From positions 1 to 32,694 of IMG/VR virus record IMGVR_UViG_3300037485_000500: DNA of 32,694 nucleotides; one strand, written 5' to 3'. Each line of letters begins with the position of its first letter. Within the stretch, counting starts at the first letter, position 1. The notes below the pieces were generated by a model that was given only the letters and a program-made list of their open reading frames with translations, had not been told where the DNA came from and searched no databases. The position numbers and the translations under genes are program-made. The stretch comes from a virus. Positions 1 to 32,694 of the stretch are shown here, piece by piece.

Positions 1-1
1 A

Positions 2-46
2 ACTGTTGAACGTATCGCAGAATTCAAAAAATTATCAAACAAATAA
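2..46 (+). CDS. C-terminal end of an upstream gene (partial)
   Basis: The first 14 codons form an open frame ending in TAA at 44-46, with a charged, helical-looking tail (TVERIAEFKKLSNK). It lies 22 bases before the major capsid gene, in the place where many tailed phages carry a scaffold or head maturation protease. Too little is present to identify it. Its A-rich downstream spacer is typical of this genome. Confidence 0.6.
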   Translation, partial: TVERIAEFKKLSNK

Positions 47-68
47 CTAAAAACAAAAAACAAACAAA

Positions 69-1013
69 ATGGCATTTAACGTAACAGCCCTTGCGGCATA
101 CACAAAAACCAACGAAAACATGTTGTTGCATCGTTCGTTCTTCGAACCTAAAACAGCATCAAGAATGCAAATCTTAACTGGTGTAAAATCTACAATCCAA
201 GTTCCTGCATTATCAGACTCTTTAATATGGCAAAATGGTGACGCTTGTGGCTTCAGTGCTTCAGGTGACACAACTATTTCTGCTCGTGTATTAACAGTAG
301 GTCGTATCAAAGTAAACAAAGAATGGTGTGTTAATGATTTAGAAACTAAATACACTCAATTATTGTTATCTCCGGGTTCTAATTATGATGCTTTACCGGG
401 TGGTATTGATGCAGCATTCGTAGAAACTATTTTAGGTACTACAAAAGAAAACGTAGAAACTGCAATTTGGCAAGGTGATACTACTTCATGGAATTCTCAA
501 TTGAAGCAATTTGATGGATTAGTAAAAATTATCAACGCAGCATCAGGAACAGTTCAAGCTAATGCATCAGCATTTACAGGAATTGCAACAGTAACAGCAA
601 TCACAGCAGCAAACATTATTTCAATTGTTCAAGGTATCTATGCAGCAATTCCTGTTGAGATATTAGACAAACCTGATTTAAATGTTTATATGGGTGTTGG
701 TAATTTTAGAACTTACCAAACTGCTTTAACAAACGCAAATCTTTTCAACTTTATTCCTACTGATAACGCATTAGGACAAATGAAGATTCACGGTACTAAC
801 GTAAACATTGTTTCAACTCCGGGCTTAACAGGAACAAACGCAATGTATGCTTTAAGAGATTCAAATATGTTCTTGGGTGTGGATTTAGAAAACGAACAAG
901 AAGCATTTAAATTCTGGTATTCAGAAGACTTCGATTTAGTTAGATTCAAATACAGAACTAAACTTGGTGTTCAAGTATCACAAGTTCAAGAAATCGTTAA
1001 ATTCACAATTTAA
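69..1013 (+). CDS. Major capsid protein, HK97-fold type
   Basis: 314 residues, predicted to build the icosahedral head shell. The length fits HK97-fold capsid proteins of Bacteroidota phages. The N-terminal third carries an extended-arm and E-loop-like stretch, followed by the Ala-rich mixed alpha/beta body (about 100-230, with NVYMGVGNFRTYQ resembling the conserved central part) and a beta-rich C-terminus ending in VQVSQVQEIVKFTI. The ATG follows an A-rich stretch with no Shine-Dalgarno motif. The gene is followed after 5 bases by a strong terminator, consistent with separate, high expression. The assignment rests on overall pattern and on the portal, neck and tail genes around it; no catalytic motif exists to confirm it. 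Confidence 0.8.
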   Translation: MAFNVTALAAYTKTNENMLLHRSFFEPKTASRMQILTGVKSTIQVPALSDSLIWQNGDACGFSASGDTTISARVLTVGRIKVNKEWCVNDLETKYTQLLLSPGSNYDALPGGIDAAFVETILGTTKENVETAIWQGDTTSWNSQLKQFDGLVKIINAASGTVQANASAFTGIATVTAITAANIISIVQGIYAAIPVEILDKPDLNVYMGVGNFRTYQTALTNANLFNFIPTDNALGQMKIHGTNVNIVSTPGLTGTNAMYALRDSNMFLGVDLENEQEAFKFWYSEDFDLVRFKYRTKLGVQVSQVQEIVKFTI

Positions 1014-1018
1014 TTCAC

Positions 1019-1052
1019 AAAAGGGTAGCAGCCAAAAGTTGTTACCCTTTTT
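1019..1052 (+). terminator. Intrinsic terminator after the capsid gene
   Basis: Inverted repeat: the arm at 1019-1031 (AAAAGGGTAGCAG) pairs with 1039-1051 (TTGTTACCCTTTT), with two G-U pairs and a 7-base loop, and runs directly into Ts. This is the standard form of a Rho-independent terminator on the + strand. It separates the capsid gene from the next structural gene. Confidence 0.85.
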
Positions 1053-1070
1053 AAAACCAAATTTAAAATC

Positions 1071-1589
1071 ATGGCATGCGCAATAGTAGCAGGATATGCA
1101 TTAGACTGTAAAGATACAGTTGGTGGTATCAAAAATTTATACATAACAGAACAAGCAAACATTACTGCGGTAACAGAAAACGCAAGTGGTTATGTAACAG
1201 CAATAACAAAAGCATCAGGTAAAAAATATTTTACTTATGCATTAGAGCCACGTGGTGCAAATAGCACAACTAATAACATCAATACTGACCCTAAAGTAGG
1301 TACAGTAGGTTATGAGCAAACTATCGCAGCTACGTTCTTAAAAATGGCTTATGAAACACAATTCAAATTACAACAAATTATCAAAAACAGAACTTCGATA
1401 ATTGTTGAAATGAAAAGCGGTCAATACTTCTTATTTGGTTCATCATTCGGTATGGAATGTACAGGTGGAACAGGAACTTCAGGGGCTGCGCTAAATGAAT
1501 TTAATGGTTACTCACTAACTTGGGCTGGCATGGAGAAAACATTCTCTCAAGAGGTTGACTCTGCTATCATAGCAGCATTGTTAGTTTAA
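1071..1589 (+). CDS. Putative major tail tube or other abundant structural protein
   Basis: 172 residues, rich in Ala, Gly, Thr and beta-strand patterns. It opens with CAIVAGYALDC and GGIKNLYITE, and later carries GQYFLFGSSFGMEC and NGYSLTWAGME. This resembles the small tail-tube-like structural proteins found beside capsid genes in Bacteroidota phages, in which an 'x-GxYxLxGxxxG' strand and a final 'NGYxLTxxGxE' strand recur. The gene is isolated between two strong terminators, so it is probably expressed at its own high level, as expected for a tail tube or decoration protein. The family is recognised by pattern only; a head decoration role is the main alternative. Confidence 0.5.
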   Translation: MACAIVAGYALDCKDTVGGIKNLYITEQANITAVTENASGYVTAITKASGKKYFTYALEPRGANSTTNNINTDPKVGTVGYEQTIAATFLKMAYETQFKLQQIIKNRTSIIVEMKSGQYFLFGSSFGMECTGGTGTSGAALNEFNGYSLTWAGMEKTFSQEVDSAIIAALLV

Positions 1590-1624
1590 CATGTTAGTTT
1601 AAAATTCTTCATTGTTTCATAGCA

Positions 1625-1658
1625 AAAAGCCAATCGATTAACTTCGGTTGGTTTTTTT
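1625..1658 (+). terminator. Intrinsic terminator after the 172-residue structural gene
   Basis: The arm at 1627-1636 (AAGCCAATCG) pairs with 1645-1654 (CGGTTGGTTT) with two G-U pairs and an 8-base loop, followed by a T run to 1658. It is a clear + strand Rho-independent terminator. No good Bacteroidota promoter is seen between it and the next gene; TATATTTA at 1711-1718 is one base off the -7 consensus and lacks a clear TTG. Confidence 0.85.
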
Positions 1659-1718
1659 GTTTTAACAGAGTTAATAAAGATATTTAGCAAACTTTCAAAC
1701 TTTTTATATTTATATTTA

Positions 1719-2138
1719 GTGATAAGATTTTTAAAAAATAGCACAAACAACGTAGTAGTTACTTTAACTGAAAATTCAACAGTTACAAATCCTATTTATT
1801 TGTTTTTATTCACAAACCAAACATCAAATGTACCCTACTATTTTATAGGTACTGATACAAGCAGTTATAAAACACGATATAATAAGTTTAGTATAATTGA
1901 AAAGGTATCAGCAAACACTTTAAATGGCGAGGTTACGTTAGGTTTTAATGGCTATTATAACTATAAGGTATATCAAACATCATTAGCGAATACAAGTGGG
2001 CTTACAACAGCAGCAGATGCAGTTACTTTTATAACTAAAACAGTAGAAGTTGGAGTAGTTGATGTTGTTTTAGATGCACAAGCTACGACAGAATACGATG
2101 TACAAGATGAAACTAACATAATTTACCAACCACAATAG
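1719..2138 (+). CDS. Uncharacterised structural-region protein
   Basis: 139 residues starting at GTG; no in-frame ATG lies nearby upstream, so the start is uncertain, and the frame stays open upstream to at least 1662. The N-terminus reads IRFLKNSTNNVVVTLTEN, and the body is beta-rich with many Thr, Tyr and Asn residues. An acidic tail follows. It sits directly before the portal gene with no spacer (TAG then ATG at 2139), so it belongs to the head/neck operon. Proteins of this kind occur next to portals in Bacteroidota phages, but I cannot name a family. It may be a head-associated or connector-associated protein. Confidence 0.7.
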   Translation: MIRFLKNSTNNVVVTLTENSTVTNPIYLFLFTNQTSNVPYYFIGTDTSSYKTRYNKFSIIEKVSANTLNGEVTLGFNGYYNYKVYQTSLANTSGLTTAADAVTFITKTVEVGVVDVVLDAQATTEYDVQDETNIIYQPQ

Positions 2139-4091
2139 ATGGCATATACAGATAAAACTATTAAAATCGGATTTTCTAATGACAAAGTTCCTATGTTTGT
2201 GGAGCAAAAGTCAAAGAATTGGATTAAATATGGCGAAGAAAATAACTATCCTCAATACCTTGTATTACTATTTAATCGTAGTGCAAAGCATAATGCAATT
2301 GTAACAAGCAAACAACTATATATTAGTGGCAAAGGTTGGACATTTGACCAAACAGAAATGCAAGGCGAAGAAGTTATTGCACTACAAGGCTTTATTGATA
2401 ACCCTAACCAGTACGAAACCTTAAATGATTTAGCTAAAAAAACAATTTTAGACAATGAATTATTTGGTGGTTGCTACATTAAGGTAGTAGGAACAAAAGG
2501 TAAAAAAGGACAAGAGTTATACCACATTGATTATTGCACAGTTCGTAGTAATGAGGATAACACAGAATTCTATATTAGCGATGAATGGATAGATGAAAGT
2601 GGAAACGAAAACAACACACCATTATTTACTACATTACCTGCTTATGACCCTAATACAAAACAAGCAGAATCAATTTATTATTACAAGAGTTATAGACCAA
2701 ATTTAAGAACATATACTTTACCTGATTATATCGGTGCTGTTCCTGCAATTATAACAGATGCAGAAGTAGCAAACTACCATAGAGCAGAAATACAAAATAG
2801 TTTCAAAGGCTCGAAAATGATTACTTTCGTTAATGGCATACCAAGCGATGACGAAATGAAAGCTACTGAACGCAAGTTAAAGAGTAAATTTACATCCACA
2901 GATAGCGCAGGTTCAATAGTTGTAGACTTTGCAGATGACAAGGACAGAGTAGCAATTATAAACGATTTAAGCGCAGGAGATTTTGCAGACAAATACACAG
3001 CCCTAAACGATACGATTCAGCAAGAAATATTTGTAGGACATAAAGTTACTTCACCAATGATATTTGGTGTAAGGGTAGCAGGGCAATTAGGTGGCAGAGC
3101 AGAAATGATTGATGCGTTTAACCTATTTACAAATACTTATGTAGCACCAAGACAAGAAGTTCAAGAACAAATATTTAATATTTTTGCACCTGTAAAAGGT
3201 AAGTTAAAAATTAAACAACTTGAACCTATTATGCCAAGTTTTAGTGAAGCTACATTATCACAAATTTTAACTAAAGATGAGTTAAGAGAAGTAATAGGTC
3301 GCAAACCATTAGAAATTAAAAACGTAGTTTCAAATGTTGCAGATTCATTAGGTGCATTAAGTCCATTAGTAGCTACAAAAGTATTAAACCAATTAACTCC
3401 AAACGAGGTACGTGCAATCATAGGTAAAGAAGCAGTAGTTGGTGGCGATGCAATAGTTCCAAGTGCGGAAGTAACTGCACCTGCTGGCTTTAAATTTAGC
3501 AAACAAGTAAAAGACTTAATAGACTTTGAAACATTCAGCAAGTATGGTGAAAGTGTAGAAAACTTTGAACTTGTAAAAACTAAAAAAGTAATGTTCGGTA
3601 AAGAGGATTTTATTTCTAAAATTGAACAAGGAATATTAGACTTAATTAAAAAGACTCCTGACATAACAGTTGAAAGTTTAATGGAAGTAATGAAGTTGGA
3701 TAAAACCAAAGTTACTGATGCAATTGAAACTTTAATCGGTGATGGATTAATTGATAAAAATTTAAAGATTACTACCAAAGGCGAAAACAAAAACGTTCCA
3801 AGTTTTAGCGAATTATTTATACGTTACAAATATGCTTTAAGAAGTGATGCGCCTGCTTTAATTGAGGGTGGAAAGAGTAGAGACTTTTGCGCAGCAATGA
3901 TGAGCAATCCACGTTATTTTTCAAGAGAAGACATTGAAAATATTGGTAATGATTTAGGACAAGTTTACGACATACCTAATTACGATGCTTTTAGGCGCAG
4001 AGGTGGTTGGTATCATGACCCTAATCTTGATGTAAATTTACCATATTGCAGACATATTTGGGTTCAAGAATTAGTAAAAAAAATTAAATAA
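2139..4091 (+). CDS. Portal protein with C-terminal winged-helix and Cys/His-rich extension
   Basis: 650 residues. Residues about 1-400 read as a phage portal: NYPQYLVLLFNRSAKHNAIV near the N-terminus, DNELFGGCYIKVV, then IQQEIFVGHKVTSPMIFGVR and the AEMIDAFNLF helix before a region matching the clip/stem end. Portals form the 12-fold ring through which DNA enters the head. About 250 residues follow that ordinary portals do not need. Residues about 490-552 have a winged-helix pattern (SKIEQGILDLIKK ... LMEVMKLDKTKVTDAIETLI ... ITTKG). Residues about 560-650 hold SRDFCAAMM (C584) and YCRHIWVQ (C637, H639). Similar C-terminal domains accompany portal or head genes in other Bacteroidota phages. 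It lies between the capsid and neck genes. Confidence 0.75.
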   Translation: MAYTDKTIKIGFSNDKVPMFVEQKSKNWIKYGEENNYPQYLVLLFNRSAKHNAIVTSKQLYISGKGWTFDQTEMQGEEVIALQGFIDNPNQYETLNDLAKKTILDNELFGGCYIKVVGTKGKKGQELYHIDYCTVRSNEDNTEFYISDEWIDESGNENNTPLFTTLPAYDPNTKQAESIYYYKSYRPNLRTYTLPDYIGAVPAIITDAEVANYHRAEIQNSFKGSKMITFVNGIPSDDEMKATERKLKSKFTSTDSAGSIVVDFADDKDRVAIINDLSAGDFADKYTALNDTIQQEIFVGHKVTSPMIFGVRVAGQLGGRAEMIDAFNLFTNTYVAPRQEVQEQIFNIFAPVKGKLKIKQLEPIMPSFSEATLSQILTKDELREVIGRKPLEIKNVVSNVADSLGALSPLVATKVLNQLTPNEVRAIIGKEAVVGGDAIVPSAEVTAPAGFKFSKQVKDLIDFETFSKYGESVENFELVKTKKVMFGKEDFISKIEQGILDLIKKTPDITVESLMEVMKLDKTKVTDAIETLIGDGLIDKNLKITTKGENKNVPSFSELFIRYKYALRSDAPALIEGGKSRDFCAAMMSNPRYFSREDIENIGNDLGQVYDIPNYDAFRRRGGWYHDPNLDVNLPYCRHIWVQELVKKIK

Positions 4092-4092
4092 T

Positions 4093-4692
4093 ATGGCAGC
4101 ACAAGTTTTATTTTTAAGCGAACAAACATTAAAACAACGTTCTGTTTTGCAGGATAATGTTGATATGAAAATTGTAACCCCTACCATTATTGAGGTTCAA
4201 GAATTTTATATATTACCGATATTAGGAACAAGTTTATACAACGAATTAAAAACACAAATTGCAGCATCAACAGTAACCAATGCAAACAAGAATTTAATTG
4301 ATAACTACATAACTAATACTATGATTTGGTACATGCAAGTAGAATTACCATTAGCAATGAACTACAAATACTTTAACAAGAGTGTAGGTGTTCAGAATGC
4401 TGACAATATGCAACCTGCAAGCATGAGTGAGATTAGAGATATAATGGATGAGGCAAGAAACAAAGCACAAGTATATGCTGAACGTTTGACTAAATTCTTA
4501 TTAGCTAACACAACTACTTACCCTTTATATTTAACTCAAACTGGTGTAGGTATAGACACTATATTTCCACAAAGAACGAATTATAATAGTGGAATGTTAT
4601 TAGATGGTGACGATTGTTGCAGTGGCAGATATAACTTTCAAGGAATAAAAATAGAACCAAGAGAATTAACACAACCTTGTACTTATTGTTAA
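4093..4692 (+). CDS. Head-tail connector / neck protein (DUF6712-like)
   Basis: 199 residues, mostly helical. It begins LFLSEQTLKQRSVLQDNVD followed by a 'PTIIEVQEFYILPILGTSLY' helix, and has IWYMQVELPLAMNYKYFNKSVG in the middle. This is the look of the DUF6712 family, a neck component encoded beside portals in Bacteroidota phages. The C-terminal tail contains C176, C177, C196 and C199. It starts one base after the portal stop codon and is followed by a second neck-like gene, which supports a head-completion or adaptor role. Family assignment is from memory of sequence patterns. Confidence 0.6.
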   Translation: MAAQVLFLSEQTLKQRSVLQDNVDMKIVTPTIIEVQEFYILPILGTSLYNELKTQIAASTVTNANKNLIDNYITNTMIWYMQVELPLAMNYKYFNKSVGVQNADNMQPASMSEIRDIMDEARNKAQVYAERLTKFLLANTTTYPLYLTQTGVGIDTIFPQRTNYNSGMLLDGDDCCSGRYNFQGIKIEPRELTQPCTYC

Positions 4693-4823
4693 TGAAAACA
4701 AAGATTAGAAACATAGAAAAATTACAAAAATTTATAAAAGAAAATGCAATTTTACACCCTCAATCAAATAATAAATCTGTTCGAAACAATAGCGACAAAC
4801 CACGCACAGATAAACGGATTTAA
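4692..4823 (+). CDS. Possible small basic ORF overlapping the next gene
   Basis: 43 codons beginning with a TAATG junction at the stop of the DUF6712-like gene. The product is very basic (MKTKIRNIEKLQKFIKEN...). It overlaps the following gene by 80 bases in another frame, which is more than other overlaps in this genome. The coupled start is the main support; it could equally be a chance ORF covering the 51-base gap. Confidence 0.3.
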   Translation: MKTKIRNIEKLQKFIKENAILHPQSNNKSVRNNSDKPRTDKRI

Positions 4824-5187
4824 TTTTGGTGAAGTATCAGATATTTCAGCGAGTGAACAAGAGCAGTACCCTTTGTTATGGATTGATGTAATAGATAGCA
4901 GTATTGATAGTAATACTTTAAGTTTAAATATGAACGTTAAAGTAATGGATATACAAAAGGATGACCAAACAAATGAACGTGATACCTTAAGCGATTGTTT
5001 AAGCATAGCACAAGACGTTTATTCTGCTTTGACCAACCCAATATACCAAGACTATTTTTTATTAAGTTTTGCGACAAATTTAGTACCTTTACGTGAGGCA
5101 TTAGCAGACAAGGTAAATGGTTGGGAAATGAATTTAACTTTTGAATTAGCACAAGAAAGAAACAGGTGTCAAATACCTTTAAAATAA
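4744..5187 (+). CDS. Putative tail terminator / tail completion protein
   Basis: 147 residues with an N-terminal helix (QIINLFETIATNHAQ), then a beta-rich core: YPLLWIDVIDSS, LSLNMNVKVMDIQKDD, a helix with DCLSIAQDVYSALTN, and a final strand pair GWEMNLTFELAQ ending in a CQIP tail. This helix-strand-strand-helix-strand order resembles tail terminator/neck proteins that cap the tail tube and join it to the head. Position right after the portal and connector genes agrees with this. The call is structural inference only. Confidence 0.55.
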   Translation: MQFYTLNQIINLFETIATNHAQINGFNFGEVSDISASEQEQYPLLWIDVIDSSIDSNTLSLNMNVKVMDIQKDDQTNERDTLSDCLSIAQDVYSALTNPIYQDYFLLSFATNLVPLREALADKVNGWEMNLTFELAQERNRCQIPLK

Positions 5188-5209
5188 ATAAAATTAAACA
5201 AATAAAAAA

Positions 5210-5479
5210 ATGACAGATTTAGGCAAAATAATTGGTTCAGGTGGATGCGAATTTATCGCAGCAGCATCAGCAAAGACAGGTAAAACTTATAGCGGTATTG
5301 TAATCAATACAGATGCAGTAATAAGTGTTCTTGAAATGAACGGAGTAAACGTTTTAACAACAAAAGCATTCAATGGTGCAACAGTTAGCGCAGGTATGTT
5401 TATACCAGCAGAAGCAGGAACAAACATCACTGCTATTACTTTAACAAGCGGAACTGCAATAGCTTATAACTTCCAATAA
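5210..5479 (+). CDS. Small beta-rich virion protein (decoration or fibre-attachment candidate)
   Basis: 89 residues, Gly/Ala/Thr-rich: GSGGCEFIAAASAKTGKTY, then IVINTDAVISVLE and a final ITAITLTSGTAIAYNF. The pattern suggests a small beta-sandwich. It sits 2 bases before the large lectin-like protein gene and after the neck genes. Comparable small proteins of this kind in Bacteroidota phages occur just before the adhesin. A role in anchoring or decorating the particle is plausible; no enzyme motif is visible. Confidence 0.6.
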   Translation: MTDLGKIIGSGGCEFIAAASAKTGKTYSGIVINTDAVISVLEMNGVNVLTTKAFNGATVSAGMFIPAEAGTNITAITLTSGTAIAYNFQ

Positions 5480-5481
5480 GT

Positions 5482-7008
5482 ATGTTAGGAATAACTACAA
5501 CCAACGCACGAGTTGGCGGATTTCGTGGTGGTATTTCGGCAGAAGCTAAAACTATCTATAACCGAATAATAGCCGATGGTGGAGTTTCAAACCTTACACG
5601 ATTAAACTTTTTTGTTAAGGGTTTAAAAGCTATTTATGGTGATTTGGCTAACGTGCCAGTGTGTTACGATGCACATTGGATTGGTTATAAATTAGGTAGT
5701 GGAACAGGTGCAACAGCAGGACAAGCAGCAGCGAAATTGTATTCACTAACAGTAGCAGGTGATGCAGTACAATCAACAGCAGCAAGTCAGCCATTGTTAT
5801 TAGCGCATAATGGAGATAATTATTGGTGGGGTAGTGGGGTGAGTGGGAATTATTGTTCAACACCAAATGCGGCAGCTAATCAGATAGTTGGAACAATAGA
5901 ATATAAGGTATATTTAAATAATTTAGATTGGACAAAAGAAGTTTTATTACTTTCAAAATTTAATTATTTAACAAGTTCAAACAAAGGTTGTGGTCTTCTC
6001 AATACAAGGTCAGCTGGAAATAATTATTTTGTATTTATTTATTCGGCAGATGGCATAAATAGTAGTTACGTATTTTCTGATGCTCATTCTTTAGCAAATA
6101 ATATAAATTATGTTGTTAAATATAGTGGAGTTGCAGGTGGTGTTGGTTCATTTTGGTATTCAACTGATAATGGAGTTACATATACTCAAATAGGTGCGAA
6201 TAAATCACATCCATCAACTTGGTTTAATTCAACGTTACCAATAACTATTGGAACTTCAAATGATTTAAGTGCAAATTTTCAAGGCAAAATCTACCGTGCA
6301 ACAATTTCCAACTCAATCGGTGGCGCACCTGTTGTAGACTTCAATCCTGCAACATACAACGCAAGTACAAGTCAAACACAATGGACAAGTGCAACAGGTG
6401 AAGTTTGGACAATTAATACAGGAACAGCAACAACAGGTTATAAATCGGCTTTAGTTTCAAGGACTTTAGTTCAAAGTGATGGTGTGGATGATACAATGCA
6501 GGCTACAAGTTATGCTTTAACTGCAACAGGAGTATCTGTTTATTCTACTTATCGCAAGTTTACTACAGCAGTTAATCCAAGTGGTTTTTCGGTATTAGTT
6601 GAAACTTCTGCAAATGTTAATAGTAATCAAGGATTTTTAGTAGATTTTAACGAGGGTGTAAATACATCAGTTAATGCAATAAGAGGAGATGTTGGTACAA
6701 CAAACGCATCATTCTCGGATACAAGCGTTTTATTAAAATTAGTTACATCTGTTTTTGATTTATCATTAGCTACTGAAGAACCATCTTTTTATGCAGTAAA
6801 CAATTCAGCATTAACAAAAGTATCGGGTACAAATGTTAATAATACAACAATGACAACTTCAGTCTTAAATTTAATGGCAAGAAATGGTGTTACAGGTTTA
6901 GCTAATATGACTTTTAATGGATTAATAATTAGCAGTGCTGCTGATAATTTAACAACAAGAACAGCAACATACAACCTAATTCGTTCACTTAATAACAACG
7001 CATTTTAA
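5482..7008 (+). CDS. Putative receptor-binding adhesin with two lectin-like (LamG/ConA-type) domains
   Basis: 508 residues. The N-terminal 80 residues (FRGGISAEAKTIYNRIIAD, later YDAHWIGYKLGSG) form a short helical attachment part. Residues about 95-300 and 330-500 each look like a concanavalin/laminin-G beta-sandwich. The first has EYKVYLNNLDWTKEVLLLSKF, SFWYSTDNGVTYTQIG and KIYRATISNSIGG. The second has LVQSDGVDDTMQATSYALT and LMARNGVTGLANMTFNGLII. Such domains bind surface sugars, so this is the best candidate for host recognition as a tail or head fibre. The C-terminus ends in a short helix. It sits between the neck genes and the lysis cassette, not with the tail genes, so which particle part carries it is open. 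Confidence 0.65.
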   Translation: MLGITTTNARVGGFRGGISAEAKTIYNRIIADGGVSNLTRLNFFVKGLKAIYGDLANVPVCYDAHWIGYKLGSGTGATAGQAAAKLYSLTVAGDAVQSTAASQPLLLAHNGDNYWWGSGVSGNYCSTPNAAANQIVGTIEYKVYLNNLDWTKEVLLLSKFNYLTSSNKGCGLLNTRSAGNNYFVFIYSADGINSSYVFSDAHSLANNINYVVKYSGVAGGVGSFWYSTDNGVTYTQIGANKSHPSTWFNSTLPITIGTSNDLSANFQGKIYRATISNSIGGAPVVDFNPATYNASTSQTQWTSATGEVWTINTGTATTGYKSALVSRTLVQSDGVDDTMQATSYALTATGVSVYSTYRKFTTAVNPSGFSVLVETSANVNSNQGFLVDFNEGVNTSVNAIRGDVGTTNASFSDTSVLLKLVTSVFDLSLATEEPSFYAVNNSALTKVSGTNVNNTTMTTSVLNLMARNGVTGLANMTFNGLIISSAADNLTTRTATYNLIRSLNNNAF

Positions 7009-7265
7009 TGGAAGAGAATATAATATACCCACGTTATCACAAGTGTAGTTCAATTGCTGAATTTAAACTTTTAGATACTAAATGCTGTGTTCTTTTAGGC
7101 TTACCAAATGATGAAGCAACTGATGACTATGCTAATCCAATAGTAGATATAAACGGATTCAATTGGCTTGTGGTTAATACTGATGTAGCAAGTTTATTTA
7201 CTGAAGCAGAGATTTTGGCAATGGTGCAATATGATGAAATAGTTTTACCGATTGTTAATCCATAA
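7008..7265 (+). CDS. Small acidic protein next to the adhesin
   Basis: 85 residues, start overlapping the adhesin stop codon (TAATG). It contains CSSIAEFKLLDTKCCVLLGLP, an acidic middle (NDEATDDYANPIVD) and FNWLVVNTDVASLFTEAEI. I do not recognise the family. Its coupling to the adhesin suggests a fibre chaperone, adaptor or tip protein, which is inference only. Confidence 0.65.
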   Translation: MEENIIYPRYHKCSSIAEFKLLDTKCCVLLGLPNDEATDDYANPIVDINGFNWLVVNTDVASLFTEAEILAMVQYDEIVLPIVNP

Positions 7266-7438
7266 TGAAAAAAAACTTATTATTACTAATTGAAAATGGA
7301 TTTGCGTGGGGTGGTGTAATAACTGCTTATGCTATGGCAATTTTACCAATCATTCAAGTTATGGCAGGTGTAGTTGCTTTTGTATTTTCATTGTTATCTA
7401 TAATCAAAATTTGTAAAAATTGGTATGAAAAAGATTAA
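7265..7438 (+). CDS. Small membrane protein, holin candidate 1
   Basis: 57 residues with a TAATG start on the preceding stop codon. After a short basic N-terminus, residues about 12-49 are almost continuously hydrophobic (AWGGVITAYAMAILPIIQV then AGVVAFVFSLLSII), enough for two membrane helices. A charged end KICKNWYEKD follows. Size, topology and position two genes before the endolysin fit a holin or antiholin. It overlaps the next membrane protein gene by 14 bases. Confidence 0.65.
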   Translation: MKKNLLLLIENGFAWGGVITAYAMAILPIIQVMAGVVAFVFSLLSIIKICKNWYEKD

Positions 7439-7616
7439 GCAAAATTGGGAATCAAAATTAAGCACTTTAATGGGGTTTATAGTTGCAATTTCAACTGCTT
7501 GGATAACTATTGATTGGACAGTATTTGACATCAATAAAGAGTATCCAAAATTGATTTTAAGTGCATTGATTGGAATAGGAGGATATTTGACTAAAATAAA
7601 ATCTAATGATAAGTAA
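7425..7616 (+). CDS. Small membrane protein, holin candidate 2
   Basis: 63 residues with two hydrophobic segments, about 14-31 (TLMGFIVAISTAWITIDW) and 42-56 (KLILSALIGIGGYL), and basic ends. This is a typical two-helix holin layout. It overlaps the endolysin start by 11 bases. With the preceding gene it may form a holin/antiholin pair; which is which cannot be told from sequence. Confidence 0.7.
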   Translation: MKKIKQNWESKLSTLMGFIVAISTAWITIDWTVFDINKEYPKLILSALIGIGGYLTKIKSNDK

Positions 7617-8013
7617 ACATATAACTTTACAAGAAGCAACTGAAAGTCAAACTGCATTAAGATTAGGTATTAAGAACGAACCTAATGAATTAGAACTTGA
7701 TGCAATGAAGTATGTTGCAGAAAACTTATTTGAACCGATTAGAGATTGGTATGATAAGCCTATAATTGTAAGTAGCTTTTATAGATGTTTAGCATTAAAC
7801 AAAGCAGTTAATGGTAGTAAAACAAGTGGTCACGTTTTAGGCAATTCAATTGATATTAGTGCAGGTACAAAATCAGAAAATAAAAAGATATTTGAATTTA
7901 TAAAAACAAGTGGATTAGACTATGACCAAGTAATTAATGAATATAATTTTACTTGGATTCATATCTCACTAAAAAAGAGTGGCAATAGAAAACAAATACT
8001 TGTAATTAAGTAG
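7606..8013 (+). CDS. Endolysin, M15 family peptidoglycan L,D/D,D-peptidase
   Basis: 135 residues matching the Peptidase_M15 (VanY/D-Ala-D-Ala carboxypeptidase-like) fold, which cuts peptide cross-bridges in the cell wall. The N-terminal part LQEATESQTALRLGI and LFEPIRDWYDKPIIVSSFYR is characteristic. The zinc site is readable: SGHVLGNSIDIS gives H76 and D83, and TWIHISL gives H119. E112 (INEYNF) is the probable catalytic acid. There is no cell-wall binding domain and no signal peptide, so release should depend on the holin. It lies inside the lysis cassette. Confidence 0.9.
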   Translation: MISKHITLQEATESQTALRLGIKNEPNELELDAMKYVAENLFEPIRDWYDKPIIVSSFYRCLALNKAVNGSKTSGHVLGNSIDISAGTKSENKKIFEFIKTSGLDYDQVINEYNFTWIHISLKKSGNRKQILVIK

Positions 8014-8126
8014 TGGATTCAGTTGACATAGAACGTGCAAGAATAGTGGCTATAATCATAGCTAAATATAAGCAGAAAGAAATAGATAAACGCACATCAC
8101 AAAACAATAACAAAACACGCAAATGA
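8013..8126 (+). CDS. Very small ORF in the lysis cassette (37 codons)
   Basis: A GTG start overlaps the last base of the endolysin stop codon, and the frame ends at TGA 8124-8126, overlapping the next small ORF start (ATGA). The product begins VDSVDIERARIVAIIIAKYKQK and is basic at the end. The stop/start coupling on both sides and complete coverage of the gap suggest it may be translated, but it is short and starts with GTG. Function unknown. Confidence 0.4.
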   Translation: MDSVDIERARIVAIIIAKYKQKEIDKRTSQNNNKTRK

Positions 8127-8233
8127 ATATTGAGTTAGCGAAAAAATTATTTATTTTAGAAATACAATATCATAAACAATATTGGACATTAAAAAGGAAA
8201 GTTTTATATAAGTTAAAAAACAAACGAAAATGA
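8123..8233 (+). CDS. Very small basic ORF before the spanin (36 codons)
   Basis: ATG at 8123 overlaps the previous stop (ATGA), and its TGA at 8231-8233 overlaps the spanin ATG at 8230 (again ATGA). The product is basic and amphipathic (MNIELAKKLFILEIQYHKQY then WTLKRKVLYKLKNKRK). It may be a translated coupling peptide or a small lysis accessory protein. The double coupling is the evidence; no family is recognised. Confidence 0.5.
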   Translation: MNIELAKKLFILEIQYHKQYWTLKRKVLYKLKNKRK

Positions 8234-8661
8234 AATCAATTTATTCAATCCTAATAGCTGTACTATACTGTTTGATTTGTAGTTGTGCATCACGTGAAGC
8301 AATGGTTAAAAAATATTGCTCACAAGATACTGCAAAGGTATTTGTAACCATACACGATACGATTAGAACCGAAACGATACGAACCGACACGATATTCAAT
8401 GATACTGTGGATTCAGTTTATATAACTAAAGATAAATTAGAAATTGTTTATGTTAAGAAATTTGGCAAAGTTTACATTGAAGGAAAGTGCAAAGGCGATA
8501 CAATATACTACGAGAAAAAAGTATTGATTGAAATACCTGTCAACTGCCCAAAATTATCTTGGTATAAACAACTGGGTGCGGATTATTGGTACATATTACC
8601 TTTGATAATATTGATTCTATTTATAGTTGGTTACATTCGTAATATATTAAATAATGGATAA
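8230..8661 (+). CDS. Putative unimolecular spanin (outer-membrane lipoprotein with inner-membrane anchor)
   Basis: 143 residues. The N-terminus is a lipoprotein signal: a hydrophobic run ending in a lipobox-like ICSC with C19 as the likely lipidated residue. Residues about 35-105 form a beta-rich periplasmic part containing four pentads of the type (D/E)TIxx at 43-62. Residues about 119-136 (YWYILPLIILILFIVGYI) form one membrane helix with a short basic cytoplasmic tail. Lipoprotein signal plus C-terminal membrane helix in one chain is the defining plan of unimolecular spanins such as phage T1 gp11, which fuse inner and outer membranes at the last step of lysis. It is placed right after holin and endolysin genes. 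Rz/Rz1-type two-gene spanins are not seen. Confidence 0.75.
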   Translation: MKSIYSILIAVLYCLICSCASREAMVKKYCSQDTAKVFVTIHDTIRTETIRTDTIFNDTVDSVYITKDKLEIVYVKKFGKVYIEGKCKGDTIYYEKKVLIEIPVNCPKLSWYKQLGADYWYILPLIILILFIVGYIRNILNNG

Positions 8662-8842
8662 AATAATAATAACTGCAACTGCATTTGGAATGAAGCACAC
8701 AATTGAGTTAAGTGATGATTCAGGAATTGAAGATTTTTTTACTGCTTTTAAATCATTGTTGGTCGGAATTACTTTCCCTGAAGTTGTAATAGATAACCAT
8801 ATTTTAGAGTTATCTGAAAGCATTACACCCGACAACGTATGA
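8654..8842 (+). CDS. Small protein of unknown function
   Basis: 62 residues, acidic, beginning DKIIITATAFGMKHTIELSD. It overlaps the spanin stop by 8 bases. The antisense frame over the same bases is also open, but the + frame fits the operon and begins with a coupled ATG. No family recognised. Confidence 0.55.
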   Translation: MDKIIITATAFGMKHTIELSDDSGIEDFFTAFKSLLVGITFPEVVIDNHILELSESITPDNV

Positions 8843-8885
8843 TATAACATACAATAAGTTCATAAATGTCTAAAATAACGAACAT

Positions 8886-9068
8886 ATGAAAGAGTACAAA
8901 ATAGCATACGAGTTTAATGGTCGCAAAATGTACACTATTGTACGTGCAAGAAACGTACAAGAAGCCAAACAACAAATCAACGATAGGCTTAATTTTATTG
9001 AGGTTAAAGATATTACTCCCCCCGATGAAACATTGGATTACATCAAGAATTTATTTGGAATGAAATAA
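8886..9068 (+). CDS. Small protein of unknown function
   Basis: 60 residues: KEYKIAYEFNGRKMYTIVRA, then a helix with AKQQINDRL and a terminal DYIKNLFGMK. The strand-strand-helix look suggests a small alpha/beta fold. Its stop codon overlaps the start of the phosphoesterase gene (TAATG), so the two are probably co-translated. Confidence 0.65.
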   Translation: MKEYKIAYEFNGRKMYTIVRARNVQEAKQQINDRLNFIEVKDITPPDETLDYIKNLFGMK

Positions 9069-9784
9069 TGAAAATGAGACCACGAATAACACAAGAAGAG
9101 TACGATTCTATCAAGAAAATTAGAATTGAAAATAATCAGAAGCGAGTGTTAGTCATTGGTGATTTGCACGAGCCATTTTGTTTAGATGGTTATTTTGAGT
9201 TTTGCAAAGATGTTTATACTAAATACAAATGTACGGATGTAGTATTTATAGGCGATATAGTTGACAATCATTTTGCAAGTTACCACGAAACAATACCTGA
9301 TTCAATTGGTGGCGGTGATGAGTTAGAGTTTGCTATTAGTAAACTTAAAAAATGGCACACATACTTTCCAAACGCAACTGTAATAATAGGAAACCACGAT
9401 AGACTTATAATGCGCAAGGCTCAAACTGGTGGCATAAGTAGCAAATGGATTCGTGATTATAAAGATGTTTTAGAAGTACCTACTTGGAAATTTCTTGATA
9501 GACATATAATTGACAATGTTCAGTATTTACACGGTGAAGGTGGCACAGCAAAGGTTAAATGTAAAAGTGATATGATGTCTTGCGTACAAGGTCATTTACA
9601 TACACAGGCTTATACTGAATGGTTTGTAGGTGCTAATTTTAAAGTATTCGGAATGCAGGTTGGCTGTGGAATTAATCACAAGCATATTGCGTTTAGTTAC
9701 GCAAAGTATGGAAAGAAGCCAGCAATCGGTTGTGGTGTTGTAATCAATGGAACTACTGCGATAAATGAACTGATGGAGTTATGA
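9068..9784 (+). CDS. Calcineurin-like metallophosphoesterase
   Basis: 238 residues with the complete metal-binding motif set of the family: GDLH (31-34), GDIVDNH (62-68), GNHD (108-111), H155 in LHGEGG and GHLHT (175-179). These residues hold two metal ions and hydrolyse phosphodiester or phosphomonoester bonds. Phages carry such enzymes as nucleases, cyclic nucleotide phosphodiesterases or end-processing factors; the substrate here is unknown. There is no signal peptide, so it is cytoplasmic. It overlaps the downstream HExxH gene by ATGA. Confidence 0.85.
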   Translation: MKMRPRITQEEYDSIKKIRIENNQKRVLVIGDLHEPFCLDGYFEFCKDVYTKYKCTDVVFIGDIVDNHFASYHETIPDSIGGGDELEFAISKLKKWHTYFPNATVIIGNHDRLIMRKAQTGGISSKWIRDYKDVLEVPTWKFLDRHIIDNVQYLHGEGGTAKVKCKSDMMSCVQGHLHTQAYTEWFVGANFKVFGMQVGCGINHKHIAFSYAKYGKKPAIGCGVVINGTTAINELMEL

Positions 9785-10095
9785 TAAGTAGCTTCCAAAT
9801 ATTAGGGCAAACTATTGAAGTAATCATAGATAATGAATACTGCCACAAAAATAAATGCTATGGGCAATTCATACCTTTTGAAAATAAAATAATAATAGCT
9901 AATAAATTTAAATCAAAAAAAGTTTGGATAGATTACAAGCAAGAAATTATTGATGCTACATTCTATCACGAATTAATCCATTGCCTGTTGTTCTATGCTG
10001 ATTCAAAAAGTTGGTTGGATGAAAAATTAGTAGACAAGTTAGGAAACTTTTTGCACCAGTATGAGATAAGTAAATGTGAAAAAATCACATCTTAA
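9781..10095 (+). CDS. Small putative zinc metallopeptidase (HExxH)
   Basis: 104 residues. FYHELIHCLLF at 61-71 contains the zinc-peptidase signature HExxH (H63, E64, H67). A later acidic helix (WLDEKLVDKLGNFLHQYE) could supply the third ligand, with E81 or D80 as candidates. This minimal layout resembles phage ImmA/IrrE-like or SprT-like small peptidases. No HTH is present. The start overlaps the phosphoesterase stop (ATGA). The target protein is unknown; cleavage of a repressor or host factor is a possibility only. It is the last gene before the terminator. Confidence 0.65.
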   Translation: MISSFQILGQTIEVIIDNEYCHKNKCYGQFIPFENKIIIANKFKSKKVWIDYKQEIIDATFYHELIHCLLFYADSKSWLDEKLVDKLGNFLHQYEISKCEKITS

Positions 10096-10128
10096 GTACG
10101 TATTTGCATCAATATTGCACAAAAATGG

Positions 10129-10153
10129 TATCTAAAATGTATATTTAGGTATT
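10129..10153 (+). repeat. Imperfect inverted repeat in the intergenic gap
   Basis: GTATCTAAA (10129-10137) faces TTTAGGTAT (10145-10153) across a 7-base loop, with two G-T pairs. It is AT-rich with no T run, so it is not a terminator. It could be a weak RNA hairpin or an operator. Little else is visible in 10096-10200. Confidence 0.3.
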
Positions 10154-10200
10154 ATAGTCAAAATATAAGTTTAAAACTGACATACTGCATATAAAACATT

Positions 10201-10231
10201 AGCCCAAATAACTTAATATTTGGGCTTTTTT
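10201..10231 (+). terminator. Intrinsic terminator closing the lysis/late operon
   Basis: Perfect 10-bp inverted repeat: AGCCCAAATA (10201-10210) and TATTTGGGCT (10217-10226) with a 6-base loop, followed by a T run. It separates the rightward operon ending at the HExxH gene from the small-gene region that begins at 10340. Confidence 0.9.
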
Positions 10232-10298
10232 ATTTTCTTTTTAAAAATAAATACGTTAATTATCAAACACTTATAAAATTAATAAAAAAATTATTATG

Positions 10299-10324
10299 TT
10301 TTGTAATAAATAGTTGTACATTTG
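10299..10324 (+). promoter_or_regulatory. Putative Bacteroidota promoter of the early/middle operon
   Basis: TACATTTG at 10317-10324 matches the Bacteroidota -7 element TAnnTTTG exactly. The nearest TTG-containing box is TTTTG at 10299-10303, only 13 bases upstream instead of the usual 17 or more, so the -33 half is weak. It lies 15 bases before the first start codon of the downstream run and just after a terminator, the expected place for a promoter. Confidence 0.5.
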
Positions 10325-10339
10325 TAAGGCAATAAAGCA

Positions 10340-10576
10340 ATGGAAATTATGACAGCAACCAATTTAGTAAACGTATCAAATGTAAATTATTTAAAATGCC
10401 ATATAAATAATATGGTTCAATATTTTAATAATATTGATAGTATGTATTTAGCAATTGAAAAAGCTATGCAACATTTTGTTTATGAAACTGAACAAATTGA
10501 AACTATTGTATTTTCTTATATTTTAGAATGGAATAAAGAAAAATTAAATAATCAAAATAAAAACTATAATAACTAA
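10340..10576 (+). CDS. Small protein of unknown function
   Basis: 78 residues, first gene after the putative promoter, and therefore probably expressed early. Mostly helical (YLKCHINNMVQYFNN, MYLAIEKAMQHFVYE), with an Asn/Lys-rich tail. The ATG at 10340 is used; a second ATG two codons later is possible. No family recognised. Confidence 0.6.
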   Translation: MEIMTATNLVNVSNVNYLKCHINNMVQYFNNIDSMYLAIEKAMQHFVYETEQIETIVFSYILEWNKEKLNNQNKNYNN

Positions 10577-10580
10577 AATT

Positions 10581-10778
10581 ATGAAAGCAGAAACATTTAG
10601 TTACAAAGGTTATAAATTTTCAGTTGTTGGAATATCTCCAGCAGGTAATTGTATGACCAACTGTTTAAAACACATAGAGTTTTTAGGTACTTTAAAAGGC
10701 ACATTTGAGATGCAAGTAATTGAAAATGGTTGGAAAACTACAATTTCAAAAATAAGTTTTAAAAAATTAACTAACTAA
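10581..10778 (+). CDS. Small protein of unknown function
   Basis: 65 residues with beta-strand character: ETFSYKGYKFSVVG, then a CMTNCLKH pair of cysteines (C24, C28), and KTTISKISFKKL. It lies in the early small-gene array, 4 bases after its neighbour. Two nearby Cys residues are too few to call a zinc site. No family recognised. Confidence 0.6.
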   Translation: MKAETFSYKGYKFSVVGISPAGNCMTNCLKHIEFLGTLKGTFEMQVIENGWKTTISKISFKKLTN

Positions 10779-10783
10779 AAACA

Positions 10784-11014
10784 ATGGAAAAAATCACATC
10801 ACTAACTTTTTACAACTCAATTACAAATGAGTTTATGGTAGAACTAACACTTTATAAAAAAGATATAGGCTACTGCGTTTTAACTGATTCAGGAAACAAC
10901 ATAGGTGGCAAGAATATGCTTGAAAATAGCTTTGCTGTAACTTATTTTAACGATGCAATCAGAGAAGTAAAAGAATATTATAATTCACAAGGAATAATTT
11001 TTAACACAAAATAA
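10784..11014 (+). CDS. Small protein of unknown function
   Basis: 76 residues beginning EKITSLTFYNSITNEFMVEL, followed by YCVLTDSGNNIGGKN and a C-terminal helix DAIREVKEYYNSQ. The beta-beta-helix pattern suggests a compact alpha/beta fold. It belongs to the same small-gene array, 5 bases from the previous gene. Confidence 0.6.
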   Translation: MEKITSLTFYNSITNEFMVELTLYKKDIGYCVLTDSGNNIGGKNMLENSFAVTYFNDAIREVKEYYNSQGIIFNTK

Positions 11015-11015
11015 A

Positions 11016-11111
11016 ATGAAAAATCAAGTTTTAGAATTAATATTAGGAATAATTTTAGTAGCAGCAACTTTTGCAATGCTATATGTAGCACTTTTAATCA
11101 CCCACGAATAA
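11016..11111 (+). CDS. Tiny single-span membrane protein (31 residues)
   Basis: ATG at 11016 opens a 31-codon frame made almost entirely of one hydrophobic helix (VLELILGIILVAATFAMLYV), with a charged start (MKNQ) and end (THE). Its TAA overlaps the ATG of the next gene (TAATG), which supports translation. Tiny membrane proteins in early phage regions can act on host membrane processes, but no function can be read from sequence. Confidence 0.6.
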   Translation: MKNQVLELILGIILVAATFAMLYVALLITHE

Positions 11112-11371
11112 TGAAAATCACAATCTCAAAAACAATCGAAGAAACGCACGAATTAGAATTACCTGCGTATCGTAAAAACATTTGCTATTATTTTAAAATA
11201 ATTAGCGAAACTCAAGCAATCCAAGTTAATTTTGGAGTAGGTATGGAATCAATTGGCATAGGTTACGCATCAACTGCTTTAAATTCAGCATCTGAAGTAG
11301 GTAATCAAGAAGAGTTTGATGCCAAGTTCAATGAAGTGGTAACAGTATTAATGGAGAAAGCATCAGTATGA
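11111..11371 (+). CDS. Small protein of unknown function
   Basis: 86 residues. An N-terminal strand ITISKTIEETHELELP is followed by CYYFKIISETQAIQVNF and a C-terminal helix FDAKFNEVVTVLMEK. It is coupled to both neighbours (TAATG before, ATGA after). No family recognised. Confidence 0.65.
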   Translation: MKITISKTIEETHELELPAYRKNICYYFKIISETQAIQVNFGVGMESIGIGYASTALNSASEVGNQEEFDAKFNEVVTVLMEKASV

Positions 11372-11586
11372 CACCATTAGAACGATACGAAATGAACTTT
11401 GCACCTACGTTGATAGACATTTTTAGCGCAACTAAAGAACTAATTGCATCCAGTGTAAGTATGAGTAAGGCAGGTAGGATTTTAAGCACTACAACAGGCT
11501 CAATAAGTGGTGCAATAAAAAGAAGTGGAATTTACACAAATCAAAAATCAAATAAAACATACATATTAAGACTATGCAAAAAGTAA
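11368..11586 (+). CDS. Small putative DNA-binding protein (NUMOD1-like helix-turn-helix)
   Basis: 72 residues. Residues about 30-65 (SMSKAGRILSTTTGSISGAI then KRSGIY...YILRL) resemble the NUMOD1-type DNA-binding motif found on homing endonucleases: a helix with 'A-x-x-L', a GSIS-x-AIK recognition helix and a terminal strand. No nuclease domain is attached. It could be a small regulator or a remnant of a homing enzyme. The start overlaps the previous stop (ATGA) and the end overlaps the next gene by 13 bases. Confidence 0.5.
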   Translation: MTPLERYEMNFAPTLIDIFSATKELIASSVSMSKAGRILSTTTGSISGAIKRSGIYTNQKSNKTYILRLCKK

Positions 11587-11807
11587 GACTTAAAAAATCA
11601 GTAGTTCAAGAATTACTACAAAAACAAGAATACATCGGAAAGTTAGCAGATACGTTTCAAGTGCAATCACAAACGATAATTAAGCAGTTATTAGGCGAAT
11701 CTCCAAAGCTATGTAGTTTACCTTATGTGAATGAAATTAAAACGATTTTAGCCACGAATAAAGACATAGTAGAATATTACAACAACGATGGAGGGTATAA
11801 AGAATGA
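11574..11807 (+). CDS. Small basic protein with possible helix-turn-helix
   Basis: 77 residues. VVQELLQKQEYIGKLADTFQ then VQSQTIIKQLLGE reads as two helices with a turn, a possible HTH in which SQTIIKQLL would be the recognition helix. The rest (PYVNEIKTILATNKDIVEYY) is helical. It could be a DNA-binding regulator; the match is weak. It is coupled to the following gene by ATGA. Confidence 0.5.
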   Translation: MQKVRLKKSVVQELLQKQEYIGKLADTFQVQSQTIIKQLLGESPKLCSLPYVNEIKTILATNKDIVEYYNNDGGYKE

Positions 11808-11983
11808 GCATACAAGAACAAGAAAACAAGTTAGATTTGTACTGGCAACATTACAAAAAATGGTTAGGAGTTACACACAATGCTGATTGCGATGAACAGG
11901 AGTTTATAGAACTTGGCAAAGCAGCTAACCAATGGCGATTACAAAAGGAATTAGTAGAAAAATTAAAAAGAGAATTATTATGA
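11804..11983 (+). CDS. Small protein of unknown function (59 residues)
   Basis: The ATG overlaps the preceding stop (ATGA) and the TGA overlaps the next ATG (ATGA). The product is helical and amphipathic: SIQEQENKLDLYWQHYKKWL, then DEQEFIELGKAANQWRLQKE with a basic end. Coupling on both sides and even codon use support it as a gene over the competing frame from 11932. No family recognised. Confidence 0.6.
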   Translation: MSIQEQENKLDLYWQHYKKWLGVTHNADCDEQEFIELGKAANQWRLQKELVEKLKRELL

Positions 11984-12144
11984 GCAGAATAGACACCTTA
12001 AGAAACCGATACGATAGGATAAACCGATTGCGAAACATAGCAATAAATGAACGTAACATTTTAAAGAAACATCAAGCACAATGGCTGCTATATTCTATAA
12101 CAGCAACACTTAACTTAATTAGCCAACCAAACCAATGGAATTAG
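11980..12144 (+). CDS. Small basic helical protein
   Basis: 54 residues from ATG 11980, which overlaps the previous stop codon (ATGA). A longer start at 11932 would lie wholly inside the preceding gene and is less likely. The product is strongly basic (SRIDTLRNRYDRINRLRNIA) and helical throughout, so nucleic acid or protein binding is possible. It overlaps the next gene by 10 bases. Confidence 0.55.
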   Translation: MSRIDTLRNRYDRINRLRNIAINERNILKKHQAQWLLYSITATLNLISQPNQWN

Positions 12145-12320
12145 ATAAAATAACCAACATAGAATTAGGTGGAATAGACCACAATGATTATCCCGATTTC
12201 GTGGATGCTTTTATTGAATCAGCAGAAATAGATGGAGTTGAATTAACCGATGCAGAATTAGATGAACTTAATTGTAATTCAGAGTTTGTATATCAGTGTG
12301 TACTTAATGAATTATTTTAG
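12135..12320 (+). CDS. Small highly acidic protein
   Basis: 61 residues with 17 Asp/Glu and only one Lys. The sequence includes HNDYPDFVDAFIESAEID and ELTDAELDELNCNSEFVYQ. Similar 'YPDF-x-DA-x-I' small acidic proteins occur in many unrelated phages, but no function is known to me. The strong negative charge invites comparison with DNA-mimic inhibitors, though it is also compatible with an ordinary regulatory or replication accessory protein. Confidence 0.65.
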   Translation: MELDKITNIELGGIDHNDYPDFVDAFIESAEIDGVELTDAELDELNCNSEFVYQCVLNELF

Positions 12321-12521
12321 ATGAATTTGGAATATTTAAAGCATAACGAAAAATTTATTTCACTTGAAATTCAAGAACTTGAAGAAGAAATAATATTACT
12401 TATGCAGAATATATTAACAAAAAAGGTTATATTGCAACACGATAATTATTTAGAACAAATCAATATTTACAAACAACAATTAAAACAAACAAAAAAACAA
12501 ATCAAACAATGGAAAATTTAA
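12321..12521 (+). CDS. Small coiled-coil protein
   Basis: 66 residues, predicted to be nearly all helix with heptad-like Leu/Ile spacing (FISLEIQELEEEIILLMQNI, YLEQINIYKQQLKQTKKQ). ATG directly follows the stop of the acidic protein. It overlaps the annealing protein gene by 13 bases, so it may be a partner of the recombination proteins, but that is inference. Confidence 0.6.
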   Translation: MNLEYLKHNEKFISLEIQELEEEIILLMQNILTKKVILQHDNYLEQINIYKQQLKQTKKQIKQWKI

Positions 12522-13027
12522 CAAAAATTCAAAGGGAACTAAAAGTTCCAAAAGGAAACTTCAACAGTTTCGGAAAGTACAAGTATCGTTCAGCAGAAGA
12601 TATCTTGGAAGCAGTAAAGCCAGTATTAGCTAATAACAATGCAAGGCTAACTATTAGTGATGACATAGTATTACTTGGTACAAAAGTATTTATTAAGTCC
12701 ACAGCCACGATTAAAATAGGCGATGAGGTATTAAGTTGTAGTGGTTATGCTGAAACATCTGAACACAAAGGAATGAGTGCAGAACAAACAACTGGAACTG
12801 CAAGTAGCTATGCAAGAAAGTATGCTTTAAACGGTTTATTTTTAATAGATGAAACCGAAGCAGATGCAGACAATCAAAACGTGACAAACAGCAAACCTAC
12901 ACTGGCTAAAAATACACAAGGCTTTAACGATGCACTTGACTATGTAAAGAATGGTGGCGACATCAATAAGGTAAAAGCAAAGTATTTTCTAACTAAAGAA
13001 GTGGAGGAACTACTAAATGTTAAGTAA
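12509..13027 (+). CDS. ERF-family single-strand annealing recombinase
   Basis: 172 residues matching the ERF superfamily (phage P22 Erf), which anneals complementary single strands during phage recombination. Diagnostic stretches are NSFGKYKYRSAEDILEAVKP (19-38), the central strand region TATIKIGDEVLSCSGYAE, and GTASSYARKYALNGLFLID (96-114). A variable C-terminal linker and helix follow. The next gene, overlapping by 11 bases, is a YqaJ-type exonuclease, the usual partner that makes the single strands. A DUF3127 SSB-like gene follows shortly after. Confidence 0.88.
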   Translation: MENLTKIQRELKVPKGNFNSFGKYKYRSAEDILEAVKPVLANNNARLTISDDIVLLGTKVFIKSTATIKIGDEVLSCSGYAETSEHKGMSAEQTTGTASSYARKYALNGLFLIDETEADADNQNVTNSKPTLAKNTQGFNDALDYVKNGGDINKVKAKYFLTKEVEELLNVK

Positions 13028-13706
13028 CGAACGATTAGGTAAATTTACAGCATCTTCCATCCACAATTTATTTGTGGGTGGTAAGGGAGCAACGAAAGAT
13101 AGTTACATAATGGATAAGGCTATTGAAAGCATTAAAGGCTATGCAAAAAGTTTTACAAGCAAACACACCGAACACGGAAATATAAACGAATTAGAGGCTT
13201 TAGAATCCTTTATAGAGGTAACAGGATTAAATGCAGTATATTTAGATTCAGAATACTTTCCAATAAACGAAAATTGTGGTAGTACTCCTGATGCAGCAAT
13301 AATGGATTTTGATGGTGTAATTGCTGCAAGTATTGATTTAAAATGCCCTACTGAAAAGTTCTTTGAGCAAAAAATGATGATGATAAATGATGCAAAGCCA
13401 GAGTTTCAGAATGTACCTAAAGCATATTTTTACCAAGCACAAATGCAAATGATGAGTTTAAGTGAATACAATAAAGATTATGGACATCCACCTGTAACTA
13501 ATCATTATTTAGTTAGATATTTAACATCCACTAACTATGATTTTGATGGCAATAAAATTGAAATAGATTTGCCATTAAATGTACGGATATTTTATAAGAT
13601 AGTAAAAGCAGATTTTGAAGTACAAGCAAAGATTTTGCAAGAAGTAGAAGCAACATCAAAGCAAAGAGATGCACTAATTCAAATTTTAACACAACCAATA
13701 GTATAA
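13017..13706 (+). CDS. YqaJ-like phage recombination exonuclease
   Basis: 229 residues of the YqaJ/lambda-exonuclease branch of the PD-(D/E)XK superfamily. Readable motifs are ERLGKFTASSIHNLF at the N-terminus, HGNINELEALESF (E58/E60), CGSTPDAAI (D92), ASIDLKCP (D107-x-K109, with Asp in place of the common Glu of ExK) and YFYQAQMQMM (Q140, Q142). Such enzymes degrade one strand of double-stranded ends and feed the annealing protein encoded just upstream. Cytoplasmic. Confidence 0.85.
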   Translation: MLSNERLGKFTASSIHNLFVGGKGATKDSYIMDKAIESIKGYAKSFTSKHTEHGNINELEALESFIEVTGLNAVYLDSEYFPINENCGSTPDAAIMDFDGVIAASIDLKCPTEKFFEQKMMMINDAKPEFQNVPKAYFYQAQMQMMSLSEYNKDYGHPPVTNHYLVRYLTSTNYDFDGNKIEIDLPLNVRIFYKIVKADFEVQAKILQEVEATSKQRDALIQILTQPIV

Positions 13707-13707
13707 A

Positions 13708-13938
13708 ATGAAAAATTACAGAGCATACATAGTAAAAATAAAAATAAAATCAGATAGTTGGCATTATAAAAAAGGAGATACATTATTATCAACTATTTTA
13801 TCAACACATAGCCCAATTTATATTTATAAAAAATTAATTTCTAAAATATGGCAAGGTAGTGAATATCCTGATTTTGAAATTACAGCAATAAAAGAAATTG
13901 AAAATGATAAAAGTTTATTTATAGCGCAAATAATTTAA
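13708..13938 (+). CDS. Small basic protein of unknown function
   Basis: 76 residues, basic and beta-rich (NYRAYIVKIKIKSDSWHYKK, SPIYIYKKLISKIW, FEITAIKEIEN). Its codon use is more AT-rich than that of the flanking recombination genes. It sits between the exonuclease and the SSB-like gene, so it may act in the same module, but no family is recognised. Confidence 0.6.
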   Translation: MKNYRAYIVKIKIKSDSWHYKKGDTLLSTILSTHSPIYIYKKLISKIWQGSEYPDFEITAIKEIENDKSLFIAQII

Positions 13939-13953
13939 AAACCAATAAAAATT

Positions 13954-14241
13954 ATGTACAAAGTAAAAGGAAAAATCACCCAAATCGGTGAAGTAGTAAC
14001 AGGAGTTACAAAAGCAGGTAAAGAATGGAACAAAAGTGAATTTGTAATTGAAACACTTGACCCTAAATACCCTAAATTAATTTGTTTCACTTTAATGAAA
14101 CAAGACCAGTTGCAGAACCATAAAGTAGGTGGCGAAGTAGAAGTAGAATTTAGTGTAGACAGCAGAGAATTTAATGGCAAGTGGTATCACAATATCAATG
14201 CAGTAAATTTAAGCAAAGCATTTAACGATTTACCATTTTAA
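13954..14241 (+). CDS. SSB-like OB-fold protein (DUF3127)
   Basis: 95 residues with the DUF3127 pattern common in Bacteroidota and their phages: KVKGKITQIGEVVTGVTKAG, EWNKSEFVIETLDPKYPKLI, CFTLMKQDQL, and VEVEFSVDSREFNGKWYHNI. The C-terminus FNDLPF is an acidic/aromatic tip like that of bacterial single-stranded DNA-binding proteins (DDDIPF), which recruits partner enzymes. It probably coats single-stranded DNA for the neighbouring ERF/YqaJ pair and the replication proteins. Confidence 0.8.
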   Translation: MYKVKGKITQIGEVVTGVTKAGKEWNKSEFVIETLDPKYPKLICFTLMKQDQLQNHKVGGEVEVEFSVDSREFNGKWYHNINAVNLSKAFNDLPF

Positions 14242-14248
14242 TCTAAAC

Positions 14249-14275
14249 AGCAGGGCAGTTAATATCTGCCTTGCT
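14249..14275 (+). other. Stable hairpin in the 5' leader of the next gene
   Basis: AGCAGGGCAG (14249-14258) pairs with CTGCCTTGCT (14266-14275) with one G-U pair and a 7-base loop. No T run follows (next bases are TAACCAAACA), so it is not a typical terminator. It sits in the 47-base gap before ATG 14289 and may protect the mRNA, separate expression levels or bind a protein. Confidence 0.6.
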
Positions 14276-14288
14276 TAACCAAACAACT

Positions 14289-14483
14289 ATGACAGTATTA
14301 GACTTAATTGAAATTTTAGAAGATATGCACCCTAATTTACAGGTTATGTATAAAGTAACTGCCAATTCAAATGGAATGATTACATTTGCAGCAATAGAAG
14401 ATGTTAGTGTAGTCACAACACACGAAACCAATCAAACATTTGTACTTCTTGAAACAAGGTTTAAGCATAATAATTTAAACTAA
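14289..14483 (+). CDS. Small protein of unknown function
   Basis: 64 residues from ATG 14289; the TTG at 14271 is part of the hairpin and is rejected as a start. The pattern TVLDLIEILEDMHPNLQVMY resembles small phage proteins that begin with 'LIExLxxxxPxxxV' and continue with strands (MITFAAIEDVSVV, TFVLLETRF). Function unknown. Confidence 0.65.
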   Translation: MTVLDLIEILEDMHPNLQVMYKVTANSNGMITFAAIEDVSVVTTHETNQTFVLLETRFKHNNLN

Positions 14484-14999
14484 ATGAAAGAAAAGAAATG
14501 CAAAGTTTGTCAAATAAAGTTTATACCATATAAATCAACTCAAACTGTATGCAGTCCGAAATGTGCAATTGAACTTGCATTTAGTAAGCCAGTTAAAAGT
14601 AATATTTTAAGACTTGAAAAAAAAGTAAAGCTACAAAAACTAAAGACATATACGCAACGAGTAAACGAGGTCAAGGTCATATTCCAAAGGTGGATACGCA
14701 ACCGAGACAAAGATTCACCTTGCATAAGTTGTGGCATAAAAGAAACAAAATTATTTGATGGTGGACATTACAAAAAAGCAGAGTTATATCGTGGTGTAAT
14801 CTTTCACGAATTAAACGTACATAAGCAATGCAGAAAATGTAACACATACTTAAACGGAAACGAAAGCAATTACAGGCAAGGATTAGTGAATAGAATAGGC
14901 GAACAAAAAGTAAAAGACTTGGAGTTATTGGCAGAGGAAACAAGAGTTTATAAATGGTCAGAAGAAGAATTAGAAACTATAAAACAAAAATATAAATAA
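14484..14999 (+). CDS. ninG: NinG/Rap-type recombination endonuclease
   Basis: 171 residues. The N-terminus has a zinc-finger-like set CKVCQIKF...CSPKC (C6, C9, C23, C27). The C-terminal half carries PCISCGIKE (C80, C83), GGHYKK (H95), ELNVHKQCRKCN (H113, C116, C119), YLNGNE and YRQGLVNRIGE. These are hallmarks of lambda NinG (Rap), a branched-DNA endonuclease that resolves recombination intermediates. It fits the recombination module upstream. The gene symbol follows the lambda family name. Confidence 0.88.
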   Translation: MKEKKCKVCQIKFIPYKSTQTVCSPKCAIELAFSKPVKSNILRLEKKVKLQKLKTYTQRVNEVKVIFQRWIRNRDKDSPCISCGIKETKLFDGGHYKKAELYRGVIFHELNVHKQCRKCNTYLNGNESNYRQGLVNRIGEQKVKDLELLAEETRVYKWSEEELETIKQKYK

Positions 15000-15229
15000 T
15001 GGAAAATAAAACAGCATTACAACAAGCATTTTCAGATTTAGAAAAAATGCAACCACATTTATTTAATGTGTTTTCGCAAGAAGGCAGGGACTTTGTTTAT
15101 CACTTTCACAAGTATTTAGAAATTGAAAAAAAACAAATAATGGATGCTTTTGAAGATGGGCAAAGTGAATTGTCATTGAAAGATAAAGAACAATATTATA
15201 ACGAAACATTTGGAAATGAATCAGCATAA
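14999..15229 (+). CDS. Small phage protein of unknown function
   Basis: 76 residues, helical and acidic, with EGRDFVYHFHKYLEIEKKQI and LKDKEQYYNETFGN at the C-terminus. A similar YYNETFG ending occurs in many small phage proteins of unknown role. It starts on the stop of the NinG gene (TAATG) and overlaps the HTH gene by 14 bases. Confidence 0.7.
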   Translation: MENKTALQQAFSDLEKMQPHLFNVFSQEGRDFVYHFHKYLEIEKKQIMDAFEDGQSELSLKDKEQYYNETFGNESA

Positions 15230-15404
15230 AATAATAAGAGTAATTAAACTAATTGAGTTTTTAAAAGTAAAATCAAGACACGTAATAACAATGTCAAGAT
15301 ATTTACAAATAGGAGTTAGGTCGGTTTATAGGTACTTAAAAATGTACGAGGAATTAGGATATAAATTAATTAAGGATAAATACAAAAGATATAAAATAGT
15401 TTAA
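15216..15404 (+). CDS. Small winged-helix / HTH_11-like DNA-binding protein
   Basis: 62 residues from ATG 15216; an earlier in-frame TTG at 15210 is less likely. IIRVIKLIEFLKVKSRHVIT, then MSRYLQIGVRSVYRYLKMYE, is a typical helix-turn-helix of the DeoR/HTH_11 type in which SVYRYLKMYEELGY is the recognition helix. A short wing (KLIKDKYKRYKI) follows. It could be a small transcription regulator or a replication accessory factor. It precedes the DnaA-like gene by 3 bases. Confidence 0.7.
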   Translation: MNQHKIIRVIKLIEFLKVKSRHVITMSRYLQIGVRSVYRYLKMYEELGYKLIKDKYKRYKIV

Positions 15405-15407
15405 CAA

Positions 15408-15851
15408 ATGGAAAAACACGAAATTATCAGCAAAATTATATTTGAGGCTGAAAGAAAGATTAAGCAAAACACTGGCATAGTAGTATCACTATTTTGCAAG
15501 ACAAAAGAAGTAAACAGCGATAACGAATTAGCAAGAATAATTGTAAAGCTATGCGCTGAAGAATACGGAATACCAATTGAAACATTAATAGCAACTACAA
15601 GACACAGGTTACAATGCGAGGCAAGGCAGGTGTCAATGAAATTAGTCAGAGAAAACACCACGTTAAGTTTAAAAGAAATAGGTGAGTTGTATATGGCTAA
15701 ACGAATAGGCTATGCACCTGCACTTGGCAAAGACCATACAACGATAATTCACGGCATTAAAACAATTGACAACCTATTAAGCTACGATAAGTTAGTAATT
15801 GAAAAATATAACCGAATATTAGCAGACTTTAATAAAATAGTTAATTGTTAG
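15408..15851 (+). CDS. Stand-alone DnaA domain IV-like DNA-binding protein
   Basis: 147 residues. Residues about 45-125 match the DnaA C-terminal DnaA-box-binding domain: LCAEEYGIPIETLIATTRHR, CEARQVSMKLVRE, LSLKEIGELY and KDHTTIIHGIKTI. The DHTT signature is at 109-112. There is no AAA+ ATPase domain. Compared with DnaA, extra residues (AKRIGYAPAL) sit between the recognition helix region and DHTT. It may bind DnaA-box-like sites to help phage replication start, or compete with host DnaA. It is the last gene before the strong promoter at 15863. Confidence 0.8.
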   Translation: MEKHEIISKIIFEAERKIKQNTGIVVSLFCKTKEVNSDNELARIIVKLCAEEYGIPIETLIATTRHRLQCEARQVSMKLVRENTTLSLKEIGELYMAKRIGYAPALGKDHTTIIHGIKTIDNLLSYDKLVIEKYNRILADFNKIVNC

Positions 15852-15862
15852 CATCTTGTGTT

Positions 15863-15890
15863 TTGAAATGAAATAAAAGTATTATATTTG
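15863..15890 (+). promoter_or_regulatory. Strong Bacteroidota-type promoter
   Basis: TTG at 15863-15865 (within TTTTG) is followed after exactly 17 bases by TATATTTG at 15883-15890. This fits the consensus TTG-N17-TAnnTTTG with no mismatch in the fixed positions. Transcription would start near 15896 and produce the structured RNA described next. Confidence 0.8.
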
Positions 15891-15895
15891 CAAGT

Positions 15896-16001
15896 GTTGA
15901 ATGAGGTCGAAGCCATTTAGCAATCTATCATTAATTTCCATTGTTAAATTAAATATAGAAATTCCCCTCTTTTAGCTTCGACCTAATTGAGGGGTTTTTC
16001 G
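15896..16001 (+). ncRNA. Structured RNA or leader with interleaved helices ending in a terminator
   Basis: Three helices are visible. P1: AGGTCGAAGC (15904-15913) with GCTTCGACCT (15975-15984), perfect 10 bp. P2 inside P1: ATTTAGCAAT (15915-15924) with ATTGTTAAAT (15940-15949), 10 bp with one G-U. P3: CCCCTC (15964-15969) with GAGGGG (15989-15994), followed by T5. P1 and P3 interleave (order P1, P3, P1', P3'), so they form either a pseudoknot or alternative states. P1' lies in the loop of the P3 terminator. A perfect promoter is just upstream and the ParB-methyltransferase start is at 16017. It may be a free small RNA of about 105 bases or an attenuator for that operon. No known riboswitch class is recognised. 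Confidence 0.7.
15958..16001 (+). terminator. Terminator stem of the structured RNA
   Basis: GAAA-TT-CCCCTC (15958-15969) faces GAGGGG-TT-TTTC (15989-16000). The 6-bp GC-rich core plus 4 outer pairs is separated by a 2x2 internal loop and encloses a 19-base loop. The T run at 15995-15999 makes it terminator-like. It is 16 bases before the next start codon, so downstream genes need read-through or another promoter. Confidence 0.7.
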
Positions 16002-16016
16002 TTTTATACCAATACT

Positions 16017-17267
16017 ATGATACAAATAAAAGAAGAGTTTAAAAAACTTATTCCAGCATTAAGTGCTGAAGAGTTTAGACAATTAGAACAAAATTGTTTA
16101 ACTGAAGGAATCCGTGAAAAAATAATAACTTGGAACGGGTTTATAATTGATGGGCATAACCGCTTTAAAATTGCTACACAATGGAATTTAGATTATCAAA
16201 CCGAAAGTAAAAGATTTGATAATGAAAACGATGTTCGAGAATGGATGATTAACAACCAATTTGGTAGAAGGAATTTAAGCAACTATCAAAGAAGTGTTTT
16301 AGCTTTAGAGTTGGAAAGTGTTTTTAGTGAAAAAGCAAAGGAAAAGGAACGTATTAGAAAGAGTACTAGTCAGATATCTGACGAGTCATTTCCTGAAATA
16401 TCTACTAAAAAAGAAGTGGCTAAAATTGCTAACGTTTCACACGATACAATAGCAAAAGTAAAAGTAATTGAAGCAAAGGCAACACCCGAAGCAAAAGCAC
16501 AATTAAGCACTGGAGAAGTAAGTATAAATCAAGTTTATCAAGAGATAAAGAAAGAGGAAAAGAAAGTTAATTTTGAGCAAAAAAAAGCTGAATTTGATAA
16601 ACCTATTGAATTAGTAAATACTAATCAAATAATACTTCATGGTGACAGTATAGAATTATTGCCAACACTTGAACACAATACATTTGATTTATTAATAAGT
16701 GACCCTCCTTATGGAATGGATTTTAAAAGTGGTTGGAATAATCAAGATAAAATTGCAAATGATAAAATTGAAGATACAATAACACTTTTTGAAAATGTAC
16801 TACGTGAATCTGTACCTCTTTTAAAAGAAGATGCGCACTTTTATTTATTTGGGAATATTGATTATTTGCCACAAATAAAACCAATAATTGAAAAATACTT
16901 AAACCTTAAAAATATACTTATTTGGGATAGAAGAGTTATAGGAATGGGTGATTTAAAAACATACGGATTTTCTTATGATATTGTTTATTTTGGATATAAT
17001 AAAAAATGGAAAGATTTAAACGGTACAAGAGAAAGAGATATACTACAATTTAATAGAGTTACACCCGCAGTAAATATACACCCAACGGAAAAACCAATTG
17101 ATTTATTAGAGTATTTAATTAAAAAAAGCACAAAAGAAAATGATAAAATATTAGAACCTTTTGCTGGTGGTGGGAGTACATTAATAGCTTGTAAAAATAC
17201 AAATAGATTAGCAACAGGAATTGAGATTGAAGAGCAATATTTTAATTTAATAAAAAAAAGAATATGA
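16017..17267 (+). CDS. ParB-like domain fused to a beta-class adenine DNA methyltransferase
   Basis: 416 residues from ATG 16017. A TTG start at 15987 would lie inside the terminator stem and is rejected. Residues 1-110 are ParB/Srx-like, with WNGFIIDGHNRFKIA as the GxxR-type box and NQFGRRNLSNYQRSVLALE. Residues about 125-160 hold an HTH (KKEVAKIANVSHDTIAKVKV). Residues about 205-416 are an N6-adenine or N4-cytosine methyltransferase: DPPYGM at 229-234 (motif IV) precedes PFAGGGST at 381-388 (motif I), which is beta-class order. The enzyme would methylate phage or host DNA at an unknown site. Its stop overlaps the start of a nuclease-like gene (ATGA). Confidence 0.88.
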   Translation: MIQIKEEFKKLIPALSAEEFRQLEQNCLTEGIREKIITWNGFIIDGHNRFKIATQWNLDYQTESKRFDNENDVREWMINNQFGRRNLSNYQRSVLALELESVFSEKAKEKERIRKSTSQISDESFPEISTKKEVAKIANVSHDTIAKVKVIEAKATPEAKAQLSTGEVSINQVYQEIKKEEKKVNFEQKKAEFDKPIELVNTNQIILHGDSIELLPTLEHNTFDLLISDPPYGMDFKSGWNNQDKIANDKIEDTITLFENVLRESVPLLKEDAHFYLFGNIDYLPQIKPIIEKYLNLKNILIWDRRVIGMGDLKTYGFSYDIVYFGYNKKWKDLNGTRERDILQFNRVTPAVNIHPTEKPIDLLEYLIKKSTKENDKILEPFAGGGSTLIACKNTNRLATGIEIEEQYFNLIKKRI

Positions 17268-17662
17268 GTTTTTTAGAAAAAAATATAGAGCAATGCAAAA
17301 TAGGTTTTGCTGGTGAAGACTTAGTTCGTACATGGTTTATGTCAAAAAAAATACCATTTATGCAAGTAGATATAATGTTTAAATATAATGGCAAATGGTG
17401 TTTAGGTGAAGTAAAAACACAAGAAAAGTTTTTAGCACCTCCTTTTGATGGGCATGGATTACCTAAATGGCAAATTGATAGACGAATGGAGTTTTATAAA
17501 GATACTGGTGTAGAACCTTTTTTAATTGTAAATGATATAAAAGAAAAATGTTTATACATAGAAAGTTTTAAAAATCTTTTATTAGGTGAGAACTTTCAAA
17601 CTAAAGGTATAAAACCAAGAGTAATTTTTAAATTAACAAGTTTTAAAAGAATTGAATTATAA
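17264..17662 (+). CDS. PD-(D/E)XK-type nuclease-like protein
   Basis: 132 residues. GFAGEDLVRTWFMSKKIPFM gives E18, a strand gives D36 (VDIMF), and WCLGEVKTQE gives E49-x-K51, followed by a Gln/Lys-rich helix (KWQIDRRMEFYK). This is the core of the PD-(D/E)XK nuclease fold, seen in Holliday-junction resolvases and restriction enzymes. It is translationally coupled to the methyltransferase (ATGA), which makes either a recombination/repair nuclease or a methylation-sensitive nuclease possible. The exact family is not recognised. Confidence 0.6.
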   Translation: MSFLEKNIEQCKIGFAGEDLVRTWFMSKKIPFMQVDIMFKYNGKWCLGEVKTQEKFLAPPFDGHGLPKWQIDRRMEFYKDTGVEPFLIVNDIKEKCLYIESFKNLLLGENFQTKGIKPRVIFKLTSFKRIEL

Positions 17663-17664
17663 TT

Positions 17665-18351
17665 ATGTCAAAAAAAGATTTTAGTAAAAAAGATGCGTAT
17701 TATTTTAGCCACGATGCTAATGCGCAAGATGACCCTAAATGTATGGTTTTAATTGACCAATTAGGAATGGAAGGGTATGGTATATTTTGGGCATTGGTTG
17801 AAAAATTAAGGGCTGAAAAAGAATATAAATTACCATTGATGACTCTTGAATCTTTTGCAAGAAGGTGGGGAACATCTAAAGAAAAAGTAAATACAGTTGT
17901 TAAAAATTTTGGTTTATTTTTTATTGAAAAAGATGAATTTTTTTATTCAGAACGTTTAAAATTTTCAATGGAACTTAAAAGCGAAAAGGCTACAATATCA
18001 ATAAATGCAAGGTGGGCAAAGAATAAAGAGTTAGAAATTGATACGAACGTATTACGAACGAATACGAATGTAATACGAAACGATACTATTAAAGGAAAGG
18101 AAAGTAAAGGAAAAGAAAATAAAATATTATTTAGTGATTGTAATTTATTTGATAAGAATAATTTTAAAAATGAATTCCCTAATTGGTGTAAAGAAAAATT
18201 AATTTATTATTACGAGGCAGCAATTTCTTATTCTAATGAAGGTAATAAATATATAAATTGGAAGTCAGCAATAAATACTTGGGCAAGGCGAGATGAACAA
18301 GCAGGTAAACTAAAATTTAATTCAACCATTACTAAAACAATTATTTACTAA
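17665..18351 (+). CDS. Replication initiation-type protein (Lin1244/Lin1753-like N-terminal, DUF4373)
   Basis: 228 residues. Residues about 10-105 match the Lin1244/Lin1753-like domain: DAYYFSHDANAQDDPKCMVL, GMEGYGIFWALVEKLR, LESFARRWGTSKEKVNTVV and FGLFFIEKDEFFYSERL. This winged-helix domain occurs in phage and plasmid replisome organisers. A Lys/Asn/Thr-rich linker follows. The C-terminal helix region WKSAINTWARRDEQAG resembles the DnaD-like end of such proteins. It is followed directly (TAATG) by the replicative helicase gene, the usual initiator-helicase pair. Confidence 0.8.
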   Translation: MSKKDFSKKDAYYFSHDANAQDDPKCMVLIDQLGMEGYGIFWALVEKLRAEKEYKLPLMTLESFARRWGTSKEKVNTVVKNFGLFFIEKDEFFYSERLKFSMELKSEKATISINARWAKNKELEIDTNVLRTNTNVIRNDTIKGKESKGKENKILFSDCNLFDKNNFKNEFPNWCKEKLIYYYEAAISYSNEGNKYINWKSAINTWARRDEQAGKLKFNSTITKTIIY

Positions 18352-19322
18352 TGGCTACTATAAAAAGATTATTTGATGTAAATGATAAAATTTTACATTT
18401 AAGAGAAAATAGTGCAGATGAGTTATTAGATACTGGCTTTGAAACATTAAACCCTTTTTACCGAGTTAAACCTGTTGGCACAACTATTATTTATGGTTAT
18501 CCTAAAATGGGTAAGACTGAATTCTTATTTCAATTGCTAATATCATTAAGTGTAAAGTATGGCAGAAAACATTTAATTTATAGCCCAGAAAGCGGAAGTA
18601 GTGAAGAAATATATGCAGCTATTATACATGGATTAACAGGTAAAACATTTGATAAACGTTATCACAACTATATAACTGAAGCAGAATATTACCGAGTGCA
18701 ACCATTCGTGCAAGAACATTTTATAGTTGCTGAAGATACTGATGAGAAAGGATTAGACTTTAATGAATATATTAAATTAGTAAAGGATTGCAAAAAAGAT
18801 TATGGAATTCATACCAGTACGATAGATAATTGGAACGATATTGAACACGAAAATTATACTAATGTTTCAGACTATTTAAAACGTAAACTACCAAAGTGGA
18901 ATAAACTTGCAGCAAGTCAAAAAATACATTCATTCTTAATTTGCCATGCAAAGAATCCTGTTGGAATAAAGAACGGAGAACTACCAAAAGCACCTACACC
19001 ATACGAAATTGATGGTGGTGCAGCATGGATTCAAAAAGCCTACAACATGATTTGCATAAATAGAGAATACGTTGAAGTAAATGGTAAAACCCAATTAGGA
19101 AATGAAGTGGATGTAATAATTCAAAAAGTAAAACCGAGAATAGTTGGTAACACAGGAATATGCAAACTTGATTATGATTGGATAAAAAAATGTTACAGCG
19201 AAACAATTGATGGCAGAATAAATGTTATTGATACTGGCTTTAAAGATAAGTATATTGCACCCCAAAAAGCAATCCAATCAACTATTAATTTAAACAACCC
19301 TTTTGATACAGCACCATTCTAA
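18351..19322 (+). CDS. DnaB-like RecA-fold replicative helicase
   Basis: 323 residues. IIYGYPKMGKTEFLFQLL (46-63) is Walker A with G54-K55-T56. LIYSPESGSSEEI contains the Ser/Glu pair expected after strand 2 of RecA-fold helicases. HTSTIDNWNDI gives the Walker B Asp (D159), and FLICHAKNP gives the sensor region (H199). It lacks the N-terminal primase-binding domain of full DnaB, so it is a minimal helicase or RecA-like ATPase. Its start overlaps the initiator gene. The C-terminus NPFDTAPF is a short acidic/aromatic tail. Confidence 0.8.
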   Translation: MATIKRLFDVNDKILHLRENSADELLDTGFETLNPFYRVKPVGTTIIYGYPKMGKTEFLFQLLISLSVKYGRKHLIYSPESGSSEEIYAAIIHGLTGKTFDKRYHNYITEAEYYRVQPFVQEHFIVAEDTDEKGLDFNEYIKLVKDCKKDYGIHTSTIDNWNDIEHENYTNVSDYLKRKLPKWNKLAASQKIHSFLICHAKNPVGIKNGELPKAPTPYEIDGGAAWIQKAYNMICINREYVEVNGKTQLGNEVDVIIQKVKPRIVGNTGICKLDYDWIKKCYSETIDGRINVIDTGFKDKYIAPQKAIQSTINLNNPFDTAPF

Positions 19323-19459
19323 TGGAATTAGCAATTAAATTTGGCAGATACTTAATGAGCCTAACAAACGAGCAAAGAGAATTTAATACAGTAGAACAAC
19401 TATATAAAATATTTATAACATATGAACGAACTAAAACAATTCCAAGAAGAGCAGGATAA
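19322..19459 (+). CDS. Small protein coupled to the helicase gene (45 residues)
   Basis: The ATG at 19322 overlaps the helicase stop (TAATG), and the frame ends at 19459, overlapping the next gene by 38 bases. The product reads MELAIKFGRYLMSLTNEQRE followed by FNTVEQLYKIFITYERTKTI and a basic end. Helical throughout. The coupled start and filling of the gap support it; function unknown. Confidence 0.5.
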   Translation: MELAIKFGRYLMSLTNEQREFNTVEQLYKIFITYERTKTIPRRAG

Positions 19460-19820
19460 ACTTAACGAACTGCGAACAAATGAATACAAAAAGCTAAAAG
19501 TATTAATGAACGATTACTGTGGATTTACAAACCTAATGACACAGCGAGAACCAAATTATATTAACCTATGGTATTTAAATGCGTTTATAGAGGACTTTGA
19601 AGGCAAAGTGATACAAAGTATAGGCGAAAGAAAAATAACCGCAGAAAAGCACCTTAAAACGTTATATGAAATACAACAGCAATATGGAAAATTCTATTTC
19701 GAGAGCATAATTTACAGGGAGAAGGTGCAAGAGTTACAAAGAAATGAAATGATATTCCTGCAACGTATAAAGGATTTAGAAAAAGAAAATCAACTACTAA
19801 CCAATTTAAATAAATTTTAA
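19422..19820 (+). CDS. Coiled-coil protein of unknown function
   Basis: 132 residues, charged and helical along its whole length: LKQFQEEQDKLNELRTNEYK at the start and IYREKVQELQRNEMIFLQRI with LEKENQLLTNL at the end, which has heptad-like spacing. A central conserved-looking part reads DYCGFTNLMTQREPNYINLW. It follows the helicase in the replication region, so it may be an accessory factor. Confidence 0.7.
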   Translation: MNELKQFQEEQDKLNELRTNEYKKLKVLMNDYCGFTNLMTQREPNYINLWYLNAFIEDFEGKVIQSIGERKITAEKHLKTLYEIQQQYGKFYFESIIYREKVQELQRNEMIFLQRIKDLEKENQLLTNLNKF

Positions 19821-19822
19821 TT

Positions 19823-20341
19823 ATGGAATTTAAATATAAAGGAGAAGAAAAACAAAAAGAATATTCAAAAGAATATTATTTAAAAAACAAAGAAAAAATA
19901 AAAAAATATCGTGAAGAATATTTTAAAAATAACAAAGAAAAAATAAAACTCACAAGACAAAAAAATAAAGAATATAATAATTTTTATACAAGAAAAAAAA
20001 AGAAAACAGACTTTCTATTTAAATTAAAAATAAACACAAGAAGTTTAATATTAAATACAATAAAAAGACAAGGATATTCAAAAAAATCAAAAACATTTGA
20101 GATACTTGGATGTAGCTACGAAGAATTTAAAAATCATATTGAAAGGCAATTTATAAAAGGTATGAATTGGCAAAATCATGGCGAATGGCATTTTGACCAC
20201 ATTTACCCAGTATCACTTGCAAAAAATGAAGAAGAACTTATAAAACTTAATCATTATACTAACTTTCAGCCATTATGGAAAAAAGATAATTTAGAAAAAC
20301 GAAACAAGATAATACCTAACACACAGATTAAATTAATATAG
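19823..20341 (+). CDS. Free-standing HNH homing-type endonuclease
   Basis: 172 residues. The N-terminal 55 residues are a Lys-rich repeat (KEYYLKNKEKIKKYREEYFK) typical of the basic DNA-binding tail of these enzymes. The nuclease core is ILGCSYEEFKNHIERQF, GMNWQNHGEWHFDHIYPVS (D125-H126), then HYTNFQPLWKKDNLEKRNK (N147, N156). It is likely a selfish mobile gene inserted between replication genes. The base use is even more A-rich than its neighbours. No intron or split gene is evident next to it. Confidence 0.88.
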   Translation: MEFKYKGEEKQKEYSKEYYLKNKEKIKKYREEYFKNNKEKIKLTRQKNKEYNNFYTRKKKKTDFLFKLKINTRSLILNTIKRQGYSKKSKTFEILGCSYEEFKNHIERQFIKGMNWQNHGEWHFDHIYPVSLAKNEEELIKLNHYTNFQPLWKKDNLEKRNKIIPNTQIKLI

Positions 20342-20382
20342 TTGATAACTTGTGGAATAATTACTAAACAATACTATAACCT

Positions 20383-20898
20383 TTGAAGTGCTTTAATAGC
20401 AACAAATTGGAACGTACTGATTTAATAAACGAAATACTTAAAAATCCTGCCTATCTTGATACTTGTAAGAAATTAGATTCAGGATATAGCGATGACATAT
20501 TTCAGGAGGTTATAATTCAAATATTAACTATTCCTGCTGAACGACTACCCACTTTAAATTATTTACAATTCTGGTATTATTGCGTAGCTAAAAACATTAT
20601 TTCACGAAATGGCAAGTTAGGTAAGTTATTTACAAAAGAAATTCCAATGGATGAATTTTTAGAAAGTGAATCCGAAAAGATAATAGATGAAAGCGATATA
20701 GATTTTAAACGTATTGAAAACTTTATGCTTGATTGTAGCGAGTTTGAAAATAGAATAGTCTTATTATACGCAGAACATAAATCAATGCGAAAGATTAGCA
20801 AAATAACAGGTATAAGTTATTCAGCATTGAGGTCAGTAAAAAATAAAATAAAAAAATTTGCAAATGAAAATCCTTGTAATAATACCGAGTTATCCTAA
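20383..20898 (+). CDS. Sigma-70-like small transcription factor (TTG start)
   Basis: 171 residues. A stop codon at 20377-20379 lies just upstream in frame and no suitable ATG exists, so TTG 20383 is the probable start. Residues about 37-72 (DDIFQEVIIQILTI ... NYLQFWYYCVAKNII) resemble sigma region 2. Residues about 120-157 (FENRIVLLYAEHKSMRKISK, ITGISYSALRSVKNKIK) resemble the region 4 helix-turn-helix. It could redirect host RNA polymerase to late phage promoters or be a divergent regulator. The 40-base gap before it has no good promoter. It overlaps the next gene by 35 bases. Confidence 0.6.
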   Translation: MKCFNSNKLERTDLINEILKNPAYLDTCKKLDSGYSDDIFQEVIIQILTIPAERLPTLNYLQFWYYCVAKNIISRNGKLGKLFTKEIPMDEFLESESEKIIDESDIDFKRIENFMLDCSEFENRIVLLYAEHKSMRKISKITGISYSALRSVKNKIKKFANENPCNNTELS

Positions 20899-21931
20899 AA
20901 TAAGTGGTGTAGACTATCACAGGTTACTGCAACCACATAAACGAATGTCAGAAATGTTTATTAAAGAAGTAGACATGTACCAAATAAACGAAATAGACAG
21001 CGCAACAATTGAGTTTCTGCAAGGCTTTGATTTGGTAGTAGCAAACCGATTTATAAGCAGAGTAAACGGAAGCAATGTAATAATGAAACTTAAAGAAGCA
21101 AACGTGCCTTATGTTTTAGATATTGATGACGATTACAGATTACCTGAATGGCATATACTACAACAAGCATCAAAGAACGATAGGCATGCAGAAAAAATAT
21201 TACAAGCCTTACACTATGCAAAAGCAATAACAACTACACACGAATACTTATCAGGAACATTAAAGTACGAAGCAAGCCAACCAAATTGTTTTGAAATACC
21301 AAACGCAATTAACCCAAACGAAGAACAATATAAGTTTGCAAAAAGAGAACTTGATGTAGTAAAGTTTGGTTGGTCAGGTAGTATAACACACTTTGAAGAT
21401 GTGTTACTAATGCACGATGGTTTACTTTCTTTATATAACCAACACCAGTACAAAGATAAATTTCAAGTAGTGTATGGTGGTTTTAGCATGGATGACGATA
21501 CAAGCAGAGCAATTGCAGGAGTTTTAAGTTGTAAGGGTAAAGCAACAGTAGAACAGTTTACAACCTATCCAAGTGTATCAATAAACGAATATGCAAAGTT
21601 TTATGACACAATAGATGTATCACTTATACCTTTAAGAAATAACCGATTTAATAGACTAAAATCAAACCTTAAACTAATTGAGAGTGGATTTAAAAAAAAG
21701 GCTTGTATAGTAAGTAATGTCCATCCATACGAACCAATGTTAAAGCATGGCAAAAATTGCCTTGTAGTAAAGCATAAAAACGATTGGTATAAGAATATGG
21801 CTAAATTAATAGACAGCCCTAATATGATTGAGGATTTAAGCGAACAATTATATTTAGACGTACAAGTTCAACATATTGACCGAATTGCAGAATTAAGATT
21901 TGAAGCATATAAAACAATTTTAAAACTATGA
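20864..21931 (+). CDS. Glycosyltransferase, GT-B fold (GT4-like)
   Basis: 355 residues from ATG 20864, chosen over TTG 20858. The start MKILVIIPSYPKISGVDYHR is the usual first strand of GT-B enzymes. VPYVLDIDDDYRLPEW, ITTTHEYLS and EIPNAINPNE complete the N-terminal domain. VVKFGWSGSITHFEDVLLMH, IDVSLIPLRNN and NRLKSNLKLIESGFKKKACI form the nucleotide-sugar binding C-terminal domain. The acceptor is unknown. It begins a cassette of sugar and methyl transfer genes reaching to 24563. No signal peptide or membrane helix is present, so it acts in the cytoplasm. Confidence 0.8.
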   Translation: MKILVIIPSYPKISGVDYHRLLQPHKRMSEMFIKEVDMYQINEIDSATIEFLQGFDLVVANRFISRVNGSNVIMKLKEANVPYVLDIDDDYRLPEWHILQQASKNDRHAEKILQALHYAKAITTTHEYLSGTLKYEASQPNCFEIPNAINPNEEQYKFAKRELDVVKFGWSGSITHFEDVLLMHDGLLSLYNQHQYKDKFQVVYGGFSMDDDTSRAIAGVLSCKGKATVEQFTTYPSVSINEYAKFYDTIDVSLIPLRNNRFNRLKSNLKLIESGFKKKACIVSNVHPYEPMLKHGKNCLVVKHKNDWYKNMAKLIDSPNMIEDLSEQLYLDVQVQHIDRIAELRFEAYKTILKL

Positions 21932-22167
21932 TAAATATAATTTTATATTGCATTGGTATAGCAATGTTGTTTACTTCATTTTTTAGTTTAACACAACTAC
22001 CAAAGTGGTTAGATTTTAAGCCATTCAACTGTATAGTATGCCTAACCTTTTGGATTTGTGTAATATGTATTCAATTTGATTTAATCCAGCACACACAAGC
22101 ATTTGCATTAGCAGGTTATGCTGCTTACTTTTCAATGATACTAAAAAGAATAATGTATAAAATATGA
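21928..22167 (+). CDS. Small membrane protein with CxxC-FW motif
   Basis: 79 residues with about three hydrophobic segments: MINIILYCIGIAMLFTSFFS, CLTFWICVICIQFDLI and FALAGYAAYFSMIL. The centre LDFKPFNCIVCLTFW (two Cys, then FW) is a recurrent motif of small phage membrane proteins of unknown function. It is coupled to glycosyltransferase genes by ATGA at both ends, so it may anchor the glycan reaction at the membrane; this is inference. Confidence 0.65.
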   Translation: MINIILYCIGIAMLFTSFFSLTQLPKWLDFKPFNCIVCLTFWICVICIQFDLIQHTQAFALAGYAAYFSMILKRIMYKI

Positions 22168-22421
22168 GAAACTTTGATGAAATATATTTTGCAATGAAAA
22201 AAAAAGGCGATAATAGATACAGCCTTTTAGAGTTAATAAAGATTTTCGACAACGAAACAAGTTGGATAGGAACTGCGCAACAGCTACTTGAAATTAAATC
22301 ATTGAGCCACGAGGTAACAGGAATAAGAGCAGGTGACTGTTCGGCATGTAATCTTGATGCAGTAAAAAATATGGTGAAGTGGGTAAAGCAAAACGAACCT
22401 AATATAAAAATAAAAAAATAA
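22164..22421 (+). CDS. Small protein of unknown function in the glycosyltransferase cassette
   Basis: 85 residues: RNFDEIYFAMKKKGDNRYSL, then LLEIKSLSHEVTGIRAGDCS and ACNLDAVKNMVKWVKQ. Two Cys (CSAC) precede the last helix. It is coupled on both sides (ATGA before, TAATG after). No family is recognised; its conserved place between two cassette genes suggests a common function. Confidence 0.65.
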   Translation: MRNFDEIYFAMKKKGDNRYSLLELIKIFDNETSWIGTAQQLLEIKSLSHEVTGIRAGDCSACNLDAVKNMVKWVKQNEPNIKIKK

Positions 22422-23218
22422 TGGCATTAATTGCAATGGCTGTGTATGATACAGCAGAAAACGAAAGAAGTAAATACACAAAGGAAACTATTGAAAGTTT
22501 ATTTGAAACAGTTGATTTTAGTAAACATAGATTAATAGTTATAGATAATAATTCATGCCAAGAAACAAAAGAAATATTTAAGGATATTGGAATTATAGTT
22601 GATATGAATAATCATAAAAATAATAATACTTTACCCTTTAAATTAATAACCAACACCGAGAATGTAGGAACTGCAAAAGCAATTAACCAAGCATGGGCAT
22701 ATCGTAAACCAAATGAAACAGTAATCAAAATGGATAACGATGTATTAATAAATAACTATGGTTGGGTAGAAGAAATGGAGTTAGCTATAAGATTAGGAGG
22801 CTATGGAATAATGGGTTTAAAGCGTAAAGACTTAATGCAGTCACCAACAAGCCAATCAATGTGGAAAACAGAACTAAAAATGTTACCACATACAAAAGGT
22901 GATAACTGGATAGTGGTTGAAGAAAGTGAAGATATAATGGGAACTGTGCAAATGTTTCATCCAAGTTTAACCGACAAAATGGGTGGGTTGATACAAGCAG
23001 GAGTTTATGGATTTGATGACACATTAGCTTGTATAAGAGCAAAGCTACTTGGGTATAAGTTAGCATTTTTACCACACATAGACATTGACCATATTGATAA
23101 GGGTGGCGATGCTTACACAGAATGGAAACGAAAATATGCAGGTGAAAAAATGGAAGAGTTTTATAAAATAAAAGAAGGATTAATAAATGGCACTATATCA
23201 ATAAAAGTTGAACTATGA
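22421..23218 (+). CDS. Glycosyltransferase, GT-A fold (GT2-like)
   Basis: 265 residues. RLIVIDNNSCQETK (37-50), ITNTENVGTAKAINQAW (76-92) and VIKMDNDVLI (101-110, D105-x-D107 metal-binding DxD) are the standard GT2 nucleotide-sugar motifs. Later DDTLACIRAKLLGYKLAFLP and DIDHIDKGGDAYTEWK cover the acceptor side. It would transfer a sugar from a nucleotide sugar to an unknown acceptor in the cytoplasm. It overlaps the next glycosyltransferase by ATGA. Confidence 0.85.
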   Translation: MALIAMAVYDTAENERSKYTKETIESLFETVDFSKHRLIVIDNNSCQETKEIFKDIGIIVDMNNHKNNNTLPFKLITNTENVGTAKAINQAWAYRKPNETVIKMDNDVLINNYGWVEEMELAIRLGGYGIMGLKRKDLMQSPTSQSMWKTELKMLPHTKGDNWIVVEESEDIMGTVQMFHPSLTDKMGGLIQAGVYGFDDTLACIRAKLLGYKLAFLPHIDIDHIDKGGDAYTEWKRKYAGEKMEEFYKIKEGLINGTISIKVEL

Positions 23219-23853
23219 TAGTATTAACAGTAGCAGACAATCGTAGTAAATGCTTTCAACTTGAAAGGTCTTTAAATCACTTTGGTTGGCAGTATCATAT
23301 AATTGAAGTAACCCAATGGCAAGGATTTGCAATGAAACTAAACAAGGTATATGAATACTTAAAAGCAAATACAACTATTAAAGACTTTATATTTGTAGAT
23401 GCATACGATACATTCTTTTTAGATACACCAAAAAACACTAAACGCAAAATATATTGGAACTGCTTATTTAATTCAGAAGTAAACTGTTGGCCTGATGTGG
23501 ACGAATTATCTAAATATGAAGAACGTGAGCAATACACGAAACCAAATACAAAGTTTAGATTCTTAAATAGTGGTGCTTATTATATGCAAGCAGAAACCTT
23601 TATAAAACTAATTGACAAACAAAGCATACACGACAGCGAAGATGACCAACGAATAGCAACCAAGTGGCTAATAGATAACCCAAGTATTGGAATTGACCAC
23701 GATTGCAGAGTATTCCAAACTTTATGTGGAATAACCGAAACTGATTACAAAATAGAAAATAATATATTTATAACCGAGAACAACTTTAAACCAACAATAA
23801 TTCATGGCAATGGCAAAGCAGACATGAATTTTATATACCAACTAATAAATTAA
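23215..23853 (+). CDS. Glycosyltransferase of the PLOD/procollagen galactosyltransferase-like group
   Basis: 212 residues. FIFVDAYDTFFLD (58-70) carries a D62-x-x-D65 metal site. FRFLNSGAYYMQAE (115-127), DSEDDQRIAT with D143/D144/Q145, and GIDHDCRVFQTL follow, ending with TIIHGNGKAD (195-203). This order (DxYD, LNSG, DDQ, HGNG) is that of the glycosyltransferase domain of lysyl hydroxylases and related viral enzymes. It is a third, different glycosyltransferase in the cassette; acceptor unknown. Confidence 0.75.
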   Translation: MIVLTVADNRSKCFQLERSLNHFGWQYHIIEVTQWQGFAMKLNKVYEYLKANTTIKDFIFVDAYDTFFLDTPKNTKRKIYWNCLFNSEVNCWPDVDELSKYEEREQYTKPNTKFRFLNSGAYYMQAETFIKLIDKQSIHDSEDDQRIATKWLIDNPSIGIDHDCRVFQTLCGITETDYKIENNIFITENNFKPTIIHGNGKADMNFIYQLIN

Positions 23854-23858
23854 AAAAT

Positions 23859-24563
23859 ATGAACACACTAAAAGAATTAAAAGACAGCTACCAAAACACA
23901 TCGGAGTGGAATGAAATGATAAACGAAACATTTATCACTAAAACCAACGAGGTAAAAGAACTAAAACATTTAAGGGACTTTGTAGAGCAAAACGTATTCG
24001 GATTCGGTGAACGTGCATTCTATCAAATGTGGAGTTTAATAATAGATGAAATGCCACAAACATTTACCTTTCTTGAAATCGGAGTATTTAGAGGGCAAAC
24101 ATTAGCACTTATAAGAATGCTCGCTAACCTTAAAGGTAAAGAATGCAAAATAGTAGGGGTAACACCATTAGACACAACTGATGGACATTGGGAATCAAAT
24201 TATGCAGAAGATATAGACTTACTACATGCATCATTTAACCTTGAACAACCTAAAATAATTAAAGGGTTATCAACTGATGACAAAATAATAAAACAAATAA
24301 AGAACTTTGATATAGTTTATATAGATGGTGGTCACGAATACGAAGTGGTAAAATCAGATTTAGAAAACTATTGTAATAAAGCAAATAAATACTTGGTAAT
24401 TGATGACTGCGCTAATAGATTTAATTTAAAATGGGGAATGTTTGCAGGAATAGAACCAGTAAGTAAAGCAGTTGATGAATACTTACCACCATTTACTGAA
24501 AATAATAACTTTGAATATGTATGTAACGTAATACATAATAGAATTTGGAAACGAAATAAATAA
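23859..24563 (+). CDS. Class I SAM-dependent methyltransferase (Methyltransf_24-like)
   Basis: 234 residues. FTFLEIGVFRGQTLALIRML (69-88) is the SAM-binding motif I. FDIVYIDGGHEYEVVKSDLE (150-169) is the Methyltransf_24 signature with D156 and H159. NKYLVIDDCANRF follows as the next strand. It ends the sugar cassette and might methylate a transferred sugar or the acceptor. It differs from the DNA methyltransferase at 16017 and has no DPPY motif. Confidence 0.8.
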   Translation: MNTLKELKDSYQNTSEWNEMINETFITKTNEVKELKHLRDFVEQNVFGFGERAFYQMWSLIIDEMPQTFTFLEIGVFRGQTLALIRMLANLKGKECKIVGVTPLDTTDGHWESNYAEDIDLLHASFNLEQPKIIKGLSTDDKIIKQIKNFDIVYIDGGHEYEVVKSDLENYCNKANKYLVIDDCANRFNLKWGMFAGIEPVSKAVDEYLPPFTENNNFEYVCNVIHNRIWKRNK

Positions 24564-24571
24564 AAAATATA

Positions 24572-24982
24572 ATGGGAAAAAATAAATACATAGAAACACC
24601 TGAAAAACTTTGGGAACACTTTGAGAATTACAAAAACGAAACTAAATCAAGTCCAATAAAGAAACACGTATTTGTAGGAAAGGATGGAAACGCAGACTAC
24701 GAACTTATAGAACGACCATTAACAGTTGATGGTTTTGAAGTATGGTGTTGGAGAAACGATATTATAAGCGATTTAAGCCATTATTTTGCTAATACTAATA
24801 ATAAGTATTCAGATTATTTAACTATCTGTTCACGCATAAGGAAAGAGGTACGCAATGACCAAATAGAGAAAGGACTTGCAGGCATCTATAACACAAGTAT
24901 AACACAGCGATTAAATGGCTTAACTGATAAGAGTGAAATAACTGTTAAAGAACAACCACTTTTTCCTGATGACCAATTTTAA
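24572..24982 (+). CDS. Terminase small subunit (Bacteroidota phage type)
   Basis: 136 residues. KYIETPEKLWEHFENYKNE at the N-terminus, then IERPLTVDGFEVWCWRND, ISDLSHYFANTNNKYSDYLT and ICSRIRKEVRNDQIEKGLAG, with YNTSITQRLNGLTDKSE at the end. This sequence order is that of the DNA-recognition subunit of the packaging motor in Bacteroides and flavobacterial phages. It binds the packaging site and loads the large subunit encoded next. It starts 8 bases after the methyltransferase gene. Confidence 0.85.
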   Translation: MGKNKYIETPEKLWEHFENYKNETKSSPIKKHVFVGKDGNADYELIERPLTVDGFEVWCWRNDIISDLSHYFANTNNKYSDYLTICSRIRKEVRNDQIEKGLAGIYNTSITQRLNGLTDKSEITVKEQPLFPDDQF

Positions 24983-25028
24983 ACAAAGTCAATAAAACCG
25001 TTTGTCTATACGAGGGCAAAAACGCATT

Positions 25029-26210
25029 ATGGCATTCAAAAGAACAACTGCAATTAGTAAACTTTTAAAACTTGAAAAACGAAAGAAAGTAATTCAAGGT
25101 GGCACAAGTGCAGGAAAAACATTTGGCATACTTCCGATATTAATTGGCAGAGCAAGTAAACATCCTAATTTAGAAATAAGTGTAGTAAGTGAAACAATAC
25201 CACATTTAAGGAGAGGTGCGATAAAAGACTTTTTAAAGATAATGGAATGGACAGGTCGTTATCAAGATGCTAATTGGAATAGAACACTTTTAACTTATAA
25301 GTTTGCAAATGGTTCTTACATCGAATTCTTTAGTGCAGAACAAGAATCAAAGTTAAGAGGTGCAAGAAGAAATGTGCTTTACATCAACGAGGCAAACAAC
25401 ATTAGTTTTGAAAGCTACCATCAGTTAGCAATTAGAACGAGTGGCGATATATGGTTAGACTTTAATCCAACATCTGAATTTTGGGCGCACACCGAAGTAT
25501 TAAAAGATAACGATGCTGATCACATAATATTAACGTACAAAGACAATGAGGCATTACCTGCAACAATTGTACAAGACATTGAACAAGCAAGGATAAAAGC
25601 ACAATCAAGTTCATATTGGGCAAATTGGTGGAAAGTTTATGGATTAGGTGAGATAGGTAGCTTACAAGGAGTTATATTTGATAACTGGCAACAAGTAGCA
25701 CGAATACCAATAGATGCAAAGTTATTAGGTTATGGAATGGATTTTGGATTTACAAATGACCCTACAACATTAGTAGCAGTTTATAGAATGAATAATGAAC
25801 TTTACTTTGATGAGTTACTATACCGAACTAATATGACTAATACCGATATAGGTAACTTTATGAAGTCAGAGGGTATAGGTAGACCTTATGAGATAGTAGC
25901 AGATAGTGCAGAACCTAAATCAATAGAAGAGTTAAGAAGACAAGGATTCCAAATGACACCTGCAACAAAAGGCGCTGACTCAATTAAAATAGGAATAGAC
26001 ATATTGAAACGAGAACCATTTTATGTAACTCAAAATTCAATTAATATAATCAAAGAATTAAGAGCATACCAATGGGCAACAGATAGAGATGGAAAGTTAA
26101 CAGGTAAACCAGTAGACCACTCTAATCACTCAATTGATGCCATGAGATACTTTGCATTAAACAAGTTGAACAACCGACCTACTGGCAAGTATGCAACTTT
26201 TAAAATTTAA
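25029..26210 (+). CDS. Terminase large subunit (Terminase_3 type)
   Basis: 393 residues from ATG 25029; an upstream TTG at 25002 is possible but less likely. VIQGGTSAGKTFGILP (21-36) is Walker A with K30-T31. NVLYINEANN (115-124) is Walker B with E121. WLDFNPTSEFW is the coupling motif. The nuclease domain shows YGMDFGFTNDPT (D238), IVADSAEPKS (D292) and HSIDAMRY (D370). It pumps DNA into the portal and cuts it into headful or unit lengths. Preceded by the small subunit and followed by tail genes, not by the portal. Confidence 0.93.
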   Translation: MAFKRTTAISKLLKLEKRKKVIQGGTSAGKTFGILPILIGRASKHPNLEISVVSETIPHLRRGAIKDFLKIMEWTGRYQDANWNRTLLTYKFANGSYIEFFSAEQESKLRGARRNVLYINEANNISFESYHQLAIRTSGDIWLDFNPTSEFWAHTEVLKDNDADHIILTYKDNEALPATIVQDIEQARIKAQSSSYWANWWKVYGLGEIGSLQGVIFDNWQQVARIPIDAKLLGYGMDFGFTNDPTTLVAVYRMNNELYFDELLYRTNMTNTDIGNFMKSEGIGRPYEIVADSAEPKSIEELRRQGFQMTPATKGADSIKIGIDILKREPFYVTQNSINIIKELRAYQWATDRDGKLTGKPVDHSNHSIDAMRYFALNKLNNRPTGKYATFKI

Positions 26211-26215
26211 AATAT

Positions 26216-26461
26216 ATGAATAAATTAACACAAGAAGAAGCAATTGAAATAATATTGTCAACAGTTGAATTAGGAATTTACGATTATGTAGATGACACAT
26301 CACAATTATTAGATGAAATTCAAAAAGAATATCAGGAAGAAATGGAAAAAATGGGTATTGATTTAGATACTGATTTTGAAGAACATCCGTTTTATGTTTT
26401 AAACGAAGCAATGGGTAGATTGTTACACTTTGTAAATTCGTTTGATTTAGCAAAAAAGTAA
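26216..26461 (+). CDS. Small acidic protein of unknown function
   Basis: 81 residues, acidic and helical: NKLTQEEAIEIILSTVELGI, LLDEIQKEYQEEMEKMGIDL and YVLNEAMGRLLHFVNSF. It sits between the terminase and tail chaperone genes. It may be a packaging or tail assembly helper by position only. Confidence 0.65.
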   Translation: MNKLTQEEAIEIILSTVELGIYDYVDDTSQLLDEIQKEYQEEMEKMGIDLDTDFEEHPFYVLNEAMGRLLHFVNSFDLAKK

Positions 26462-26482
26462 TAAATTTATATATTAAAGAGA

Positions 26483-27085
26483 ATGAAGTTTGAAAAAATT
26501 ACCATAAGTCAGTTTATTAAATGCAAAACAATTGCAGAGTTGGAAACAGACCCATTAAACAGAAACATCAAATTGTTAGCTGAATTAACAAACAGAACAT
26601 TTGATGAGGTTGAGTCTATGCCAATTAATAAACTTAAACTTGCTTTAAAGTCGTTTAGTGAAATTGAAAACTTAAACCCTAACGCAAGGGTGCGAATGGA
26701 TTTTAAAGTTAAGGGAAGAAGGTTTAAATGTATTTGGCAAACACAAAAGCTAACAGCAGCACAGTACATAGATGCAACATCATTCTGCAAAGACGAAGCA
26801 AGTATTATAAATAACATCCATAATATACTTGCAGCAATATGTGTTGAAAAGAATTGGTATGGTAAGGTTAAGAAATACGATGGCACGAACCACAAAGAGG
26901 TTGCAGACTTGTTTTTAAACCACATGAAAATAGAAGTAGCATATCCTATCATGCTTTTTTTTTGCAGGTACTACAAGGAATTAGCCGACAATATCCTAAT
27001 TTATTTGGAGCAGGAAGCGGAGAAAGCAATGGAGAAAGTGAAGCCAATATTGGACAAACATTCGAAACTAAATGGGGTTGGATAG
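26483..27085 (+). CDS. Tail assembly chaperone, short (unshifted) form
   Basis: 200 residues. It resembles gpG-type tail chaperones: a helical N-terminus (ITISQFIKCKTIAELE), a middle with RMDFKVKGRRFKCIWQTQKL, TAAQYIDATSF and ILAAICVEKNWYGKVKKYDG, and a helical end. At codon 157-160 it crosses the T run 26955-26963, after which a second frame continues as the long form. Tail chaperones coat the tape measure protein during tail assembly. Here three genes separate it from the tape measure gene. All of it lies after the terminase. Confidence 0.75.
   Translation: MKFEKITISQFIKCKTIAELETDPLNRNIKLLAELTNRTFDEVESMPINKLKLALKSFSEIENLNPNARVRMDFKVKGRRFKCIWQTQKLTAAQYIDATSFCKDEASIINNIHNILAAICVEKNWYGKVKKYDGTNHKEVADLFLNHMKIEVAYPIMLFFCRYYKELADNILIYLEQEAEKAMEKVKPILDKHSKLNGVG
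26956..26962 (+). other. Slippery heptamer T-TTT-TTT for -1 frameshifting
   Basis: The bases 26955-26963 are nine Ts. In the frame of the chaperone gene the codons are CTT-TTT-TTT, so the heptamer T TTT TTT lies at 26956-26962 in the X XXY YYZ register. A -1 slip here moves into the frame that runs to 27234. No obvious strong downstream hairpin is seen. Transcriptional slippage on the T run could have the same effect. Confidence 0.75.
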
Positions 27086-27234
27086 TAGCGATTAACAACC
27101 TTGCTAATAACGATAGGAATAAGTGGGATTATTACTTTGATATGAATATAATTGAGTTCTTAAATACATTAGTGTTCTTTAAGGATAAAAGCGAAGACGA
27201 TAAAATAAAATGGCAAGCGCAGCAACGAACATAG
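26962..27234 (+). CDS. -1 frame extension giving the long tail chaperone (gpGT-like)
   Basis: This 90-codon frame has no ATG; its only upstream start would be the TTG inside the T run. A -1 shift after codon 160 of the chaperone joins it to make a product of about 250 residues. The extension has a polar linker (GAGSGESNGESEANIGQTFE) followed by WGWIVAINNLANNDRNKWDY and NIIEFLNTLVFFKDK. A 'GW-x-V-x-x-LA' helix and 'EFLNxLxFxKDK' are the usual marks of the T part of gpGT chaperones. It overlaps the next gene by 25 bases. Confidence 0.75.
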   Translation: MQVLQGISRQYPNLFGAGSGESNGESEANIGQTFETKWGWIVAINNLANNDRNKWDYYFDMNIIEFLNTLVFFKDKSEDDKIKWQAQQRT

Positions 27235-27803
27235 GCAGTAAATACGGAAGTTCATTAGATACCTTTACAAAGGATTTAAAGACTGGTGTTGATGCTGTGT
27301 TCTTAAAGTGGGCTGAAGATTCGATTTTAATAATGCGAAAGATAATTACGAGCAAAGCAAGAACAAGGCAAGCGAGTACATTAGCAAGTGACTTATATCC
27401 AAATGTAATAGATAACGGAATTCAAATAGTAACTACTCAAAATTATTGGGAGTTTGTCGATGAGGGTGTGAAAGGTGTATTTAATAAAAACAAAGCACCA
27501 AATTCAAGATTTAGTTTTAAGAATTTAGGAGTGCCAAAAGAAATGCTAAATAGTTTTAAGCAATACATAGCACGAACTGGCAGTAAAGGATTAAGAAAAC
27601 AAACACTAATAAGAAAGAATAAAAAGAAACAAGCAGACTTAATCACAAAGGAAGCAATGAGCATGGCAGTAGCTACTAAAATCGGAGGAATAAAACCAAT
27701 GAACTATGTTGAGCCTGCGGTAGGAACTAAAAGATTAAAGATACTAAACAAAGCACTATCAAAAGAAATGGCAGTCAAAATAAAATTAGCAATTATAAAG
27801 TAA
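27210..27803 (+). CDS. Tail-completion / HK97 gp10-like protein
   Basis: 197 residues, basic. Near the centre, VTTQNYWEFVDEGVKGVFNK fits the 'YaxfvExGt' motif of HK97 gp10-like (minor tail/neck) proteins. An N-terminal helix (VFLKWAEDSILIMRKII) and a strongly basic middle (RKNKKKQADLITKEAM) follow the same plan. It likely joins the head to the tail or caps the tail. Its start lies inside the long chaperone frame. Confidence 0.6.
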   Translation: MASAATNIGSKYGSSLDTFTKDLKTGVDAVFLKWAEDSILIMRKIITSKARTRQASTLASDLYPNVIDNGIQIVTTQNYWEFVDEGVKGVFNKNKAPNSRFSFKNLGVPKEMLNSFKQYIARTGSKGLRKQTLIRKNKKKQADLITKEAMSMAVATKIGGIKPMNYVEPAVGTKRLKILNKALSKEMAVKIKLAIIK

Positions 27804-27813
27804 TTATAAAATA

Positions 27814-28983
27814 ATGGCAATAACAATAATCACAACACCAAACGCATTTATGGCTGCTTATAATCAAGTGCCATACACAGTAAGTTCAAACAATACTGCA
27901 CAACCTAACTTCAATTTTATAATTGATGTAAACGAAACAAGTGGCACAGCGAACCCATTAGCGAGGTTAAAATATCCTGTGCAACCAAGTTCAGCACAAC
28001 TTACATTTGATGTCGGTAACGTGCTTAAAAACTATGTTAGCTACGATTTTAATAATGTTACATCAGTATTTGGAACTAACACAAATTCACGTTTAAAATA
28101 CTTTTTACAATTTCGTGAACTTTACGATGTGAGTGGCATACCAACTTTAACTGGTGTATTAGTAAGCAGCCCAACAACACCGAGTGCAAATAGTTATAAC
28201 TTTGCAGGAAATGGAATATTTGATTTTGAAGACTTTATTCCAACTTCATATATAAATTGTGATGTAAGTGGATTTGGTTATTTATCAAGTGCAGGAACAA
28301 CTGAAAGAATCGAAAGCAATCAAGAGAAGTTTTTATATTGGTTAGATCCTACAACAGCAGTAAAGTATATTCAATACACAGGTGCAAATGGTAACGTAGT
28401 AACAGCAGTAACATTAACTGCAAAAGAACATTTATTTAGCACAAGAGCAGGAAAATACGCACAAGATGTATTAATAGGTGGTGGCATATCAATAGTTAAT
28501 ACTTACAATGTTTCACTATTAGGTGCAACAAGTAACGTATTAGCAACAAGAACATTCAGTTTAGATACAGAATGCAGTCAATACCCAACAGTAAGACTAC
28601 ATTGGATGAATAAATTAGGTGGTTTTGATTCGTTTAACTTCAATAAAAACACTATAAACGCAATGGAAATAGAACGCAAACAGTTTAAAGCACCATTGCC
28701 AATAGGTTACAGTAAACAAGATAGGCTAAAAACTAACTACAACACTACTATAAACGACAAAATAAGTATTAATAGTGATTGGATAACCGAAACAGAAAGC
28801 GAATTACTTGAAGAATTAGCAACATCACCAGTAATATATCTTGAACGTAGTGTAAGTAGCTTTGTAGCAGTAAACATAACCAACTCAAACTACGAAATAA
28901 AAACATTCTTAACTGATAGAAAAATGTTTAACGTAACATTTGACATAGAATACACTTACTCACGTTACAGACAATCGCTATAA
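27814..28983 (+). CDS. Tail structural protein, distal-tail-like
   Basis: 389 residues, beta-rich. The central motif VRLHWMNKLGGFDSFNFNK is typical of the distal tail or baseplate proteins of Bacteroidota phages, where a 'W-x-N-x-x-GG-x-D-x-F-x-F' strand recurs. The N-terminus (ITIITTPNAFMAAYNQVPYT) and the end (FNVTFDIEYTYSRYRQSL) are also beta-type. It is followed with a TAATG overlap by the large 932-residue tail protein. No enzyme motif is visible. Confidence 0.6.
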   Translation: MAITIITTPNAFMAAYNQVPYTVSSNNTAQPNFNFIIDVNETSGTANPLARLKYPVQPSSAQLTFDVGNVLKNYVSYDFNNVTSVFGTNTNSRLKYFLQFRELYDVSGIPTLTGVLVSSPTTPSANSYNFAGNGIFDFEDFIPTSYINCDVSGFGYLSSAGTTERIESNQEKFLYWLDPTTAVKYIQYTGANGNVVTAVTLTAKEHLFSTRAGKYAQDVLIGGGISIVNTYNVSLLGATSNVLATRTFSLDTECSQYPTVRLHWMNKLGGFDSFNFNKNTINAMEIERKQFKAPLPIGYSKQDRLKTNYNTTINDKISINSDWITETESELLEELATSPVIYLERSVSSFVAVNITNSNYEIKTFLTDRKMFNVTFDIEYTYSRYRQSL

Positions 28984-31781
28984 TGAATCAAAACAGATTA
29001 GTAATAAACCAAGTAGCAGGAGCAAACATAGTTGAGTATGAACTTGACTTATTTGATAACGTACCTTTGCCGATTAACAAGAGTATAATTGATATTCAAA
29101 ACATAGCTGAACGTAAAAGTGATTTTAGTAAAACAATTACACTTCCTGGTACTTCAAACAACAATGATATATTTAGCAATATATTTAATTTAGCACGTAC
29201 AACTGAAAACACTAATACGTATAACTTTGCACCTGACTTTAACCCAACTTTAAAAGCAGACGCAATACTCTATAAAAATGGAGTGGCTATGATACAAGGT
29301 TACTTGCAGCTAACTAATATCAATATAGTTGATGACTATCAAATTGAATACGAAATAATAATAATCGGAAAGTTTGCAAACTTATTTCAAGACTTGGGAG
29401 AAAAGAAACTTAATGAACTTGATTTAAGTGCTTATGACCATACATGGAATTATACTAACATAGCAGCAAGTTGGACACCATTAGTAACACGTGGATATTA
29501 TTATGGGTTAATTGACAAAGGATTCAGTAACGACCAAAAAGGATTTTATACAACAGACCAAAAGCCACAAGTATTTGCACGAACTATTATAGATGCTATT
29601 TTTAAAGATGCAGGGTATAGGTATTCATCAAACTTTTTAACAAGTGCAACTTTCAATAAATTAGTAGTACCAACAACACAAGATAAGTTATTAATATCAA
29701 CGCAAGAAGTAACCGATAGAACTTTTAAAGGCGATAGAATAGTAGATAGTACACCTGCGGCAGTAACAACAATTATAGATTTACCTTTTAACAATACTGC
29801 GATACAATCAACTCCAGCAGGATTTAACAACACTACATTTGATTTTACAGTTCAAACAAATGGACACTATGAGTTTGGTTTGAATTTAAAATTAAGTATT
29901 AACGAAATAAGTGCAGGTTCTTTTGATGAAAATGAATACCATGTTTATAGAACACGAGGTGCAACAAAGACTTTAATTGGTGCAACAAGCACTCTTAATA
30001 CATCAGTTTTTGTAAACTTTACTGTAAATAAATATTATGAAACCCCAAGTATTTGGTGTGAAGTAAATGATGTTATATCAGTAGAAATGGTTTCAGTTTT
30101 TACAGGTAGTTGGGAATATTCTTTATTAACAGATTCAGCATTCTTTTCAATTCCAAACGCACAAATATTTATTGGTGATAATATGCAACTTGAAAGATGC
30201 TTACCTGCTGACATAAAACAAGCAGACTTTTTAGCATCAATAATTAAAATGTTTAACTTGTATGTTTCGGTTGATGAACTTGATAGTAAGAAATTAAAAA
30301 TTGAGCCACGTGATGACTATTTTACAAGTGATATAGTAGACTTAACGAACAAGATTGATGTAAGTAGGGGTGTTGAAATAAAGCCATTAGGCGATTTAAA
30401 ATACAAAGACTATACATTTGCTATGGCAGAGGATAAGGATGAATTAAATGATGCCCATCAAAAGCAATACGAATACCCATACGGAACAAAAAGATACACA
30501 GTACCTAATGACTTTATAACTGAAAGCTACAAGACAGATGTATTATTTGCACCTACACCATTAGGAGCAGCAAGAAACAATCCACAAGTAGTATTTAGCC
30601 AAATAATATTTAAAGATTCAAATGGAAAATCAATAGACAGTACATCAAAATTAAGGTTATTGGTTGCAGGTGGTTTAAGTGCATCTATGGGTACAAACTA
30701 TTTTCATTATCTTGACCCTGATGGTACATATCATTATTTTGATTCTTATGCTTATGTAGGTCACTACGATAATATTTTAGCACCAACCTTTGATGTAAAC
30801 TTTACAACACCGATTCAACTATATTATAAGACTGGTTATTCAACTACTCAAACAAGTAACAACATTTATAACCTTTATCACAAAAAAGGAATAGAAGAAA
30901 TCACTAACAAGGATTCTAAAATAGTAACTTACTATGTGAAGTTAAGTGAAGTTGAAATAAACAATCTATCATTTAGAAACTCGTATTTTATAGACAAACA
31001 ATATTATCGTTTATATGAAATAGATTTTGATTCCAATAGCGAAGAACCTGCAAAACTAACATTCTTAAAATTAGCAGTAGCACCTGTATTTGTTCCTTAT
31101 AACTTGGTAACTAATGGCGGTGGCGGTGGTGAGGGTTCAGCATACGCACAAATAGCAAATAGAAACGGAACACAATACCCAAAAGGAGTTGATGTAATAG
31201 GGCAAGGAAGCGACAACACATTACAAGGCTACGAACAAATAGTAAATTCAACAGGTAACTTTGTAAACGCATATCAAGTAAACGTATTAGGTGGCGCAGA
31301 TAACACAGTTTTAAACAATGGTGTAACCTTAATCGGAACTAATGACTACACAAGTGAAAGAGATAATCAATCAGTAATAAACAACATTGACCAACCATTA
31401 CTTGCTACTCACATATTAACAGTTGCAGAACTAAATAATTTAAACACTACACCAATTGAAATTTTAGCAGCGCAGTCAGGTTATTGGACAGAGATTTATG
31501 ATGCTTATATTACTGTATTCTTTGGCACAACAGCAACACCAACTGGCTACAATAGTCATAAATTACACTTACAATACAATGGCGATGGAACACACTTATT
31601 AGAATTTGACAATGGAATTACTCACGTAACAACTGCAACAAAGCAAAGAGGTATAAATAAAAACGATTTACCTTTTAAAAATTTAGCAGTTGAAATACAT
31701 AGTGCAGGAAATTTAGGAGCATCAGGAAACGGACAAATGCTAATTGAATTAGAATACAGATTACACCCAATTATATCATAG
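28983..31781 (+). CDS. Large tail hub / tip protein
   Basis: 932 residues. The N-terminal 200 residues (VEYELDLFDNVPLPINKSII, NIAERKSDFSKTITLPGTSN, GVAMIQGYLQLTNINIVDDY) match a tail-tip hub-type protein common in Bacteroidota phages, which closes the tail tube. Residues about 270-390 insert a beta-sandwich-like part. Residues about 400-650 continue the hub domain (ADFLASIIKMFNLYVSVDEL). A Gly-rich hinge (NGGGGGEGSAY) at about residue 712 precedes a C-terminal part with Gly-Asn-Thr-rich repeats such as VDVIGQGSDNTLQG and VNVLGGADNTVLNN. A lectin-like end domain is possible. It lies just before the tape measure gene. Confidence 0.65.
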   Translation: MNQNRLVINQVAGANIVEYELDLFDNVPLPINKSIIDIQNIAERKSDFSKTITLPGTSNNNDIFSNIFNLARTTENTNTYNFAPDFNPTLKADAILYKNGVAMIQGYLQLTNINIVDDYQIEYEIIIIGKFANLFQDLGEKKLNELDLSAYDHTWNYTNIAASWTPLVTRGYYYGLIDKGFSNDQKGFYTTDQKPQVFARTIIDAIFKDAGYRYSSNFLTSATFNKLVVPTTQDKLLISTQEVTDRTFKGDRIVDSTPAAVTTIIDLPFNNTAIQSTPAGFNNTTFDFTVQTNGHYEFGLNLKLSINEISAGSFDENEYHVYRTRGATKTLIGATSTLNTSVFVNFTVNKYYETPSIWCEVNDVISVEMVSVFTGSWEYSLLTDSAFFSIPNAQIFIGDNMQLERCLPADIKQADFLASIIKMFNLYVSVDELDSKKLKIEPRDDYFTSDIVDLTNKIDVSRGVEIKPLGDLKYKDYTFAMAEDKDELNDAHQKQYEYPYGTKRYTVPNDFITESYKTDVLFAPTPLGAARNNPQVVFSQIIFKDSNGKSIDSTSKLRLLVAGGLSASMGTNYFHYLDPDGTYHYFDSYAYVGHYDNILAPTFDVNFTTPIQLYYKTGYSTTQTSNNIYNLYHKKGIEEITNKDSKIVTYYVKLSEVEINNLSFRNSYFIDKQYYRLYEIDFDSNSEEPAKLTFLKLAVAPVFVPYNLVTNGGGGGEGSAYAQIANRNGTQYPKGVDVIGQGSDNTLQGYEQIVNSTGNFVNAYQVNVLGGADNTVLNNGVTLIGTNDYTSERDNQSVINNIDQPLLATHILTVAELNNLNTTPIEILAAQSGYWTEIYDAYITVFFGTTATPTGYNSHKLHLQYNGDGTHLLEFDNGITHVTTATKQRGINKNDLPFKNLAVEIHSAGNLGASGNGQMLIELEYRLHPIIS

Positions 31782-31791
31782 TTACACAATA

Positions 31792-32694
31792 ATGGCAAAC
31801 GAAAAAATAATATTTGACACCGAAGTAAAAGTAGGCAGTTCAGTAGGTTCAGTAAAAAGTTTAAAAGCAGAATTAAGGGCAGTAACAAATGAACTTGGTA
31901 GTCTTGAACAAGGCAGTGAAGCCTTTATAAAAGCAGCACAAAAAGCAGGAGAGTTAAAGGATAGAATTGGCGACATAAAAGCTACTGTAAACGCATTTAA
32001 TCCTGAAGCAAAGTTTCAAGCATTAGCAGGTGCAGTAGGTATAGCAGCAAATGGCTTTAGTGCAATGCAAGGTGCAATGGCTTTAATGGGTAGTGAGAAT
32101 GAAGACCTAAACAAAACTATTGCTCAAACACAAGGTGCAATTGCATTAGCTACTGGCTTAAATGGATTGCTTGGAATGAAAGATGCATTTATTCTTTTAA
32201 GGACTACTTCTATTGCTACGTTTGCATCAATTAAGGCAAGTATAATGGCAACAGGTTTAGGTGGTTTAATTATAGCACTTGCAGCAGTTGCTACGGCATT
32301 TTATGCAATGGCAACAGCATCCGAAGCATCAGCAAAAAGACAGATTGCAGCTATTAATGAAACACAAGATAAATTAAATGAGCAATACGATTTAGAAATT
32401 GCAATAGCAAAAGCAGCAGGAAAAAATACAGCAGAATTAGAACGTGGTAAAATTGAAGATAAAAGAAATTCAGCAAGGGAAGCAGTAAGAATAAGTCAAG
32501 AGCAATTAGACAAACAACTTTGGGTTAATGATGAAGAACAAAAGGCACATGATGAATTAGTAAAAAATAAAAAATCTATTGACAATGAATATTTAATTTT
32601 TGAGGCAGGTGTAACAAAAACAAGACTTGATAAAGAAACTAAATTTTATGAAGATAAAGATAAAAAAGATAAGGAAGCTGCTGATAAAAAGAAA
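31792..32694 (+). CDS. Tape measure protein (truncated by window end)
   Basis: 301 codons to the window edge, no stop. ATG at 31792 follows a short A-rich stretch. The N-terminus (IIFDTEVKVGSSVGSVKSLK, LRAVTNELGSLEQGSEAFIK) and the helical repeats are standard for the rod-like tape measure that sets tail length. A hydrophobic segment (MATGLGGLIIALAAVATAFY, about residues 151-171) is the usual membrane-active part. Then come long charged coiled-coil runs with much Lys, Glu and Ala. The rest of the gene lies beyond the window. Confidence 0.88.
   Translation, partial: MANEKIIFDTEVKVGSSVGSVKSLKAELRAVTNELGSLEQGSEAFIKAAQKAGELKDRIGDIKATVNAFNPEAKFQALAGAVGIAANGFSAMQGAMALMGSENEDLNKTIAQTQGAIALATGLNGLLGMKDAFILLRTTSIATFASIKASIMATGLGGLIIALAAVATAFYAMATASEASAKRQIAAINETQDKLNEQYDLEIAIAKAAGKNTAELERGKIEDKRNSAREAVRISQEQLDKQLWVNDEEQKAHDELVKNKKSIDNEYLIFEAGVTKTRLDKETKFYEDKDKKDKEAADKKK

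Follow-up and report, generated by a model that had tools for sequence, protein, structure and literature searches.

Covarying loops of an upstream hairpin and a terminator suggest an RNA-only attenuator before the replication genes of Bacteroidota phages

A leader RNA that precedes the replication genes of Bacteroidota phages carries an upstream hairpin, SL1, and a terminator hairpin whose loops vary together and stay complementary. The leader was studied in a 32,694-nt stretch of viral DNA (IMG/VR record IMGVR_UViG_3300037485_000500), referred to here as the window, and in its relatives. Comparison of these sequences reveals the hairpins, the covarying loop pairing, many loop types and a fixed place before operons, and the presence of covarying loops before replication genes suggests an RNA-only switch that could turn viral replication up or down. 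We consider it fairly probable (roughly 0.6) that the leader is a self-contained, RNA-only transcription attenuator of the phage replication operon, set by pairing of the SL1 loop with the terminator loop.

To our knowledge, few regulatory RNA mechanisms have been described in Bacteroidota. The leader would represent an RNA regulatory family that is absent from Rfam 15 and has gone unannotated before the replication genes of phages, among them cultured Flavobacterium, Cellulophaga and Olleya phages and many uncultured ones. For RNA-only control of transcription in Bacteroidota, this family is a natural source of diverse loop pairs that are orthogonal to one another. Should the loops act in trans, lytic phages would have a superinfection or dosage system encoded in RNA.

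Results

Organization of the leader in the window

An earlier note on this DNA had described a promoter, TTG-N17-TATATTTG, a perfect 10-bp helix (P1) and a terminator stem (P3) followed by T5, with the 3' strand of P1 (P1') inside the terminator loop. All of these were recovered exactly (Table 1). The promoter is of the Bacteroidota type; a TTG -33 element is cited for Flavobacterium (PMC8092290), and a -7 box, TAnnTTTG, is present in nearly all relatives, 9-25 nt upstream of the SL1 loop. Transcription probably begins near 15895-15896. In DNA letters P1 reads AGGTCGAAGC/GCTTCGACCT, and mono-shuffling of the 5' part together with the terminator loop produced a 10-nt match in 0.14% of trials. 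The conservation of P1, described below, carries more weight than this chance estimate.

The predicted fold of 15896-16001 (106 nt) consists of three successive hairpins, SL1, SL2 and SL3, with a free energy of -26.7 kcal/mol (z -3.65), and none of 200 shuffles was equally stable. SL2 is variable in sequence and was found in most of the 20 leaders that we folded. SL3 is the terminator hairpin, and its region (15958-16001) has a folding z of -5.36. Its outer stem, 15964-15969/15989-15994 (CCCCTC/GAGGGG), is followed by T5 and encloses an inner stem, 15972-15975/15983-15986, with an apical loop at 15976-15982. Because P1' lies in the terminator loop and the 5' strand of P1 is the SL1 loop itself, the predicted geometry of P1 is that of a loop-loop (kissing) pair. 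The 7- to 10-mers of the loops have no further copy anywhere in the window.

Table 1. Features of the leader and its neighbouring genes in the window
Feature	Position	Strand	Remarks
DnaA C-terminal-domain protein, end of preceding operon	15408-15851	+	Directly upstream of leader
Bacteroidota-type promoter	15863-15890	+	TTG 15863-15865, N17, TATATTTG 15883-15890
SL1 hairpin	15896-15921	+	Stem 15896-15903/15914-15921; folding and compensatory change
P1 5' strand, the 10-nt SL1 apical loop AGGUCGAAGC	15904-15913	+	Covariation
SL2, AU-rich hairpin between SL1 and SL3	15924-15959	+	Folding
SL3, terminator hairpin	15964-15994	+	Folding
P1 3' strand (P1') GCUUCGACCU, within terminator loop	15975-15984	+	Covariation
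Terminator U-tract	15995-15999	+	Sequence; next start codon 17 nt on
ParB-like/N6-N4 DNA methyltransferase	16017-17267	+	First gene after leader
Replication initiation protein (Lin1244_N)	17665-18351	+	Protein match
AAA ATPase related to DnaB-like helicase/primase	18351-19322	+	Anchor for finding relatives

The position before the ParB-methyltransferase/replication operon, also given in the earlier note, was borne out; the methyltransferase starts at ATG 16017, not at TTG 15987. A neighbour of the DnaA C-terminal-domain type also precedes the leader in contig L022 and lies upstream in L117.

Elsewhere on the + strand of the window, a gene at 20383-20898 matches RNA polymerase sigma factors (phrog_1740, E 3.5e-6) and could bear on promoter usage late in infection. 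A run of genes at 20858-23853 includes those for a glycosyltransferase (phrog_7162) and for glycosyltransferase-like proteins, with a possible role in sugar modification of DNA or the surface. A second promoter-like and terminator stretch follows the metallopeptidase gene at 10135-10235 (+), where a 6-nt match, UAAGUU/AACUUA, links an upstream stretch and the terminator loop; it matches our home-made leader model weakly (E 0.15, the E-values of this model being rough). In L057 a true leader follows a homologue of this metallopeptidase gene.

P1 and the SL1 stem are conserved by compensatory change

Relatives were aligned in 25 distinct rows, some loci being otherwise overlapping views of one contig. 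In this alignment 94.8% of P1 cells were paired, and compensatory change affected six of the ten pairs (35 cells), giving a covariation score that none of 500 shuffles reached and that collapsed when the partner was slid by 1-3 columns. RNAalifold, unaided, returned P1 as the sole consensus helix. The SL1 stem, a hairpin absent from the earlier note's list, showed compensatory change in seven of its eight pairs, with 94.9% of cells paired. It takes the place of the helix P2 (15915-15924/15940-15949) that had been proposed there: P2 does form ten pairs in the window, one of them G-U, but it is not conserved (56.7% of cells paired versus 53.0% in shuffles).

Some rows had come from a detector that requires complementarity, and a pattern scan was run with the three variable P1 pairs left free on both strands of the helix. 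Eighteen of the 19 distinct matches, representing five loop types, were complementary at all three pairs; the exception, L126, is not a leader and has none of the other leader features. This result identifies P1 as a real covarying helix. A search for relatives that break P1 and P3 without compensation, as the earlier note had proposed, was in effect run here, and its outcome favours P1. Conservation of the P1 pairing by compensatory change is thus well supported by the sequence comparison.

Both loops vary widely between phages yet stay mutually complementary. The loop pairs found among relatives are AGGUCGAAGC/GCUUCGACCU, AGGUUGUAGC/GCUACAACCU, AGGUUGCAGC/GCUGCAACCU, AGGUAGUAGC/GCUACUACCU and AGGUCGAAUC/GAUUCGACCU, and more distant leaders have AGUAGAGAA/UUCUCUACU, AGUAAGGC/GCCUUACU, GUAAGAGC/GCUCUUAC, GUGAGAG/CUCUCAC and GUAGUGAG/CUCACUAC. 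Between L097 and L108, which differ in loop type, four of 20 loop positions changed versus two of 96 elsewhere (p 0.008), and a second change of type involved eight of 20 versus eight of 88 (p 0.002). Loops are identical in most pairs of close relatives, which makes their change episodic rather than constant; steadily faster loop evolution was rejected as a general rule, being seen only at type changes.

Distribution among phages

Dozens of contigs of Bacteroidota phages have the leader layout, comprising promoter, SL1, usually SL2, terminator and a start codon usually within 45 nt, ahead of replication or early operons. When viral contigs were scanned for an exact P1 with free spacer, 23 stretches were obtained, of which 12 were leaders and 11 chance matches in GC-rich, coding-like sequence. 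Other relatives were retrieved without forcing P1; the queries were the AAA ATPase encoded downstream, a small protein of the first gene, the promoter sequence or flanking DNA of cultured phages; complementarity of the terminator loop was kept whether retrieval was by protein, promoter sequence or flanking DNA. The contig set is biased toward relatives of the query proteins and promoters, and the detector gave 21 false-positive matches in 3.03 Mb of shuffled strand.

All 20 leaders folded had SL1 and a terminator with complementary loops, the SL1 loop usually being 10 nt long. Those of the 12 exact-P1 leaders whose surroundings were read are placed after the last gene of one operon and ahead of the replication operon's first gene, and the start codon follows the U-tract by 2-43 nt in all but one leader measured. 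The genes that follow vary (methyltransferase, replication initiator, primase, helicase, nuclease); the leader therefore belongs to the operon and not to one gene.

The loops are CAUCCAC/GUGGAUG in Flavobacterium phage FCL-2, GUAGAGAG/CUCUCUAC in Flavobacterium phage FCV-1-type leaders, CGGGCAGG/CCUGCCCG in Flavobacterium phage 11b, GUACGAC/GUCGUAC in Cellulophaga phages phi19:1 and phi10:1, GUGAGACG/CGUCUCAC in the LMO6/LMO9 phages and GUGAGAAG/CUUCUCAC in morran9-1. Olleya phage Harreka_1 has GUGGUGG/CCACCAC and Flavobacterium phage elemoF GUGGAGG/CCUCCAC. The loop differences between morran and LMO and between Harreka and elemo are compensated changes, and one loop type is common to eight of the nine LMO-phage leaders read. 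FCL-2 and FCV-1-like records are about 87% alike in the leader promoter, after which the leaders differ. A Chitinophagaceae MAG contig that looks phage-derived carries a leader, GGGUAGCAG/CUGCUACCC, 2 nt before a primase gene.

An AAA-protein scan of GTDB genomes gave no prophage relatives, and a covariance-model search of 395 Bacteroidia genomes returned only two ordinary terminators. No convincing leader was found in Riemerella phage PJR4, FpV9 or 6H, and the related AAA gene in contigs L048, L053 and L058 has no such leader before it. Matches in phi13:2 and P2559S were rejected as chance hits in coding regions.

Several leaders show features of their own. In Cellulophaga phage Nekkels_1 (L172, 642-790), a promoter identical to that of phi19:1 over 49 nt is followed by a different leader, in which the terminator loop is made of two hairpins, each with a loop complementary over 7 nt to a different upstream stretch (GUUAGAC/GUCUAAC and UUCCAAU/AUUGGAA). 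The FCV-1, LMO, Harreka and elemo terminators share a similar asymmetric internal loop beneath the P1' hairpin, GGAG-type on the 5' side and GAAA/CAAA-type on the 3' side (L088 5607-5714, L163 298-401, L171 164-261, L174 414-518). In several unrelated phages (L093, L103, L104, L158, L162), a small hairpin (GGU...ACC) or a short conserved stretch directly follows the terminator and precedes the start codon of a first gene of about 70 aa.

Genomes with two leaders

Five genomes (L006, L045, L090, L091 and L098) carry two leaders with different loops. The predicted loop pairing in cis ranges from -9.6 to -17 kcal/mol, and cross-pairing between the two copies of a genome from -6.5 to +0.6 kcal/mol. 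A second leader of GUAGUAG type was observed in L006 (4935-5039, -), L045 (1654-1758), L090 (3671-3775) and L091 (2780-2885, -), before a helicase-like gene, with the main copy about 2.5 kb further downstream; in L045 a methyltransferase follows this helicase-like gene.

Discussion

A model for the leader

The U-tract lies almost at the start codon, so that a separate promoter would hardly fit between them, if at all; the operon would be made by read-through, which is the layout of an attenuator; it is from this layout that we infer attenuation. RNA polymerase would start just before SL1 and make SL1, SL2 and the terminator in turn. It would then either stop, releasing an RNA of about 105 nt with a hairpin at each end, or read into the replication genes, the choice being set by pairing of the exposed SL1 loop with the loop of the terminator hairpin. 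This pairing would form as polymerase reaches the U-tract, when the 3' arm of the terminator is not yet free, and would be expected to delay or weaken the terminator and so allow read-through.

Folding of the growing window transcript is consistent with such an order. SL1 and SL2 are predicted to form first, P1 belongs to the best fold when the transcript ends at 15984-15991, and SL1, SL2 and the terminator are predicted once 15994 has been made. In transcripts ending at P1', P1 was the predicted best fold in 18 of 20 leaders, and in none when the terminator was complete. RNA polymerase covers about a dozen nucleotides; P1 can therefore form with polymerase at about the U-tract, and given this timing we favour a model in which loop pairing restrains the terminator. 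In the predicted fold of the full-length RNA both hairpins and the terminator are retained, so that weaker and stronger termination by loop pairing are both possible. The earlier note had favoured a switch because a 4-base link seemed too short for P1 and P3 to form together. This argument fails in general, as the terminator loops of several relatives measure 8-9 nt and leave almost no linker; a transient switch, suggested by the predicted folds ending at 15984-15991, is possible.

In FCV-1-type leaders (L088 5700-5714, L112) the sequence AAC stands between the stem and the U-tract. To judge from sequence, this displaced U-tract makes a poor intrinsic terminator and should weaken termination. 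Further counterpoints to the model are the episodic nature of loop change, the one loop type common to eight of the nine LMO-phage leaders, the competition that any pairing in trans must face from pairing in cis, and the passage through the leader of any transcription that arrives from the operon upstream. A published transcriptome consulted for FCL-2 covers only host RNA without phage.

More tentatively, the terminated leader may act in trans on leaders of the same loop type, each type then forming a specificity (incompatibility) group. Released RNAs of about 105 nt with the same loops would occupy the loops of other nascent leaders and could thereby restore termination, producing loop-specific negative feedback on replication-gene dosage as well as interference between phages of the same loop type. 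If so, phages, including strictly lytic ones, would sense their own genome dosage, their loops would let them interfere with or tolerate co-infecting phages, and several mutually orthogonal copies would serve different operons.

Alternative explanations

The main rival to recognition in trans is a purely cis-acting attenuator or RNA-folding timer, with a fixed read-through or delay, a terminated RNA that is a by-product and a variety of loops that reflects neutral compensatory drift. This explanation is a real possibility, although not the one we prefer. It agrees with the predicted transient formation of P1 in nascent RNA, with the constant availability of cis pairing, with the identical loops of many close relatives and with the lack of any other copy of the loops' 7- to 10-mers within the window. 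However, concerted changes of several loop pairs while the rest of the leader stays nearly static, as between L097 and L108 (4/20 versus 2/96), and differing loop types within one genome would be easier to understand under recognition between molecules, which they fit without proving it.

Other roles for the RNA appear improbable to different degrees. It has its own promoter, a hairpin at each end and a defined terminator, as would a phage small RNA that uses its loops to regulate mRNAs of the host or of other phages, with the terminator merely its end; this is improbable, since a loop sequence is free to change while the partner loop of the same RNA matches it, the window has no further copy of the loop k-mers and start codons lie within a few nucleotides downstream. 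A role in phage DNA replication as a primer or origin RNA, like ColE1 RNAII with priming controlled by loop pairing, would explain why the main copy is always near replication genes, but second copies stand before helicase/methyltransferase or nuclease operons and the RNA ends in an intrinsic terminator, making this role highly improbable. We regard as equally remote an immunity RNA of prophages of the P4 CI or P1 C4 kind, despite the complementary segments, both on the same strand, of an untranslated leader that precedes replication genes, and despite loop types that resemble specificity groups: the 395 Bacteroidia genomes gave only the two ordinary terminators, and prophage immunity is unlikely as a general role because the leader is found in mumin phages (LMO), which are reported to be lytic only (PMC7077304).

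Comparison with known RNA systems

No covariance model of Rfam 15 matched the window at gathering score, and 15800-16100 gave only chance-level matches below gathering, in keeping with the earlier note, which recognised no known class. We found no published description of the leader in the open-licence literature. A ligand riboswitch was rejected on an alignment that has no conserved core outside the promoter and the paired loops, and a ribosome-mediated attenuator was rejected as ATG 15902 and its 24-codon frame are absent from L013/L003-type leaders.

Plasmids pT181 and pIP501 use antisense RNAs as transcription attenuators of their rep genes, and engineered antisense attenuators have been the subject of published papers. 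Like these plasmid systems, the phage leader is untranslated and places an intrinsic terminator ahead of a replication gene, attenuation in the phage case being deduced from layout. In the plasmids an RNA-RNA loop contact decides termination and loop sequence gives specificity, as we would expect for the phage leader. In contrast, the plasmids are regulated by a distinct RNA transcribed from the other strand, whereas the covarying partners here are two loops of one same-strand RNA; and the plasmid antiterminator pairs with the terminator stem, whereas P1' lies in the terminator loop region, not the outer stem, in the leaders folded. P4 CI and P1 C4 are also of phage origin, with short complementary stretches in the same transcript and premature termination before replication genes. 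Those RNAs act in prophage immunity and depend on RNA processing and on Rho for termination, whereas the leader has an intrinsic-type terminator and occurs in strictly lytic phages as well.

ColE1 RNAI/RNAII and other kissing pairs similarly have complementary apical loops of 7-10 nt and type-specific recognition. Their loops lie on RNAs of complementary strands, whereas the leader has two hairpins of the same RNA, one of them the terminator, with complementary apical loops conserved by covariation and a predicted loop-loop complex. In the IncB/IncI rep mRNA pseudoknot, an upstream loop pairs in cis with a distal complement, which switches expression of the replication gene, and this loop can also be recognised in trans, a likeness to the phage leader; unlike the latter, this pseudoknot acts on translation and is controlled by RNAI, an antisense-strand RNA. 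The leader resembles P4 CI and the pT181 type in outline but lacks a defining feature of each, and we file it as a new RNA family, a putative variant of RNA-controlled transcription attenuation.
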